Source of the DNA: Lysobacter enzymogenes
GTDB taxonomy: Bacteria > Pseudomonadota > Gammaproteobacteria > Xanthomonadales > Xanthomonadaceae
Assembly: GCF_017355525.1 (NCBI RefSeq)
Contig: NZ_CP067395.1
Span: forward strand, 3,286,001-3,350,000
Direction of reading: 5' to 3'
DNA: 64,000 nt
Every line of letters begins with the position of its first letter. Position 1 is the stretch's first letter. Position numbers and translations under genes: made by a program. The notes beneath the pieces were generated by a model, which saw only the letters and a program-made list of their open reading frames with translations, made no database searches and had not been told where the DNA came from. Below, one piece after another: positions 1-64,000 of the stretch.

Positions 1-3000
1 TACCAGTACTCCTGGACGCGGCTGGCGCCGTTGAGACCGTCCTTGTACAGCGAGTGCATGCGGATGCGGTTGCCCTGCGCGTCGAACTCGTAGGTGATTT
101 CGTAGCGCGGGTCGTCGACCTTGATCAGGCGGTTCAGCGCGTCGTAGGTGGCCTTGGACTGCTGGAACGCCCAGTTGCCGTCCTTGCCGGTGAAGCCCTC
201 GAAGGTGCGGTTGCCGTTCTCGTCGTATTCGTAATAGGCCTTGATACCGCTGCCGGCATCGTTCATGCGCTTGATCAGGCCGTTGGCGTAGTACTCGTAC
301 ACCGTGGTGCCCGAACTGCTCAGCAGGCCGGCGTGGTTGTACTCGTAGGTGAACCAGCGATCGCCCAGATCCTTGTGCATGAACTTGCGGCCGAACGCGT
401 CGACGTAGTCGATCAGGCTGCGGCCGTTGGCGTCGGTCATGGTGCGGATCCAGCCGGCGTGGTTGCCGGTGATCGCGTCGCTCCACACCGACGAATACGT
501 GGTGGTGCGGCCGCCCGCGGTCACCACGCGGCTGACTTCGCCTTCGATGTTGAAGTCGGTGGTGGTCGCGCCGAGCAGGCTGCTGGTGTGGCGGATGCGG
601 CGGTCGAGTTCGTCGTAGGCGTAGCTGTCGACGATCTCGCCGGTTTCGCCTTCGCCCTTGGGCCGCTGGATCGAGACCAGACGGTTGCCGCGGTCGTAAC
701 CGTAACCGGTGGTGCGGCCGAGTTCGTCGACCGACACGCGCTGGTTGCCGAACACGTCGTACTGGAAGCGCTTGAAGCCGCCGTCGGCATGCCACTCGCC
801 GACCAGGGTCGGCTTGGCGCTGCCGTAGTTCCAGGCTTGCGTGGTCAGGTTGCCGTTGGCGTCGCGATAGGCGACGACGTTGCCGGCCAGATCGTTGACG
901 TACTGGGTGAACGGGTTGATTTGCTCGCGGAAGCCGTTGGCGCGGGTGACCCAGACCAAGGGATCGGTCTTGCGGGTCAGCTTGCCCAAGGTGTTGTAGC
1001 TCAGCGCGGTGGCGTTGCCGCGGCCGTCGATCTCGCGTGCGATCTCGCCGAAGGCGTTGTATTCCTGGCGGCGGTGGATGGTCAGCGACGACGGCTCGAA
1101 GTTCTTGATCTCCCAGCTGGCTTCGGTGGCCGGGCGGTCGTTGTCGGGCCAGAAGTAGCCGCTGTTGCGCACCAGGCTTTGGCTGCCGGCCGGGTTCTGC
1201 GCTTCGGCCAAGGTACGGAACACGTCGTAGAAGTATTCGTACGTCGCTTCCTTGTTGAGGCCCAGGCTGTCCCAACGGAACTTGCCGTCGGCGCCGCGCA
1301 GGATCACGACTTCCTGGAACGGCGTGTTGACGTTGCCCTCGGGGCGATAGTGCAGCACCAGCACCTGGCCTTCGGGCTGCTTGGGATCGAGGTTGAGCGT
1401 GTAGAGGTGGCGATCGACCTGGATCACCGCCTTGGGTTCGCGCTGCGGACCGACTTCGATGCTGCCCACGGCGTTGTAGCTGCTCGGCGGCACCACCCGA
1501 TTGTCGGTGAAGGTCAGCTTCATGCCGTAGCGGCGCACGCCGTCGCCGGCGGCGGCGAGGATCTCTGGCGGGATCGGCCAGTTCAGCGCGCCGTTGGCGA
1601 TCGACAGGCCTGCGGCGGTCCAGGCGACGCTGCCGTCTTCGTTCAACAGGGTCAGATCGACCGCGGACGCGTTCGGCGGCAGGTTGCTCAGGCGCACGAC
1701 GTCGGCGTCGTGGGCGAAGTCCAGGGCGACGCGCGGATTGGCGCCGACGCTGACTTCGCCCTTGATGCTGTCGAGCAGCGTGTCGTTGTCGCCGAGCAGC
1801 TTGAGCACGACTTCGTAGTCGCCGTTCAAGCCAGTGGTGTCCCAGCGCACGCTGCCCGGCGTGGCCATCGGCGGCAGGCCGGGGAGCCCGTTCGTGCCGC
1901 CCCACGCATCCTGGCTGCCCTTGCGGCGATACTCGACCACCACCTTCTTCGGCACCTGGCTGCGGTAGGTGAGCAAGTTGCTCATGTCCAGACCGTTGCT
2001 GGTCCAGACGAAGGTGCCCAGGCTGTTGGTCTGGAAGGTGTTGTCCAAGGTGTCGGGCGCGCGGGCGATGGATTGGGTCGACCCGACGACAAGGTCGTAC
2101 TTCTCCCGGCGCATCAGCGCGCCGTCGGTTCGGGTGGCGACGTAAATCATGTCGTACGGCCCGTCGGCGAGGCCGGCCACATCCACCGTCGCCTTGCCCT
2201 GGCCGAAGTCGCGCTGCAGCGGCAACAGTTGGTACGGGCCGCTGGAGCCCTTGGGCCGCACATACACCTGCGGCGACACGTCCGAACGATAGGCGTCGCC
2301 CGGCATCTGGATCACGTGACCGGAGAATTCCGGGGGCAGTTCGCCGGTGGTCGCGGTGGCCAGCGAACCGGACATCAGATCGACTCGGCCGTTGTGATCC
2401 CAACTACGGTCCCACTTGATCTCGGCGCCCTTGCCGTCGGGGCCGACGTTGCTGGCGCTGCCCACAAGAATCTCGCGTCCGCCGCCGCTGCCGCGCGGAG
2501 TGACGTAGACCTTGACGGTGAAATACAGCGTAGCCCTGCGTTCCTCAGTCGCCACATTGCGCAGGAAAATCGGCACCTGCATATCCGCCGCGACGCTGTT
2601 CTGGTCGCCGACGAACTGGCCGAGCAAGGAATAGACAGGCAACGGCTTGTCCATGTCCTCCCAGCGTCCCGAATGGGGACCGGCCTGCTGCCCTTCCAAA
2701 ACCACCCGCACCTGGTACTCGCTGCCGAACGCGCTGCGGTAGTCGGGAATGTTCAACCGGTAGGTCATCGCGGTCGGCGGAGTGCTGTCGCCGCCGCCTC
2801 GCCAGTCGAACGGCACCGCGTTGCCGGACAGGCTCGGTACGGTATTCGCGTTCGTCGGCGCGATGGTCGGCACGCCGTCCTCCGGGCGCGATACCTGATC
2901 GCGAGCCTTTTGGCCCAGTCGTCCGCCTACCGACGACTGGATCGCGCCCGGCACGATCGGACGCACCGTCACGGTCTTCAAGCCAAGGCGCTCGCCTTCG

Positions 3001-6000
3001 GCCGACATCGACGCCTGGATCACGTCGATGGCCTGGTTGCGCCCGTCGTACAACGTCAGCGTCAGCGACAACTTCTCCGCATCCGCGTCCGACGGCTCCA
3101 GCACGCGCGCGAGCGTCCATTTCGACAAGTCTTCGGCGCGCGACTCGATCCGCACCGCCGCGTTGCCCGCGCCGTCGTAGACGTGGACGCGGGTGATGCC
3201 GCCGTCCATGTTGGTGCGCAACACCCGGCCGGCGTAGTCGTACTCGGCGAACTCCTGCCAACCGGTCGGGCCGGTGCCGCGCCCGGTCACATCGCCGAAC
3301 AAGTTGTAGTCGGTGCGCCGCTCGACGCTGCGGCTGCCGTCGCCGCCAACGGTAACGCGGCTGACCTCGCGGTTGTTTTGATCGTAAGCGACCTGGATGG
3401 TTTCGGTGCGCTGGCCGCCGGCGGAATCGGTCCGCAGGTAGCTCATCGCGGTCATGTTGCCGGACGCGTCGTAGCCGAAACGGGTGGTGAAGTTGAGCGC
3501 GTTGGTCTTCGACAACAATCGGCCGCCGGCGCCGTAGACGTAGCTGTCGACCTGATCCTGGTCGCTGCCGACGCCGCGGCGGGTCTCCTTCACCACCTGG
3601 TTGAGGCCGTTGTAGCTGTACTCGGTGCGCGCGGTGACGCTGCGGCCGGAATAGTCGACGAAGCCCGGCAGGATGATCGCGGTGTTGCGGCCGGCCTTGT
3701 CGTATTCCCAGCCGAACACGCTGCCGTTGGCGTCGGTGCGGCGCAGCAGATTGCCGGCGGCGTCGTAGGCGTAGGCGGTGGTCGCGGTGGCGAAGCCTTC
3801 GCTCAGGCGGCCGGTGGCCGCATCGACGCTGCCGTAGGCCACGCTGAGGCGCGACTCGGTCAGGCGCCGGCCCATCTTGTCGTAGCTGTAGAGGGTGACG
3901 CGGTCGTCCGCACTGGTCGGCCAGCTGGAGATCAGTTGCTCGGCTTCGTCGTTCGCCGAAGCCGCCAGCAGGGTCTGTGCGGGCGGCTGCTGGCGCTTGG
4001 CGTAGCGGGTTTCCTTGAGGACATTGCCTTCGGCATCGCGCTCCCACGCGACCGCGTAGCCTTCGCCATCGATTTCCAGGCGCTTTTGCCCCAACGCGTC
4101 GTAGAACGTACGCACTACATTGCCGGCGCCGTCGACGTGCGCGATCGCGCGGCCGTTGGCGTCGTAGGACCAGGTCTCGACGATGTCGCGCGCGTCGATC
4201 TTGTAGCTGCGCTCCGGGTTTCCGTTCTGATCGACGCCGTTTTCGAGAATGCCGTGCGCTACGCCCTTCGTGCGCGACTCGATGCGGCGGCCGTTGGCGT
4301 CGTAGGCGAAGCGGGTCTCGCGCACTTCGTCGGGCTTGCCGGTGGCCGGATTCAGCGGATCGGCCGGCAGCGTCCAGCCCGCGGGCAGGGCCACCGCACG
4401 AACGAAAGCGAGGGTACGAACGAGATTTCCGGCGGCATCGTACTCATTTCGGGTCAGCAGGCCGTTGGGACCGACCTGGCCGGACAAACGATTGGCCGCG
4501 TCGTAGTAATAAACGGTTCGGGCGCCGTTGACGGCGATCTTTTCGATCAGGTTTCCGCGCGCGTCGAACGAACTCTTTTCGACCGCATTGACGGTGGCCT
4601 GGCCCGTCGCCACGGTCTCGGTGGCGGACGTGCGGCGGTTCAGCGCGTCGTAGGCGAAAACGGTGATCCGCTCCTCGGCCGACTGCACCGCTTCGACCCG
4701 TCGGACCAGGTTGCCTCTTGCGTCGTAACGGCTATCGATCCGCAGGGGCCTTGCGGCCCCGTTGAAACGATCGACCACGGAGACGTCCAGATAGGTCTCC
4801 GACGTCACCCGACCGAGCTTGTCGCGGAAGTACGCGGTCTTGGCCCCCAGCTTGTTGGTGAACAAGCTCATGTAGCCGAACTGATCGTACCCGTACAACT
4901 CACCCTTGCCTTCGGCGTCGGTGGTTCCGATCAACGCACCGGCGGCGTTGTAGGTCATGCGGGTTTCCGAAACCGCCCCGGCCGGGATAGACGGCAAGGC
5001 GTTCGGCGAAACCTGGCCGGACACGCGATTCGCATAGCGGCGCACCACCGTCGCGTTGCCGCGATAGTCGTACTCGGTGACGGTCAGGTATCCCTCGGGA
5101 TCGACCTGATGGGTAACGTTGCCTTTGGCATCGAAGTAGAAACGGCCGACATTCCCGCCCGCATCCCTGACTTCCACCGCATTGCCGAAACCGTCGTACG
5201 TGCGCGTGACGACGCCACCCAGCGCATCTATCGACTGCGACAAGCGCCCGGACGCGTCATAGACCGACCGACTGGTGTACAGCGCGAGCAGCGCCTCCTT
5301 CTGGGCGGCGCTCAGACTCGCGACGACCAGCGCCGCGCCGGTCTCGTTCCTGTAGCCGAGCGACCAGCGCAGTTCCAGGGCCCAGGGCGAATCCAGCTCG
5401 ACAAGCTCCACGCCGCGCGGATCGACGGTCGAAACCAATTGGCCGAACGCGTCGTAGGCGTAGCGCGTATGCGAGGCCTGCGGCGTATCCGCGGCTCGCG
5501 TTTCCTCCGTCATCCGCCCGACCGCATCGTAGCGCCGGCGCACGGCAACCTGATCCGGCGTGCCCCATGCCTGGAATTCCGCGACCACCTGCCCCAGCGA
5601 ATCGTATTCGTAGCGGGTCACCCCGCCCAGCGCGTCGATCTTGTCGCGCACCCGCCCGGCGGCGTCGTAACGGTACGAGGTCGACGCACCCGCGCCGCCC
5701 GCGGCCTTGGCCGCGACCGACGCTGCGGTGTCCGCATCGGTGATGGTGTCGGTCGCGCCGTAGTAGGCCGGCCATTGCTTGTCGTACTGGACGGTTCGCT
5801 CGAGATTGCCCCGAGCGTCGTACCGCGTCTCGACAAGATAGCCCTCCGCGTTGAAAGCGAACACCTCGCGCCCGGCGGTATCGTAGAACCACAAAGTCGC
5901 CGGGTTGACGAAGGGCGCATCGCCGCCGGAGGTCCTCGCCGCCCAGGCCCGCATTCCGGCATCGGTGTACTCGGCGGGCTTGGTGTACGGGTACTCGGTG

Positions 6001-9000
6001 CCTTCCTGATATTGCGCGCGCCGGGTCCGATGCCCCGCCGCGTCGTAAACAGTCCGCGTCACGTAACCCCGGGCGTCGATCTCCCAGGTCAGGCGATTGG
6101 CGGCATCGTAGATCCAGCGGTCGCGCGAAATCGGCGGAGAAGCGGTGTTCTCGTTGCGATCGGCCCAGACGAGCAGATCGCTCAGGCCGGTCGCCGCGTT
6201 GGCCGGATACGGCCACATGTAGCGGACGCGCCCGATCAGATTGCCGTTGGCATCGTAGTTGTTGCGGGTGAGATAGCGGCCCGGGTCGAGCTGGAACACG
6301 GCACGCCCGGCCGCGTCGTACACGAACAGCGAGCTGCGGTCGCCGAGGTGGGCTGCGCTGCCTTGCGCCGCCAGCGCCGCGCTCACGGCTGCGACCGTAG
6401 CAGCCACCGTCGAAGCGATCGGCGTCGCATAGGCGATGGAGCGGACGACATTTCCGGTGTTGTCGTAAATCGACTCGACCACCGAGCCGCTGGCGTCGAC
6501 CACATAACGCAGGCGGTTGTCGCGGTCGTAGGCGTAGCGTATGGTCCGGTCGTTGTTCGTATCGGCCCGAACGAGAGCATTGATGTCGCTGAACTTCAGC
6601 TCCAGCGCCAGCCCCGTCGTCGCGGCGGGATTTGCGTAGGCCGTCCGCGAAAGCAGGCGGCCGTCCTGATCGTAAACCTGCCGGGTAATTCCACCGGCCG
6701 CATCGACCGTACTGGTCAAGCGATGCGCTGTGTCGTAGACGAAGCGGGTAATAGCGCCGCTTGGATCGGTCTTCGCGACCAGATCGTTGAGCTTGTTGTA
6801 GGTGAAGACCGTCTTCAACGCCAAGCCGTCGGGATCGACGGTTTCGCTGATCTTCCGACCTAGCTTGTCGTAGCTATAGGCGGTGACCTTGGCGGCGGCG
6901 GTGCCGTCGCCCGCAACCACTTTCACCAGTTGCCCAATCGCGTCGTATTCGTACCGGGTAGCCAGATTGAGCCGCCCGTCGCCGGCATCGACGACCACCA
7001 GAGTGCGTTGGCCCTTGAGGTCGTAGCGGAACTCGGTGGCCACCCCGTTGGGGTCGACGGAACGAACCATCAGGCCTTTGGGGTCGTACTCGAAACGTTC
7101 GACGATGGCGAGCCCGTCGGGATCGACAGTGCGGCTCAAGGTCCGGCCTGCGCCGTCGTATTCGTAGACGGTCCGCACGCCGCGCGCATCGCGCGTTTCG
7201 ATGACCTGACCGGCGCGATCGTAGGCCACTCGGCTTTCGCCGGCCGGCGAGGTGGTCCGGATCAGGCGCCCGTCCAGATCGTACTCGTAAACGGTCTTGT
7301 TGCCGCGGCCGTCGGTGAGCTCGACGACCTGACCGTGCTCGTTGTAGCGGGCCAGGGTCTCGATGCCTTCCGCGGAAACGGTACGGATTTCGCGATTGAA
7401 CGCGGTGTAGCTGTACAGGGTGGAGTTGCCCGCGCGATCGGTCTTCTTGATGACGTTGCCGAAGGCGTCGTAATCGCTGACTTCCGAACTCGTTCCGTTC
7501 TGGATCTGATAACCGACCACGCGGTCGTTTCTGTCGTAGCGCCAGGCGCCTTGCAGCTCGCTGTTGAGCATGATGGAGTTCAGCCGGCCGAACGCATCGA
7601 CGTAGCGACCCGTTTGGCTGTTGAAACTCCAGATATCCCGCGCGTTGTTGAAGCCGATCCCTGCGAAATCGTAGTAGATCGCGTCGACGATTCTGGTAGC
7701 GTCGGATCGGACCAGCGAGGTCCAGCGGGTACTCTGTGTTTCCTGGCCGTACGCGTTGTAGAGATACTCGGTCCGCCCCCCGTTCTCATCGGTAGCCTGC
7801 TCCAGCAAGCCGACGAGGTTGTACTTGCGCGAACTCTTGCTCGCCTGAGCGTCGTCGATGGAGGCGATCACCGAACGAACAGCGTCGGTCAGTGTTCCGC
7901 CGTGCATCTGCCCCAGCGAAAGCGAAGCGATCCGCTTGGCATAGGCGATGACCTGCTCGGCCTCGCCGAAGACGTTGTAACGTTGCTCGACCGCTTCGCC
8001 CGTCGGATTGACGGTCAATACCAGTCGGCCCGAGGCATCGTAGTAGAACAACGTCGAACGTCCGAGCGCATCCACCATCGCGGTGCGCCGGCCCGCGGCG
8101 TCGTATTCGTAACGCTGGCCCCACTGGTTCCAGACCGCGTTCACCGCCGCTTGCGCAGGGTTGGCGCCCAATGCTTCGAGCGCGCGTACGCCCTCGCCGC
8201 TCAGCTGGGCGGTGAGGCGGCCCTGCAGATCGTAACGGCTCAAAGCCTTGCGATCGGCGGTTCGCGCGGCGACCATCTGTCCCAGGCTGTCGTATGCGTA
8301 ACTCGACTCGATGTTGCCGCTGCTCGAGAAGTCGGTCTTCTTGAGCAGCCGGCCTTCGACGTCGTACTCGTAATCCGACCTTTGCACGAGCCCCGGGGTC
8401 TGGACCAGACTGGCCAGCGCATCCAGGGAAGCTACCGACCAGCGCATCGCACCACTGCCGCTGAAGCTCTGCGCCCCCGAAGGACGAACGCTCGGCGTTC
8501 CCGCGTTTTGTCCGTCTCCGCCGGCTTCCCACGCGACCCTGCCGGTGGCGTCGAAAGCAACACCGGCCAGGTTGGCCTGGGAAAGCTCGATCGTCCGCCC
8601 GTCGCCAGGCACCATCACCAGCGAAACACGATGATTGGCGCCGGCCAGCACCTGCGCGGTGAAGCTGTAGCTGGTATCGCTGGCCGAATCGACCGAGACC
8701 GTTTTCACCTTGACGCCGTCGACCCACACCTCGACGGTCGGCATCGGCTGGGACGCCGTACCGGTCATACGCGCCTTGAAGCTTCCGGTTACGGACACCG
8801 GCGCGTCCAGCACCCCAGGGGCAAGGCGTTCGCCCTGGATTCGGCGGGCGACGTTGCCGACGCTGTCGTACCGATAGCGGGTGATATAGCCTTCGCCGTC
8901 CACTTCGGCGGTCAAAAGCCCTCGCGCATCGTAGAAGGCGTACGCATTCTTGTCGAAGATCGTGGTTTGCGGCCTGATCTCGTCGAGCGTCCCGGCCGCG

Positions 9001-11507
9001 CGCTTCGCGGCCGGCACCGCGAAGTAGTATTCGATGGTCTTGGTCTTGCGCCCCATCGCGTCGTAGCGATGCTCGACCATCGCGCCGTTGGCGTTCAACG
9101 TCGCCAGCAACTGGCCATCGGCGCTGTAGAAATAGCGGTCCAACCGGTCCGCTGCCGATGGCTGGATCAGGGAATTGAGCTTTTCCAGCGTAGGCGCGAT
9201 CCGGAACGCCCCTACGGAGATCTTGTTGCTGTGGGCGACGGTCGCCACGAGTCGCGAAGCGGCGTCGTAACGGTATTCCACGGCGGCGCCAGCGGAATCC
9301 AAGGTTTTGATCAGACGACCGGCCTTGTCGTAGAACCGCCATGCCGAACGGTCGTTGTTCACGTCCGCGATCGGACGTAAGCCTGAGTTGGCCAGAGTCA
9401 GCGCCGCCTGCTGACCGTTCACTGCAATCGTCTGCTTCGGCTTTCCGTTGGCATCCAGCAACGACGCCAGTCCCGTTGCGCTCACCGCGCTGGCGTAAAC
9501 GGTCGTCTTCGCTACTTGATTGTTGCCGTCGTAGACATACTCCGTCAGCGCGCCAGCGGCATCGATTTCACCGACCCGCCGCCCTGCCTCGTCGTACAAC
9601 ACATGCGTCTTCGCCCCGAGCGCATCCTCGCTCATGCGCAACCGCCCGTCGGCGTCGTAGTGGTAGCGCACCTGCGACAGCAGCGTGCCGCCGCTGTCCG
9701 ATTCGGCCAGCGCGATCAGCTCGCCGGCGTGGTTGTAGATCGAGGTGCGCACCAGCCCGTTGGCCAGCGTCGTCACCGTGCGCCGCTGCGCGTCGTCGTA
9801 CTGGGTGACGGTCACCGCGTCGTTGAAGCCGGTGACCCGGATCGTCCGGCCCAGGCCGTCGTAGACGAACTGTTCGACTTCCGGCGCCGCGATCGGGCCG
9901 ACGTAACGCTGCAACAGCCGGCCCTGCGCGTCGTAGACGAAGCGGGTGCGGATGACCTGGTCGTCGAGCACGCCGCTGCCGTCGGCGGCCAGCGTGGCGT
10001 AGCGGGTCACCTGGCTCAGGTTGCCGCGGAAGTCGTACTCGCTGTCGGTGCGCTCGCCGATGCGCGCGGTGGCGCCGGCCCACGCGGTCAGCGCGGCCTC
10101 GGTGAACGTGCTGCCGGCGTAGTTGCCTTCCGAGTAGCCCAGCGTCGCGATCAACTGGCCGGCGGCGTTGTAGCGCAGCTCGCTGACGCGCCCCTCGGCG
10201 CTGACCTTGAACCGCAGATGCTGCTCCGCGTCGTACACATACCGCGTCGTCGCCGTGGCCGTGTTCGGCCCCGATACCGTCTCGCTCAGCAGTTGGTTGT
10301 CGCTGCCGAAGGTGCGCTCCACCACCGTGCCGACCGCGTCTTCCTGCTTGATGAGGTTGCCGGCTGCGTCGTAGGTGTATTTGACTTCGTTGCCCAGCCC
10401 GTCGCGGATCGTCGCGACTTGCCCGGCGGCGTCGTAGGTGAAAGTCTGGGTCTGGTGCGCGCCGTTGACCATTGGGCTGCTGGTCTGCAACAGCCGGCCC
10501 TGCGCGTCGTAGCTCAGGATCGTGTCCTGGCCGAGCGGGTCGACGATGGTCGTGCGGCGGTTCGCGGTGTCGTAGCTCAGCGTGGTCGTGCGCAGCACGC
10601 CGGCGTCGCTGGTCTGGGCGATGCTGACCACGCGGTACTGGCCGTCGATCAGCTGGTAGCCGAACGCGACTTTGGCGCCGTCGGACTGGGTGATCGAGGC
10701 GATCCGGCCGCTGCTGCCGTCGTAGCCATACGTCGTGGTGAACACCTTGCCGTCGGCGACCGAATTGTCGTCCGGGCTCAGGTCCAACGTCACCGTGCCC
10801 AGCCGGCCGGCGCTGTCGTAGCCGTAACGCACCGCGGTTGAGGTCTGAGTGCCGTTGGCGGTCTGGGTGACGGTGCGCAGCTGGCTCAGGCGGCCGTTGG
10901 AGTCGTAGTCCAGGTAGGTCGTTTCGCCGTTGGCGGTGACGACCTGGCTGAGCGCGCCGGCGCCGTTGTAGACGTAGCTGACCGCATTGCCGTCGCGGTC
11001 CACGCTCTCGATCAGGCGGCCGCTGTTGGCCGCGTCGTAGCGCTCGATCAGCTGGCTGCCGCCCTGGGTCCAGGTCCAGCGCTGGTTGCCGCCGTCCCAG
11101 GCCAGGGTGTCGCGGGTGCCCGCGCCTTCGCTGGCGACGTACAACGAACGCGCCGCGTCCCAGGCGTAGGCGATGCGGCTGCCGTCCCAGTCGGTGCGAT
11201 AGACGCTGCTGCCGGCCGCATTGACCGTCCCGGTCAGACCGCCGACCTGCTTGCTGACGCCCGCGCGCCAAGTCTCGCCGACCAGCTGCGCCTGGCTGTT
11301 GTAGGCCCGGTACAGCTCGGCGTCGACGCCGCGGCCCATCAGCCATTGGTCGCGGTCGCGCAGGATCAGGTTGCCGGTCGCGGCGTTGACGAACGCCTGC
11401 TCCCCGGTCTTGCCGACCCCCGCACCGCCGATCTGCCCCCGCCCGCCCAGACCCAGCGCCGAGGAGGCCTGCAGACCCAGTCCGTTCCCTGTGACGATCG
11501 CGACCAT
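1..11507 (-). CDS. Giant YD/RHS-repeat protein, 3' end outside window
   Basis: Open on the minus strand from ATG 11507 to the left edge; the last codons (…SRVQEYW) are still in the same frame, so at least 3835 codons are uninterrupted. A GGGAAAGG ribosome site precedes the ATG. There is no Sec signal; the N-terminus reads MVAIVTGNGLGLQASSALGL, then an RAYNSQ motif near residue 70 typical of the DUF6531-like start of RHS proteins. Dozens of YD repeats (YDxxGRL, YDAAGN, YEYDxxG) follow. Two non-YD inserts stand out: a beta-sandwich-like stretch near residues 880-1010 and a long Ig/FN3-like stretch near residues 2790-3470. Family knowledge: such shells encapsulate a C-terminal toxin or act as surface/secreted proteins. 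The RHS core and effector end cannot be seen here. Length is far above the usual 1200-2000 aa. It lies 136 bp downstream of a diguanylate cyclase gene on the same strand. Confidence 0.93.
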   Translation of the reverse strand, partial: MVAIVTGNGLGLQASSALGLGGRGQIGGAGVGKTGEQAFVNAATGNLILRDRDQWLMGRGVDAELYRAYNSQAQLVGETWRAGVSKQVGGLTGTVNAAGSSVYRTDWDGSRIAYAWDAARSLYVASEGAGTRDTLAWDGGNQRWTWTQGGSQLIERYDAANSGRLIESVDRDGNAVSYVYNGAGALSQVVTANGETTYLDYDSNGRLSQLRTVTQTANGTQTSTAVRYGYDSAGRLGTVTLDLSPDDNSVADGKVFTTTYGYDGSSGRIASITQSDGAKVAFGYQLIDGQYRVVSIAQTSDAGVLRTTTLSYDTANRRTTIVDPLGQDTILSYDAQGRLLQTSSPMVNGAHQTQTFTYDAAGQVATIRDGLGNEVKYTYDAAGNLIKQEDAVGTVVERTFGSDNQLLSETVSGPNTATATTRYVYDAEQHLRFKVSAEGRVSELRYNAAGQLIATLGYSEGNYAGSTFTEAALTAWAGATARIGERTDSEYDFRGNLSQVTRYATLAADGSGVLDDQVIRTRFVYDAQGRLLQRYVGPIAAPEVEQFVYDGLGRTIRVTGFNDAVTVTQYDDAQRRTVTTLANGLVRTSIYNHAGELIALAESDSGGTLLSQVRYHYDADGRLRMSEDALGAKTHVLYDEAGRRVGEIDAAGALTEYVYDGNNQVAKTTVYASAVSATGLASLLDANGKPKQTIAVNGQQAALTLANSGLRPIADVNNDRSAWRFYDKAGRLIKTLDSAGAAVEYRYDAASRLVATVAHSNKISVGAFRIAPTLEKLNSLIQPSAADRLDRYFYSADGQLLATLNANGAMVEHRYDAMGRKTKTIEYYFAVPAAKRAAGTLDEIRPQTTIFDKNAYAFYDARGLLTAEVDGEGYITRYRYDSVGNVARRIQGERLAPGVLDAPVSVTGSFKARMTGTASQPMPTVEVWVDGVKVKTVSVDSASDTSYSFTAQVLAGANHRVSLVMVPGDGRTIELSQANLAGVAFDATGRVAWEAGGDGQNAGTPSVRPSGAQSFSGSGAMRWSVASLDALASLVQTPGLVQRSDYEYDVEGRLLKKTDFSSSGNIESSYAYDSLGQMVAARTADRKALSRYDLQGRLTAQLSGEGVRALEALGANPAQAAVNAVWNQWGQRYEYDAAGRRTAMVDALGRSTLFYYDASGRLVLTVNPTGEAVEQRYNVFGEAEQVIAYAKRIASLSLGQMHGGTLTDAVRSVIASIDDAQASKSSRKYNLVGLLEQATDENGGRTEYLYNAYGQETQSTRWTSLVRSDATRIVDAIYYDFAGIGFNNARDIWSFNSQTGRYVDAFGRLNSIMLNSELQGAWRYDRNDRVVGYQIQNGTSSEVSDYDAFGNVIKKTDRAGNSTLYSYTAFNREIRTVSAEGIETLARYNEHGQVVELTDGRGNKTVYEYDLDGRLIRTTSPAGESRVAYDRAGQVIETRDARGVRTVYEYDGAGRTLSRTVDPDGLAIVERFEYDPKGLMVRSVDPNGVATEFRYDLKGQRTLVVVDAGDGRLNLATRYEYDAIGQLVKVVAGDGTAAAKVTAYSYDKLGRKISETVDPDGLALKTVFTYNKLNDLVAKTDPSGAITRFVYDTAHRLTSTVDAAGGITRQVYDQDGRLLSRTAYANPAATTGLALELKFSDINALVRADTNNDRTIRYAYDRDNRLRYVVDASGSVVESIYDNTGNVVRSIAYATPIASTVAATVAAVSAALAAQGSAAHLGDRSSLFVYDAAGRAVFQLDPGRYLTRNNYDANGNLIGRVRYMWPYPANAATGLSDLLVWADRNENTASPPISRDRWIYDAANRLTWEIDARGYVTRTVYDAAGHRTRRAQYQEGTEYPYTKPAEYTDAGMRAWAARTSGGDAPFVNPATLWFYDTAGREVFAFNAEGYLVETRYDARGNLERTVQYDKQWPAYYGATDTITDADTAASVAAKAAGGAGASTSYRYDAAGRVRDKIDALGGVTRYEYDSLGQVVAEFQAWGTPDQVAVRRRYDAVGRMTEETRAADTPQASHTRYAYDAFGQLVSTVDPRGVELVELDSPWALELRWSLGYRNETGAALVVASLSAAQKEALLALYTSRSVYDASGRLSQSIDALGGVVTRTYDGFGNAVEVRDAGGNVGRFYFDAKGNVTHQVDPEGYLTVTEYDYRGNATVVRRYANRVSGQVSPNALPSIPAGAVSETRMTYNAAGALIGTTDAEGKGELYGYDQFGYMSLFTNKLGAKTAYFRDKLGRVTSETYLDVSVVDRFNGAARPLRIDSRYDARGNLVRRVEAVQSAEERITVFAYDALNRRTSATETVATGQATVNAVEKSSFDARGNLIEKIAVNGARTVYYYDAANRLSGQVGPNGLLTRNEYDAAGNLVRTLAFVRAVALPAGWTLPADPLNPATGKPDEVRETRFAYDANGRRIESRTKGVAHGILENGVDQNGNPERSYKIDARDIVETWSYDANGRAIAHVDGAGNVVRTFYDALGQKRLEIDGEGYAVAWERDAEGNVLKETRYAKRQQPPAQTLLAASANDEAEQLISSWPTSADDRVTLYSYDKMGRRLTESRLSVAYGSVDAATGRLSEGFATATTAYAYDAAGNLLRRTDANGSVFGWEYDKAGRNTAIILPGFVDYSGRSVTARTEYSYNGLNQVVKETRRGVGSDQDQVDSYVYGAGGRLLSKTNALNFTTRFGYDASGNMTAMSYLRTDSAGGQRTETIQVAYDQNNREVSRVTVGGDGSRSVERRTDYNLFGDVTGRGTGPTGWQEFAEYDYAGRVLRTNMDGGITRVHVYDGAGNAAVRIESRAEDLSKWTLARVLEPSDADAEKLSLTLTLYDGRNQAIDVIQASMSAEGERLGLKTVTVRPIVPGAIQSSVGGRLGQKARDQVSRPEDGVPTIAPTNANTVPSLSGNAVPFDWRGGGDSTPPTAMTYRLNIPDYRSAFGSEYQVRVVLEGQQAGPHSGRWEDMDKPLPVYSLLGQFVGDQNSVAADMQVPIFLRNVATEERRATLYFTVKVYVTPRGSGGGREILVGSASNVGPDGKGAEIKWDRSWDHNGRVDLMSGSLATATTGELPPEFSGHVIQMPGDAYRSDVSPQVYVRPKGSSGPYQLLPLQRDFGQGKATVDVAGLADGPYDMIYVATRTDGALMRREKYDLVVGSTQSIARAPDTLDNTFQTNSLGTFVWTSNGLDMSNLLTYRSQVPKKVVVEYRRKGSQDAWGGTNGLPGLPPMATPGSVRWDTTGLNGDYEVVLKLLGDNDTLLDSIKGEVSVGANPRVALDFAHDADVVRLSNLPPNASAVDLTLLNEDGSVAWTAAGLSIANGALNWPIPPEILAAAGDGVRRYGMKLTFTDNRVVPPSSYNAVGSIEVGPQREPKAVIQVDRHLYTLNLDPKQPEGQVLVLHYRPEGNVNTPFQEVVILRGADGKFRWDSLGLNKEATYEYFYDVFRTLAEAQNPAGSQSLVRNSGYFWPDNDRPATEASWEIKNFEPSSLTIHRRQEYNAFGEIAREIDGRGNATALSYNTLGKLTRKTDPLVWVTRANGFREQINPFTQYVNDLAGNVVAYRDANGNLTTQAWNYGSAKPTLVGEWHADGGFKRFQYDVFGNQRVSVDELGRTTGYGYDRGNRLVSIQRPKGEGETGEIVDSYAYDELDRRIRHTSSLLGATTTDFNIEGEVSRVVTAGGRTTTYSSVWSDAITGNHAGWIRTMTDANGRSLIDYVDAFGRKFMHKDLGDRWFTYEYNHAGLLSSSGTTVYEYYANGLIKRMNDAGSGIKAYYEYDENGNRTFEGFTGKDGNWAFQQSKATYDALNRLIKVDDPRYEITYEFDAQGNRIRMHSLYKDGLNGASRVQEYW

Positions 11508-11643
11508 GTGCCTTTCCCGTTTCGGTTAGCCGCCAGGGGGCGGCTCTCTAACGGACTTCTCGGCACATCTGAAAAAAAGTTTAGCGGCGTTCTGAATAGC
11601 GTGAACGCTGTCGCAAATCAGCCCCGGACGAAGCCGGGCTCGG

Positions 11644-13320
11644 CTAGATTGCCACTTCGCCCGCGGTCGCCTGCTGCACCGTCACCCGGTCGCGTCCGCC
11701 GGCCTTGCTCGCGTACAGGGCCGCGTCGGAGCGCTCCAGCAGTTGCTCGAAGCTCTCGCCGGGCCGCAGTTCGGCCACGCCCATGCTCAGGCTCAGGTTG
11801 AGCGCGCGGCCGTGCACGCTCGGCGGGTTGGCGCCGACCGCGCGGCGCAGGTGTTCGGCCACCACCAGGCCTTGTTCCAGGCGGGTGCCGGGCAGGCCGA
11901 CCAGGATTTCGTCGCCGCCGTAGCGGCCGCACAGGTCGGTCGAGCGCAGGCGCTGGCGGGTGCGTTCGGCGACGGTGCGCAAGGCCTCGTCGCCGGCGCT
12001 GTGGCCGTGTTCGTCGTTGATGCGCTTGAAGTGGTCGATGTCGAAGAACACCACGGTCAGCGGGCGGCGGTTGCGGTGGGCCTCGAGGATCGCGTCGCGC
12101 AGCGCCTGCTCGATCGCCTGCCGGTTCATCACGCTGGTCAGGCGGTCGTAGGTGGCGCGGTGCTTGGCGGTGTCGTGGTCCTCGCGCAGCTTCTGCAGCT
12201 TGGCCGCCAGGCCCAGCAACAGGCCCAGGCCGCCGAACACCAGGCCGACCGGGTAGGCGTATTCGAGCCAGGCGAACATCGGCCACCAGCGCTGGAAGCC
12301 GCCGACCAGCACCACCAGCACCGCCAGCAGCGGCGTCCACGCGCCGACCAGGAAGTAGGCCTCGCTTTGACGCTGCGCGATCGCCATCGCGCAGGCATAG
12401 ACCACCGCGAAGATCACCACCAGCAGCATCACGTTGCCGAAGCTGGCGCTCAAGCTCCAGGTATGCACCAGCGAGACCAGCAACAGCGCGCCGAGGATCC
12501 AGCTGCAGACGTTGAGCACCCGCGCCACCGCCGGCTGGGTCGCGCGCAGGTCCAGATAGAACACCAGGAAGCGCACGCTGGCGATCACCGCGGCGGTGTT
12601 GAGCACGACGTTGGTGCGGCGGTTCGGCAGCACCTCGTGGAACCACGGCAGCATGCGGATCTCGCCGCCCTCCACCGCCAGGTTCACGGTCTGCACCAGC
12701 AAGGTCAGGCACAGGTAGGCGTAGCCGCGCTCGCGCAGGCCGACCCAGAAGCCGAACGCGAGCACCGCGGTCGCGCCCAAGGCGGTCAGCACCACGCTGC
12801 GCAGGGCGACGTGGCTCATGTCCTGGCGATGGACCTGGGCCAGCGGCTCGATGCGCAGGCTCGACGGAGTGAACTCGGTCGCCCAGGTGCGCAGGTAGAT
12901 CACCTCGCCCTTGCGCACCCCGCCTTCCAGCGGATACACCACGAAGCGCGAGGAATGCTGGAACTCGCTGCCGCGGCCGTGCAGCGCGCGCCGCACCGGG
13001 TCGACGTCGCGGTGGCGCCAGATGTCGAAGAACTTGCGGTAGGGCTGGTCGATCACCAACTGCGGCAGCTGGTCCTCGCCGACGTCGGCGGTGGCGACCA
13101 GGCGCACCCACTGCGGCCTGCGGTCGGGATAGACGATGCGCCCGTCGGGCTGCGGCGCGAAGCGCGCGTCGAGGCGGCCCGACAGCACCTGCGCCAGCGG
13201 CGGATCGGCGCCGGGCCCCAGCCGCGACACCGCGAACGGCTGCGCGCACGCCAACGCCGCCGCGCCCAGACCCAGCAGGGCCAGCAGGGTCTGCCAGAGT
13301 AAGCGCCAGGACCGATCCAT
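11644..13320 (-). CDS. Membrane diguanylate cyclase, 7TM sensor plus GGDEF
   Basis: 558 aa. A signal-like N-terminus (LLALLGLGAAALACAQP) is followed by a periplasmic domain of about 140 residues of the 7TMR-DISM type, a block of seven hydrophobic helices (about residues 175-385), and a C-terminal GGDEF domain. The product would be a diguanylate cyclase making c-di-GMP at the inner membrane in response to a periplasmic cue. The active-site loop reads RYGGDEI (GGDEI at residues 468-472), with Ile in place of the usual Phe; an inhibitory I-site RSTD lies five residues before it. The FFDIDHFKRIND metal/nucleotide motif is intact, so I expect activity. AAGGAA sits directly before the ATG. It diverges from the GH114-like gene. 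Confidence 0.9.
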   Translation of the reverse strand: MDRSWRLLWQTLLALLGLGAAALACAQPFAVSRLGPGADPPLAQVLSGRLDARFAPQPDGRIVYPDRRPQWVRLVATADVGEDQLPQLVIDQPYRKFFDIWRHRDVDPVRRALHGRGSEFQHSSRFVVYPLEGGVRKGEVIYLRTWATEFTPSSLRIEPLAQVHRQDMSHVALRSVVLTALGATAVLAFGFWVGLRERGYAYLCLTLLVQTVNLAVEGGEIRMLPWFHEVLPNRRTNVVLNTAAVIASVRFLVFYLDLRATQPAVARVLNVCSWILGALLLVSLVHTWSLSASFGNVMLLVVIFAVVYACAMAIAQRQSEAYFLVGAWTPLLAVLVVLVGGFQRWWPMFAWLEYAYPVGLVFGGLGLLLGLAAKLQKLREDHDTAKHRATYDRLTSVMNRQAIEQALRDAILEAHRNRRPLTVVFFDIDHFKRINDEHGHSAGDEALRTVAERTRQRLRSTDLCGRYGGDEILVGLPGTRLEQGLVVAEHLRRAVGANPPSVHGRALNLSLSMGVAELRPGESFEQLLERSDAALYASKAGGRDRVTVQQATAGEVAI

Positions 13321-13872
13321 TTCCTTAGCTGGGTGTAGTGAGCCGTGGAGGATAGCCCAACGTATACGGCCGCCCGGCCGGCGCCGCGACCGCGGGCGGC
13401 GGGGCGAACGCGGAACTGCGACGCCGATTCCGAACGCGGCATCCGCAGCGCCTGTTCACCCGCGCCGCCGCGCCGCGCACGGGTTTTGTAAGCAACGGTC
13501 AAGTTGAGAACTCGGCCCGGTTTCGGCGCCGACCGCGCCGCGATGCTGGCGCCCCTCGGTCGGGCCGCAGTCGCGTCCCCGCCGCGGGCGGCCGGCATGC
13601 GGTCGCGCGGCGCTTGCCCGCGCCGCGTCCGCATGCAGGCCGCGCACCGCCCTTCCATCGCGCGCGGACGCAGGACGCCGGCAGGAGCCGCCGCGCGCGA
13701 TACCGGTGCCGTCGGCGCCGTCCCCGATCCCCTCATCGAGCCGCCCGGCGCCGCGCGCGACCGGCGCGGCCGCGACCGGACCGCCGCTGGCGCGCGGCGT
13801 ACCGGCATGGGACGCGGACGCCGACGCGGCGCCTTCGTCGTCCATATCCCCCTTAAGCCTTCTGGAGACGCA
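13321..13872. other. Divergent intergenic region
   Basis: 552 bases between the starts of the diguanylate cyclase gene and the GH114-like gene. An open frame runs through it into the hydrolase gene, but the signal peptide fixes the hydrolase start at 13873, so I read this as non-coding and promoter-bearing. It is extremely GC-rich and I see no convincing -35/-10 pair. Confidence 0.5.
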
Positions 13873-14742
13873 ATGAACAAGTCCGCTTTCACCGCCGTGG
13901 CGCTGGCCGCCGCGCTGTGCGCCGCCGCCGCGCAGGCGCATTCCCCCGCCGCGCCGGCCCAGACCGCCGCCGCGCCGACCTGGAAACCGCTGACCCCGGG
14001 CACCACCTGGAACTGGCAGCTCGACGGCCGCACGGTCAATTCCGCCGTGCTCGACGCCTCGACCAATCCGAAGAAGATGCTCGACATCGACCTCGACGCG
14101 ACCCCGGCCTCGACCATCGCCGCGCTCAAGGCCAAGGGCATCTACGTGGTGTGCTACACCGAAGTCGGCAGCTACAACGAAGAACGCGAAGACGCGGCCG
14201 AGTTCCGCAAGGTGCCGGGCCTGATCGGCAAGCGCATGGACGGCTTCGAGCACGAGTGGTGGATCGACGTGCGCAAGACCGACGCGCTGATGCCGATCAT
14301 GACCGCGCGCCTGGACAAGGCCAGGAGCAAGGGCTGCGACGGCGTCGAACCGGACCTGGACGATTCGTTCAACCAGGGCGCCGACAAGACCGGCTTCGAT
14401 CTGACCATGGAAGATTCGCTGTACTACCTGCAGCTGCTGGTCGACGCCGCGCACGCGCGCGGCATGTCGATGGGCCTGAAGAACGGTCCGGAAATGGCCA
14501 AGGACGCGGCGCTGTTCGCCGACTGGGCGCTCAACGAGGAATGCAACCAGCACAGCGAATGCGGCGGCTACAAGGAGTTCGTCAAGCGCAACAAGGCCGT
14601 GTTCCAGGTCGAGTACCGCTCCAACGGCACCCGGGTCAAGGATTTCTGCCCGGCCGACAACAAGAACAACTTCGACGGCCTGCTCAAGGACGCCAGCGAG
14701 TTGTTGCATGCCTTGCCGCGCGATGCCTGCCGCAACGGCTGA
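13873..14742 (+). CDS. Secreted GH114-like endo-alpha-1,4-polygalactosaminidase
   Basis: 289 aa. A clear Sec signal peptide (residues 1-22, cleavage after AQA) sets the start at MNKSAFTAV, with GGAGA upstream; the longer open frame upstream is Arg-rich and unlike protein. The mature part begins with the family pattern W(N)WQLDG, continues with IDLD and the ICYTE-like strand YVVCYTEVGSY, and has the acidic loop VEPDLDD at residues 158-164, which in the GH114/TM1410 fold carries catalytic acids. The expected role is hydrolysis of galactosamine-containing exopolysaccharide outside the cell. Mature Cys residues (for example EECNQHSEC) suggest disulfides. Family assignment rests on motif recall; TM1410-like proteins of unknown substrate are the alternative. 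Confidence 0.82.
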   Translation: MNKSAFTAVALAAALCAAAAQAHSPAAPAQTAAAPTWKPLTPGTTWNWQLDGRTVNSAVLDASTNPKKMLDIDLDATPASTIAALKAKGIYVVCYTEVGSYNEEREDAAEFRKVPGLIGKRMDGFEHEWWIDVRKTDALMPIMTARLDKARSKGCDGVEPDLDDSFNQGADKTGFDLTMEDSLYYLQLLVDAAHARGMSMGLKNGPEMAKDAALFADWALNEECNQHSECGGYKEFVKRNKAVFQVEYRSNGTRVKDFCPADNKNNFDGLLKDASELLHALPRDACRNG

Positions 14743-14783
14743 TTGAGCGACCGTCGCGACGGGACACGACCCGTCGCGACCGG

Positions 14784-14809
14784 GCCGGCTCCCGCGGGAG
14801 CCGGCTTTT
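14784..14809 (+). terminator. Rho-independent terminator after GH114-like gene
   Basis: An 11-bp self-complementary stem (GCCGGCTCCCG / CGGGAGCCGGC) is followed by TTTTC. It lies 41 bases after the hydrolase stop codon. Confidence 0.75.
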
Positions 14810-14835
14810 CGCCGGTTGCGCGCCAGCGCGCGCGC

Positions 14836-15609
14836 TCACGAGTTCCGCCACGCCGTCCCCGCCCGCGCGCGCCCTTCCGTGCGTTCGAAATCGCGCCCCA
14901 GATAGGCCTTGCAACGGAACTGGTCGATATCGTTGATGCGCAGGATGTTGCGCTTGCGGCTGACCAGGCCGCTGCGGTGCCAGGTCTGCAGTTGCGCGTT
15001 CAATTTCGGCCGGCTGGCGTTGACCATCGCCGCCAGGATGCTCTGGGTCGGCGGCAGCGCCACTTCGAAATCGCCGCCGCGCGCGTGCGGCTGGTCGTGC
15101 ATCAGCGACAGCAGATAGCGCGCCAGGCGCGATTCCAGCCGGTGCAGGCACATCGTCTCCAGGCTCTCCACCGCTTGCCGCAGGCGCAGGCACAGCGAGG
15201 CGTGGGCGCGTTCGATCACCACCGGATCGTTGGTCAGGCTGGGAAAATGCCGGCGCGGCAGCAGCAGCACCCGGGTCGGGCTGTACGCCACCGCGGTGAA
15301 GGTGTGGGCGTGGGTGTCCAGCAGCGGGGTTTCGTCGACGGTCTCGCCGCCGTCGATGGTGTCGACGATCAGCTCCTGGCCGTCGGGCCCGTACAGCAGC
15401 TTGTAGATGCGGCCGTGGACGACGAAGGCGAGGAAATCGCTGGGATCGTTCTTGAAGAACAGCGCGTCGCCTTCTTCGAGGTTGGCCTCGCTGCTGTGGC
15501 GCGCGATGTGCTCCAGCAGCGTGGTGGGCAGGCCGCGCAGCAGCGCGCAGCGGTCCAGGCCCCAGCGGCGCCGGCGCACCGCGACGCCGTCGTCGGGCTT
15601 CAGCGCCAT
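14836..15609 (-). CDS. Crp/Fnr-family transcriptional regulator
   Basis: 257 aa. A cyclic-nucleotide-binding-type beta-roll occupies about residues 20-135 (EEGDALFFKND, FVVHGRIYKLL, DTIDGGETVDE). A long dimerisation helix (about 137-168) and a winged-helix DNA-binding domain follow, with a recognition-helix region TQSILAAMVNASRPKLNAQL. The RxSR-type phosphate-binding signature of true cAMP receptors is not evident, so the ligand is unknown. It is the last gene on the same strand after the two rebB genes, 254 bases downstream of the nearest one. I infer a link to R-body expression from this position only; it could be an unrelated neighbour. Confidence 0.85.
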   Translation of the reverse strand: MALKPDDGVAVRRRRWGLDRCALLRGLPTTLLEHIARHSSEANLEEGDALFFKNDPSDFLAFVVHGRIYKLLYGPDGQELIVDTIDGGETVDETPLLDTHAHTFTAVAYSPTRVLLLPRRHFPSLTNDPVVIERAHASLCLRLRQAVESLETMCLHRLESRLARYLLSLMHDQPHARGGDFEVALPPTQSILAAMVNASRPKLNAQLQTWHRSGLVSRKRNILRINDIDQFRCKAYLGRDFERTEGRARAGTAWRNS

Positions 15610-15863
15610 GCGCCCGGCCGCGCCGGCGGCGCGGCGGTCCGGCCGGCGCGGCCGGCGGCGATGCGGCCGCGCGGGCGGCCGGTGGCAGGATTCATAACGC
15701 CCCCTGTGGACGTCGGCATGGCGCGGCGGCGACGCGGCGCGCGGCGCGCGGCCCGGGCGTTGCGCCCTGTCCGCCGCGGCGTCCGACGCGATGCGGCGCG
15801 CAACGATGCGGCGCAGAACGATGCCGGCGCCGCGCGGCGGACCGGCATCGCATGGCGCGTGCC

Positions 15864-16202
15864 TTACGGGCCGTACGGATTGCTCTTGAACGACTGCAGC
15901 ACGGTCAGCAGGCTGGTCAGGTTGTCGGCCACGCCGGTCTGGGCGACCTTCTCGGTCGCGCCGGCCGCGGCGGTGGTGTCCAGGCTGTAGATCTGCATCA
16001 CGCCCTGGTTGGCCGCGGCCTGCGCCAGCGAGGTCTGCTGCTGCTGCGAGGCGATCGCGTTTTCGAACAGCAGCCCGGTGGAGTGGGCCGCCGACTGGTA
16101 CATCGAACCCATCGCGAACGCGGGGCCCTCGGCGATGACCTTGACGTTCGACTGGGTGACGGCGTCGGTGATCTGATTGTTGACTGCGGTGGGATATGCC
16201 AT
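15864..16202 (-). CDS. rebB: RebB-family R-body protein (copy 2)
   Basis: 112 aa from MAYPTAVNNQIT; GAGG lies 8 bases upstream of that ATG, which is preferred over an ATG 30 bases earlier. The protein has the RebB pattern: QITDAVTQSNVKVI, an APAFAMGSMYQS-like segment (here GPAFAMGSMYQS), a Gln run (SQQQQTS) and a C-terminal helix. R-body proteins polymerise into coiled cytoplasmic ribbons that can unroll into hollow needles. It is nearly identical to the next gene upstream over its whole length, with an SNPYGP tail added, so it arose by tandem duplication. Confidence 0.9.
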   Translation of the reverse strand: MAYPTAVNNQITDAVTQSNVKVIAEGPAFAMGSMYQSAAHSTGLLFENAIASQQQQTSLAQAAANQGVMQIYSLDTTAAAGATEKVAQTGVADNLTSLLTVLQSFKSNPYGP

Positions 16203-16288
16203 GGATCTGTCCTCAGTGACGGATTGGACCAACTGCGGTTAACTCGGCTCCGCGACGCCGGCCGGACCCGCCGGCCGGCGCCGCACGG

Positions 16289-16307
16289 CCCGATCGCAAG
16301 GATCGGG
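16289..16307 (-). other. Intercistronic hairpin between the rebB copies
   Basis: A perfect 7-bp stem (CCCGATC/GATCGGG) with a 5-base loop lies between the two rebB genes. There is no T-tract, so it is more likely a processing or stability hairpin than a terminator. Confidence 0.45.
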
Positions 16308-16316
16308 CGCTGCGCA

Positions 16317-16637
16317 TTACTTGAAGGCGCGCAGCACGGTCAGCAGGCTGGTGAGGTTGTCGGACACGCCGGTCTGGGCGACCTTCTCGGTCGCGCCGGC
16401 GGCGGCGGTGGTGTCGAGGCTGTAGATCTGCATCACGCCCTGGTTGGCCGCCGCCTGCGACAGCGAGTTCTGCTGCTGCTGCGCCGCCACGGCGTTTTCG
16501 AACAGGATGCCGGTGGAATGCGCCATCGACTGGTAGATCGAACCCATCGCGAAGGCCGGCGCCTCGCCGATGACCTTGACGTTGGACTGGGTGACGGCAT
16601 CGGTGATTTGGTCGTTGACGGCGGTCGGGAATGCCAT
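16317..16637 (-). CDS. rebB: RebB-family R-body protein (copy 1)
   Basis: 106 aa, MAFPTAVNDQIT…LLTVLRAFK. An AAGGAG ribosome site 8 bases upstream fixes the start. It carries the same features as its downstream copy: QITDAVTQSNVKVIGEAPAF, the MGSIYQSMAHSTGI segment, a Gln run and the NQGVMQIYSLDTT helix. As a strong, well-spaced ribosome site would suggest, it may be the main ribbon subunit. Reb proteins are small and act in groups of paralogues; three in one locus here fits that. Confidence 0.92.
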   Translation of the reverse strand: MAFPTAVNDQITDAVTQSNVKVIGEAPAFAMGSIYQSMAHSTGILFENAVAAQQQQNSLSQAAANQGVMQIYSLDTTAAAGATEKVAQTGVSDNLTSLLTVLRAFK

Positions 16638-16697
16638 ATCGAAGCTCCTTGGAGTTTGAAGTACGGCCGCTGCCGTACATCGCTGAGTAACGAGTCG

Positions 16698-17633
16698 TCA
16701 ATTGTTTTGTGAAGCGGCCGGACCGTTCGCTTGCGCGGCGCTGTTGGGATTGTTGTCGCGGTCGGGGCGAACGGCGGAATCGCCGTCGCGGCCGGTTGCG
16801 CGCGACTCGTCGGCAGGCGCGGAACCGGTGGGTTGGGGCGGCAGCAGGCCGCTGGATTGGGCGGCGCCGATCACGTCCTGCAACTGGCGCGCGAGCGGTC
16901 CGATCTGACGCTGGAAACATTCGTCCACTTCCTGCCGGACCAGAACGGCCAAACGCAGCGCGATCTGTTCCATCGGCGTGGGCGCGACGGCGGCGGCGCC
17001 GGGCACCGGCTTGGCCGGCATCAGATCCTGCAGCGATTGCGCGCGTTCGACCGCGCCGAGCACCGCAGTTTCGGCCGCGCGTTCGGCGCGCGCGTTGCCG
17101 TCGACCGCGGCCTGGGCGCGGCCCAGGTTGAGCCGGATCACTTCCTCGATCTGACGGCGCCCGTTCTCGAGCGCACCGGCGGCGCCGCCGGATGGCGGCG
17201 GAGGCGGTTCGGGCGGCGGCGGCGATTGCGCGCCGATCATCGCCACGTACGCGCTGAGCATGCGCTGCTCCTCGCCGAGCAAGTCGCGACCGAGCTGGGC
17301 GCGGGCGAAGTCGCGCACGACCTGGTCGAGTTCGGCGAGCACCGATACCGGTGCGGGCGATGGCGCAGATGCGGGCGGCGATTCGGGTGCGGGCGATGGC
17401 GCGGATACGGGCGGTTGCTCGGGCGCGGGCGCGGGCGATGGCACAGACGCGGACGGCGGCTCGGACGCGGGCGATGGCGCAGACGCCAACGGCGGCTCGG
17501 ACGCGGGCGATGGCGCAGACGCCAACGGCGGCTCGGGCACGGACTGCGACGCGACCGGCGGCGCGGGCGGCGGCGCTTGCGGCGCGGGCGGCGCCGGGCT
17601 TTGCGGATTCTGCGGCGGTTGCGAGGCGTACAT
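16698..17633 (-). CDS. Proline-rich protein of the R-body locus
   Basis: 311 aa from MYASQPPQNPQ. The ATG overlaps the stop of the preceding gene by one base (TGATG), so translation is probably coupled. Residues 1-110 are a disordered Pro/Ala/Ser tract with repeated SAPSPAPE-like units. The middle (VLAELDQVVRDFARAQLG) and the C-terminal half are helical with coiled-coil character (LENGRRQIEEVIRLNLGRAQ), ending in an Asn/Gln-rich tail. I do not recognise a family. Its place between reb genes suggests a scaffold, assembly or packaging role for the ribbon, which is inference only. Confidence 0.75.
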   Translation of the reverse strand: MYASQPPQNPQSPAPPAPQAPPPAPPVASQSVPEPPLASAPSPASEPPLASAPSPASEPPSASVPSPAPAPEQPPVSAPSPAPESPPASAPSPAPVSVLAELDQVVRDFARAQLGRDLLGEEQRMLSAYVAMIGAQSPPPPEPPPPPSGGAAGALENGRRQIEEVIRLNLGRAQAAVDGNARAERAAETAVLGAVERAQSLQDLMPAKPVPGAAAVAPTPMEQIALRLAVLVRQEVDECFQRQIGPLARQLQDVIGAAQSSGLLPPQPTGSAPADESRATGRDGDSAVRPDRDNNPNSAAQANGPAASQNN

Positions 17634-17905
17634 CAGCGCGTCTCCAGCAGGCGCGCCAGCGCCGCGAACACTTTGGGATCGTGCAGGCGCCGCGCCAACA
17701 GGCGGGCGACGTCGCTGTGCGGCGTCGCCGACGCGGCGGACGCCGGCGCCGATCCGGGCGTCGGCCTGGCCGCGGATGCGGATCCGAGCGCCGGCCACGC
17801 CGCGGCGCGCCGCACTGCGCCGCGCCGGCCGGCGCCGGTCTCGCCCGGCGGGGCGAACAGACCTTCCAGTTCGTCGTGCAGCAGGCAATCGAGATTCTCG
17901 TCCAT
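17633..17905 (-). CDS. Small acidic/Ala-rich protein of the R-body locus
   Basis: 90 aa from MDENLDCLLHDELEGLF, chosen because GGAG lies 6-7 bases upstream; an ATG 36 bases earlier has no such site. The N-terminal 20 residues form an acidic amphipathic stretch, then comes an Ala/Pro linker, and the C-terminus is a basic helix (VARLLARRLHDPKVFAALAR). No known family. It is translationally coupled to the Pro-rich protein downstream. Confidence 0.65.
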   Translation of the reverse strand: MDENLDCLLHDELEGLFAPPGETGAGRRGAVRRAAAWPALGSASAARPTPGSAPASAASATPHSDVARLLARRLHDPKVFAALARLLETR

Positions 17906-18066
17906 CGCGAACTCCGGTCTTACACGTGATGCGATACGCAATGAGGGCGCCGATCAGGCCGGCGGCGGGGTCGCGAGGGCGCAGGCGGCGGCCGCGCGCG
18001 CGGCACCGGCGCACGCGCGCGACGGCGGACAGGGACGGCGTGCGCGCGGCGCGCGCCTGCGGCGGC

Positions 18067-19200
18067 TTACGAACCGCCGCTGTTTTGCAGGACCGAGGCG
18101 TACTTGGCGATGCTCTGGTCGATGCTGTCGATCGCGAACTTGGCCGACTCGGCCTCCATCGCACCGGCGCCGGCCGCGACCGCGGCGGCCACCGCCATGA
18201 ACACATCAGTGGCGAGGATGCCGAGCGCGTCCTCGGCCGCCTTCTTGGGCTGGTCGGCGACGATGTCTTCGGTCATCTGCTTCATCAGCACGCCCTGGCT
18301 GGCCAGCGCGATCTTGGTGACGCCGTCGAAATAGACCGCGGCCGACTGCGCGACCAAACCGGCGGCCTGGCTGATCAGCATGTCGGCGGTGGTGGCGATC
18401 TGCGCCGGCGCGTACGACGCGGTCTCGGCGTTGCTGAACTGCACCGCCTGCACGATCTGCTGGTTCAAGGCGCCGGTAGCCGGCGCGGCGGCGGCGTTGC
18501 GCGCGACCGCGAGGGCGCGCGCAGCGGCCAGCGGCGACTTGGGCGTGCTGTTGCCGCTACCGCTGCTGTCGCCGTTGTTGCTGCCGCTGCCGTTGCCATT
18601 GCTGCCACTGCCATTGCTGCCGGAGCCACCGCTGCCATTGCCATTGCCATTGCCGCTGCCGCCGCTGCCGCCCGCGCCTTGACCCGCGCCGGCCGCGCTG
18701 TTGCCGTCGCCGGCCGCGCCGGAACCGCTGCCCGGATCCTGACCCGAGCCGCCGCTGCCGCCCGAGCCGCTGCCGGAGCCGCTGCCCGAACCATTGCCCG
18801 AGTCGTTGCCCGAATCGCCTCCAGAGCCGCCGCCCGAGCCGTTGCCCGAACCGCTTCCAGAACCGCTCCCGCCCGAACCCGAGCCGCCACCGGCGCCGGC
18901 CGCCGCCGCCGCCGCGCCAGCCGGCGCACTGCCGGCATCGCCGTTACCGCCGGCGCCCACGCCGGCGCCCTGCGGCGACGAGCCCGGCGCGGCGCCGCGG
19001 CCCGGCCCGCCGGTGGCGTCGCGCCCGGCACCGACCGCGCTGTCCGCGGCCGCATCCGCATGCCCGGCCTGCGCCGAAGCCGCGGCGGCCGCCGCCGCCG
19101 CCGACGCGGCCGCGGCAGCCGCGCCCTGCGCCGCGCCCGTCTGCGCGTCCTGCTCGGGCGCGGCGCCCGCGTTGTTGTCGTCCAACCGCTGTTGCGTCAT
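18067..19200 (-). CDS. Gly/Ser-rich protein with Reb-like C-terminal domain
   Basis: 377 aa; GGAG lies 8 bases before the ATG. Residues 1-100 are Ala-rich, and about 100-240 form a low-complexity Gly/Ser/Asn tract (GSGSGSGSGG, NGNGNGSGG, SNGSGSNGNGSGS). The C-terminal 135 residues are predicted helical and echo RebB: LNQQIVQAVQFSN recalls NxQITDAVTQxN, followed by a YAPAQIATTADML segment and long Ala-rich helices. I infer a Reb paralogue with a long flexible arm, perhaps decorating or cross-linking the ribbon. The DNA of the tract is a dense CCGCTGCC-type repeat, so its length may vary between strains. Confidence 0.78.
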   Translation of the reverse strand: MTQQRLDDNNAGAAPEQDAQTGAAQGAAAAAASAAAAAAAASAQAGHADAAADSAVGAGRDATGGPGRGAAPGSSPQGAGVGAGGNGDAGSAPAGAAAAAAGAGGGSGSGGSGSGSGSGNGSGGGSGGDSGNDSGNGSGSGSGSGSGGSGGSGQDPGSGSGAAGDGNSAAGAGQGAGGSGGSGNGNGNGSGGSGSNGSGSNGNGSGSNNGDSSGSGNSTPKSPLAAARALAVARNAAAAPATGALNQQIVQAVQFSNAETASYAPAQIATTADMLISQAAGLVAQSAAVYFDGVTKIALASQGVLMKQMTEDIVADQPKKAAEDALGILATDVFMAVAAAVAAGAGAMEAESAKFAIDSIDQSIAKYASVLQNSGGS

Positions 19201-19253
19201 CGCTGTTCTCCGTAGCGTGCGTCCGTCGTCTCATCGCCCCGCAACGCCGCGCG

Positions 19254-19487
19254 CTACGGCTTGTCGCCCACGGCCATGATCAGTTGCACCGCCTTGGACA
19301 CCACCGCGCTGGAAATCTGGTTGAGCACCTGTTGGCTGTGCACCGCGTTCTGCAGCGCCAGGCCGGTGGAGTGGCTGGACACCTGGTACAGCGAGGCGAT
19401 CGCCTGCGCGGGCGCCTCGGCGACGACCTTCACGTTGGTCTGGGTGACGGCGTCGGTGATTTGCGAATTGACGGGCGTATCGGTCAT
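19254..19487 (-). CDS. Short RebB-like R-body protein
   Basis: 77 aa, MTDTPVNSQITDAVTQTNVK…. It keeps the N-terminal RebB signature (NSQITDAVTQTNVKVVAEAP, then LYQVSSHSTGLALQNAV) but the C-terminus is shorter and different (ISSAVVSKAVQLIMAVGDKP). It is the first structural gene after the sigma factor, 114 bases downstream of it, and precedes the Gly/Ser-rich gene by 53 bases. Confidence 0.88.
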   Translation of the reverse strand: MTDTPVNSQITDAVTQTNVKVVAEAPAQAIASLYQVSSHSTGLALQNAVHSQQVLNQISSAVVSKAVQLIMAVGDKP

Positions 19488-19601
19488 GAGCCTGTCCCTG
19501 GAGTGGGTTTTCGTTGCGGGTCTAATGCGGTGGAACGCGAGCCCGAGAGGCTTGTGAACCCGGCCGCGCCGGCCGCCGCGAGGCGCCGACGCGGCGGCGG
19601 G

Positions 19602-20228
19602 TCATTCCCGCCCCACCGCCAGCCGCAGCCGGTTGCGCAGCAGCTCGACCCGCTTGCGCGCCAGCGGCTGGTTGATGTGCAGCTTCTCGGCTATCACTGG
19701 ATACGGCAGATCCTCGATAAAGCGGTAAGCGAACAGCCGCCTTTGCTCGCGGCTCATCCGCGCGACCGCCGCGACCACCCGCTCCAGCTGCTCGTCCAGC
19801 TCCAGTTTCTGCAGCGCCGACAGGCCCTCGTGGGCGAAGCCGCCGCCCTCGCCGTCGACCTCGCGGTGGCGGTCGAACACTTCGCGGTCGCGCCCGCGCC
19901 GGCGCACGCTGTCGAGGAACACATGGCGCAGCACCACGAACAGGAAGCCGCCCGGGTCGGTGATGGTGTGCGGCGCGCGGCGCATGAACAGCAAGGCCTT
20001 GATCGCGGTGTTGCCGAGCAGTTCCTCGGCGCGGTCGCGCTGGCCGTCGGCGAAGCGGCGCGCGCGCGCTTCCAGTTCCGGCAAGTTGCTGCGCCAGGCG
20101 CCGGCGAACATTTCGTCGGCGAGTTTGAAATCCGCGCACGGCGCGGCGCCGCGCCATGCCTGCGCGCGCTCGTCCGGCGCGCAGCGGAAGCTGTTGCAGT
20201 CGGCGCGTTCGCGCCCGTCGGCATCCAT
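19602..20228 (-). CDS. ECF-like sigma factor heading the R-body locus
   Basis: 208 aa from MDADGRERADCN; a strong AGGAGGGGG site precedes this ATG, so the 42-residue Arg-rich extension upstream is rejected. Region 2 lies around residues 70-135 (LLGNTAIKALLFMRRAP, FLFVVLRHVFLDSVRRR). Region 4 is at the C-terminus (MSREQRRLFAYRFIEDLPYP then IAEKLHINQPLARKRVELL), giving the helix-turn-helix that reads the -35 element. It would direct RNA polymerase to dedicated promoters. It sits directly upstream of the reb genes on the same strand, so I infer that it controls them; an alternative sigma factor (FecI2) is reported to act on reb genes in Pseudomonas aeruginosa PA14. No adjacent anti-sigma gene is seen for this one. 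Confidence 0.83.
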   Translation of the reverse strand: MDADGRERADCNSFRCAPDERAQAWRGAAPCADFKLADEMFAGAWRSNLPELEARARRFADGQRDRAEELLGNTAIKALLFMRRAPHTITDPGGFLFVVLRHVFLDSVRRRGRDREVFDRHREVDGEGGGFAHEGLSALQKLELDEQLERVVAAVARMSREQRRLFAYRFIEDLPYPVIAEKLHINQPLARKRVELLRNRLRLAVGRE

Positions 20229-20491
20229 CACGTTCCCCCTCCTTCGTCTGCGGTGCAGGCGAGTCTGGGCAGGGGGGGTACGGATGGCTGTTACTTGGGT
20301 GACACGCACGGCGTGCATGCGCGCAGGCAACTGCGCATCCCGTCGCGATACCAAAAAATAGCGGCTTTTCCGCGGCTTTTTTCGCCCTCGCTCGGCGCGA
20401 AGGCATGCGCTGAAGATTGCGCGCGACGTCGTTTAAAGCATGCGGGCGCTCACATTCGTCCCGCTGCGGCGTTATCGGTGCATGCGCGAGT

Positions 20492-20977
20492 TCAAGCCGG
20501 ACGCGTCGGCGCGCCCGGCTCCAGGCCGATCGCGCGCGCGATGCCGCTCCAGCCCCAGGTCGCCAGGCAGCACGCGCCGGCCAGCGCGAGCCACGACGCG
20601 CCGCCTGCGGGCAGCAGACGCAGCGGCGCGAGCAACGCCGGCCACCACGTCGGCGCGCTGCCCAGCGCCGCGCCGACGCCGGCCGCGATCAGGCCGAACA
20701 ACAGCAACTGCTGCAACCAGCGCTCGACCTGATCGCTGCCGTCGGCGGCGGCGGCGGCGCGGCGCGCGACCTGTTCGGCGAAACCGTAGGGAACCGGCTC
20801 CATCGGCGGCGCGCGCAAGGCCCGGCTCAGCAAGCGGTACTGGCCCAGGCGCGGATCGCCCTCGCTCATCGGCGCGCCGAGGCGTTCGTGCTCGCGCGCG
20901 CGCTCCTGCAAGGCCCATTCGCGGGCCACGGCCGGATCGTCGAAGCGCGGGTCGGTGTCGTGTCGATTGCGGTTCAT
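20492..20977 (-). CDS. Membrane protein, probable anti-sigma partner
   Basis: 161 aa. The cytoplasmic N-terminal half (about 90 residues) is charged and helical, followed by two hydrophobic segments (LLLFGLIAAGVGAALG and about GASWLALAGACCLATWGW). Its ATG overlaps the sigma-factor stop codon by four bases (ATGA), so the two are coupled. This layout, a soluble N-terminus plus C-terminal membrane helices directly after an ECF sigma gene, is that of membrane anti-sigma factors. I see no zinc-binding HxxxCxxC motif, so it is not a ZAS-type protein. Confidence 0.68.
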   Translation of the reverse strand: MNRNRHDTDPRFDDPAVAREWALQERAREHERLGAPMSEGDPRLGQYRLLSRALRAPPMEPVPYGFAEQVARRAAAAADGSDQVERWLQQLLLFGLIAAGVGAALGSAPTWWPALLAPLRLLPAGGASWLALAGACCLATWGWSGIARAIGLEPGAPTRPA

Positions 20978-21540
20978 GCGAATTCTCCCAGCCGCGCTTC
21001 CAGCCGCTGGCGCAGGCGCGCCCGGGTCCGGAACAGGTGGCTCTTGATGGTGCCCTCGGCCAGGCCGGTCATCTGCGCGATCTCGCCGATGGGCACTTCT
21101 TCCAGGTGATACAGGGTCAGCAAGGTGCGCTGCAACGGCGGCAGCGCCTCGATCTCGGCGTGCAGGCCGGCGGCGATCTCCTCGTCGGCGCAGGCCGCTT
21201 CCAGGTCGAAGCCGTCGCTGACCGACTCCAGCAGCGACGGCGCGTCTTCGTCGGCGGCCGCCTCAAGGATCGGAATGCGCTTGCGTTCCAGATGGCGCTT
21301 GGCCACCGAATAGGCGACCTGGCCGATCCACGACTTCAGCGCGCTCTCGTAGCGGTACTGGTGCAGGCACTGGTGGATGCGCAGGAAGGCTTCCTGGCAC
21401 AGCTCGCGGGTGTCGTCGGGATGCCGGACCATGCGCTGGACGATATGCCAGCACAGCCCCTGGTACTCGCGCACCAGACGCTCGAACGCCCCCGGCTGGC
21501 GGGAGAGGACGGCTTCGACCAGGGCGCGGTCGTCGTTCAT
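20974..21540 (-). CDS. RpoE-like ECF sigma factor
   Basis: 188 aa from MNDDRALVEAVLSRQPGAFE. Region 2 contains FERLVREYQGLCWHIVQRM, HPDDTRELCQEAFLRIHQCL (the D-x-x-Q-E-x-F core) and ALKSWIGQVAYSVAKRHLER. Region 4 contains ALPPLQRTLLTLYHLEEVP and MTGLAEGTIKSHLFRTRARL. All parts of a group-4 sigma factor are present at typical length. It is followed by its membrane partner with a four-base overlap. A CRP/Clp-like palindrome lies 76 bases upstream of the start codon. Confidence 0.92.
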   Translation of the reverse strand: MNDDRALVEAVLSRQPGAFERLVREYQGLCWHIVQRMVRHPDDTRELCQEAFLRIHQCLHQYRYESALKSWIGQVAYSVAKRHLERKRIPILEAAADEDAPSLLESVSDGFDLEAACADEEIAAGLHAEIEALPPLQRTLLTLYHLEEVPIGEIAQMTGLAEGTIKSHLFRTRARLRQRLEARLGEFA

Positions 21541-21615
21541 GGGCTGGAACCGGTCATCCCGGCGAGGATGCGGGCAAGGCGCGCGCGGTTGCAGTGGCGG
21601 GCGCACGCACCGCGC

Positions 21616-21631
21616 TGTGACGAGTGTCACC
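21616..21631. promoter_or_regulatory. CRP/Clp-type operator candidate
   Basis: TGTGACGAGTGTCACC fits TGTGA-N6-TCACA with one mismatch. It lies between the divergent ECF sigma gene (start 21540) and the small membrane protein gene (start 21771), so it could act on either. Confidence 0.5.
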
Positions 21632-21770
21632 CCGCCGCCCCGCGCCGGCCGCCGCGGCTGCAACCGCCCGGACCCGGGCCGTATCTCTTGCCCCGAAGCC
21701 CGGCCACCGCCCCCATCCACCCGCCCACGGACCCGACCCCGTACCGCACCCGCCCGAGGAAACCGCCGCC

Positions 21771-22094
21771 ATGCCCCAGTCCCTGGTCCCCATCACTTTG
21801 TTCGTCTGCATCGTCTTCGCGATCAAGATCGTGGTCGAAGCGCGCTTCCGCATGAAGCTGCTGCAAGCCGGCGACGCCGACGAGATGCTGCGCTCGGTGG
21901 CGCGCGACGAAGACCAGCGCCGCCGCCACGGCGCGCTGCGCTGGGGCATCGTCATGGTGCTGCTGGCCTGCGCGTTCGGCGTGATCGAAGCCGCCGGCTG
22001 GCGCGACCTCACCGCCGGCACCCTGGCCGTGCTGATCGGCGCGGTCGGCCTGGGCAACCTCAGCTACTATTTCATCGCGCGCAAGTTCGGCTGA
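21771..22094 (+). CDS. Small three-helix membrane protein
   Basis: 107 aa from MPQSLVPITLFVCIVFAIK. There are three hydrophobic helices: residues 5-24, a second around 60-80 (WGIVMVLLACAFGVIEAAG) and a third near 85-105 (AGTLAVLIGAVGLGNLSYYF). A charged cytoplasmic loop lies between the first two (KLLQAGDADEMLRSVARDEDQ). It resembles small uncharacterised proteins found beside ECF sigma genes in this family. The function is unknown. Confidence 0.72.
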   Translation: MPQSLVPITLFVCIVFAIKIVVEARFRMKLLQAGDADEMLRSVARDEDQRRRHGALRWGIVMVLLACAFGVIEAAGWRDLTAGTLAVLIGAVGLGNLSYYFIARKFG

Positions 22095-22229
22095 GGCCGC
22101 CGCTAAGCGGCGCACTTCCCAAGCGGCGCTTAAACGGCGCCCCGCGCCGAGCGCCGGACTAGGACCTAAGTCGCTGGTCAGGCCGGGCCGCGCCGACGAT
22201 GATCGGCGCAGTCCCGACCGGAAGCCCGC

Positions 22230-23267
22230 ATGCGCCCGTCCGTCGTCCTGCGTTGCCTGCTCGCCAGCGCGCTGTTGTCGCTCGCGCTGCCGTCGTTCGC
22301 CGCTGCCGCTTCGGCCAAACCGGGCAAAGCCGCCGCCGCGGCGCCAGCACCCGACCGGCGCATCGCCCTCACCGTCGACGACCTGCCGTGGGTGCAGCTG
22401 CCCGCGGTGACCACCGAATCGATCATCGACGAACATCGCCGCCTGATCGCGGCGATCCGCAAGGCCGGCGTGCCGCTGACCGGCTTCGTCAACGAGGGCA
22501 AGCTCGAAGACCGGGGCGCGCTGCAGCCGGCGCGGCTGGCGATGCTGCGCGACTGGCTCGACGCCGGCGCCGAACTCGGCAACCACAGCTACAGCCATGC
22601 CGACCTGCACGCGGTCGGGCTGGCCGCGTACGAGGACGACATCCTGCGCGGCGAGCGCCAGCTGCGCCCGCTGCTGCAGGCGCGCGGGCAGACCCCGCAC
22701 TGGTTCCGCCATCCCTACCTGCGCGCCGGCCGCAGCGCCGAGGACAAGGCTGCGCTGGCGCGCTTCCTCGACCAGCACGGTTACCGCATCGCCCCGGTCA
22801 CGGTCGACAACTCCGACTGGATCTGGGCCGCCGCCTACCTGCGCGCCGGCGAACCGCACCCGGGCAGCCGCTACCGCGGCAAGCCGCACACCGAGGGCAT
22901 CAAGACCCGCCTGCGCCGCGACTACATCAAGTACATGGGGCGCAAGCTCGACTACTACGAACGCCAGTCGCAGGCGCTGCTCGGCTACAACCTGCCGCAG
23001 ATCTGGCTGATCCACGCCAACGCGCTCAACGCCGACACCTACGGCGAGCTGATCGCGATGGCGCGCAAGCGCGGCTACCGCTTCATCGGCCTGGACGAAG
23101 CCATGCGCGACCCGGCCTACCAGCGCGCCGACGCCTACACCGGCCCGGCCGGCCCGAGCTGGCTGCACCGCTGGGCGATCGGCGAGAAGAAACCGGCCAG
23201 CTTCTTCGCCGGCGAACCGGAAGTCCCGGAATGGGTCTTGAACCTCGCCCGCCTCGATTCCGAATGA
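22230..23267 (+). CDS. Secreted polysaccharide deacetylase (NodB-like)
   Basis: 345 aa with a Sec signal peptide (residues 1-28) and GGAAGC upstream. The NodB domain begins at RRIALTVDDLPW; motif 1 is TVDD (Asp50-Asp51) and motif 2 is GNHSYSHADLH with the metal ligands His119 and His123. HPYLRAG supplies the motif-3 Arg-type segment, and the later LIHANAL segment supplies the C-terminal His. The expected reaction is metal-dependent removal of N- or O-acetyl groups from a cell-wall or extracellular glycan in the periplasm or outside the cell. The length is normal for CE4-type proteins. It stands alone between a small membrane protein gene and the lrp-like gene. Confidence 0.88.
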   Translation: MRPSVVLRCLLASALLSLALPSFAAAASAKPGKAAAAAPAPDRRIALTVDDLPWVQLPAVTTESIIDEHRRLIAAIRKAGVPLTGFVNEGKLEDRGALQPARLAMLRDWLDAGAELGNHSYSHADLHAVGLAAYEDDILRGERQLRPLLQARGQTPHWFRHPYLRAGRSAEDKAALARFLDQHGYRIAPVTVDNSDWIWAAAYLRAGEPHPGSRYRGKPHTEGIKTRLRRDYIKYMGRKLDYYERQSQALLGYNLPQIWLIHANALNADTYGELIAMARKRGYRFIGLDEAMRDPAYQRADAYTGPAGPSWLHRWAIGEKKPASFFAGEPEVPEWVLNLARLDSE

Positions 23268-23350
23268 CGTCTGTGCTGTAGCAGCGGCGTCCCGCGGGTA
23301 TTTGCTTCGGTCACAAGCCGCAAGCGCGCAACCACAACCGCCTGCGCCCG

Positions 23351-23785
23351 CTACAACCGATCCAACACCGTCCGCAACACCGGCACGGTCGTGACATCGT
23401 CCACGCCCTTCAACCCCGCGACCCGCTCGCGCACATCCGCCAGCTCGCCCGGCGAACCCGTTTCCACCAGCACCATCAGATCGATCTCGCCGGCCACGCT
23501 ATGCGCCAACCGCACCTGCGGCAACGCCGCCAGCGCCGGCACCACGTCGTCGCAACTGAAACCCTCGGCGTAGCGCAGCAGCAGCCATGCGCGCAGCGGA
23601 TCGCCGCCGCTGCCCAGGCGCACCGTGTACTGGGCGATCACGCCGGCCGCCTCCAGGCGTTGCAGGCGCTCCTGCACGGTGCTGCGCGATAGGCCGACCG
23701 CCTTGGCCAACGCCACCGTCGACAGGCGCGCGTTGTCCTGCAACAACGCGATCAGTTTGCGGTCGACCTCGTCGAGAGTTTTCAT
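23351..23785 (-). CDS. Lrp/AsnC-family transcriptional regulator
   Basis: 144 aa. An N-terminal helix-turn-helix (LDEVDRKLIALLQDNARLS then LAKAVGLSRSTVQERLQRL) is followed by the RAM/AsnC ligand-binding domain (QVRLAHSVAGEIDLMVLVET). The length is typical. It diverges from the isochorismatase-like gene with 115 bases between the starts, so it probably regulates that gene and itself; the effector, perhaps an amino acid, cannot be told from the sequence. Confidence 0.92.
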   Translation of the reverse strand: MKTLDEVDRKLIALLQDNARLSTVALAKAVGLSRSTVQERLQRLEAAGVIAQYTVRLGSGGDPLRAWLLLRYAEGFSCDDVVPALAALPQVRLAHSVAGEIDLMVLVETGSPGELADVRERVAGLKGVDDVTTVPVLRTVLDRL

Positions 23786-23900
23786 CGGTAGCCTGGCATG
23801 CCGGCGCGGCGCCGGCCGGGACCGTCATTCTGCCGGGTTGAGACCGGCCGCGGCGAGCGGCCACGATGGCGCACCCCTCCTTCTCCCGCCCGGTTCGACC

Positions 23901-24461
23901 ATGACCGCTTCCATCGCCCTGATCCCCATCGACGTGCAACGCGGCTTCGACTACCCGCCGTGGGGCCGCCGCAACAATCCGCACATGGAAGACAACGGCC
24001 GGCGCCTGCTCGCGGCATGGCGCGAACGCGGCTGGCCGCTGCTGCACGTGCGCCACGATTCGGTCCAGGCCGGCTCGACCTTGCGCCGCGACCATCCCGG
24101 CAACGCGTTCCGCGACGGCTTCGAACCGCGTGCGGACGAAGCGGTGATCGGCAAGTCGGTCAACTCCGCCTTCATCGGTACCGACCTGGATCTGCGCTTG
24201 CGCCGGCTCGGCGTCGATACCGTAGTGGTGTTCGGCGTGAGTACCGACATGTGCGTGTCGACGACGGTGCGGATGGCGAGCAATCTCGGTTACCGCGTCA
24301 TCGTCGTCGGCGACGCGTGCTTCTGCTTCGATCTCGACGACGGCGCCGGCGGGACGATCGCGGCCGAGGCGATCAGCGCCGCGCATCTGGCGACCTTGCG
24401 TGCGGAATTCGCGCAGGTGATGGATACCGCCGAGTTGCTGGCGCACATCGACGCATCATGA
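23901..24461 (+). CDS. Isochorismatase-like cysteine hydrolase
   Basis: 186 aa from MTASIALIPIDVQRGF; the longer frame upstream runs into the divergent regulator. The catalytic triad of the family is complete: Asp11 in IDVQ, Lys85 in GKSVNSAF and Cys118 in TDMCVSTTVR, preceded by the usual cis-peptide region. It is probably an amidohydrolase (nicotinamidase-like) or isochorismatase-like enzyme in the cytosol; the substrate is unknown. No enterobactin-type genes are nearby, so a true isochorismatase role is unlikely. Confidence 0.88.
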   Translation: MTASIALIPIDVQRGFDYPPWGRRNNPHMEDNGRRLLAAWRERGWPLLHVRHDSVQAGSTLRRDHPGNAFRDGFEPRADEAVIGKSVNSAFIGTDLDLRLRRLGVDTVVVFGVSTDMCVSTTVRMASNLGYRVIVVGDACFCFDLDDGAGGTIAAEAISAAHLATLRAEFAQVMDTAELLAHIDAS

Positions 24462-24490
24462 TCGCACCCTCTCCCATAACGACGTAACTG

Positions 24491-24606
24491 CTCCCTCTCC
24501 CGCTTGCGGGAGAGGGCCGGGGTGAGGGCAGCGCGACTGTGTTCGTTGCTTCGTCGAATCTTGAGTTCCCTCACCCCAACCCCTCTCCCGCAAGCGGGAG
24601 GGGGGC
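24491..24606. repeat. REP-like pair in inverted orientation
   Basis: Two copies of a palindromic unit, CTCTCCCGCTTGCGGGAGAG plus the arm GGGGTGAGGGC, occur head to head (24491-24532 and 24568-24606). The same unit recurs at 30956-31081 (again a pair) and at 56135-56173 (single). All copies are intergenic. Confidence 0.85.
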
Positions 24607-24747
24607 TTGATGCAGCATCGCCGTTACACGGCGCTCGAACATCCGCACGAAAAAACCCGCTCGCAAAACGACGAACGGTCTTGCAACCGAAATTTTCCGC
24701 GCGTACAGTTCGCGCCCATCTTCTTCAATCTTTCCGACCGCCTTCTC

Positions 24748-24864
24748 ATGCGCATCGAAACCAAAATCGCCAAGCTGGACGTGCAAGGGCATGACTGCCC
24801 TGCGACGTTCGCGTGCGCATCGGTGCGACGCGGTCGCGACGGTAGCTTGCACACCCCGTACTGA
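24748..24864 (+). CDS. Possible 38-aa peptide (very uncertain)
   Basis: An open frame MRIETKIAKLDVQGHDC… ends just before a hairpin and a good terminator on the same strand. It has two Cys residues and no clear ribosome site. It could equally be an RNA with no coding function. I list it because a terminated transcription unit with no other candidate product is visible here. Confidence 0.22.
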   Translation: MRIETKIAKLDVQGHDCPATFACASVRRGRDGSLHTPY

Positions 24865-24877
24865 TCTTCCCCTCCCA

Positions 24878-24902
24878 GGAAGATCGGTCGCCCCGATCTT
24901 CC
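24878..24902. other. Hairpin GGAAGATCGG/CCGATCTTCC
   Basis: A near-perfect 10-bp stem with a short loop (TCGCC) lies 13 bases after the end of the possible 38-aa frame and immediately ahead of the terminator. Its function is unknown. Confidence 0.5.
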
Positions 24903-24912
24903 GAGGAAGCAG

Positions 24913-24950
24913 ACGCCCTCGGACTTCAACTCCGGGGGCGTTTTCGTTTC
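24913..24950 (+). terminator. Rho-independent terminator of an orphan transcript
   Basis: An 11-bp stem (ACGCCCTCGGA / TCCGGGGGCGT, one T-G wobble) with a 7-base loop is followed by TTTTCGTTTC. No recognised gene precedes it on the plus strand for 450 bases, which implies a small RNA or peptide transcript. An AT-rich patch follows at 24960-25010 and may hold a promoter. Confidence 0.7.
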
Positions 24951-25261
24951 GGGCGTCGGCAAAGGATTTTCTGCAAAAAACCCCATAAAAATCGCTATTT
25001 CGCGTACACCCCCGAAGCATCCGAGACGAAGGGGATTAGCCGTCGAGGCGTAGGCCACGCTGTGCTCCGGTGCTTCGGCACGGGCGGCGCGTGCGCGAAA
25101 ACAAGCACATGGGCGTTCGCGCCCGATCGTATCGCCGTCCGGAGACGGGCGACGATTGGCAGCACCCGATGAAACGCATCGCAGCGGCGCCGATTCGCAA
25201 CCGGCCCGGTGCGCACGGCCCTGCCGTAGCGTATGCCGCGATGCGTCGAGGGGCTCCAACC

Positions 25262-25328
25262 GGGAAGGTAGCTCAGAGGTAGAGCGGCGTTGTATGCGCG
25301 GGTCGCCGGTTCGAATCCGGCCCTTCCC
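25262..25328 (+). ncRNA. tRNA-like RNA 1 (short anticodon stem)
   Basis: 67 bases. Acceptor GGGAAGG pairs with CCTTCCC (7 bp); T8-A9; D arm GCTC/GAGC; a 5-base variable region GGGTC; T arm GCCGG-TTCGAAT-CCGGC (5 bp). The anticodon arm is only 13 bases: GCG/CGC (3 bp) closing a 7-base loop TTGTATG, which would place GTA at positions 34-36. GTA would mean Tyr, but bacterial tRNA-Tyr has a long variable arm and a 5-bp anticodon stem, so this is not an ordinary tRNA. CCA is not encoded. Conserved tRNA positions in the D and T arms are intact, so the elbow fold should form. Confidence 0.7.
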
Positions 25329-25330
25329 TC

Positions 25331-25398
25331 GGATATAGCTCAGAACGGTAGAGCGCAGCACAAGATGCTGTTGTCGCGGGTTCGACTCCCGCTATCCA
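25331..25398 (+). ncRNA. tRNA-like RNA 2 (short acceptor stem)
   Basis: About 67-68 bases, starting two bases after the first. The acceptor is 5 bp (GGATA/TATCC), followed by TA, D arm GCTC/GAGC with loop AGAACGGTA, variable region TTGTC, and T arm GCGGG-TTCGACT-CCCGC. The anticodon arm is 15 bases, CAGCA-CAAGA-TGCTG (5-bp stem with 5-base loop, or 4 bp with 7); position 33 would not be U. The D and T arms are canonical while the functional ends are abnormal. That is decay, or selection for a tRNA-shaped RNA that does not translate. Confidence 0.68.
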
Positions 25399-25441
25399 CT
25401 GTCTTGAAACGACAGTCGTTGCAACCGGAACGAAAGTTCCG
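25398..25441 (+). other. Two hairpins downstream of the tRNA-like RNAs
   Basis: The first is a 6-bp stem ACTGTC/GACAGT with the 7-base loop TTGAAAC (25398-25416), shaped like a free anticodon arm. The second is a 6-bp stem CGGAAC/GTTCCG capped by a GAAA tetraloop (25426-25441). Both lie between the tRNA-like RNAs and the slipin gene on the same strand. Confidence 0.6.
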
Positions 25442-25831
25442 ACCCGGGAAACGCTCCGCGCGGCGTCCGCCTGCGCATCGCTTTCACAGGATGCGCCGAC
25501 GAACGAAGCAGCGGCGACACCGCCGGCTTCATGCCCGGCGGGCGATGGAACGGCGTCGCGCGGTATCGGCCACAACGGACGTGGCGATGCCGGCGACGAC
25601 GATGCCACGCCCGCCGCGCATGCGGTCCGCGATGACGGCGCCAGGGGCGTTCCCACCCTATTTCGCTTGGCTGCATTTGCGCAGCACGGCATCGAAACCG
25701 GCATCGCCGCGCTTGCGCGCTGCGCCACCGCCCGCGTCGCCGACGCGACCCACCGCGCCGCCGCGACCATCCGATTCGGTCGCAACGGCCCACACCACGG
25801 ATCGGACCACCGGAACTTCAAGGAAAAAGCC
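25442..25831 (+). other. Long leader before the slipin gene
   Basis: 390 bases with no supported gene. Frames on both strands are open but have shadow-like composition. One plus-strand frame is continuous with the slipin gene, so an N-terminal extension is formally possible. I prefer an untranslated leader because AAGGAAAAAG sits directly before the slipin ATG. Confidence 0.5.
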
Positions 25832-26962
25832 ATGTTCTGGATGAAGAAGGTCGTGGTCGGCGATGCCGAGCGCGCCCTGGTTTACCGCGACCGCCGCATC
25901 GAGCGCGTGCTCGGCCCGGGCGTCCACACCTTGTGGGACGTGCGCGACCGCATTCGCCTGAATCACTACGACATCGCCAACAGCGCCTACGCCGGCAACG
26001 ACAGCGAAGCGCTGATCGCCGGCCTCGGCGAGCGCCTGTCCGACCATTTCGTTCTCGCCGACATCGGCAACGACGAAGTCGGTCTGGTCCTGCGCAACGG
26101 CCGCTACGCCGAAGTGCTGGCGCCGGGCCTGCGCCGCCTGTACTGGAAGGGCCTGGCGCAGATCGAGGTGCGCGCGCTGACGCTGAGCGCGGGCCTGGCG
26201 ATCGAGCGCGAGGTCGCCGACGGCCTGCGCCAGATCGCCCAGCTCGACCGCGTCGCCGTGCACGGCAACGTGCCGACCGAATCGGCCGGCCTGCTGTTCG
26301 TCGACGGCACCTTCGTGCGCACCCTGGCCCCGGGCGCTTACGCGTTCTGGAACCTGCGCAAGAACGTAGTCGTGGAAACCGTGGAACTGCGCGTGCAGGC
26401 GGTCGAAGTCTCGGGCCAGGAACTGCTGACCCGCGACAAGGTCACTCTGCGCGTCAACCTCGCCGCCAGCGTGCGCGTCGTCGATCCGGTCGCCGCGCGC
26501 ACCAAGGTCTCGCGCTACAACGAACAGATCTATCGCGAACTGCAGTACGGCCTGCGCAAGGCGGTCTCGTCCAAGACCCTGGACGAACTGCTCGGCGACA
26601 AGGCCTCGCTCGACGCGGACATCCTCGCCAGCGCGCGCGAAGCCTGCGCGTCGATCGGCGTGGAAGTGCTCGGCGTCGGCGTCAAGGACGTGATCCTGCC
26701 GGGCGAGATGAAGGACATCCTCAACGCGGTGGTGCAGGCGGAGAAGACCGCCCAGGCCAACACCATCCGCCGCCGCGAGGAAGCCAACGCGACCCGCAGC
26801 CTGCTCAACACCGCCAAGCTGATCGAGGACTCTCCGGTGCTGATGCGCCTGAAGGAACTCGAGGCCTTGGAAAAAATCACCGAAAAGATCGACAAGCTGA
26901 CCGTCTTCGGCGGTCTGGAGGGAGTCATGAAGGAACTCGTCAGCCTGAAGGCCGACGGCTGA
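25832..26962 (+). CDS. Slipin (SPFH/band 7) family protein
   Basis: 376 aa from MFWMKKVVVGDAERALVY, with AAGGA upstream. The central SPFH/band-7 domain (about residues 120-300) shows LLFVDGTFVRTLAPGAYAFW, VSGQELLTRDKVTLRVNLAA and LREAV-like YGLRKAVSSKTLDELL, then VEVLGVGVKDVILPGEMKDI. A C-terminal coiled coil (about 300-365, QAEKTAQANTIRRREEANAT) follows. Unusually, I see no N-terminal hydrophobic hairpin, so membrane anchoring may be peripheral. Band-7 proteins oligomerise into scaffolds. Here it leads the gene order slipin - uncharacterised - rtcB behind two tRNA-like RNAs. It is likely co-transcribed with both genes. Confidence 0.9.
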   Translation: MFWMKKVVVGDAERALVYRDRRIERVLGPGVHTLWDVRDRIRLNHYDIANSAYAGNDSEALIAGLGERLSDHFVLADIGNDEVGLVLRNGRYAEVLAPGLRRLYWKGLAQIEVRALTLSAGLAIEREVADGLRQIAQLDRVAVHGNVPTESAGLLFVDGTFVRTLAPGAYAFWNLRKNVVVETVELRVQAVEVSGQELLTRDKVTLRVNLAASVRVVDPVAARTKVSRYNEQIYRELQYGLRKAVSSKTLDELLGDKASLDADILASAREACASIGVEVLGVGVKDVILPGEMKDILNAVVQAEKTAQANTIRRREEANATRSLLNTAKLIEDSPVLMRLKELEALEKITEKIDKLTVFGGLEGVMKELVSLKADG

Positions 26963-26973
26963 AACGCAGGACC

Positions 26974-26996
26974 GGGCGGCCTCGCGCCGCCCGGGT
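26974..26996 (+). other. Hairpin between slipin and next gene
   Basis: A 9-bp GC stem (CCGGGCGGC / GCCGCCCGG) lies 11 bases after the slipin stop, without a strong T-tract. A second hairpin around GCCGCCTCCCGAGGCGGC follows near 27030. They may set relative expression in the operon rather than end it. Confidence 0.45.
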
Positions 26997-27107
26997 TCCG
27001 ATAGCGCGAACGCCGCGAGCCTGCGCGAACGCCGCCTCCCGAGGCGGCGCGTGGCCGCATGCGCGAACGAATCCGCGCGCGGCCGACTATCGGATACGAA
27101 ATCCTCT

Positions 27108-27974
27108 ATGCGAAACGATATGTACAAAGTGATCGTGGAACGGCCGCGCCGCGGCGGCGGCTGGACCAAACCGGGACGCGAACCGCGCGAGCCGGACGAC
27201 CGTCCCGCCCACGAAGGCATCCGCGAGCGGCTGCGCGGAGGCAGGAAATGGCTCAACGAAAACCTGCGTCCGCTGCAGCGCTGGCTGGATCGGCAGGCGG
27301 GCCGCCGTTGGGACGCGGTCTACGCGGAACTGTGCAAGCACGTGGATCGGCGCAACACCGTGCAGCAGCACATCCATGTGCATCTGCGCGATTTCGTCGA
27401 AATCGACGTGTACGAAAGCGACGGCCGGCTCTACGCCATCCGTCGCTGGCGCGGCACGGCCCCACTGGCCGACAGCTACTGCGACCTGTATGTGGACCCG
27501 CGCAACGGCTGCCTGATGCGCAACGAAGCCGCGTTCGCCGCCCGCGTGCGCCGACGCGCCGAGCACCGTCTTGCGGTGCATGCGCGGCAAGCGGGCTGGC
27601 GCGAAGGCGTGCGGGTCGTCGACGGCGAGGTGCAGCTGCATCGTCTGGACGGCATCTGGTACCGGATCGAACTCGCGCCGGTGCCGAAACCGCGGCCGTC
27701 CAAGCGCAAGGCCGGCGTCAGTTTGCCCGGGCGCGCGTTCGACGCGGTGTTGCATGCGCAGGTCGGCGAGTGCGCAAGCAAACGCTTGAACCTGTACGGC
27801 CGTTGCGGCGTGTATGCGCGCAGCAAACGGCAGTTGAATCAAGCCGAGCTGATCGCCTGTCGGCTGCGCAACGGCGACGGGCCCGACCCGTTCGACCCGC
27901 GCGCGCTCGCGGCGGCGGCGCTTGCGGCCGGCCGCAAGCGCCGCTCGCCGTGGCGCACCGGCGCACCCCATTAA
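27108..27974 (+). CDS. Uncharacterised basic protein between slipin and rtcB
   Basis: 288 aa from MRNDMYKVIVERPRRGGG; a start four codons later (MYKVIVERP) is equally plausible. It is rich in Arg. A recognisable core reads WLNENLRPLQRWLDRQAGR then WDAVYAEL…NTVQQHIHVHLRDFV, followed by LYVDPRNGCL. The C-terminal part has YARSKRQLNQAELIACRLRN and a basic tail. I recall homologues in the same slot beside slipin and RtcB in other bacteria but know no function or domain name. The high positive charge fits RNA or tRNA binding (inference). The next gene, rtcB, starts 15 bases after its stop. Confidence 0.8.
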   Translation: MRNDMYKVIVERPRRGGGWTKPGREPREPDDRPAHEGIRERLRGGRKWLNENLRPLQRWLDRQAGRRWDAVYAELCKHVDRRNTVQQHIHVHLRDFVEIDVYESDGRLYAIRRWRGTAPLADSYCDLYVDPRNGCLMRNEAAFAARVRRRAEHRLAVHARQAGWREGVRVVDGEVQLHRLDGIWYRIELAPVPKPRPSKRKAGVSLPGRAFDAVLHAQVGECASKRLNLYGRCGVYARSKRQLNQAELIACRLRNGDGPDPFDPRALAAAALAAGRKRRSPWRTGAPH

Positions 27975-27989
27975 GAAGGACGAAGCACC

Positions 27990-29210
27990 ATGACTACCTC
28001 AAACTACCAACTACTCCACGCCGACGAAGGCGTGGCCCCGGTCAAGGCCTGGATCCGCGGGGTGCCGGTCGACGACAGCGCCAAGCATCAGCTGCGCAAC
28101 ATCGCCGCCCTGCCCCACGTCGGCCCCTGGGTCGCGGCCATGCCCGACGTGCATCTGGGCAAGGGCGCGACCGTCGGCTCGGTGGTGCCGACCCGCGGCG
28201 CGATCATCCCGGCCGCGGTCGGCGTCGACATCGGCTGCGGCATGGCCGCGGTGCGCACGACCCTGCGCGCCAGCGACCTGCCCGACAGCCTGGCCAAGCT
28301 GCGCTCGGCGATCGAGCACTGCGTCCCGGTCGGCAACGGCCGCGGCGGCGAACACCGGCGCCTGCCCGACAGCCACGCGACCCGCCTGGCCAAGTCCGGG
28401 TTGGCGACGCGGCTCGACGCGATCCACGCCAAGCACCGCCGGCTGCGCACCGACAAGCTCGACAAGCAGATCGGCACGCTCGGCGGCGGCAACCACTTCA
28501 TCGAGGTCTGCCTCGACGAAGCCGGCGCGGTGTGGGTGATGCTGCATTCGGGCTCGCGCGGCACCGGCAACCTCATCGGCAGCTATTTCATCGAGCTGGC
28601 GCGGATGAAGCTGGAAAAGCGCACGCTCGGCTTCCATCTGCCGGACAAGGACCTGGCCTTCCTGCTCGAGGGCGAGCCCTTGTTCGACGACTACGTCGAA
28701 GCGGTCGGCTGGGCCCAGGACTACGCCCGCCACAACCGCGAGGCGATGATGGAACGCACGCTGCACGCGATGCGCATCCAGCTGCCGAAGTTCAAGCTCG
28801 ACAAGACCGCGGTCAACTGTCACCACAACTACGTGCAGCGCGAGGACCACTTCGGCGAATCGCTGTGGGTGACGCGCAAGGGCGCGGTCAGCGCGCGCGA
28901 GGGCGAGCTCGGCATCATCCCCGGCAGCATGGGCGCGCGCAGCTACATCGTGCGCGGCAAGGGCAACGCCGACAGCTTCCACAGCTGCAGCCACGGCGCC
29001 GGCCGGGTCATGAGCCGGGCCGAGGCCCGGCGCAGCATCACCCTGAAGGACCATCGCGCCGCGACGGCGCATGTGGAATGCCGCAAGGACGCGGCGGTCA
29101 TCGACGAATCGCCGGCGGCGTACAAGCCGATCGAGGCGGTGATGGCGGCGCAGTCCGATCTGGTCGAGGTGGTGCACACCTTGCGCCAGGTGGTCTGCAT
29201 CAAGGGTTGA
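27990..29210 (+). CDS. rtcB: RNA-splicing ligase RtcB
   Basis: 406 aa; AAGGACG precedes the ATG. It joins RNA 3'-phosphate or 2',3'-cyclic phosphate ends to 5'-OH ends using GTP and Mn2+. All signatures are present: GVDIGCGM (metal-binding Cys83), GTLGGGNHF (His169), MLHSGSRGTGN (His186), NCHHNY (His278-279), IIPGSMGARSYIVRGKG, and SCSHGAGRVMSR, whose His335 corresponds to the guanylylated His of E. coli RtcB. The length is normal for the bacterial form. No rtcA, prfH or sigma-54-type rtcR is adjacent; instead it is grouped with the slipin gene and the tRNA-like RNAs, so tRNA anticodon-loop repair is the natural proposal. Confidence 0.96.
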   Translation: MTTSNYQLLHADEGVAPVKAWIRGVPVDDSAKHQLRNIAALPHVGPWVAAMPDVHLGKGATVGSVVPTRGAIIPAAVGVDIGCGMAAVRTTLRASDLPDSLAKLRSAIEHCVPVGNGRGGEHRRLPDSHATRLAKSGLATRLDAIHAKHRRLRTDKLDKQIGTLGGGNHFIEVCLDEAGAVWVMLHSGSRGTGNLIGSYFIELARMKLEKRTLGFHLPDKDLAFLLEGEPLFDDYVEAVGWAQDYARHNREAMMERTLHAMRIQLPKFKLDKTAVNCHHNYVQREDHFGESLWVTRKGAVSAREGELGIIPGSMGARSYIVRGKGNADSFHSCSHGAGRVMSRAEARRSITLKDHRAATAHVECRKDAAVIDESPAAYKPIEAVMAAQSDLVEVVHTLRQVVCIKG

Positions 29211-29260
29211 GCGCCTTCGGGCGCTGTTTCGGCGCCGTCCGCGAGGGCGGCGCTTTTTTT
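29210..29260 (+). terminator. Double terminator after rtcB
   Basis: The first stem, AGCGCC-TTCG-GGCGCT (UUCG tetraloop), overlaps the rtcB stop codon and is followed by GTTTC. The second, GCGCCGTCC/GGGCGGCGC with a GCGA loop, is followed by TTTTTTT. Together they close the slipin-rtcB unit. Confidence 0.85.
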
Positions 29261-29277
29261 ATAGGCGCGCGGACGGC

Positions 29278-29586
29278 TCAGTCGGCCAGCACCAGCCGCC
29301 AGGCGCCTTCGACATCGCCCTCGACCTGGTTCCACGCCACCTGCTCGGCGCCGCGCAGGCGTTCCCAGCCGCGCGCGAGTTCGTCGCGGATGTCGTCCCA
29401 ATGGCGTTCGCCGTGGTGCAGGCGCGCTCCCAGGCCGTAGGTAATGGCCAGTTCGCGGGCGCGGTGGGAGACGCTGGAGGAATGCTGGGCGGCGGCCGAT
29501 GCGGGGTCGGCTTCGCGGGCCTCGTCGGCGATGAAGCTGCTGAGCCAGTCGACGTTGCGTGGCGGCATGAACGAATCCGTTGGCAT
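29278..29586 (-). CDS. Small conserved protein of unknown function
   Basis: 102 aa, ending WRLVLAD. The body is helical with a Trp-rich core: ARELAITYGLGARLHHGERH, WDDIRDELARGWERLRG, VAWNQVEGDVEGAW. An alternative start at MPPRNVDWL (29568) would shorten it by six residues. It resembles small proteins seen in Xanthomonadaceae genomes; no function is known. It is convergent with rtcB and shares the terminator region. Confidence 0.65.
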   Translation of the reverse strand: MPTDSFMPPRNVDWLSSFIADEAREADPASAAAQHSSSVSHRARELAITYGLGARLHHGERHWDDIRDELARGWERLRGAEQVAWNQVEGDVEGAWRLVLAD

Positions 29587-29898
29587 CCCTTTTGCATCAC
29601 GACGATAACGTTTTTTTCATCGCCGGGGACCGCCAAAAGTCTGAAGCGCACGCGCAAACCGCGAGCGTTGTCGCAAACACGCATCAGGGTTTCGCGTCGC
29701 TCGCTCGTCGGCGGTGAAGACGCGCCGCGATTCATCTATACGAAGCCCGCTCGTTACTGAATGTGCGTGATGTCATTCACAGCTGCGGGCCGCGACAAAT
29801 CCCGCCGGCGCATCCTTGCGCCGCCCGCACCGGCGCAACCGCCGGTCTGGTCCGCTGTCGGGCGGAACGGTTCGAGAAAACGTTGAGTGGGGCGACGC
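29587..29898. other. Intergenic, no feature recognised
   Basis: 312 bases of lower GC between two minus-strand genes. I see no gene, repeat or clear hairpin. Confidence 0.4.
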
Positions 29899-30816
29899 TC
29901 ACGCGCGCGCCGGTTGCGGCCGCCGCCGCCACTGCCATTTGAGATTGACGCCGAGCGTGCCGAGCACGATCAGGGCCACGCCGAGGCTCTGCACCGGCGC
30001 CAGGGTGTGGCCGTAGATCGCGTAGTCCAGCGCCAGCGCGACCACCGGGTAGATGAAGGCCAGCACCGCGATGGTGGCGACCTGCAGGCGCGGATAGGAC
30101 GAATAGAACAGCACGTAGCACACGCCGCTGTGGATCAGGCCGAGGCCGGCCAGCCAGAACCAGTGCGCGCCGGGCTGCGCGACCCGGGCGTAGTCGGCGA
30201 ACGGCGCGAGCATGGCCACGCCGACCAGGCACTGGATCAGCACCACCGCGAACGGCCGTTCGCGGCTGATCCGCCGCGACAGCAACAGCGAGGCGCCGCA
30301 CAGCACCGCGGCGACGAAGGTCAGGCCGACGCCGATCAGATAGCCGCTGTCGGCGCTGCGCAGCAGCTTGAACGGGTCGGCCGAGCACAGCACGCCGACG
30401 AAGGCGATCGCGGTCCAGCCGATGTCGGCGGCGCGGGTGCGCTCGCCGTAGAACAACGCGGCCAGGCCCAGGATCACGAACGGGAAGAAGTGGTAGACCA
30501 TCGTCGCCACGCCGATCGAGGAGCGCTGCATGCCGGCGAACAGGGCGACCCAGTTCAGCACCAGCAACACGCCGCTGAAGATCGCCGAGCGGATCAGCGC
30601 GCGCTCGCCGAGCAGGCCGCGGAACAGGCCGCGCGCGCAGCCCCAGACCAGCAGGAAGGCGACGCCGAACACGCAGCGGAACAGCACCGCGGTGATCGCG
30701 TCCTGGCCGCTTTCGTGGACGAACACGCCGACCGAGCCGATCAGCAGTTCGGCGATCAGCAACTGGATCAGCGCCTGGCGGGAGTCGGCGGCGGGTGCGG
30801 CGGCGGCGGTGCTCAT
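29899..30816 (-). CDS. DMT-family (EamA) transporter
   Basis: 305 aa with ten hydrophobic helices in two EamA repeats, for example LIQLLIAELLIGSVGVFV, FRCVFGVAFLLVWGCARG, YLIGVGLTFVAAVLCGASLL and VATIAVLAFIYPVVALALDY. The C-terminus is short and basic. It probably exports or imports a small metabolite or amino acid at the inner membrane; the substrate is unknown. It diverges from a MocR-type regulator gene across a REP pair, so that regulator is a reasonable candidate to control it. Confidence 0.88.
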   Translation of the reverse strand: MSTAAAAPAADSRQALIQLLIAELLIGSVGVFVHESGQDAITAVLFRCVFGVAFLLVWGCARGLFRGLLGERALIRSAIFSGVLLVLNWVALFAGMQRSSIGVATMVYHFFPFVILGLAALFYGERTRAADIGWTAIAFVGVLCSADPFKLLRSADSGYLIGVGLTFVAAVLCGASLLLSRRISRERPFAVVLIQCLVGVAMLAPFADYARVAQPGAHWFWLAGLGLIHSGVCYVLFYSSYPRLQVATIAVLAFIYPVVALALDYAIYGHTLAPVQSLGVALIVLGTLGVNLKWQWRRRPQPARA

Positions 30817-30955
30817 GGGGGGAGGGAGCGCGCGACGGGAGGAAGGGGACGCTCAGGTTAGGCGCGGGCTGTGGACCGATACAGATTCAGTTAGGATGAA
30901 TTTCGACCGGTACAGTTCTGCCTGTTCTCCTGCCTCTCCCTCTGCTTTGCTTTTG

Positions 30956-31081
30956 CTCCCTCTCCCGCTTGCGGGAGAGGGCTGGGGTGAGGGCAGCGGG
31001 CGCCGAAGGCGCCTGCCGCTTTGCTCCGCGTTCTGGCCGGCCCTCACCCCAACCCCTCTCCCGCAAGCGGGAGAGGGGCTT
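30956..31081. repeat. REP-like pair in inverted orientation
   Basis: Same unit and arrangement as 24491-24606: one copy at 30956-30998 and an inverted one at 31040-31081. It lies in the divergent promoter region of the DMT transporter and the MocR-type gene, ending 19 bases before the latter's ATG. Confidence 0.85.
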
Positions 31082-31100
31082 CGATACCGCGAGGTTCGCC

Positions 31101-32522
31101 ATGACCCAGGACCTGCTCTACGAACGCCTCGCCGAGCGCATGCGCCGGCAGATCCAGCGCGGCGTGCTGCGCGCCGGCGAACGCCTGCCGTCGCTGCGCC
31201 GGCTCGGCCGCGACCAGCGCATCAGTCTGGCGACCGCGGTCGAGGCGTATCAGCAGCTCGAACGCGAAGGCCTGATCGAAGCGCGTCCGCGCTCGGGCTA
31301 CTACGTGCGCGCCGCGCCGGCGGCGGCGCCGCGCAGCCATCGCGCGCGCCACCTCGCGCGCGCGCCGACGCCGATGCGCAACCCGGCCCTGCTCGGCGTG
31401 CTCGACGTGCAGTCGCGCCGCGACCTGATCCCGCTGCACGCCGCCACGCCGGCCGCGGCGCTGCTGCCGAGCGCCGCGCTGGCCGCATCGGTGACCCGGG
31501 CGATGCGCCGCGATCCCGAACTCGCGCTCGGCTACACCGTGCCGCAGGGCCTGCCGGCGTTGCGCGAGCGCATCGCCCAGCGTTATGCCCAATGCGGCGT
31601 GGAGATCGATCCCGACGAAGTCATCGTCACCGCCGGCGCGATGGAGGCGATCAGCCTGACCCTGCGCACGCTGACCCGGCCCGGCGACATCGTGATCCTG
31701 GAAACGCCGACCTACCATGGCTTGTTGCAGGCCGTCGCCGCGCACGGCCTGCGCGTGCTGGAAATCCCCAACCACCCCGGCCGCGGCCTCGACCCCGCGC
31801 AACTGCGCGAACTGCTGGAGCGCCACGCGGTGCGAGCCGCGCTGCTGGTGCCGAACTTCAACAACCCGCTCGGCAGCCTGACCGGCGAGGCGGCCAAGCG
31901 CGAGATCGTCGCCGCCTGCGCCGCGCACGGCACCGTGTTGATCGAAGACGACCTGTACGGCGAGCTGGCCTATTCCGGCGAACGCCCCGCGCCGCTGCGC
32001 CGTTACGACGACGGCGAGCACGTCATCACCTGCGGTTCGTATTCGAAGATCCTCGCGCCGGGCTTGCGCGTGGGCTGGATGATCGGCGGGCGCCGGCGTT
32101 CGGAACTGCTGCGCACCAAGAGTTTTTCCACCGTCGCCACTGCGACCTTGCCGCAGCTGGCGCTGATCGATTTTCTCGCCCGCCACGACATCGAGCGCGG
32201 CTTGCGCCGCCTGCGCCGCGCGCTGGCCGGCAACGCGCAGGCGTATCGGCAGGCCTTGCTCGACTACTGGCCCGACGGCATCGCCGTGGCCGAACCGGCC
32301 GGCGGCATGACCTTGTGGGTGGAGCTGCCCGAGCGCATCGATGGGCAGGCGCTGTTCGAAGCGGCGCTGGCACGCGGGATCGGCATCCTGCCGGGGCATT
32401 TGTTTTCCAACCGCGGCGACTACACCCATCACGTGCGGCTGAGTTGCGGGCAGCCGTGGGATCGCAAGATGGAGCAGGCCTTGAAGACGCTGGGCGAATT
32501 GGCGAAACAACTGCTGCGTTAG
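31101..32522 (+). CDS. MocR-type regulator (GntR HTH plus aminotransferase)
   Basis: 473 aa from MTQDLLYERLAERMRRQ, with GAGG 6 bases upstream; the frame continuing upstream passes through the REP pair and is rejected. Residues 1-70 are a GntR winged helix (LRAGERLPSLRRLGRDQRIS then ATAVEAYQQLEREGL). The rest is a fold-type I PLP-dependent aminotransferase domain: VTAGAMEAISLTLRTL, PNFNNPLGSLTGE, IEDDLYGELAY and the PLP-lysine motif SYSKILAPGLRVGW. Such proteins usually use PLP and an amino acid to switch transcription. The divergent DMT transporter gene is the likely target. Confidence 0.92.
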   Translation: MTQDLLYERLAERMRRQIQRGVLRAGERLPSLRRLGRDQRISLATAVEAYQQLEREGLIEARPRSGYYVRAAPAAAPRSHRARHLARAPTPMRNPALLGVLDVQSRRDLIPLHAATPAAALLPSAALAASVTRAMRRDPELALGYTVPQGLPALRERIAQRYAQCGVEIDPDEVIVTAGAMEAISLTLRTLTRPGDIVILETPTYHGLLQAVAAHGLRVLEIPNHPGRGLDPAQLRELLERHAVRAALLVPNFNNPLGSLTGEAAKREIVAACAAHGTVLIEDDLYGELAYSGERPAPLRRYDDGEHVITCGSYSKILAPGLRVGWMIGGRRRSELLRTKSFSTVATATLPQLALIDFLARHDIERGLRRLRRALAGNAQAYRQALLDYWPDGIAVAEPAGGMTLWVELPERIDGQALFEAALARGIGILPGHLFSNRGDYTHHVRLSCGQPWDRKMEQALKTLGELAKQLLR

Positions 32523-32535
32523 TTGCGCAGCATCC

Positions 32536-32634
32536 CTGTAGGAGCGGCGCGAGCCGCGACTGCGACAATGCAACTACGCCGCAACCTTCGTCGCGGGCGC
32601 GTTGTCGCGGTCGCGGCTCGCGCCGCTACTACAG
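32536..32634. repeat. Second REP-type palindrome family
   Basis: CTGTAGGAGCGGCGCGAGCC (32536 on) recurs inverted as GGCTCGCGCCGCTACTACAG (ending 32634), spanning the convergent gap between the MocR-type and TetR genes. A degenerate relative (GCTGTAGCAGCGGCG) occurs near 23275. The family is distinct from the CTCTCCCGC unit. Confidence 0.75.
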
Positions 32635-32716
32635 GGAGAAACTCACATTCGCGGGCGCCGAAACGAGACGAGCCGCGATCGGATCGATCGCGGCCCGCTT
32701 CGGTCTCGCACGCGCC

Positions 32717-33349
32717 TCAGGCTTTCGCCGTCAGCAAACTCGGCAAGAACTGGTCCAGCGCCGCCTTGACCTGTTCGACGGTGAGGTCGGACTGGCAGAT
32801 CGCGCGCATCGCCAAGCCTTCGATCAACGACTGCAGGATCAGCACGCGGGTGGCGACTTGTTCCTGCGGCACGCCCAGGCCGCCTTCGGCGGCGCTGCGC
32901 GCGAACCACGACGCCAGATCCGCGCGGAACACCTTGTCGGAGGCGTGGGTCGCCGCGGCGATTTCCGGATCGCGCGTGGCCTGCGCCGTCAGCTCGAGGA
33001 ACAGGGCCGCGTTGGTAATGGCGGGATCGTTGGCCTGCCATTGCTGGAAGACTTCGGCGATCCCGCCGACCAGATCGCTGCTGGAATGCAGCTTGGCCAC
33101 ATCGGCCCGGGCCTCCTCGAGCTGGCGCTCGATGATGGCCAGGATGATGTCGTTCTTGCCCTTGAAGTAACGGTAGATCAGCCCCGCGCTCATCCCGGCC
33201 GTCTCGGCGATGTTGGCCATGCTGGCGGCGTGGAAGCCGTGCACGACGAAACACTGCTGAGCCGCGACCAGGATGCGCTCGCGCTGGGCCTGGGCGCGCG
33301 CGGCGGCCTTGGCGCTGGGCTTGGCGGTCGGATTGCCCGGGGTGCTCAT
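32717..33349 (-). CDS. TetR-family regulator of the RND operon
   Basis: 210 aa from [18 protein letters not shown]. The HTH domain (RERILVAAQQCFVVHGFHAA, MANIAETAGMSAGLIYRYF) is typical TetR/AcrR; the C-terminal helices form the ligand pocket. Its ATG overlaps the stop of the outer-membrane factor gene by four bases (ATGA), making it the last gene of the efflux operon. That placement implies autorepression: ligand binding would raise pump and repressor together. A likely operator is the palindrome at 39251-39266. Confidence 0.92.
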   Translation of the reverse strand: MSTPGNPTAKPSAKAAARAQAQRERILVAAQQCFVVHGFHAASMANIAETAGMSAGLIYRYFKGKNDIILAIIERQLEEARADVAKLHSSSDLVGGIAEVFQQWQANDPAITNAALFLELTAQATRDPEIAAATHASDKVFRADLASWFARSAAEGGLGVPQEQVATRVLILQSLIEGLAMRAICQSDLTVEQVKAALDQFLPSLLTAKA

Positions 33350-34806
33350 TGGCTGCGCTCGTTCCAGCCACCTCCGAGCACTTTGTAGAGCGTGACGCGG
33401 TTGGCCTGCTCGGCCAGCCGCGTGGTCACCAGCCCCTGCTGCGCGCCGTACAGCGTGCGCTGGGCGTCGAGCTGGTTGAGGTAGCTGTCGCGGCCGGCCT
33501 TGTAGCGCGCGGTCGACAACTGCTCGGCGCGGCCGGCGGCCTCGACCAGCGCTTCCTGCGCCTGACGCTGTTCGGCCAGGGTCTTGGTCAGCGCCAGCGA
33601 ATCGGAGACGTCGCGGAAGCCGGCCTGGATCGCCTTTTCGTACTGCGCCAGCGCGATCTTCTGGTCGGCCTTGGCCGAGGCCAGGTTCGCGCGCAGGCGG
33701 CCGCCCTGGAAAATCGGGATGTTGAGCACCGGAGTGACCGACCACAGGCGGGTGTTGCTGTCGAACAGGCCCGACAGTTCGTTGCTGGCGCTGCCGAAGA
33801 AGCCGGTCAGGCTGATCGACGGGAAGAACGCGGCGCGCGCGGCGCCGATGTTGGCGTTTTGCGCGCGCAGCAGGTGCTCGGCCTGGAGCACGTCGGGACG
33901 GCGCAGCAGCACTTCCGACGGCAGGCCCTGGGGCAACGCCGCCAGGCCGGTGACGCCGGAGGTGAGCTTTTGCGGCAGCAGGGCCGGATCGACCTGCTCG
34001 CCGACCAGCAGGTTCAGCGCGTTGATGTCCTGCGCGACCTGCCCGGCGTAACGCGCCGCATCGGCGCGCGCCTGCTCGACCTGGGTCCGGGCCTGGCTCA
34101 GCTCCAGCCCCGACACCGCGCCGAGTTCGCGGCGCTTCTCGGTCAGTTCAAAGGCCGACTGCTGGTTCTTCAGCGTCGCTTCCGACACCGACAGCAGTTC
34201 GCGGTCCGCCGCCAGGGTCAGGTAGGCGTTGGCGACTTCGGCGATCAGACTCAGCTGCGCGGCGCGGCGCGCCTCCTCCTCGGCGAAGTAACGCTGCAAC
34301 GCCGACTGGCTCAGGCTGCGCACGCGGCCGAACAGGTCGAGTTCGAAGTTGGCGATCGAGGCGCCGGCCTGGTACTCGTCGGTGATCTGGTCGGGCGTAT
34401 CGGTGCCGGTGCGGCGCAACTGCCCGCCGACGCTGAGCGACGGCAGCCGGTCGGCGCGCTGGATGCGGTACTGCGCGCGCGCCTTCTCGACGTTGAGCAC
34501 CGCCACGCGCAGGTCGCGGTTGTTGTCCAGCGCGCGGCCGATCAGTTGTTCCAGGTTCGGATCGGCGAAGAAATCGCGCCAGCCGACGTCGGCGACCGCC
34601 GCGGCGCCGCCCGCGGGCGCCTCTTGCGAGGCGCCCGGGTCGGAGGTCAGCGGTTGCGCGCCGACGAAGGACTGGGTGGTCGGCGGCAGCGGCCATTGCG
34701 CCGGGATGCCGGCTTCCTGCGGCGGCAGCTTGGGCGCCAGGCTGACGCAGCCGGTCGCCGCCAAGGCGATCGCCAGCGCCAGGGCGTGGGTCGAAAACTT
34801 ACTCAT
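33346..34806 (-). CDS. RND efflux outer-membrane factor (NodT/OprM type)
   Basis: 486 aa. A lipoprotein signal peptide ends in LAATGC, with Cys as the lipidation site. Two OEP repeats follow, carrying the family hallmarks FDLFGRV-like [57 protein letters not shown] and [10 protein letters not shown]. It would be a trimeric TolC-like duct through the outer membrane for the adjacent pump. The gene overlaps the pump gene by eight bases and the tetR gene by four. Confidence 0.95.
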
Positions 34807-37800
34807 GGCTCTGCGCTCCTTGGGCGCTGTGCTCAGCGGGCGCGTGCTTCTTTCGGACGAAGATCTTTTCGACCACGACGAAGAACAGCGGAACGAAGAA
34901 GATGCCGAGGAACGTGCCCACGACCATGCCGCCGAGCACGCCGGTGCCGATCGCGCGCTGCGCGCCGGAACCCGCGCCGGAGGCCAGGGCCAGCGGCAGC
35001 ACGCCGAGGCCGAACGCCAGCGAGGTCATGATGATCGGGCGCAAACGGTCGCGGACCGCAGCCAGCGTGGCCGAGATCAGGTCCATGCCCTTCTCCAGGT
35101 TCTCCTTGGCGAACTCGACGATCAGGATCGCGTTCTTGCTCGACAGGCCGACCGTGGTCAGCATCGCCACCTGGAAGTACACGTCGCGCTCCATGCCGCG
35201 CAGCCAGGTCGCCAGCACCGTGCCGAGGATGCCCATCGGCGCGATCAGCAGCACCGAGGTCGGGATCGCCCAGCTTTCGTACATCGCGGCCAGACACAGG
35301 AACACGATCAGCAGCGACAGCGTGTACAGCAGCGGCGTCTGCGCGCCCGCCTGGCGTTCCTGGAACGACAGGCCGGTCCACTCCAGGCCGATGCCCGGCG
35401 GCAGCTTGGCCACCAGCTTCTCGACCTCGGCCATGGCCTGGCCCGAGCTCACGCCCGGCTTGGCTTCGCCGTTGATTTCCAGCGCGGACACGCCGTTGTA
35501 GCGCTCCAGGCGCGGCGAACCGTATTCCCAACGGGTCGTGGCGAACGCCGAGAACGGCACCATCTCGCCCTTGTCGTTGCGCACGTACCAGCGGTTGAAG
35601 TCGCTGGGCACCATGCGGAACGGCGCATCGGCCTGCACATAGACGCGCTTGACCCGGCCGCGGTCGACGAAGTCGTCGATGTACTGGCCGCCCCAGGCCG
35701 CCTGCAGGGTCGAGTTGATGTCGGCGATGCTCAGGCCCAGCGCGGCGGCCTTCTGGTTGTCGACGTCGACGCGGAACTGCGGGGTGTCCTCCATGCCGTT
35801 CGGGCGCACGTTCTGCATCATCGGGCTCTGCGCGGCCATGCCGAGGAACTGGTTGCGCGCGGCCACCAGCGCTTCGTGGCCGAGCGCGCCGTTGTCCTTG
35901 AGGTAGAACACGAAGCCGTTGGAGTTGCCGAGTTCGAACACCGCCGGCGGCGCCAGCGCGAACACGAACGCGTCCTTGATCTGCATGAAGTTGCCCATCG
36001 CGCGGCCGACCACACCGTTGACGCTGTTGTCCGGCGCCGGGTTCTTGCCGAAGCTCAGCCACGACTTGAAGCGGTCGCCCCAGCTGGTGGCGCGCTCCTC
36101 CCACGGCTTGAGCTGCGAGAACGCCATGCCCGCGTTCTGGCCGTTGCCGGCGAAGCTGAAGCCTTGCACGGTGAACAGCGAATCCACGGCCGGGTCGCTG
36201 AGGAACTGCTCCTCGACCTTCTTGAGCACTTCGCCGGTGCGTTCCTGGGTCGCGCCGACCGGAGCCTGCACGATGGTGAACAAGAAGCCCTGGTCTTCCT
36301 GCGGCAGGAACGACGACGGCAGGCGGAAGAACATCACGCCCATCAGCACCGCCATCGCCGCGAACACCACCATGAAGCGGCCGGCGCGGGTGACGATGCC
36401 GCGCACCACGCCCTGGTACTTGAGGTTGCCGCGGTCGAACTTGTCGTTGAACCAGCCGAAGAAGCCCTTGTCGGACGCGTGGTGGCCCTTCTCGATCGGC
36501 TTGAGCATGGTCGCGCACAGCGCCGGGGTCAGCACGATCGCGACCAGCACCGACAGGAACATCGCCGAGACGATGGTCACCGAGAACTGGCGGTAGATCA
36601 CGCCGGTGGCGCCGCCGAGGAAGGCCATCGGCACGAACACCGCCGACAGCACCAGGCCGATGCCGACCAGCGCGCCGGTGATCTGGTCCATCGACTTGCG
36701 CGTGGCTTCCTTCGGCGAGAGGCCCTCCTCGCTCATCACGCGTTCGACGTTCTCGACCACGACGATGGCGTCGTCGACCAGCAGGCCGATCGCCAGCACC
36801 ACCGCGAACATGGTCAGCATGTTGACCGAATAGCCGAACAGCGCGAGCAGGCCGAAGGTGCCGAGCAGCACCACCGGCACCGCGATGGTCGGGATCAGGG
36901 TGGCGCGGAAGTTCTGCAGGAACAGGTACATGACCAGGAACACCAGCACGATCGCTTCGAGCAAGGTCTTGATCACTTCCTCGATCGCCACGCGCACGAA
37001 CGGCGTGGTGTCGAACGGGGTCACCGCCTTGAGGCCCTTCGGGAACGAGGGCTTGAGCTGCTCCAGCTCGGCCTGCACCGCCTGCGCGGTGGCCAGCGCG
37101 TTGGCGCCGGTGGCCAGCGAGATGGCGATGCCGGTGGCCGGCTTGCCGTTGAAGCGGGCGATGGTGCTGTAGTCCTCCTGGCCGAGTTCGACGCGGGCGA
37201 CGTCGGACAGCTTCAGCACAGCGCCGGAGCTGTTGGCGCGCACCACGATGTTCTTGAACTGCTCGGCCGTCTGCAGGCGGTCCTGCGCGGTGATGGTGGC
37301 GTTGAGCTGCTGGCCCTTCACCGACGGCGTGCCGCCGAGCTGACCGACCGCGACCTGGGCGTTCTGCGCGCGCAGGGCGTTGATGACGTCGGTCGGCGTC
37401 AGCTTGTAGGTGTTGAGCTTGTCCGGATCCAGCCAGATGCGCATCGCGTACTTGGTGCCGAACAGCTGGGTGCTGCCGACGCCGTTGACGCGGGCGAGCG
37501 GGTCGACCAGGTTGGCGGCCACGTAGTCGGCGATGTCGGCGCCGTTCATGCTGCCGTCCTCGGACACGAAGCCGATGACCTGCAGGAACGACGAGTTCGC
37601 CTTGGACACGCTGACGCCCTGCTGCTGCACGATCTGCGGCAGCAACGGCGTGGCCAGCTGCAGTTTGTTCTGCACCTGCACCTGGGCGATGTCCGGATCG
37701 GTGCCGCTCTCGAAGGTCAGCGTGATCGAGGCCTGACCGTCGGCCGAGCTGGTCGCCGACATGTACATCAGGCCGTCGATGCCCTTCATGTTCTGCTCGA

Positions 37801-37993
37801 TGATCTGGGTCACCGAGTTTTCGACGGCCTTAGCCGAGGCGCCGGGATACGACGCGTTCACCGACACCGTGGGCGGCGCGATGGTGGGATATTGCGAGAT
37901 GGGCAGCTGGGTGATCGCGATCGCGCCACCGAGCATGATGATGATCGCCAGTACCCACGCGAAGATGGGGCGATCGATGAAGAACCGTGCCAT
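34799..37993 (-). CDS. RND multidrug efflux pump (AcrB/MexB type)
   Basis: 1064 aa; GGAG is 6 bases before the ATG. It opens with [20 protein letters not shown] and has twelve membrane helices around two large periplasmic loops. Helix 4 contains the proton-relay pair [16 protein letters not shown], and Lys in the matching helix 10 region is expected by family. Docking and funnel segments such as [20 protein letters not shown] are present. It is a proton-driven inner-membrane exporter of hydrophobic compounds, dyes and antibiotics, working with the adaptor upstream and the duct downstream. It belongs to the HAE1 family. Confidence 0.97.
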
Positions 37994-38005
37994 GAATGTC
38001 TCCGA

Positions 38006-39199
38006 TTACTGCTTCGGCGCGGCGGCGGGGGCCGCCGGCTTGGCCGGGGCGGCGCCCTTTTCGGTCGCGTCCACCGGCATGCCGGGGCCGATCTTCTGCA
38101 AGCCTTCGACGATGACCTTGTCGCCGGCCTTCAGGCCGCCTTCGACCAGCCACTTGTCGCCGAGCGCCTGACCGACCTGGACCTCGCGCGGCTCGACCGC
38201 GCCCTTGGCGTTGACCACCATCGCGGTGGCGTTGCCCTTGGGATCGCGGGTCACGCCCTGCTGCGGAACCAGCAGCGCGTTCTGGCGCACGCCGGTGCCG
38301 ACCAGCGCGCGCACGTACATGCCGGGCATCAGGATGTTGTCGGGGTTCGGCACCACCACGCGCAGCAGGAAGCTGCCGGTGCCCGGATCGACGGTGACTT
38401 CGGAGAACGCCAGCTTGCCGTCGTGTTCGTACTTGGTGCCGTCCTCGAGCAGGATCGACACCGGCGCGCTGGCTTCGCTGAGCGTGCCGGCGGCGATCTG
38501 CTTGCGCAGCGCCAGCAACTCGGCGCTGGACTGGCTGATGTCGACGAACACCGGATCGGTCTGCTGCACCACCGCCAGCGCATCGGCCTGCTGCGCGGTG
38601 ACCAGCGCGCCGGCGGTGACTGCCGACTTGCCGATGCGGCCGCTGATCGGCGAGACGATGCGCGCCCGGCCCAGCACCACGCTGGAGCTGGCGACCTGAG
38701 CGCGGCCGGAGGCGACATCCGCGCGCGCCTGCTTCAGCGCGGCGGTCGCGTTCTCGTCGTCCTGCTTGCTGACCGCGTCGATCTTGACCAGCTCGCTGGA
38801 ACGGCGCGCGTTGAGCTGCGCCGAATTCAACGACGCCTCCGCGCGCGCCAGCGTCGCCTTGGCGTTCTCGGCATCGGCGGCGTAGGTCTTGTCGTCGAGC
38901 TGATACAGCGGCTGACCGGCCTTGACCAGCCCGCCCTCGGTGAACAAGCGCTTCTCGACGATGCCGTTGACCTGCGGCCGCACCTCGGCCACCAGCGACG
39001 CGCTGGTCCGGCCCGGCAGCTCGCGGGTCAGGGTCACGGTCTCGGGCTTCAGCGTCACCACCGTGACCTGGCCCTTCTGCCCGCCGGGGCCACCCGGCCC
39101 GCCTTGTTGATCGCCGCCCTTGCCACAGGCCGCGAGGGCCAGCGCAAGCGCGGAAACGGTGAAAATTGTCTTATAGGACATGGACTTGCGCGACGGCAT
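38006..39199 (-). CDS. RND periplasmic adaptor (MexA/AcrA type)
   Basis: 397 aa. A lipoprotein signal peptide ends LALALAAC (lipidated Cys). I keep the ATG at 39199 because GAGG lies 7-8 bases before it; MSYKTIF at 39181 is an alternative. The usual order follows: lipoyl half (LPGRTSASLVAEVRPQVNGI), helical hairpin (KATLARAEASLNSAQLNARR), second lipoyl half (RIVSPISGRIGKSAVTAGAL), beta-barrel and membrane-proximal domain (GMYVRALVGTGVRQNALLVP). The C-terminus is Ala/Pro/Lys-rich. It is the first gene of the efflux operon. Confidence 0.95.
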   Translation of the reverse strand: MPSRKSMSYKTIFTVSALALALAACGKGGDQQGGPGGPGGQKGQVTVVTLKPETVTLTRELPGRTSASLVAEVRPQVNGIVEKRLFTEGGLVKAGQPLYQLDDKTYAADAENAKATLARAEASLNSAQLNARRSSELVKIDAVSKQDDENATAALKQARADVASGRAQVASSSVVLGRARIVSPISGRIGKSAVTAGALVTAQQADALAVVQQTDPVFVDISQSSAELLALRKQIAAGTLSEASAPVSILLEDGTKYEHDGKLAFSEVTVDPGTGSFLLRVVVPNPDNILMPGMYVRALVGTGVRQNALLVPQQGVTRDPKGNATAMVVNAKGAVEPREVQVGQALGDKWLVEGGLKAGDKVIVEGLQKIGPGMPVDATEKGAAPAKPAAPAAAPKQ

Positions 39200-39250
39200 G
39201 GGGAAGCCTCAGGTATGGGTGCGGCCGGGACGGACTGCGGGCGGGGCGTA

Positions 39251-39266
39251 GAATGAACGATCATTC
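39251..39266. promoter_or_regulatory. Palindromic operator candidate for TetR
   Basis: GAATGA-ACGA-TCATTC is a 6-bp inverted repeat 51 bases before the adaptor gene start. It resembles TetR/AcrR-type operators in length and place. An adjacent T-run and AT-rich stretch (39267-39290) fit a promoter. Confidence 0.55.
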
Positions 39267-39456
39267 TCTTTTTTTGAGTGTGAACGTTCCATCAACAGGA
39301 AGCTCTGGAGCGCCCGGTTTCGGGGGTCTGGAGTCGATTGGATGTGTTTTTTTGTGCGGAGCAGCAACGGGTCGGCCGATTCGGCAAAGTCCACATCCAT
39401 TCGCCCATCCACAGCCCCGCGCGGACCGGTGCGGCCCGACCTATCACGAATCGGAC

Positions 39457-39930
39457 TCAACGCTTGTCCGAGCAGTACGCCGAGCCGCTGTCTTTGCCGT
39501 TGCGCACCAACGACACGGAGTAGTCGGTGCTCCCCGCAGACGACCACGCTTTCAGCTCGAACCCGGTTGCGTCCTTGCACAACAGCATGGAGCGGGTACC
39601 GCCGCTTTGGCTGTCGGGCCGGATCAACGTCCAGCCGTCTCGATCCAGTTGCGCACGGTAGTAACGCACCAGCTCGTCGATCGAATGCGACGACCGCAGG
39701 TATCGGATAGCGCTCACCGGGCCGCCGTGATTGAACAGCAGCATCGCTGAGGCGTCCCGATCCCCTTTCGGGACGGGAAACACCAGAAGCCGCTGCCGCA
39801 ACTCTTGCAGCAGTGGACCATTGACTCTGTCCCGATGGCGCTGACAACCCTCGCTCAGCGCGTAAACGAGCGCGACCGCGATGGCGAAGCGAATCAACGC
39901 AGCGATCATTTTCTTCGGCTCAGCATCCAT
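39457..39930 (-). CDS. Small single-TM protein, possible orphan immunity protein
   Basis: 157 aa. An N-terminal membrane helix (IRFAIAVALVYALSEGC) is followed by a soluble domain predicted to face the periplasm. It shares a motif with the protein at 40600-41052: IDELVRYYRAQLDRDGWTLI here, ISNYYESLAKARGWTP there, and both end near a Cys. The two are probably diverged paralogues. It is the third small gene behind the RHS gene and lies in lower-GC DNA. Family not recognised; the immunity role is inferred from position only. Confidence 0.65.
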   Translation of the reverse strand: MDAEPKKMIAALIRFAIAVALVYALSEGCQRHRDRVNGPLLQELRQRLLVFPVPKGDRDASAMLLFNHGGPVSAIRYLRSSHSIDELVRYYRAQLDRDGWTLIRPDSQSGGTRSMLLCKDATGFELKAWSSAGSTDYSVSLVRNGKDSGSAYCSDKR

Positions 39931-40017
39931 TCCGGTCGTCCGTTGCTGCTCTGTCGAGATGGAAGATCTGGAGCGCTTCGCCGCTCCATCTGAGCGGTCG
40001 AATGCGATCCGAAGGCC

Positions 40018-40491
40018 TCAGAAGATCGCGAAGATCATTATCAAAGCTGCAATGGAAACAGACGCGACGAGATCGAACCTACCTTCTTTCTTCACCAACA
40101 AAGCGCACAACATCGGAATCGAACCGAGATGGATCCGCAACGCCTGCCGCACGAAAATCTCGACCCCCAGATGCTCCTTGGACTCATATCCGAGTCTTGC
40201 GGCCATGACGAAGTAAGCGCCAAAAACAGACCAAGAGATCGCCAGCAGAAAGCCCGCCGCCGCAAGGACGACCAGCACTCTGCTGGATGTTTTTCGCGCG
40301 CACAACCAGCTCACCAGTCGCAAGCACATATAGCTTGACGCCAGCAGATACATCGGCATCAATCCCGCCACAAGATAGCTTGTCGGCTGCTCAAGTTCCG
40401 CTCCGACAAGAAATCCGCTCGCGAGAAAGACCGTTGCCGCCATGACAATCGCCGCGACCCAGCGGCCCGCCTCATTCAGGCGGAAATCCAT
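40018..40491 (-). CDS. Multi-helix membrane protein behind the RHS gene
   Basis: 157 aa; GGGAGG lies 6 bases before the ATG. It has five likely membrane helices (VAAIVMAATVFLASGFLVGA, YLVAGLMPMYLLASSYMCL, VLVVLAAAGFLLAISWSVF, a shorter one near LGSIPMLCALLV, and VSIAALIMIFAIF at the very end). No family recognised. Small polytopic proteins next to RHS C-termini are often immunity proteins against membrane-active toxins, but this is an inference. The local GC is clearly below the window average. Confidence 0.68.
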   Translation of the reverse strand: MDFRLNEAGRWVAAIVMAATVFLASGFLVGAELEQPTSYLVAGLMPMYLLASSYMCLRLVSWLCARKTSSRVLVVLAAAGFLLAISWSVFGAYFVMAARLGYESKEHLGVEIFVRQALRIHLGSIPMLCALLVKKEGRFDLVASVSIAALIMIFAIF

Positions 40492-40599
40492 TGGCGCCTC
40501 CCAAGTTCGGCGATCGTGGCCGCTGCGAACTTTGCGATCGGTACTTCAGCTGTGCCGGCCATTCTCATGTCGGTATCTGAGCGTGTTTCGTATAGGTCA

Positions 40600-41052
40600 C
40601 TAACAGTACCGCTCGCTGCGCACCTGGTTCGTCCAGGTCAGATCGAGCACGTAGTCCACGCCACCGTTCTGCGGCTCGGCTCGAATAACCAAGCTGACAC
40701 GGTCTTTGCAGAACCGCTCTTGCCGATCCGATGTCCGCTTCTTGGGCGTCCATCCCCTCGCTTTGGCAAGCGACTCGTAATAATTGGAAATTTCCTGTGG
40801 CGTGCCGTCGGCATGAAACCAGGAAGACACGCTCGTGAGCACATCCCGGTCGAGCGCTTCGTCTGCGGAAAGTTTCGTCGAGCCTTGCCACACGGGGAAC
40901 GATTTCAGCTCCCGCATAAGCGCCACTACCGTTACCTTCGACGAATCGTCGTCGACCAGGCTTCGCCTCAACGGGCCATCCATGAGGACTACGGCCGCGA
41001 GCACAGCAGCGAGGCCGGTCACAACTATCGACGCGGGCTCTGATAGTTTCAT
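40600..41052 (-). CDS. Small single-TM protein, predicted RHS immunity protein
   Basis: 150 aa from MKLSEPASIVVTGLAAVLAA. That ATG overlaps the RHS stop codon (ATGA), so the two are translationally coupled; an ATG 15 bases earlier is possible. One N-terminal membrane helix is followed by a periplasmic domain with ISNYYESLAKARGWTP and a Cys-containing C-terminus (ERFCKDRVSLVIRAEP … RYC). Direct coupling to the variable RHS C-terminus is the classical position of a cognate immunity gene. A paralogue lies at 39457-39930. Confidence 0.72.
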   Translation of the reverse strand: MKLSEPASIVVTGLAAVLAAVVLMDGPLRRSLVDDDSSKVTVVALMRELKSFPVWQGSTKLSADEALDRDVLTSVSSWFHADGTPQEISNYYESLAKARGWTPKKRTSDRQERFCKDRVSLVIRAEPQNGGVDYVLDLTWTNQVRSERYC

Positions 41053-44000
41053 TTTTCGCGCGGCCATATCTGGCGGTTGTACTCGGAATGCGCCGAAATC
41101 CCCGGTGTACCGATCCCGAATTCAAGCGCTTTGCCTGTAGCGTTGGCGCTGAATCCACCACCGATATAAAAGAATCCGTTGGCGCCGCCAGACCATCCAG
41201 GCAGGAACTTGTCGATCTTTTCCGGTTCGCCAGATTTGGGCAGCTCCGGGCACGTCAAGAATCCCGCCACGGCGGAAAAGGCGATCGGCCTAGTTCCACC
41301 GGTGAGCAGATCCTGAATCGAGCCATTAGAAGCCCCGTATCCAAAGTAGACACTACCGGTTCTCGATACGGTAAGAGAAGCCGAACCGAGGTAACTGGAA
41401 ATCGATCCCTGATAGTAGTCCGGTATTCGCGACGGGCCAGACTCCCACGACAGCTTATACCCTCCGTTATTGAACGAACCCGGAGACTCCAGACCAAAAG
41501 GATCGATGAATGATATGGGATTCGATCCAACATAGGCGTAGGTACTTGGGCCGCCCATCAAACCGATAGGATCACTTTGAACATACCGTCCGGTAAGCGA
41601 TTCGTAGTCTCGGAAGTAGTTGTAATTGGTCTCGCTCCGCATATCGAAGCGTTGCCCAGCAAAGCGCATGTTCATTGCGAACTGTTGCCCGTCCAGATCG
41701 GGATCCTGGTTCGGCGAACTGTTGCCGAACGCATCGACCTTCGCGTTCCAAGCCCAGATCGCGGTGCTGCGACCAGGATCGACCACTGCGCGAGGCGTAC
41801 CAATACGGTCTGACTGGACATACATCAGGGATTGCCCAGCCCCATTACCCACGGTCAATCCCACAGGGAAGTCGCCGAACCACACAGCCTGCTGCTTGGC
41901 CGCACCGGCGCCGTCGTAGTCACCGATCCAATTACCCGTTTCGTCATACAACGTGAACGTGTCGACCGCGCTGGCGCTCGGACCGGCGGCGACTCGCTCA
42001 CCGAGCGCGTTGTAGCGATAACCAGCCTTAACCACACCAGCCTGCTTGAACTGGCTCAATCGCCCGTCAGCGTTATAAACGAACTCCTTGGCGGCGCCGC
42101 CGATGCTGACGGTATTGCCAGCCGCGTCGTAGCCGCGGGCTACACCGGCCACGCTGCTCAGGCGGTGGCTCGTGGCCGGATACACATAGGTATCGGTGAT
42201 ACCGCCATGTAACAGGCTTTTGCGATTGCCGGTTTCGTCATAGGTATATGTCTCCAGCGGATTGGACGAGCCGTCCCGAGTGACGGTCAGCCGGCCAATC
42301 GCGTCGTAGTCGTACTTGGCCTGCACCACACTTTGCAGCCCATCCTTCAACTCGGTCATCTCGCCAACCGCGTTGTAACCGTAGCTCAAGGACAAGCCGC
42401 CACTGGCGTTGTCGAGAATCGTCTTCGCACGATAGTCCAAATCGTACGTGCGGCTCAGGACGCGACCATTGCCATAAGTCCAGCCGCTGACCGGGCCAGC
42501 GGGTTCGTATGTCGCATTGTTGAGCAGCACCGTGCGGGCGCCGCCGCTGGGCCGGACGCCGATCTCCTTGATCCGAGCCTGCGCATCGCGAACGTAGTCC
42601 ACCACCGTGCCGTCGGGGTACGTCACGGTGTTGAGCCGACCCGCGACGGTGTAGGTGTAACTCAGATTGAAGCTCTTGCCCGCAACAGTCTGGACCTTGC
42701 GCACCACTTGCCCGAAGCGGTCGTAGCAGTACTTAAGTTCGGTCCCGTCTGCGCGCATCGCAGTGACGCGGCCCGTAGCGAATGTTTCGCCGGCTGTGCA
42801 CGTGCCGTTGACCGTGTCGTAGTCGTACTGCACGTCGGCCGGCCCGCTCGCCGTGTAAGACACGGTCTTGGGACGACCCAACGCGTCGTAGGTGTAACGA
42901 TGCGGCTCCGGATCGTTCGCATCCTGCTTGGTCGCGACATCGCCCGCGGCGTCGTAGGTGTAATTGGTAATGCCCGTATCGGGGCTGGTCAGACGAATCC
43001 GATCGCCGAAACCGTTGTACGCATAGACCGTATCCAGCCCCTTAGGGTCGGTCACCTTGGTCACCCGGTCGAGTGCGTCGTACTCGAACTTGGTTTCTAC
43101 ATTGAGCCCGCCGACGTCCTGCAAGGTGCGCAACAACCTGTTTAGAGGATCGTAAGACTGATCGGCCAAGCGACCGAGTGCGTCGGTGGTTCGATCTTGA
43201 TTGCCCCGGCCGTCGTAACGAAAGACGGTGGCGTTTTGCGAGGCGTCCTTGTTCGCCTGCAGCTGACCCAACGAGTTGTAGACACGGGACAAAGTCCGCT
43301 TCAAGGTCCCGGTGGACGTCTTGGTCTCTTCCTTGAGGCGCTTATCGTCGTTGTCGAGCGTGTAATGAATGGTGTTGCCGTCGTTGTCCGTAATATCGGT
43401 CAACCGCTGTGCGGCATCGTAGGCATAAGTTAGCGACGCGCCGTCGGGCAGCGTCGATTTCTTGATCCGACCGGTGGGCCAATACTCGAAACGGGTGATG
43501 CGATCGTCGGCTTCGCTGTTGTTGTCGGCGCCACGGATCTTGGTCGCCAGCAGCCAGCCCCGCGTCGAGTACTCGTTGTCGGAAACGACGCCGTTCACGT
43601 CCTTTCCGGACAGGAGCCGGCCAGCGGAGTCGTATCGGAGCATTTCGGTCGATCGCCCGAGCGCATCGGTGATCTTCCAAAGGTCGCCCTTGCGATAGTC
43701 GCAGTTCGCGGGCGTAGTGGCGCAGCCAACGGCGTCGGCCTGGTAATAGGTAAACCGCGTCACATCCACCACATCGCTGCGCGGTCCATCCACCGCAATC
43801 AATTGGCCGAGGATGGGGCAACGGCCCGCATCTACATCGGGCTGTTCGCAATAGGACCTGGTGGTGATGCGTTCCGCACCGCTTGCCGGATCGACGGCAG
43901 TAGCAACCGTCGGCTGTCCGCGCCCGTTGTAGCTCCACTTGTCTTTCTTAACCGCGGCGCCTGCGCTATCGAGCGTGCGTTGTTCGCTGGGTTCATTGTA

Positions 44001-45962
44001 GGCGGCGTTCCAATCGGTTTGAACGGTCCGCGTCCACGGCGTAACCGCCCCGGCTTCCGTCAGCCCCTCGGTGCGAGCGGTCAGATTCAATCCGGCATAG
44101 CTGTAGTTGGTGCGCGAACCGCCCGCGGCCGCGTCGTAAGCGATGCGCCAGCGGCTCTCGTAGCCTCTGGACAGCGATTGCGGAACCGTTCCCGCGCCAC
44201 CTGTCGTGGTCGAGCCTTGCAGCCGCTTGAACTCGGCCGCTTCGTAGCTGAAGGTTCTGACCGCACCGGACGGCAGCGTGACCCGCGTTTGTTGCATCGA
44301 GGGATATTCGAGCGTGACCTTGCCGACACCGCCCGCATGCTCGCTGATCGTCACCCAGCCGTGGTCGTCGTAGGAGTACGTCGCCAGCCTGGTTCCGGAC
44401 TCGTCCACGACGCCGGTCAGGTGGCTGGGGAAGCTGGCCGGATCGCATCCGGAAATCGTGGCACCCGCGGCATTACGGCACAGATAAGCGGTTTCGCCAT
44501 ACAGATAGCTGCGCCCTGCCCCGGCGACGCCGTCGTGCCACGCAGAGACTATGCGCCCCTTGGCATCGTGGTCGTACTCCATCAGCACGCGTCCCTCGGA
44601 CTCGATCCGCGCGAGCCTGGGCTGTTGCTGATCGCCCGGAACGACCGTATAGCTGAACTGAAGGACGCGGCCGCGCGAGTTGGTGGCGCGGCGGACCAGA
44701 TTCGGGAACGGGCATTCGTCGCTGCCCAACTCGGTAGCGCTGCAATAGGCCAAATCGACCCAATGGCTGGCGACTTGCTTTCGCACCAGCGTGCCGCTCG
44801 CATCGAACCAAATGACGTTCTGGCCCGGCTTGCTGAGTTTCCAGACGCCCGCCACCGGATCCGAAGGTGTCTTGACGGGTTTGCTCAGCGCGAGATTCGG
44901 CGAGCTATGGGACAGATAGGTTCCCTGTCCCGGCACAACTTCGTATAGGCGCTCGACGTAACCGTCCGAGCGGACCCAGAAGGTCGCATATCCCGAACCA
45001 TCGAAGGTCAGGCGATCCGAGAAGGAATGGGACCAGTTGTCGCCCAGTCCCGACGACAGGGGGAAATCCGCAATCGAGTTGTAAGCGCGTCGGAAATCGA
45101 AACCGTCCCATGCGAAATCGTCTTCGCGGTACTCCTTATTGCCGTAGTCCGCCGAACAAGGATTGCCTACTCGGTCTTTCAGCGGTTCGGCGGAGATATT
45201 CGAGTTGCAGCCCGTCGAATAAGACGCCCGCTGGCTCAGCCATTTGGTGATAGAACCATGTGCGCCGTTGTTGCAGACCAACGGCCAAATACCATAACGG
45301 GGTTCGCCATACGTATTGTTGCTGGCCGTGAACAGTTCCGGGCAGCGATATTCGTCGACGCGATCGATGCGATAGGCATATGAGTCTCCGCTCGCCGAAG
45401 TCGCGACGATGCGACGTTCGTTGGGAATGGACCCGCCGTTGTAATGGATTGCATTCATCGTCACCAATGCGCTGCGGCCGGCGTTGGCGCTTGAGCTCGA
45501 CCACATCGTGTAAGGCGGCGACAGATAGGCGCCGGACAACACCGGGGTGTAATTGTTGTTGAGCGGATAGGCCCGCATGCTCGCGGCAACCATTTCCTCC
45601 TCGCTACGGCATTTCATACCGTAGCAATCGGTGTAATTGGACGTCGCATGCCCGTCGTAGTAGCCCCCCTGATAGGACTCGTACTTACGAGAAGGCACGG
45701 TGTAAGTGAGCTCGACCCTGCTATGACCGAGATCGCGCACGCTTGTCTTGCGCAGGAATTTGTTGCCGATCGGCGTCGGAGTGGGTTCTTCCCTGATAAA
45801 AGCCTCGGCTTCCTCCAGAGTGCTGAAATCCCTCCATTCAGCGTTCGGCATGTACCGCGTGGCACTGAAGACGTATTCAGCCGGAGTTTGCGCGTTGACG
45901 TTTCCGCAGCAAACGAGCGCGGCAAACACGCCGCACCGCACCGCCCAAAGCATTCCCTTCAT
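41049..45962 (-). CDS. Secreted RHS-repeat protein with variable C-terminus
   Basis: 1637 aa; GGGAG is 7 bases before the ATG. A Sec signal peptide (residues 1-24, VCCGNVNA) is followed by about 230 residues with paired Cys, then an RAYNS-type DUF6531 entry (FDFRRAYNSIADFPLSSGLG). YD repeats run to the RHS-associated core RYVQSDPIGL … NPISFIDPFGL near residue 1490. The final 146 residues after DPFGL are unrelated to YD repeats, Gly/Ser/Tyr-rich, and include SVYFGYGASNG and GFFYIGGGFSANATGKALEF. Family knowledge: the shell delivers this cargo, usually a toxin. I do not recognise the cargo family. The coding DNA for the tail is lower in GC than the rest. Confidence 0.93.
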   Translation of the reverse strand: MKGMLWAVRCGVFAALVCCGNVNAQTPAEYVFSATRYMPNAEWRDFSTLEEAEAFIREEPTPTPIGNKFLRKTSVRDLGHSRVELTYTVPSRKYESYQGGYYDGHATSNYTDCYGMKCRSEEEMVAASMRAYPLNNNYTPVLSGAYLSPPYTMWSSSSANAGRSALVTMNAIHYNGGSIPNERRIVATSASGDSYAYRIDRVDEYRCPELFTASNNTYGEPRYGIWPLVCNNGAHGSITKWLSQRASYSTGCNSNISAEPLKDRVGNPCSADYGNKEYREDDFAWDGFDFRRAYNSIADFPLSSGLGDNWSHSFSDRLTFDGSGYATFWVRSDGYVERLYEVVPGQGTYLSHSSPNLALSKPVKTPSDPVAGVWKLSKPGQNVIWFDASGTLVRKQVASHWVDLAYCSATELGSDECPFPNLVRRATNSRGRVLQFSYTVVPGDQQQPRLARIESEGRVLMEYDHDAKGRIVSAWHDGVAGAGRSYLYGETAYLCRNAAGATISGCDPASFPSHLTGVVDESGTRLATYSYDDHGWVTISEHAGGVGKVTLEYPSMQQTRVTLPSGAVRTFSYEAAEFKRLQGSTTTGGAGTVPQSLSRGYESRWRIAYDAAAGGSRTNYSYAGLNLTARTEGLTEAGAVTPWTRTVQTDWNAAYNEPSEQRTLDSAGAAVKKDKWSYNGRGQPTVATAVDPASGAERITTRSYCEQPDVDAGRCPILGQLIAVDGPRSDVVDVTRFTYYQADAVGCATTPANCDYRKGDLWKITDALGRSTEMLRYDSAGRLLSGKDVNGVVSDNEYSTRGWLLATKIRGADNNSEADDRITRFEYWPTGRIKKSTLPDGASLTYAYDAAQRLTDITDNDGNTIHYTLDNDDKRLKEETKTSTGTLKRTLSRVYNSLGQLQANKDASQNATVFRYDGRGNQDRTTDALGRLADQSYDPLNRLLRTLQDVGGLNVETKFEYDALDRVTKVTDPKGLDTVYAYNGFGDRIRLTSPDTGITNYTYDAAGDVATKQDANDPEPHRYTYDALGRPKTVSYTASGPADVQYDYDTVNGTCTAGETFATGRVTAMRADGTELKYCYDRFGQVVRKVQTVAGKSFNLSYTYTVAGRLNTVTYPDGTVVDYVRDAQARIKEIGVRPSGGARTVLLNNATYEPAGPVSGWTYGNGRVLSRTYDLDYRAKTILDNASGGLSLSYGYNAVGEMTELKDGLQSVVQAKYDYDAIGRLTVTRDGSSNPLETYTYDETGNRKSLLHGGITDTYVYPATSHRLSSVAGVARGYDAAGNTVSIGGAAKEFVYNADGRLSQFKQAGVVKAGYRYNALGERVAAGPSASAVDTFTLYDETGNWIGDYDGAGAAKQQAVWFGDFPVGLTVGNGAGQSLMYVQSDRIGTPRAVVDPGRSTAIWAWNAKVDAFGNSSPNQDPDLDGQQFAMNMRFAGQRFDMRSETNYNYFRDYESLTGRYVQSDPIGLMGGPSTYAYVGSNPISFIDPFGLESPGSFNNGGYKLSWESGPSRIPDYYQGSISSYLGSASLTVSRTGSVYFGYGASNGSIQDLLTGGTRPIAFSAVAGFLTCPELPKSGEPEKIDKFLPGWSGGANGFFYIGGGFSANATGKALEFGIGTPGISAHSEYNRQIWPREK

Positions 45963-46348
45963 CTTGAACTCCCAATTCCCCGGTCGACGACGACCGCGAT
46001 TCGCGACGCTTGTTTGAAGGCCGAACGATCTGCCCGGCCCTATCTTGCATCGACATACCTACAGCGCTGATTCCGGCAATGGATCCAGCATTTCCCTCGC
46101 AATTCCATCTCACGCCAAGCATGCCCGACTCGGGCCGAACGGGTTCGAATGGGCGAACACTAAAGCAGCTGAACTCGCAGGCAGAACCACCCGTGGACGA
46201 CCGTTGACCCCGCATCGGAGCAAACGCCCCCTGTCAACTGCACTGAAGCTGGCTGGCACGACCATCCATAGCGTGGCGGGGCTGCGAGACATAACGCAAC
46301 GCTTTCTTTGTAACTTTGCAGCGCAGATGCGTCGCTCCATCGGCTCGC
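45963..46348. other. Promoter region of the RHS gene, no gene seen
   Basis: 386 bases between the end of the 335-aa secreted protein gene and the RHS start. Frames here are short and shadow-like. I see no convincing terminator or repeat. Confidence 0.4.
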
Positions 46349-47356
46349 TCAACGATAAGGATTGTACGTATACGCCCCACTCACCGCCTCCGGGATCCGA
46401 AAGTAATTCATCGTCAACCCCACCGGATCCGTAGCCAGCGCCCCGCGCCCCGGCCCGTCGTTGCTGTCGTCCCACCCCCACGGCGCGTTCGCCGCGTTGG
46501 TGCTGCACCCGATCGCGCCGCTGCCGCAGCCGCCGCTCTTGTCGCCGGCGAAGCTGCCGTAGCTGGCGAACAGCGCCGGATTGTTGCGCTGCGCCCACAT
46601 GCCGCCGGCTTCGAAAATATCGATCAGCTTGTACTTGACGTCGCGATCGTCGGGCCCCGACGGCACTTCGGCGGTCGTCAGCGACGGGTAATAAATCACG
46701 CCATCGCCCTTGATGTCGTACGCAGGCCAGGCCTTGAGGCCGTGGCCTTTGGCCTCCTGCGCAGTCACCGGATGCGGTGCGCCCAGGTAAGTAAGGAACG
46801 ACAAGGACCCATCGACGTTCTCGGCGTTGCCGGTCCAATCGCTACCTGCGGGCACGAATGAGAAGAAATCGGTGTGGGCAACGGTCACTGCAGCCTTGAG
46901 CGTGCCGTAGGCGCTGCCGTCGCGGGCGACAGCGAACATCACGCCTTCGGCGTCGTTCTCGTGTTCGGTGTCGAAGAACGAATCACTCCAGTCGCGCGGG
47001 TGGAAGAACAGGTAGGTGATGTACCAGTGGGTCGCGGTTTCGACCACCGAGTAGTAAGCGTGCGCGGTCAGCGGGTAGGCGCTCTGGCCGGCGCGGTCCC
47101 AGTTGTTGCGCGCGTCGAGGTCGCCGTCGAAGTTGTAGCGGGCGATGTAGTCGGCGGCGCCGCCGAGGGCGTGGCTGCCGGTCTGGTCGACGTCCTGGTA
47201 ATGCACCGGCGCCCAGCGCAGGGCCAGCGCGGCGCGGTCGGCGGCGACGGCGGCGGAGAGGCCGGCGGCGCTCGCGGCGGACGCGGCGAACAGGCCCGCG
47301 CCGAGGCAGGCGAGGCGCACGGCGGCGCGAAGGCGGGCGTCGGGGAGTCGGAGCAT
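46349..47356 (-). CDS. Secreted protein of unknown function
   Basis: 335 aa with a Sec signal peptide (residues 1-30, ending ASAASA). The mature protein has a striking conserved-looking core: RWAPVHYQDVDQTG, AYYSVVETATHWYITYLFFH, PRDWSDSFFDTEHENDAEG, AYDIKGDGVIYYP. Similar proteins occur in Streptomyces and Lysobacter to my memory, always as hypothetical. The His/Asp/Glu-rich centre (HPRDW, TEHEND) suggests a metal site, possibly an enzyme. Near the C-terminus are two Cys within CGSGAIGC, probably a disulfide. Confidence 0.78.
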   Translation of the reverse strand: MLRLPDARLRAAVRLACLGAGLFAASAASAAGLSAAVAADRAALALRWAPVHYQDVDQTGSHALGGAADYIARYNFDGDLDARNNWDRAGQSAYPLTAHAYYSVVETATHWYITYLFFHPRDWSDSFFDTEHENDAEGVMFAVARDGSAYGTLKAAVTVAHTDFFSFVPAGSDWTGNAENVDGSLSFLTYLGAPHPVTAQEAKGHGLKAWPAYDIKGDGVIYYPSLTTAEVPSGPDDRDVKYKLIDIFEAGGMWAQRNNPALFASYGSFAGDKSGGCGSGAIGCSTNAANAPWGWDDSNDGPGRGALATDPVGLTMNYFRIPEAVSGAYTYNPYR

Positions 47357-47573
47357 GGCGGCGGTCCTGGCTTGGGCGAATCCAGGAGCTTGCGGCGGCC
47401 GCGATGGCAGCGATGTTGCAGCGCCGGCGGCGATGCGGCCGGCGCTGCGATCCGTTGGAGATGTCTCGTGGGGAATGCGGCGTGGGTCACCCGCCGATGC
47501 GAGTCGGCGACGGCGGATGCTGCGTCGCGGATGGACGTTGCGCCGGCCGCGGGCTCAGCGCACGCCGCTGTGC

Positions 47574-48254
47574 TCAGCCGCGCGCCGCGCCCTGCGCCGC
47601 GATCTGCCGCAACGCCGCCTCGAACTGCTCCACCGGCTGCCCGCCCTGGATCAGATGCCGGTCGTTGATGATGACCGACGGCACCGCGCTGATGCCGGCC
47701 TCCTGATAGAAGCGTTCCTGCTGGCGCACGTCCTGCGCGTACTCGTCCGAGTCGAGCACGGCGCGCGCGCGCTGCGCGTCCAGGCCCGCCTCGCCGGCCA
47801 CCGCCGCCAGCACGTCGCGCGAAGACACGTCGCGGCCGTCGGTGAAGTACGCCTTCAGCAGCGCGTGCTTGAGCGTGCGCTCGGCGTCGGCGCCTTGGGT
47901 GCCGGCCCAATGCAGCAGGCGGTGGGCGTCGAAGGTGTTGAAGATGCGGTCGCGCTCGCCGAAGCGGAAACCGACCGCGGCGCCGCGCTCGCGCAGCGCT
48001 TCGCGGTTGCGCGCCAGTTGCTCGGCGCCGAGGCCGTACTTGTGCGCCAAGTGTTCGTCGATGCGTTCGCCTTCCGCCGCCATCTGCGGGTTGAGTTCGA
48101 ACGGCTGGAAATGCAGTTCCACCTCGACCTCGCCGTCGAGCCGGGCGATCGCCTGCTCCAGCGAGTTCAGGCCGACCGCGCACCACGGGCAGACCACGTC
48201 GGACACGAAGTCGATCTTGACCTTGGGGATGGGGTTGGAAGCGGTCGAACTCAT
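47574..48254 (-). CDS. DsbA/FrnE-like thioredoxin-fold oxidoreductase
   Basis: 226 aa from MSSTASNPIPKVKIDF; GGAG 8 bases before this ATG rules out the longer frame. The active site is CPWC at residues 22-25 (FVSDVVCPWCAVGL). A helical insertion follows, and the cis-Pro loop ISAVPSVIINDRHLIQGGQP completes the thioredoxin fold. There is no signal peptide, so it is cytoplasmic like FrnE/2-hydroxychromene-isomerase-type relatives. The likely role is disulfide exchange or glutathione-linked chemistry in oxidative stress. Confidence 0.9.
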   Translation of the reverse strand: MSSTASNPIPKVKIDFVSDVVCPWCAVGLNSLEQAIARLDGEVEVELHFQPFELNPQMAAEGERIDEHLAHKYGLGAEQLARNREALRERGAAVGFRFGERDRIFNTFDAHRLLHWAGTQGADAERTLKHALLKAYFTDGRDVSSRDVLAAVAGEAGLDAQRARAVLDSDEYAQDVRQQERFYQEAGISAVPSVIINDRHLIQGGQPVEQFEAALRQIAAQGAARG

Positions 48255-48510
48255 GGCAAGGCTCCGCGCGGGGCGCAATTCGGGATGGCTTCCACCATGC
48301 GGCCGCGGCCGGCCGCCATCAAGGCGCGGCCGGCGGCACCGGCGGATCGGTGCGTTCCACCGCCCCGCCGGGCCGGCGTCGCAAACGCGATGCTGCGCGG
48401 GTCACAAAAATCGGCGCAAAATAGGCCGGCGTCCGGCCGGGGCGCCCGCTGCGGGCGGGCCGGACGCCCCGCCGCGGCCGCGCGCCGCGCCACCGATCAA
48501 TGGGGACAAC

Positions 48511-51500
48511 ATGGACTCGATGTATCCGGCCGGACCTGCGTCCGTGCCCGCGCAATTGACTGCACCCACCGCCGCTTACCGCCGCCACGCCTGGCTGGCC
48601 ATGCTCGGCCTGCTCGGCTTCGTCGCCGTCTACTTCGCCCTGCTGGTCTGGTTCGGCTGGACCGCGTGGCGTTTGTTCGCGGCCCTGGTCCAGGGCAACG
48701 GCGACAATTTCATCGCCAACGGCCTCACCGGCGCCTGCGCGGCGTTCCTGTGCGTGTTCATGGCCAAGGCGCTGGTGTTCAAGCGCCGCGGCGCCGGCGA
48801 CGAGGACCTGGAACTCAAGCCGGCCGATCAGCCCGAACTGTTCGCGTTCCTGCACCGCCTCGCCGACGAGGCCGGCGCGCCGCGTCCGCATCGGGTGTTC
48901 CTGTCGCCGCGGGTCAACGCCGGCGTGTTCTACGACCTGTCCCTGCTCAACCTGATCCTGCCGTCGAAGAAGAACCTCGAAATCGGCCTGGGCCTGGTCA
49001 ACGTGCTGAACCTGGGCGAGCTCAAGGCGGTGCTGGCGCACGAGTTCGGCCACTTCGCCCAGCGTTCGATGGCGGTCGGCCGCTGGGTCTACGTCGCCCA
49101 GCAGATCGCCGCGCACATTATCGCCAAGCGCGACGCGTTCGACGATTTCCTGCGCGGGCTGTCTCGCTTCGACTTGCGCGTGGCCTGGGTCGGCTGGCTG
49201 CTGTCGCTGGTGGTGTGGTCGATCCGCTCGCTGGTGGAGATGGTGTTCCGGCTGGTGGTGCTGGCCCAGCGCGCGTTGTCGCGCGAAATGGAATACCAGG
49301 CCGACCTGGTCGCCGCTTCGCTGACCGGCAGCGACGCGCTGGTGCACGCCCTGCACCGCCTCGGCGCCGCCGACGACGCCTGGACCCGGACCCTGAGGTT
49401 CGCCAACCGCGAGTACGCCAACCAGCGCCCGGTCGCCGATCTGTTCGCGGTGCAGAGCCGCATCATCGAGCACCTGCGCCGGGTGTTCGCCGACGCCGAA
49501 TACGGCGAGCCGCCGCAGTTGCCGGCCGACGGCCGCGAGCAGCATCGCGTGTTCAAGAGCGAACTGGCGCAGCCGCCGCAGATGTGGTCCACCCACCCGG
49601 CCAACAGCGACCGCGAGCGCAACCTCAAGCGCAGCTACGTCGCTTGCGAGATCGACCCGCGCCCGGCGCTGAGCCTGTTGCGCGACGCGCAGGCGCTGAA
49701 GGAGCGGATTTCGCGCGACATGATCGACAGCGCCGAGCCGCTGCCGCCGGCGCCGATCGACGAAACCCTGGAGCGGGTCGACCGCGACTTCGACGACCTG
49801 GCCCTGGACCGCCGCTACCGCGGCACCTATCTGGGCCGTTCGATCGTGCGCGACTACGACCGCGCCGACGAGCTCTACTACGCGGTTCCCGTCGACGCCG
49901 CGCTCGATGCGCATCTGTCCGGCCTGTACCCGGCCGAGCACGGCGACGCGCTGGAGCGCCTGCGCGAACTGGAATCCGAGCGCGGCACCCTGGAAGCATT
50001 GCGCGAAGGCCACCTGCGCGCGCCCGGCGGCGTGGTGCGCTGGCGCGGCGACGAGCTGCCGGCGAAGCAACTGCCGAAGGTGATCGCGCAGATCGACGGC
50101 GAACTGGCGCCGCTGCGCAAGCAGGTGCGCGAACACGACCGCCGCTGCCGCAGCGTGCATCTCGCTGCGGCGCGCGCGCTCGGCGGGCCGTGGGAGGCGC
50201 TGCTGCGCGGGCAACTGGCGGTGCTGCACTACGCCGACCACAGCCATGCCGACGTGCTGGACGCCAACCATCTGATGGTCAATACCTACGAGGTGGTCAC
50301 CGCCGACCGCCGGGTGTCGTCGGACGAGCTCAACCGTCTGGTCGCTTCGGCCAATCAGCTGCACCGCACGCTGCAAACGCTGTACGCGCACGCCGGCCAG
50401 GTGCGCCTGGACCGCCGCATCGCCGGGTACCTGAAGGCCGACGACTGGGCGCAGGTGCTGGGCGAGTTCAATCTGCCGCCGGCCGACCGCGACAACATCC
50501 AGCAATGGCTCGGCGCGATCGACACCTGGGTGCGCGGCACCGCCGGTCCGCTGGCGGGTCTGCGCGATGCGGCGCTGGAAGCGTTGCTGGCGACCGAAGA
50601 TGAGGTCGCGCGCGAGCTGCGCGGCGGGGAGCGCGACGACGCGGATGCGCAGATGCAGATCGCGGCAGCGCCCGATGCGGCCGCGCACGACGATGCCGGC
50701 ATCGCCGCAGCGTCCGTCGCGCACGAATCGATGAGCGAATCGGCGGCCGACCACGCCAAACGTCGCTTCGCCGCGACGACCGCCGACTCGGCCGCCGCCG
50801 CGCCGCAGGACTACGCCCGGCTCAAGCCCGGCAGCGCGCGCAAGCGCCAGACCAAGCTCGGCTGGTGGGACCGCTTCCAGACCGCCGACGGCCTGCTGCC
50901 GTCGCTGTCGCGCGTGGCCGCGGCCGGCGGCATCGTCGGCGCGGTGCTGTTCGTCGGCGCGTCGGTCGGCGTGGCCAAGCTCACCGTGCTCAACGGACTG
51001 GCCCAGGCGATGCGGGTCGAGGTCGACGGCCTTACGTTCGACGTGCCGCCGTTGCAGAACGTCACCGTCGATCTGGCCGACGCCAGCCGCCATCGCGTCG
51101 TCGCGCGCACCGCCGACGGCGCCACCGTCGAGGAGTTCGACAGCGACGGCCCGGCGCACGCCTCGCATTACGTCTACAACATCGCCTCGGCCGCGCCGCT
51201 GGTGGAGTGGACCGCGGTCTACGGCGCGGTCGCCGAAGTGCCGGAGAACAAGCTCGGCACGCCGCGCTGGATCGCTTCCAGCGCCGATCACATCTTCGAG
51301 CGGCCGCCGGAACAGATCAGCACCAAGGGCGAAGGCGGCCGCCGCCGGGTGCTGCAGGGGTTCGCCGAACTGTCGCCGTCGGATCAGTTGGCGCTGGCCG
51401 GCAGCGACGACGAGAGGCACGCGTTGATCGCCACCCACCTGCGCTGGGACGCCGGCGATTCGCGCTACCTCGCCGAATGGCTGAGCCTGGCCGTGCGCCA

Positions 51501-52467
51501 GCCGGACGCCGCCGGCCTGATCGGCGCGCGCCTGCAACGCGCGCCGGCCGAGGTGATCGCGCTGCGCGCCGAGCAGGATGCGGCCAAAGGCAAGCCCGGC
51601 CACGCCGAGGTCTGCGCGCGCCACCGCGCCCTGTCCGCACGCACGCCCGATTCGGCCGACCTGAGCTACATCGCCTTGCGCTGCGCGCCCGACGACGAGG
51701 CCCGCGACCGCGCGTTCGCCGCCGGCCACGCGCGCTGGCCCGAGCACGGCTGGTTCGCGCTCGCCGCCGGCCACGCCGCCAACGAGCGCGCGCAGTGGAA
51801 CCAGGCGCTGCCGCTGTTGCAGCAGGCCGCGAAGATGCCGCAGGCGCGCGAATGGCTGGCGTTGGAGGTCGCGCGTACGCAGCGCGCGATCGGCGGCGAA
51901 TCGGCGGCGCTGGAGTCCGGCGATTCGAGCCAGTTGCAGACCTTGCTGGAGATCGAACGCGGCGCGGTGCCGCGCGAGTCGCCGCACTGGGCCTTCGTCG
52001 CGCTCAAGTCCGGCGATCTGGCGCGCGCGCAGCAAGCGGCCGACGGCGCCGCGGGCCTGCGCGACTACCTGCAGCGCATGGTCGCCGCGTCCGAAGGCGC
52101 GCCGGCCGATGCGGTCGCGCAGGCGCTGGCGCAGAAGGACCAGGCCGACGAAGATCCGGCCAGCGCCTGGGCGCTGGCCGCGCTGGCCGAACGCGAGCAC
52201 GACGCCGGCGCCGCGCGCCGGCGCGAGAACGCGATGCGCGCCGATCCCGACGATGCGGCCAGGATCGCCGCGTTCTTCGACGCGGTCCGCAGCGGCGGCG
52301 CCGGCGCGTCCGCGCAGGCCGAGCGCGCGCTCGGCAACGTCGGGCCGCGTTCGCGCGGCATCGCCTACGCCGCCGCGGTGGTGATGCTCGGCCGCGACTG
52401 CCCGCAGCGCTGGCGCGATGGCGCCAAACGGCTGTTGTTCGCCACCGAGCGGCCGTACTTCGGCTGA
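48511..52467 (+). CDS. Large M48-family membrane metallopeptidase
   Basis: 1318 aa from MDSMYPAGPASVPAQL; upstream frame is rejected. Two membrane helices (about 28-50 and 65-88) precede the M48 catalytic domain with the zinc motif HEFGH at residues 177-181 and a third ligand in REMEYQADLVAAS. Residues about 330-790 are helical and charged. A further membrane helix lies near residues 810-835 (GGIVGAVLFVGASVGV), and the C-terminal 450 residues are Ala-rich helices with a TPR-like look (HGWFALAAGHAANERAQWNQ). Typical M48 proteins (HtpX, BepA) are 290-490 aa, so this is roughly three times longer. I infer a membrane quality-control protease with its own substrate-binding arm. Confidence 0.88.
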   Translation: MDSMYPAGPASVPAQLTAPTAAYRRHAWLAMLGLLGFVAVYFALLVWFGWTAWRLFAALVQGNGDNFIANGLTGACAAFLCVFMAKALVFKRRGAGDEDLELKPADQPELFAFLHRLADEAGAPRPHRVFLSPRVNAGVFYDLSLLNLILPSKKNLEIGLGLVNVLNLGELKAVLAHEFGHFAQRSMAVGRWVYVAQQIAAHIIAKRDAFDDFLRGLSRFDLRVAWVGWLLSLVVWSIRSLVEMVFRLVVLAQRALSREMEYQADLVAASLTGSDALVHALHRLGAADDAWTRTLRFANREYANQRPVADLFAVQSRIIEHLRRVFADAEYGEPPQLPADGREQHRVFKSELAQPPQMWSTHPANSDRERNLKRSYVACEIDPRPALSLLRDAQALKERISRDMIDSAEPLPPAPIDETLERVDRDFDDLALDRRYRGTYLGRSIVRDYDRADELYYAVPVDAALDAHLSGLYPAEHGDALERLRELESERGTLEALREGHLRAPGGVVRWRGDELPAKQLPKVIAQIDGELAPLRKQVREHDRRCRSVHLAAARALGGPWEALLRGQLAVLHYADHSHADVLDANHLMVNTYEVVTADRRVSSDELNRLVASANQLHRTLQTLYAHAGQVRLDRRIAGYLKADDWAQVLGEFNLPPADRDNIQQWLGAIDTWVRGTAGPLAGLRDAALEALLATEDEVARELRGGERDDADAQMQIAAAPDAAAHDDAGIAAASVAHESMSESAADHAKRRFAATTADSAAAAPQDYARLKPGSARKRQTKLGWWDRFQTADGLLPSLSRVAAAGGIVGAVLFVGASVGVAKLTVLNGLAQAMRVEVDGLTFDVPPLQNVTVDLADASRHRVVARTADGATVEEFDSDGPAHASHYVYNIASAAPLVEWTAVYGAVAEVPENKLGTPRWIASSADHIFERPPEQISTKGEGGRRRVLQGFAELSPSDQLALAGSDDERHALIATHLRWDAGDSRYLAEWLSLAVRQPDAAGLIGARLQRAPAEVIALRAEQDAAKGKPGHAEVCARHRALSARTPDSADLSYIALRCAPDDEARDRAFAAGHARWPEHGWFALAAGHAANERAQWNQALPLLQQAAKMPQAREWLALEVARTQRAIGGESAALESGDSSQLQTLLEIERGAVPRESPHWAFVALKSGDLARAQQAADGAAGLRDYLQRMVAASEGAPADAVAQALAQKDQADEDPASAWALAALAEREHDAGAARRRENAMRADPDDAARIAAFFDAVRSGGAGASAQAERALGNVGPRSRGIAYAAAVVMLGRDCPQRWRDGAKRLLFATERPYFG

Positions 52468-52870
52468 CGCCGAAGCGGCGGGCGCGGCCAAGGCCGCGCC
52501 CGCCCGGTCCACTCGATACGCGGCCTTGCCGCGCTCGTTCGATTCAGCTCGTAGCGCGGCCTTGCCGCGTCTGCCCGATCCATTCCGGCCCGCGGATCCA
52601 GCGCAGCCCGCGCTGCGCAACCCTCCCGCAGCTTCGCGCCGACACCGCGACTTTGCCGCAACTGACCGTTGCCCCACCGGCGCTGGCGCCCGCTGCGCGC
52701 AGTGGCCACACTGTCGCCTGAGTTGCTCCCCCGCCTTCCCCCGCCTTCCCCCGCCAGCGCGCCCCACGGCGCGCCGCACGAACGACGCCCTTCGCGCCCG
52801 TGCGCGGCCTCGCGGCCGCGCCGTTCGTCGTATTCCCGACTCCGCCGCCCCACCATCGAAGCCATCCGCC
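52468..52870. other. Intergenic with small palindromic repeats
   Basis: 403 bases without a supported gene. It holds a GC hairpin just after the M48 stop (GGGCGCGGCC/GGCCGCGCCC, no T-tract) and two copies of the 15-base palindrome CGCGGCCTTGCCGCG at 52519-52533 and 52555-52569. Confidence 0.5.
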
Positions 52871-54148
52871 ATGAGCGCCACCGCCGCCCCCGCTTCCGCC
52901 GTCCGCCCGCTCTGGCAAGGACGCGCCTGGGTACTGGCCGGCATCGTGCTGTCGGCGTTCACGCTGCGCACCGCGGTGACCTCGCTGACGCCGCTGCTGG
53001 ACGCGTTGGGCCGCGAATTCGCGTTCGGCGCGACCATGACCGGCGTGTTCGGCATGGTGCCGACCGCCGCGTTCGCGCTGTTCGGCGTGGCCACGCCGAT
53101 GCTGGCCCACCGCATCGGCCTGGAACGCGCGGCGCTGCTGGCGATGGCGGTGGCCGCACTGGGCCTGCTCGCGCGCGGCTTCGTCGGCGACACCGGGCAG
53201 TTGCTCGCCGCCAACGCGGTGGCGCTGGCCGGCATGGGCATCGGCAACGTGGTGTTGCCGCCGCTGGTGAAGCGTTATTTCGGCGACCGCGTCGGCGCGG
53301 TCAGCACCGCCTACATCACCGTATTGCAGCTCGGCACGATCCTGCCCGCGCTGAGCGCGGTGCCGCTGGCCCAGGCCGCGGGCTGGCGGGTGTCGCTGGC
53401 GTCGTGGTCGCTGGTGGCGGTGGCCGCGGCGCTGCCGTGGATCAGCGTGCTGTGGATGGAAGCGCGCGGCCGTTCCGCGCAAGCGCGCGAACTCGCGCAC
53501 ACGCACGACCGCGCCGTGGCCGTCGGCGACGAAGCGCCGGAACTGGCGACGTCCGCGCCCGCCGCGCGCGGCAAGGTCTGGCGTTCGCCGGTGGCCTGGG
53601 GCATGACGCTGATGTTCGGCATGACCTCGCTGGTGACCTATTCGATGTTCACCTGGCTGCCCAAGCTGCTGGTCGAAGCCGGCGGCAGCCCGACCCTCGG
53701 CGGCGCGATGGTGGCGCTGTTCTCGACCCTGGGCATGATCAGCGCGCTGACCATGCCGGCGCTGGCGGTGCGCATCGCCAATCCGTTCCCGATCGTGCTC
53801 GCCTGCGTGCTGTGTTATCTCGGCGGTTTCGCCGGCCTGCTGCTGGCGCCGATGCACGGCACCTTCGTCTGGGTCGCGCTGATCGGCCTGGGCCCGAGCA
53901 CCTTCCCGCTGGCGCTGACGCTGATCAATCTGCGCACCCGTTCGCCGGCCGGTTCGGCCGCGCTGTCGGGCTTCATGCAGGGCCTGGGCTACACCTTGAG
54001 CTGCGCCGGCCCGCTGCTGTTCGGCTGGCTGCACGAACGCAGCCACGGCTGGGTGTGGCCGTTCGCGATGCTCGGCGCCTGCCTGCTGGTGTTGATCCTT
54101 GGCGGGCGCATGGCCTGCAAGCCGCGTTACCTCGAAGACAGCTGGTAA
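52871..54148 (+). CDS. MFS transporter, CynX/NimT-like
   Basis: 425 aa from MSATAAPASAVRPLWQG. Twelve membrane helices are split by a central hydrophilic loop (about residues 195-235, rich in charged residues). The N-terminal half starts with LAGIVLSAFTLRTAVTSLTP and the second half with WGMTLMFGMTSLVTYSMFTW, the pattern of CynX-type anion/drug transporters. The substrate is unknown; cyanate and 2-nitroimidazole are the characterised ligands in relatives. No cyanase gene is nearby. A terminator follows. Confidence 0.88.
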   Translation: MSATAAPASAVRPLWQGRAWVLAGIVLSAFTLRTAVTSLTPLLDALGREFAFGATMTGVFGMVPTAAFALFGVATPMLAHRIGLERAALLAMAVAALGLLARGFVGDTGQLLAANAVALAGMGIGNVVLPPLVKRYFGDRVGAVSTAYITVLQLGTILPALSAVPLAQAAGWRVSLASWSLVAVAAALPWISVLWMEARGRSAQARELAHTHDRAVAVGDEAPELATSAPAARGKVWRSPVAWGMTLMFGMTSLVTYSMFTWLPKLLVEAGGSPTLGGAMVALFSTLGMISALTMPALAVRIANPFPIVLACVLCYLGGFAGLLLAPMHGTFVWVALIGLGPSTFPLALTLINLRTRSPAGSAALSGFMQGLGYTLSCAGPLLFGWLHERSHGWVWPFAMLGACLLVLILGGRMACKPRYLEDSW

Positions 54149-54177
54149 GCCGCGGCGGCATGCGCCGCAAAACATTG

Positions 54178-54213
54178 AACGCCGTCGCTGTTCCCGCAGC
54201 GGCGGCGTTTTCG
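54178..54213 (+). terminator. Terminator after the MFS gene
   Basis: A 13-bp stem (AACGCCGTCGCTG / CAGCGGCGGCGTT, one G-T pair) with loop TTCCCG is followed by TTCG. Confidence 0.8.
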
Positions 54214-54508
54214 CATGCGCGCTAGCGCATATCGCGTTGCGCTCGCCACCGCCCGCGCAACGCGCGCGGCGCGAGTCGCGCCGCATCGAAACCCGCGCAC
54301 GTTCGTTCACCAGCGTGAACCGGACACCGTGCCGCAGATCAAACGCCGGATATGGAAACGCGGGCACAGATCGATTTGTCATCAGGCGACGGTTTCCGGC
54401 AAGCGATCACGTAACGCGCGTGCTCGGTCAAGACAATGAACCTACGGGATCCATGCTTGCCATGCCAATACGCGACCGTTCGCGGCCGCGTCCGAAGGAG
54501 ATCGTCCG
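54214..54508. other. Promoter region of the amidase gene
   Basis: About 295 bases with no gene seen, moderately lower GC. It ends with the strong AAGGAGA ribosome site of the amidase gene. Confidence 0.4.
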
Positions 54509-56113
54509 ATGCATTCGCACATTCTCGCCGCAGCCGTCGGCGGCGCCTTGCTGTTGGGTTCGCTCAGCGCCGCCGCGTCGCCCGACGCCGCCGCGCTGCG
54601 CCTGGAACTGGATCGCGGCAACGCCCTGGTCGCCGCGCAGGTCGCGCGCGCGGCCTATCCCGAGTATTTCCGCCGCGCCTACGCGCGCTATCCCAATCTG
54701 CCGGCCGGCTCGCTGGAAGCCATCGCCTACAGCGAAACCAACTGGGTGCACGTGCGCCCCGAAGCGCAGAACCCGCACGACCTGCACATGCCGCGCTCCT
54801 ACGGCGTCATGGGCCTGTATCACGGCGGCGGTTTCGCCGACCAGGTCGGCGACGGCGCGCGCCTGATCGGGCGCAGCGCGCAACAGGTGATCGACGACCC
54901 GGAAAGCAACATCCTCGCCGCCGCCGCGCTGCTCGATCGCGCGCTCGCTGCCGGCCAGCCCGACAAGCGCAGCCGCGCGCTCGGCCGCGCCGAAGACATG
55001 GCGCCGGTGCTGGCGCGCTACGCCGGCTACGGCGCCAGCAACGGCGGCATCGCCGACTACGCGCGGCAGAGCTTCGCCTACGGCGTGATGCAGACGCTGC
55101 AACAAGGCGTCGATGCGCAGGGCGTGAAGATCCAGCCGCAGCGGCTCGAACTCGAACGCGCCTTCGATGCCGGCCAGTTGCAGAAGCTGCGCGCGCCGGC
55201 GCTGCTGATGAACGCCGGCGACGACAGCGTGCGCGCGAATCCCGCGCTGAGCCGGGACATCGCGCGCGCCGCCGCGCCGGCCACCGACGTCGGCGCCAAG
55301 GCGGTCGACTTCGGCGAAGCGATCTGGAACCCGGCCAGCTCCAGCAACTACAGCACCGCGTCCAATCAGACCAGCGCGGTCGTCATGCACACGATGGAAG
55401 GCTCCTACGCCGGCTCCATCTCGTGGTTCCAGAACCCGAGCGCGCAGGTGTCGGCGCACTATCTGATCCGCAAGTCGGACGGCCAGATCACCCAGATGGT
55501 GCGCGAATACCATCAGGCCTGGCATGCGAAGAACCATAACTACTACACCATCGGCATCGAGCACGACGGCCGCGCCGCCGACGCCGGCAACTGGTCGGCG
55601 GCGATGGTCAACGCATCCGCGCGGCTGACCAAGAGCATCTGCGCGCGCCGCGGCGTGAACTGCGCCAGCGCGTGGAAGGGGCCGGGCTACGACACCTTCC
55701 ATTTGGTCCCCGACAGCGTGCGGGTCAAGGGCCACGGCATGCTCTCGGGCAACGAGAACCGCTACGACCCGGGCAAGTACTTCCCGTGGGCGAACTACTA
55801 CAACCTCATCAACGGCGGCGGCGGCAATCCGAATCCGCCGGGCAAGTACTGGGTCGACACCTTCGCCAACGCCACCGGCTACAAGTGGCCGTCGACGCTG
55901 ACCCCGGTCGGCACCTTGAACCAGGGCACCAACTACGTCTATTGCAAGGCCTGGGGCGAAGAAGTGCGTTCGGGCAGTTCGTTCAACCACTACTGGCTCA
56001 AGACCGATCTCGACGTCGGCCCGGCCGGCGCCTGGGTCTCGGCCTACTACCTCAGCCGCTGGGGCAACGACGAAGCGCGCGACAACAGCGGCGCGGTCAT
56101 TCCCGATTGCTGA
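54509..56113 (+). CDS. Secreted SLT-like plus amidase_2 peptidoglycan hydrolase
   Basis: 534 aa; AAGGAGA precedes the ATG. A Sec signal peptide (1-23) is followed by a lysozyme-like/SLT segment (about 60-145: GSLEAIAYSETNW with Glu76, SYGVMGLYHGG, DDPESNILAAAALL). The amidase_2 domain (about 275-435) carries zinc ligands His294 (VVMHTMEG), His409 (KGHGML) and Asp420 (RYDPGKYFPW), plus IGIEHDG. A C-terminal SH3-like domain (about 445-534) ends VIPDC. The amidase should cut the MurNAc-L-Ala bond outside the cell; whether the SLT-like part is active is unclear. The combination fits a lytic or predatory enzyme. A single REP unit follows the gene. Confidence 0.88.
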   Translation: MHSHILAAAVGGALLLGSLSAAASPDAAALRLELDRGNALVAAQVARAAYPEYFRRAYARYPNLPAGSLEAIAYSETNWVHVRPEAQNPHDLHMPRSYGVMGLYHGGGFADQVGDGARLIGRSAQQVIDDPESNILAAAALLDRALAAGQPDKRSRALGRAEDMAPVLARYAGYGASNGGIADYARQSFAYGVMQTLQQGVDAQGVKIQPQRLELERAFDAGQLQKLRAPALLMNAGDDSVRANPALSRDIARAAAPATDVGAKAVDFGEAIWNPASSSNYSTASNQTSAVVMHTMEGSYAGSISWFQNPSAQVSAHYLIRKSDGQITQMVREYHQAWHAKNHNYYTIGIEHDGRAADAGNWSAAMVNASARLTKSICARRGVNCASAWKGPGYDTFHLVPDSVRVKGHGMLSGNENRYDPGKYFPWANYYNLINGGGGNPNPPGKYWVDTFANATGYKWPSTLTPVGTLNQGTNYVYCKAWGEEVRSGSSFNHYWLKTDLDVGPAGAWVSAYYLSRWGNDEARDNSGAVIPDC

Positions 56114-56134
56114 TGCCGCGCTGACCGTTCCAAG

Positions 56135-56173
56135 GCCCCTCTCCCGCGTGCGGGAGAGGGGTTGGGGTGAGGG
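56135..56173. repeat. Single REP-like unit
   Basis: CCTCTCCCGCGTGCGGGAGA followed by the GGGGTGAGGGC arm; third occurrence of the repeat seen at 24491 and 30956. It lies between the amidase gene and the condensation-domain gene. Confidence 0.8.
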
Positions 56174-56215
56174 CCCCACCCCGCAACGTTTCCGCCTCCC
56201 CACACGAGCCCTCCG

Positions 56216-57544
56216 ATGAAACGCAAAATGATGCTGTGCGAACGCGTGATGTACGTGGATCGCGACACCACCTTCACCATCGTCCAGGCCGCGCGCGTGC
56301 GCGGCGCGCTCGACGAACAGCGGCTGCGCGACGCGCTCGTCCGCGTCCAGCGCAAGCACCCGATGCTGCGCTGCTCGGTCGAAGACGGCGACCCGCCGAC
56401 CATGGTGCTGGAAGACGATCCGCTGCCGATCCCGCTGCGCATCGCCGAGCGCGTCGACGACGAGGAATGGCAGCGCCAGTCGCACATCGAACGCGAAACC
56501 CGCTTCGACGCCACCCGCGCGCCGCTGATGCGGCTGACCTGGGTGCGCGGCCGCGACGCCCAGGGCGAGGTCGGCGAACTGGTGCTGGCCTGCCATCATG
56601 TGATCTGCGACGGCATGTCGATGCTGACCCTGCTGCGCGAAATCTTCGCGCTTTGCGGCGATCCGAGCCTGGACATCGGCCATCACACCGGTTTCAACGC
56701 GCTCGAGGACATCCTGCCCGCCGATGTGCTCGCCGACCGCCGCGTGCGCCGCGGCGCGGCCTGGAAAGCGTTGGCGATGCGCCTGTTCTTCAGCCTGCGG
56801 CGCAGGCGCAAGCCGGTGCCGCAGGGCGAGTTCTTCGTCCAGCACTGGAAGCTCTCGCGCGAGGAAACCGCGGCGCTGGCCGCGCGCGCCAAGGCCGAAG
56901 GCGTGACCGTGTTCGCCGCGATGAGCGTGGCGTTCTCGCTGGCGTTCCGCACGGTCAAGGGCGCGGCCGCGAGCGGCAAGATCTTCTCGCCGGTCGACAT
57001 CCGCAAGTTCCTGCCGTCGATCCGGCCCGACCAACTGTTCTCGGCCGCGCCGGGCACCATCGTCGCGCTCGACACCGACCTGCCGCCCGAACAGGTCGAC
57101 GACGCCGCGTTCTGGGAGCAGGCGCGGACCTTCAAGGGCCGGCTCAACCAGAAGGTCGAGCGGATCAGCCGCAACGTGCACGAGTACTTCGTCGGCCTGG
57201 AGATGATGCATTCGATCTTCGCCCAGTTCGTCGCCGAGCGCCGCTCCGACCTGGACAAGTTCGACACCACCATCTCCAACATCGGCCGCATCGACATTCC
57301 CCAGGACTACCCGGGCTTCCGCGTGGAAACCGTGTACAGCCCGACCGCGCGGCTGCCGTGGCGCAGCACCACCGCGATCCTGAGTTCGGGTTACGCCGGC
57401 GAACTCGACTTCGTGTTCACCTGCGACACCGCCTCGCTGTCGCGCGCCCAGGTCGAGCGCATCCGCGAGATCGCGATGCGGCTGATCCGCGAGCGCTCGC
57501 ACGCGCCGGCCGCCGCCGTCCCCGCCTTGCAGGCAGCGGCATGA
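56216..57544 (+). CDS. Stand-alone condensation-domain acyltransferase
   Basis: 442 aa. It has the fold signature of NRPS condensation/PapA-type acyltransferases: N-terminal LCERVMYVDRDTTFTIVQAA, the catalytic HHVICDG at residues 127-133 (HHxxxDG with both His and the Asp), and a late DFGFG-like region with degenerate sequence. No adenylation or carrier domain is fused or nearby. Family knowledge: such free enzymes esterify or amidate a small molecule, sugar or lipid with an acyl donor. Its stop overlaps the start of a glycosyltransferase gene (ATGA), so I infer joint action on a glycolipid or acylated sugar. Confidence 0.85.
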   Translation: MKRKMMLCERVMYVDRDTTFTIVQAARVRGALDEQRLRDALVRVQRKHPMLRCSVEDGDPPTMVLEDDPLPIPLRIAERVDDEEWQRQSHIERETRFDATRAPLMRLTWVRGRDAQGEVGELVLACHHVICDGMSMLTLLREIFALCGDPSLDIGHHTGFNALEDILPADVLADRRVRRGAAWKALAMRLFFSLRRRRKPVPQGEFFVQHWKLSREETAALAARAKAEGVTVFAAMSVAFSLAFRTVKGAAASGKIFSPVDIRKFLPSIRPDQLFSAAPGTIVALDTDLPPEQVDDAAFWEQARTFKGRLNQKVERISRNVHEYFVGLEMMHSIFAQFVAERRSDLDKFDTTISNIGRIDIPQDYPGFRVETVYSPTARLPWRSTTAILSSGYAGELDFVFTCDTASLSRAQVERIREIAMRLIRERSHAPAAAVPALQAAA

Positions 57545-58533
57545 ACGACGCCAGCGTCTTCGCGGCCGGCGAGCGCGCCGAGGACACCGCCGCCGCCGCG
57601 CCTGCGCCGATCGATCCCGACAGCTTCGGCGCGGTGGTGGTGCTGTGGCAGCCGCGGCCCGAGCACGTCGATCATCTCGAACGCGTGCGCGGCGCCTGCC
57701 GTCACCTGCTCGCGGTCGACAACTCGCCGCAGGCCGACGCTGCGCTGCATGCGCGGCTGCGCGCCAACGGCATCGAGGTGCTGCACAACGCCAATCGCGG
57801 CGGCATCTCCGGCGCCTACAACGTCGGCGCGCGCGCGCTGTTCGACGCCGGCCGGCAAGTGGTGTTCCTGCTCGACCAGGACTCGCAGCTGGGCGCGGAC
57901 TTCTTCGCCGGGATGATGCGCGCCTGCGCGCGCGCCGGCAGCGACGCCTTCATCGTCGGGCCCAAGGTGTTCGAGGTGAACCTCGGCCGCTACCTGCCGG
58001 TGTTCTCGCCGCAGCTGCGCCTGCCCAAGCCCGAATCCATCGAGGACCGCACCCAGGGCCTGGTGCCGACGCTGTTCGTGATCTCCTCGGGCTCGGCGAT
58101 CTCGGCCGCGGCATTCCGCCGGGTCGGCGAGTTCCGCGAGGACTACTTCATCGAGTACGTCGATATCGAATACGGCCTGCGCGCCACCCGCAACGGCGTG
58201 CCGGTGCTGGTCAACACCGAAGTGCAGATGCGCCAGCAGGTCGGCGAGTACGTCAAGCGCGGGATTTTTTCGACCAGCAACCACGTGGCCTGGCGCCGCT
58301 ACTACGCCTCGCGCAACGCGGTGCACGCGCTGCGCTCCAACGCCTCGCGCTGGTCGATCCACTGGCTGATCGAACTGCTGACCCTGCACCAAGTCGCCTG
58401 CGTGCTGGTGTGCGAGCAGCACAAGCTGCGCAAGGTGGTGGCGATCGCGGTGGGCTACTTCGATGGCCTGTTCGGCAAGCTCGGGACGTTCGAGCAACGG
58501 CATCCGCGGGTGGCGGCGTTCTGCAAGCATTGA
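57541..58533 (+). CDS. Family 2 glycosyltransferase, rhamnosyltransferase-like
   Basis: 330 aa from MNDASVFAAGERAED. GT-A fold: VVVLWQPRPEHVDHLERV, LLAVDNSPQADAALH, HNANRGGISGAYNVGARAL, and the DxD-type motif LDQDSQLGADF (Asp112, Asp114). The later segment FREDYFIEYVDIEYGLRATR holds the catalytic-base region. This pattern (ANxGGISGAxN plus LDQDS) is that of dTDP-rhamnosyl/WbbL-type transferases. It overlaps the condensation-domain gene by four bases, and the pair has a strong terminator, so they form a two-gene operon. Confidence 0.9.
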   Translation: MNDASVFAAGERAEDTAAAAPAPIDPDSFGAVVVLWQPRPEHVDHLERVRGACRHLLAVDNSPQADAALHARLRANGIEVLHNANRGGISGAYNVGARALFDAGRQVVFLLDQDSQLGADFFAGMMRACARAGSDAFIVGPKVFEVNLGRYLPVFSPQLRLPKPESIEDRTQGLVPTLFVISSGSAISAAAFRRVGEFREDYFIEYVDIEYGLRATRNGVPVLVNTEVQMRQQVGEYVKRGIFSTSNHVAWRRYYASRNAVHALRSNASRWSIHWLIELLTLHQVACVLVCEQHKLRKVVAIAVGYFDGLFGKLGTFEQRHPRVAAFCKH

Positions 58534-58557
58534 GGCGGCGCGGCGGCGGCGCGGAAG

Positions 58558-58667
58558 GCGTCGGGCCTGAAGGCCCTGCCACGAAAGCCGAAGCCTTGCT
58601 GCAAAAAACGAGGCCCTCCCATGGATGTGGGAGGGCGTTTTTGTGCGGGGGCCTTCAGGCCCGACGC
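58558..58667. repeat. 18-bp perfect inverted repeat enclosing a terminator
   Basis: GCGTCGGGCCTGAAGGCC (58558-58575) recurs inverted as GGCCTTCAGGCCCGACGC (58650-58667). The arms contain internal GGGCCTGAAGGCCC-type symmetry and flank the terminator at 58613-58642. Confidence 0.8.
58613..58642 (+). terminator. Terminator after the glycosyltransferase gene
   Basis: Stem GCCCTCCCA/TGGGAGGGC with a 6-base loop, followed by GTTTTTG. It sits in convergent position to the 183-aa gene and may serve that side too. Confidence 0.85.
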
Positions 58668-58689
58668 GCTCGTACCTGCTGAGCCGGAC

Positions 58690-59241
58690 TCAGAACGCCT
58701 CGCTGCCCGGCTGCACATCGATCCCCAACCCGGACGCCACCGCCTTCATGTTCTCGTCGTCGCGCCGCAGCGCGATCCAGCCGGCATAGGCGTCGCCGCC
58801 GGTGTCGTAGTTCCACAGCGTATAGCCGTGTTCGCGCAGCCGGTCGTAGGCGATCGACATCAGCTCGGGCACGTCGGTGCCGTCGAGGAAATCGTCGTCG
58901 GACGGATCTTCCACGCCCCACTCGATGCGCAGGTTCCAGCGCGCGGCGAGCTGGTCGATCACGTCGACGAAGCTCGCGGTGTCCTTCCAGTCGACGTAAA
59001 AGCCGGAGATCCAGTCGATCGCCTCCTGCACGGTCTCGACCGGCTCGCGCTCGTCGCCGCTGTCCTCGCGCGCCTCGCGGTAGCGGGCGAACTGCTGCAG
59101 CGCGGTGTCTTCGTCGCCGGGATTGATCAGCAGCAGCAACTGCCAGACCAGGGCTTCGTCGTCGAGCGTCTCGTCGTCGTCGTTGTCGCTGGCGAAGTCG
59201 TGGCCGTCGTCTTCGTAGTCGGACTCGTTGTCGGGCAGCAT
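58690..59241 (-). CDS. Acidic cytosolic protein, DUF6630-like
   Basis: 183 aa from MLPDNESDYEDDG; the frame continuing upstream is Arg-rich and rejected. The N-terminus is very acidic (DDDETLDDEALVW). The body reads LLLLINPGDEDTALQQFARY, EAIDWISGFYVDWKDTASFV, IEWGVEDPSDDDFLDGTDVP and GYTLWNYDTGGDAYAGWIAL. The core resembles DUF6630-type proteins to my memory, with low certainty. The function is unknown. Confidence 0.7.
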   Translation of the reverse strand: MLPDNESDYEDDGHDFASDNDDDETLDDEALVWQLLLLINPGDEDTALQQFARYREAREDSGDEREPVETVQEAIDWISGFYVDWKDTASFVDVIDQLAARWNLRIEWGVEDPSDDDFLDGTDVPELMSIAYDRLREHGYTLWNYDTGGDAYAGWIALRRDDENMKAVASGLGIDVQPGSEAF

Positions 59242-59377
59242 GGCGACGCTCGCGGGCTCGGGGCGCTTTATGGTCGCGCCGGCGGCGGGCAAAGAAAAGT
59301 ACGCGGCGCGTCGGCTGCGCGGGGCCGCGCAACGCCCGCGCCGGCACGCGGCCGCGCGGACGGCGCACGCGCAAAAG

Positions 59378-59406
59378 AAAAGCCCGGCTTGCGCCGGGCT
59401 TTTCAA
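59378..59406 (-). terminator. Terminator after cspA-like gene
   Basis: AAAGCCCGGC-TTGC-GCCGGGCTTT, symmetrical, with T-tracts on both strands. Read on the minus strand it lies about 50 bases after the cold-shock gene stop. Confidence 0.82.
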
Positions 59407-59455
59407 ATGCTTGGGCGGACGAACCGCCTGAGCTTGCCTACTCAGGCAACCGCTA

Positions 59456-59665
59456 TTACAGCGGCTGGACCTGGTCGGCCTGCAGGCCCTTCTGGCCCTG
59501 GGTCACGACGAACGAGACCTTCTGGCCTTCCTGGAGGCTCTTGAAGCCGTTGCCGAGGATGGCGCGGAAGTGCACGAACACATCGTCGCCGCTCTCGCGG
59601 GAGATGAAGCCGAAGCCCTTAGCGTCGTTGAACCACTTGACGGTGCCGTTCTCACGATCAGCCAT
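59456..59665 (-). CDS. Cold-shock protein, CspA family
   Basis: 69 aa; AAGGAG is 9 bases before the ATG. A single OB-fold cold-shock domain with RNP1 (KGFGFI) and RNP2 (VFVHF) intact, and the standard opening [14 protein letters not shown]. It binds single-stranded RNA and DNA and melts RNA structure. The long upstream region contains an inverted repeat (CTACGGTG at 59794-59801, CACCGTAG at 59825-59832) that may belong to the promoter or 5' leader. Confidence 0.97.
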
Positions 59666-60094
59666 TTTTGCTAACTCCTTGAAACATATACGTTGATGTA
59701 CCGCTTTCGCGGCGTTGGAGCTGGTCGCAAGGAGGAAGCGTGGAACGATGGAGTGGATCTGTGAATCGACGATCTACGGCATCGGGTCACGACCTACGGT
59801 GACCCTTGACTAACTCAGCACGCACACCGTAGTGGCGTCCGCAGGGAAAATCAATTGGTCTGGGCAAGCAAATTCATCCGGCCGCGTCGGCCGGGCCGCT
59901 TCGGGCCGCCTCCGGCGGCCGTTCCGGGGCCCGGCCAATACCACTAGCCGATTGATTTTTATGGACTTTGGCGTTAGCCCCATGCCGTTGCCCCGTTCAG
60001 CGAGGGCCGCAGCCGGCGACCGTCGCTGAACCGGCCCGCGATCACGTCCAGGCTGCGATCCGCGTCCATCCGCGCGCGAATGGGCGCGGACGGC
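59666..60094. other. Leader and promoter region of the cold-shock gene
   Basis: 429 bases with no gene. It probably contains a long cspA-type 5' leader and the inverted repeat at 59794-59832. Confidence 0.45.
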
Positions 60095-61012
60095 TCAGCC
60101 GCCCTCGCCGCTCTCGGCGTCGGCGCGGGCCTGAGCGCGCTTCCAGATCGCGTACTCGGCGCGGTTGAGGCGGAAGTCCTGCAAGGCCATCGCCGCCGCG
60201 CCACGGTCGGCGGCGGAACCGGCCGGGTCGGCGGCGATCGCCAGCAACGCGTCCTTGAGCCGCTCGCTGCGCGCATGCGAACCGGACACGGCGACGATCG
60301 CCTTGCTGCGCACCGTCGCGGCGGGATCGAGCAAGGCGCGGTGCAGCGCCTCCTCGGCCTGCGCGGGCTCGGCCCACTGCGCCAGTTGCGCGACCGCTTC
60401 GCCGCGCACTTCCGGGTCGGCGTCGCGGGCGAGCGCGCCGAGCCGCTCGACCACCGGCGCGGCGTCCTCGTCGGGCATCGCCGCGGGCGTCAGCATGCGG
60501 ATCAGCTCGGCTTCGCGCTGCGGTTCGCCGCCGGCGCGCAGCTTGGCCAGCAGCGTCTCGCGCACCTCGGCGCGTTCCAGCGAATAGCCGCCGAGCAGGT
60601 CCAGGCCGACGCGTTCGTCCTCGGCGCGGGTGCTGGCGGCGCGCGACAGCGCGTAGCGCAGCACGTCGTCGCCGCCGACCGCATGCAGCAGCGCCAGCAG
60701 TTCGCCGCGCGCGTCGGCGGCGGTTTCGTTGCCGTAGCGCTGCAGCAAGTCTTGCAGGAACTTCGGATCGCGCTGGGCGCGGCGGCGCAGGGATTCGAAG
60801 CTCACCGGCGCGGCGCCGCCGAGCGAGAGGTATTCGGGATAAGGCGAAGCTGCGGCAGCGTGGTCGTTGGCGTGTGCCGCCGTCGCTACGGGCGCGGCCG
60901 TGCGCGCGGGCGCAACGTCGGCGCGGTCGCGGCGGGCGACGTAGGCGCCGCCGGCGAGCGCGCCGATCAGGGCCGAGACGACCGCGATCGGCACGGCTTG
61001 CCGGAGATTCAT
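60095..61012 (-). CDS. HEAT-like repeat protein with N-terminal anchor
   Basis: 305 aa from the ATG at MNLRQAVPIAVVSALIGALA; an upstream TTG would add three residues. A single N-terminal membrane helix is followed by a low-complexity Ala linker and then helical repeats with HEAT character (DPEVRGEAVAQLAQWAEPAQ, DPAATVRSKAIVAVSGSHAR, SAADRGAAAMALQDFRL). It probably acts as a periplasmic or membrane-tethered scaffold. The partner is unknown. Confidence 0.75.
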   Translation of the reverse strand: MNLRQAVPIAVVSALIGALAGGAYVARRDRADVAPARTAAPVATAAHANDHAAAASPYPEYLSLGGAAPVSFESLRRRAQRDPKFLQDLLQRYGNETAADARGELLALLHAVGGDDVLRYALSRAASTRAEDERVGLDLLGGYSLERAEVRETLLAKLRAGGEPQREAELIRMLTPAAMPDEDAAPVVERLGALARDADPEVRGEAVAQLAQWAEPAQAEEALHRALLDPAATVRSKAIVAVSGSHARSERLKDALLAIAADPAGSAADRGAAAMALQDFRLNRAEYAIWKRAQARADAESGEGG

Positions 61013-61133
61013 GCGGGGCAAGTGGGTGAGCGCATGCGGGCAGGATAGCGGCTTGCGGGAGGCGCGCGTTTCCGGCTTCGGCGCGTGCCGCCGCGAACGC
61101 CCGCTTCGCGCGCGAAGCGGGCGTCCGGCGCCG

Positions 61134-61901
61134 TCAGCAGTCCGGCGCGACCCGGCCGTCGGAGCCGGTGTAGGTGTAGGCGTCGGGAATGAAGCGGCCG
61201 CTGCCGATCCGGTTCCAGATGTTGCTGGTGCCGTAGGTGCCGGTCACCGAGGTGCCGGTGGTCTGGCACTGGATCGTCACCTTGGCGCCGTTGGCGAGGC
61301 TGTCGACGATCGAGTACGAGGTGCCCGGGCCGGAGCGCACGTTCAACGGCGTGCCGTTGGTGCCGACCGTGCCCGACGCGCCGCCCCCGCCGCCGCAGGA
61401 ATTGCGGCTGGTGTAGCTGGCGCTGCCCCAGTAGGTGATCTGCGCGCCGTTGAACTTGATCTTCTGCGCCGAGCCGTTGAGGCGTTCTTCGAAATGCAGG
61501 TGCGGGCCGGTCGAGCCGCCGGTGCTGCCGACGGTGCCGATCGACTTGCCGATCGCCACGTTCTGGCCGACCGAGACCGAATAGCTGTTGAGGTGCGCGT
61601 ACAGCGTGCTCCAGCCGCCGCCGTGGTCGATCACCACGTACTTGCCGTAGCTGGTGTCGCCGAGGTTGCGGACCACGCTGACGGTACCGGCCGCGGCCGC
61701 GACGACGGTGTCGCCTTCGTCGTTGGCGCGGTTGAAGTCGACCGAGTTCTGCGGGTTGTGGTTGGTGCGGGTCTGGCCTTCCCAGACCTGGCCGCACGGG
61801 AACGGCATCTGGAAGGTCGGCGCGGCCTGGGCGGCGGTGCCGAACAGCGAGGCGAAGCTCAGCAGCGCCAACGCGCTGCGCAAGTGCTTGGGTTGTTTCA
61901 C
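61134..61901 (-). CDS. Secreted M23 endopeptidase with SH3-like domain
   Basis: 255 aa from a GTG start; GGAG lies 9 bases before it and the signal peptide ([20 protein letters not shown]…AQA) begins there, so the 24-residue extension upstream is rejected. The M23 domain has all ligands: His48 and Asp55 ([11 protein letters not shown]), His103 (YAHLNS) and His134/His136 (GPHLHFEE). A Gly linker leads to an SH3b-like domain ([20 protein letters not shown]) ending RVAPDC. It would cleave peptidoglycan cross-bridges or stem peptides outside the cell. The C-terminal PDC ending matches the amidase at 54509, suggesting a shared wall-binding module. Confidence 0.92.
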
Positions 61902-61953
61902 GGACGTGGCTCCAAGTGGAAGGCCGCCGTAACGGCGGCGGGAACGTTGCGGG

Positions 61954-64000
61954 TCAATGCACGATCTGCACATCGTCGAGGTAGAGGTTGACGTCGAAGC
62001 TGGTCTGTTCGCGCAGCAGCCAGACCGCGTCCAGGCGCACGCCGGCGGCGTCGATCTGGCCGTTGCTGGCGCCGGCCCAGGCGTTCCATTGCGCCGGGTC
62101 GTCGAGCGCCCATTCCAGGTAGGTCCATTGGTTGGCCGGGATCGCGCGTTCGATGCCGCGCTCGCTGCCGTCGCTGTCGTCGACGCTCAGCGAGGCGCGC
62201 AGGCCGCTGCCGCCGGTGTAGATCCAGAAGCCGACCTTGCCGCCGGCGCGCAGCAGCTCGACGTTGTTCGCCGGCGTGCCGCCGGCCGACAGCAGCCGTA
62301 CCGCCCAGGCGGTGGCCACATTCGGATCGTCCTTGAGCAGCACCCGCAGCGAACACGCGCCGTTGCGGCGGGTGGCGCAATCGCGCTGCGCCAGCGAGGT
62401 CGCGGCGATGCCGACGGTGCTGCCCGAATACGTCGGCGCGCTGTCGAAGCGGCCGACGCCGCTTTCGAAATCCTCGAACACCACCGCGCCCGGGCCCGGG
62501 CCGGCGCCGTCGTTGGCCAGGTAGGCGTTGCGCTGGCCGCCGGGCGCGTTGTTGCCGTTGAAGTAGTGGTTGGCGATCCAGCGCCAGTCGCGGCCGTTGT
62601 TCGCGGCCCAGCGCTGCGTGCCCCACTGGCTCATGCCGCGGCCGTGGCCGAAGCAGCCGCGGCCGCGCCCGACTTCGTCGGACAGGCACGGCCAGCCGTT
62701 GCGCGGCGAACCGTTGCGGCCGTTGCCGCAGCTCAGGTCGGTGTTGACGCAGGACAAGCCGTCGGACGGATCGTCCCAGGCGTTGTTCTCCGAGGAGTAT
62801 TCGCTGAAGGCGGCGCTGGCTCCGTCGCGGGTCAGCACCACGCCGCGGGTCGCCGCGGCCGCGGCGACGGTGGCGGCGACGCTGTCGTTGTCGAAGGCCT
62901 GGCACGAGGTGCTGGCGCAAATGTCGTAGCGGCTGTTGACCGGATGGGCGACGTAGTACGCGGCGTAGCTGCGGTAGGCGACCGCGCCGGCGGCGAGCGA
63001 CTGCGGGTTCCACGAGGGAATCCATTCTTCGTCGAGGCCGCGGCCGACGTAGTCCTCGAATGCGTAGACCGAGACCGAGCTGCATGAGCGGCCGGAGCAA
63101 TTGGTGCCGACGCGGATGCTGGCCGGCACCGGCACGTTGGCCGACTGCGCCGCCAGCGCTTGCGCGCGCGCAGCGGTCTGCGGGCGCGCGGGGTCGAGCG
63201 CATCGGCGGCTGCGGCCGCGTCGGCGCGCGCCTGCGCGGCGTCGGCGGCGGGCATCGGCCGTTGCAGGTCGTCGCGCAGCCGCGCGCGTTGCTGCACGTG
63301 GCGGCGGTCGCTGCGGCTCAGGCCCTGGCCGGGTTCGAGATCGACGATCACTGCGCGCGCATCGTTGAGCAGCGGCAGACCGGCGAGCTCGCGGCCACGG
63401 TAGCCGGCGGCTTCGATGGTGAGATCCAGCGTCGGCGGCAACGCATCGGCGGCGGCGCGCGCGGCCGGCAACTGCGCGCTCAGTTCGAAGCGGCCGTCGG
63501 CGTCGCTGCGCGTGCGCGCGCCCTGGCTGCTGCGCACCGTCGCGCCCGCCAGCGGCGCGCCGCTGGCGGCGTCGAACACGCGGCCGGCGTAGCGCGCGCA
63601 GCGCGCGCAGGCCGCGGCTTGCAGGGCCAGGCGGTCGAGCGCGTCGGACGACACCGTCGGCGGCAGCCACACGGTCAACGGCAGCGGCTGCGCGGCGTCG
63701 ATGCGCACGCGCGTGCTGAGGGTCTGGTGGCCGGCGGCGCCGATGCGCAGTTCGTAGTCGCCGGCGGCCAGGGTGGCGTTGCGCGCGCCGCGCACGGCCG
63801 GGTCGCGCGCGAGCGCGCGCACCTGCGCGGCGGGGTCGAGCGGGTGCACGCTGAGGTTGGCTTCGAGCGCGGCGCCGTCGACGCTGTCGCGGACGCGGAT
63901 GCGCAGCAGGCGCTCGGCGGAACCGGCGTCGGCCAAGGCGCGCGATGGCGGCGACGGCGCTGCGGCATCGGTCGCGGCGGCGACGCGGTCGCGCAACCAT
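61954..64000 (-). CDS. SpoIID/LytB-domain protein, 5' end outside window
   Basis: About 682 codons in frame to the right edge; the N-terminus lies outside, and a TTG near the edge is not a credible start. The first 250 residues contain Ala-rich helices and a carboxypeptidase-regulatory-like beta domain ([20 protein letters not shown]). The SpoIID/LytB domain follows ([52 protein letters not shown] [17 protein letters not shown]). The C-terminal 200 residues form a beta-sandwich resembling a carbohydrate-binding or discoidin-like module ([19 protein letters not shown]). SpoIID-type proteins are glycan-strand lytic enzymes acting on denuded peptidoglycan. The gene ends 53 bases before the M23 gene starts. 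Confidence 0.88.

Follow-up and report, generated by a model that had tools for sequence, protein, structure and literature searches.

A conserved structured RNA with tandem tRNA-like modules ahead of slipin genes in Lysobacter enzymogenes and its relatives

The DNA analysed here, called the window below, comprises 64,000 nucleotides of the Lysobacter enzymogenes genome (assembly GCF_017355525.1, contig NZ_CP067395.1, positions 3,286,001-3,350,000 of the forward strand); positions are given within the window. Three genes, all on the forward strand, follow the RNA described below on its 3′ side. The first, at 25832-26962, encodes a slipin, i.e., an SPFH/Band 7 protein (PF01145, E 1e-30); it is followed by a gene for a basic protein of 288 amino acids (27108-27974) and by rtcB, coding for the RNA ligase (27990-29210; PF01139, E 6.9e-126). 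For the basic protein, an accessory component, no family was found in Pfam, NCBIfam or PADLOC. Its AlphaFold model, calculated with 15 sequences, has a mean pLDDT of 72.7 and a pTM of 0.44, and a Foldseek comparison with the PDB gave no match with E ≤ 0.001. On the other side of the RNA, a short open reading frame (MRIETKIAKLDVQG...) and then a hairpin with a run of T residues are present at 24749-24960, and a similar terminator-like sequence is visible 5′ of the RNA in some relatives. A long inverted repeat of the type CTCTCCCGC...GCGGGAGAG was noticed by eye at 24490-24610.

Two tRNA-like units lie upstream of slipin (25262-25329 and 25331-25397, forward strand), identified from the sequence, by ARAGORN, by Rfam and by covariation. 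An earlier, sequence-only reading had described them as tandem non-canonical tRNA-like RNAs, about two bases apart and on the strand common to slipin and rtcB, and this description is correct. ARAGORN names them Tyr-gta (25262-25330) and Leu-aag (25329-25400), while the Rfam tRNA model RF00005 gives 53.1 and 42.2 bits, both above the cut-off of 29; when all 54 tRNA matches in the genome are ordered by score, the two come 50th and last. Unit 1 has a 7-bp acceptor stem (GGGAAGG/CCTTCCC), normal D and T arms and an anticodon arm (25287-25299) with a stem of just 3 bp (GCG-TTGTATG-CGC). Unit 2 has a 5-bp acceptor stem (GGATA/TATCC) and a 15-nt anticodon arm (CAGCA-CAAGA-TGCTG, 25356-25370), the loop of which (25361-25365) is 5 nt long and not tRNA-like; in most relatives it measures 7 nt. 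The intact D and T arms and the shortened stems had all been pointed out before and can be read directly from the sequence.

Of 149 genomes of the family searched at the DNA level, 69 have a match, short tRNA-like matches counted, and slipin adjoins the match in 27 of the 30 loci examined (the window's genome counted). A search with a slipin alignment yielded 168 relatives, the best 80 of which were taken as loci, mostly from Lysobacteraceae and Rhodanobacteraceae; three of these (L047, L088 and L107) come without upstream DNA and were dropped, leaving 77 testable loci. In all 77, a profile of the tandem matches 5′ of slipin, covering at least 100 of its 155 positions in 76 loci and 33 in the remaining one (L103). 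Within 900 nt upstream of slipin and on its strand, ARAGORN found 111 matches in 69 of the 77 loci, against 2 matches elsewhere in the 80 loci, which comprise 776 kb. Isotypes are called differently from locus to locus, with no assignment possible for 37 of these 111 matches.

By sequence search, in which divergent copies could escape, rtcB is present downstream of slipin in 76 of these best 80 loci, and the basic protein, by tblastn, in 16; the earlier suggestion that the RNAs are ligands of the basic protein does not hold as a general rule. The four loci in which rtcB was not found are L057, L090, L094 and L096, the last of which stops at slipin. For L057 and L090, the open reading frames 3′ of slipin were read and contain no rtcB in the stretch read; as both have the RNA and slipin, the RNA appears tied to slipin rather than to rtcB. 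From the gene content of the loci, the RNA follows slipin, with rtcB as its usual companion and the basic protein as an optional one.

The tandem is not an isolated element. In an L-INS-i alignment of about 800 nt upstream of slipin from 72 of 78 loci (the 77 relatives, from the best 80 of 168, and the window), conserved blocks reach well beyond the two units, and the RNAalifold consensus fold of the 64 sequences left after an identity filter spans about 640-700 nt. Judged from alignment, consensus fold, covariation and single-sequence fold, the tandem units are modules in the middle of a conserved structured RNA of about 640 nt (around 25012-25654, forward strand), the 3′ end of which lies some 180 nt before slipin. 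The sequence-only reading was right about the tandem but missed this surrounding structure. The predicted RNA starts with a 5′ helix (25012-25078), in which CCGAAGCATC (25012-25021) pairs with GGTGCTTCGG (25069-25078), seen in the consensus and single-sequence folds and the weakest in covariation. After a stem comes the core domain (25156-25260), recognised from the alignment and pair counts, with closing helices and two hairpins; the model R1 matches it at 25156-25259. One core hairpin is near-invariant (GTGCGC...GCGTAT); another looks T-loop-like by eye in many relatives. Beyond the tRNA-like units and further hairpins, the 3′ domain (25446-25654) is closed by GGGAAACGCTCC (25446-25457) with GGGGCGTTCCC (25644-25654), supported by the consensus fold and covariation. 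By eye, GGAAACGCCCC can pair either locally with GGCGTTTC or distally with GGGGCGTTTCC (wide-alignment columns 504-514, 516-527 and 701-711, roughly 25446-25654 in the window), a possible switch.

Covariation was assessed per domain, with sub-alignments hand-picked from the 64 sequences (A2, for the core domain, 41; A3, 49). In the tandem, 96.5% of the cells are paired and 23 of 38 pairs have changed on both sides; in the core domain the values are 92.0% and 20 of 37. For these two, no shuffle out of 500 and no slid version of the structure equals any of the measures. Two cautions hold for all domains: kinship among sequences can beat shuffles without any structure, and the structures were drawn from the very alignments on which they are scored, giving them an edge over their slid versions. 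The stem (columns 187-212) is 93.6% paired and the hairpins (columns 461-497) 95.0% (200 shuffles each). In the 3′ domain, 82.8% of the cells are paired and 656 have changed on both sides, a number that does not exceed 303 in any shuffle. The 5′ helix domain, the weakest, has 78.8% of its cells paired, where shuffles average 75.4%, and 94 cells changed on both sides, where shuffles give at most 67 (200 shuffles in both cases). Taken alone, the window RNA has a better predicted fold than any of its 20 shuffled versions (z = −3.63). A scan of 24700-25900 with Rfam 15 returned the two tRNA matches, a stretch of YrlA at 28.2 bits (cut-off 69) and weak, sub-threshold and chance-looking matches to MIR1437, Flavo-1 and Plastid-ycf2; only the tRNA modules of the large RNA are represented in Rfam 15.

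At the level of the class, 369 gammaproteobacterial genomes were searched with the slipin alignment, and 21 of them match (E ≤ 1e-50). In 12 of these 21 loci R1 matches as well (E ≤ 0.001); an ARAGORN unit is found within 900 nt in 14, a T and a D arm in three, a T arm alone in two and nothing in two. One locus (L174, at 900-1400) carries three tRNA-like units in tandem ahead of slipin. R1 also matches the Photobacterium leader (E 2e-6), Burkholderia weakly and partially (0.0075 and 0.02) and, beside slipin and rtcB, Subdoligranulum, a Firmicute (E 4e-4). The Burkholderia and Photobacterium leaders contain ARAGORN units and tandem-profile matches (E 3e-9 to 3e-24). By these sequence matches, other Gammaproteobacteria and Burkholderia have related leaders, in which the number of units ranges from one to three, and a Firmicute probably has one as well. 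Direct R1 scans with strict filters (E ≤ 0.01) gave matches in 16 of 369 genomes of the class and 23 of 398 of the phylum. Slipin is present in 10 of the resulting 39 loci, and most of those without it match weakly, probably by chance; at L141, a strong R1 match accompanies a tRNA-like unit and the sequence stops about 430 nt after the match. A search for carriage by phages gave one short, distant slipin match among 50,697 records.

Slipin and a nucleotidyltransferase gene occur together in E. coli (near lysC-pgi) and in Citrobacter (loci L113 and L114); in Citrobacter the nucleotidyltransferase gene follows slipin and rtcR is divergent. A locus matching that of E. coli is present in 1624 of 5426 complete genomes. 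Both leaders show T-arm-like hairpins by eye and a sigma-54-like box before slipin. L113 and L114 give neither an ARAGORN hit nor an R1 match, and we therefore do not claim that they are the same as the Lysobacter RNA.

Across relatives (loci from the best 80 of 168), the two units differ in character. Strict patterns find two units in 59 of 78 loci (77 and the window), one in 17 and none in two. In unit 1, maximal pairing, a procedure that shortens loops, leaves an anticodon loop 3-5 nt long in 48 of the 63 copies, 13 of the 48 being GNRA tetraloops, and the canonical spacing of 23 nt is kept in 14 of the 63. Its other arms are normal, its acceptor stem covaries, with 5-7 paired positions across loci, and an A-CCA-like 3′ end is often present ahead of unit 2. 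The acceptor of unit 2 has 4-7 paired positions and is short in most loci (4 bp modelled). The 23-nt spacing is present in 59 of 72 unit 2 copies, 58 of them with five paired stem positions, and the loops of these 59 keep a tRNA-like signature (C32 in 38, U33 in 41, A37 in 52 and A38 in 42), with variable positions 34-36: there are 44 distinct loops and 27 anticodons. From these alignments, unit 1 usually has no 7-nt anticodon loop and unit 2 has a variable one. The 3-bp anticodon stem and the 5-bp acceptor are local variants of the window. The claim that the functional ends are defective survives in that the units look unsuited to decoding, but not as a general rule for these two features. 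A 7-nt anticodon loop, U33 and an identity fixed among relatives, as expected of a tRNA, were not found together in the units. That unit 2 loops are copies of real tRNA loops was considered and set aside: exact matches to tRNA loops of the window's genome number 13 of 59 against 7.8 by column shuffling (p = 0.02), a weak excess at most, and the distinct loops show no excess of such matches (p = 0.36).

The unit 2 loop changes fast. In 35 close pairs of loci (RNAs less than 15% different; the pairs overlap), 103 of 238 loop sites differ (43%), against 962 of 7366 slipin four-fold sites (13%), the divergence of which codon bias may depress. In the same pairs, divergence is 4.0% in the unit 2 T arm and 5.5% in the unit 2 anticodon stem; it comes to 11.5% for the remainder of the RNA and to 21.6% for the linker between RNA and slipin. 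Ten non-overlapping pairs give 24 of 68 loop sites against 223 of 2116 four-fold sites (Fisher p = 1e-7), and the loop exceeds the slipin four-fold rate in 31 of the 35 pairs and falls below it in four. Of the 653 seven-column windows in the RNA, none diverges more than the loop. Some windows in the 3′ domain reach 35-40%, and the fast change of the loop may therefore reflect relaxation and not diversification; its variation could be neutral and only loosely constrained. Change per position is uneven, however, at 12% for position 37, around 60% for 33, 34 and 36, and 48% for 38, and the conservation of position 37 suggests that the loop is not simply free.

These comparisons establish, at the level of sequence, a conserved place before slipin, a covarying fold, modules seemingly unsuited to decoding and a rapidly changing unit 2 loop. 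The lack of a normal anticodon loop in unit 1 and the fast loop of unit 2 suggest a bait or sensor for tRNA-cutting enzymes; the variable loop fits decoy, bait and sensor ideas and proves none of them. We give slightly better than even chances to the ~640-nt RNA acting as partner in an RNA-repair system that is built on slipin and usually contains RtcB, bait and capture mechanism included. The most economical reading would be a slipin RNA-protein particle parallel to that of Ro60 and YrlA. At the membrane, the RNA would bind a slipin assembly in the way that Ro60 is bound by Y RNA, and its tRNA-like modules, offering an elbow and an anticodon loop, would recruit factors that act on tRNA. Because the loop is variable and a ligase is encoded, it could serve as bait, cut by anticodon nucleases and resealable by RtcB. 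The particle might thereby capture the nuclease or signal tRNA damage.

A possible, though rather unlikely, alternative is a cis-acting leader that senses tRNA damage or processing state, through cleavage of the units or access of RNase P, and sets transcription or translation of slipin and rtcB. The RNA immediately precedes slipin and shares its strand; by eye, no T-rich terminator is evident in between. Of 27 leaders from outside or beyond the Lysobacteraceae set, four (those of E. coli, Citrobacter and two Burkholderia) have a sigma-54-like TGGCAC box with 9 of 10 matches upstream of slipin, with 0.39 expected from shuffling and a maximum of 2 in 100 mononucleotide shuffles. However, a sigma-54 promoter ahead of the Lysobacteraceae RNA had to be discarded, since no consistently placed site was found in the 41 Lysobacteraceae-type loci scanned, and the variable linker is without an obvious conserved expression platform. 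The size and ornateness of the slipin RNA also go beyond those of usual sensor leaders.

In another alternative, RNase P and enzymes like it would release the units from a mere carrier transcript, and the units would then work as free small decoy RNAs. This would agree with the near-canonical acceptor and frequent A-CCA-like end of unit 1 and with unit numbers that vary from one to three. We think it improbable, as the core and 3′ domains covary well above shuffles and are conserved alongside the units, and the short unit 2 acceptor of most loci also argues against it.

The genome contains a second RNA-repair locus (L112, G000:C1:2945000-2960000), with a Ro60-like gene recognised by eye from its open reading frame, three YrlA-like matches (67.5, 65.0 and 28.5 bits, all under the cut-off of 69), rtcB and RtcR (PF06956); the Ro60-like gene is about 355 kb from the slipin-rtcB locus. 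It is a parallel set of tRNA mimic, scaffold and ligase. Like YrlA (RF02553), found with Ro60/Rsr in rtcB operons, the slipin RNA is a tRNA mimic by rtcB with a scaffold protein and a T arm followed by a D arm; unlike it, the slipin RNA has slipin in place of Ro60, full clover leaves with anticodon arms and a much larger size. A true YrlA relocated to slipin might be suspected from this sister locus and from the match spanning the T arm of unit 1 and the D arm of unit 2, but it is very improbable: the match is far under the cut-off, includes model positions 27-81 of 114 and leaves the basal, Ro-binding stem unmatched, and adjacent T and D arms of any origin would earn part of the score. No Ro60 gene is present at the slipin locus, the neighbours being slipin, the basic protein and RtcB. 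That the units are ordinary, suppressor or decayed tRNA genes at a chance position is hardly credible even though ARAGORN and Rfam both call them tRNAs, given that the stems covary, that the position is kept in the 77 testable loci (from the best 80 of 168), so that the decay proposed earlier as a refutation does not apply, that unit 1 loops are often 3-5 nt long and that isotypes differ or cannot be assigned.

The association itself is probably not new. Burroughs and Aravind 2016 (NAR, gkw722) reportedly name SPFH/Band-7 modules and RtcB with a novel tRNA-like molecule. The gene partners and the tRNA-like RNA are alike, the window locus has what this definition names, a tRNA-like RNA adjoining SPFH and RtcB genes, and very probably it is the same association. 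OLE, GOLLD and ROOL, which Rfam presumably holds, are likewise large, elaborate and conserved bacterial RNAs, and OLE is said to work with membrane proteins; none matched 24700-25900 at E ≤ 1 in Rfam, and the slipin RNA differs in carrying tRNA modules and being tied to slipin. In Hughes et al. (2020), the tRNA-like domain of YrlA is named as a possible competitive inhibitor of the nuclease, and a review of RNA modifications describes YrlA and this domain. In P. aeruginosa, according to another study, the rtc locus includes an SPFH gene, the main text being without the word tRNA, and in Anabaena deletion of trcR raises, among other genes, rtcB and one for a slipin. Titles and abstract openings on slipin, SPFH or Band-7 with RtcB and tRNA-like RNAs, subscription papers falling mostly outside the search, gave no description of the slipin RNA, nor was a slipin-linked RNA mentioned in passages of further papers.

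RNA-repair operons are widespread. The slipin RNA would add another tRNA mimic to an RNA-repair locus, with a loop that varies as a bait might, making the decoy question directly testable, and it pairs a large structured RNA, outside Rfam save for its tRNA modules, with an SPFH protein. More speculatively, and in our judgement unlikely, it could represent a new class of large non-coding RNA held in a slipin membrane cage, its loop under diversifying selection as a nuclease bait resealed by RtcB. If true, it would be the RNA counterpart of a decoy receptor in an arms race over tRNAs.
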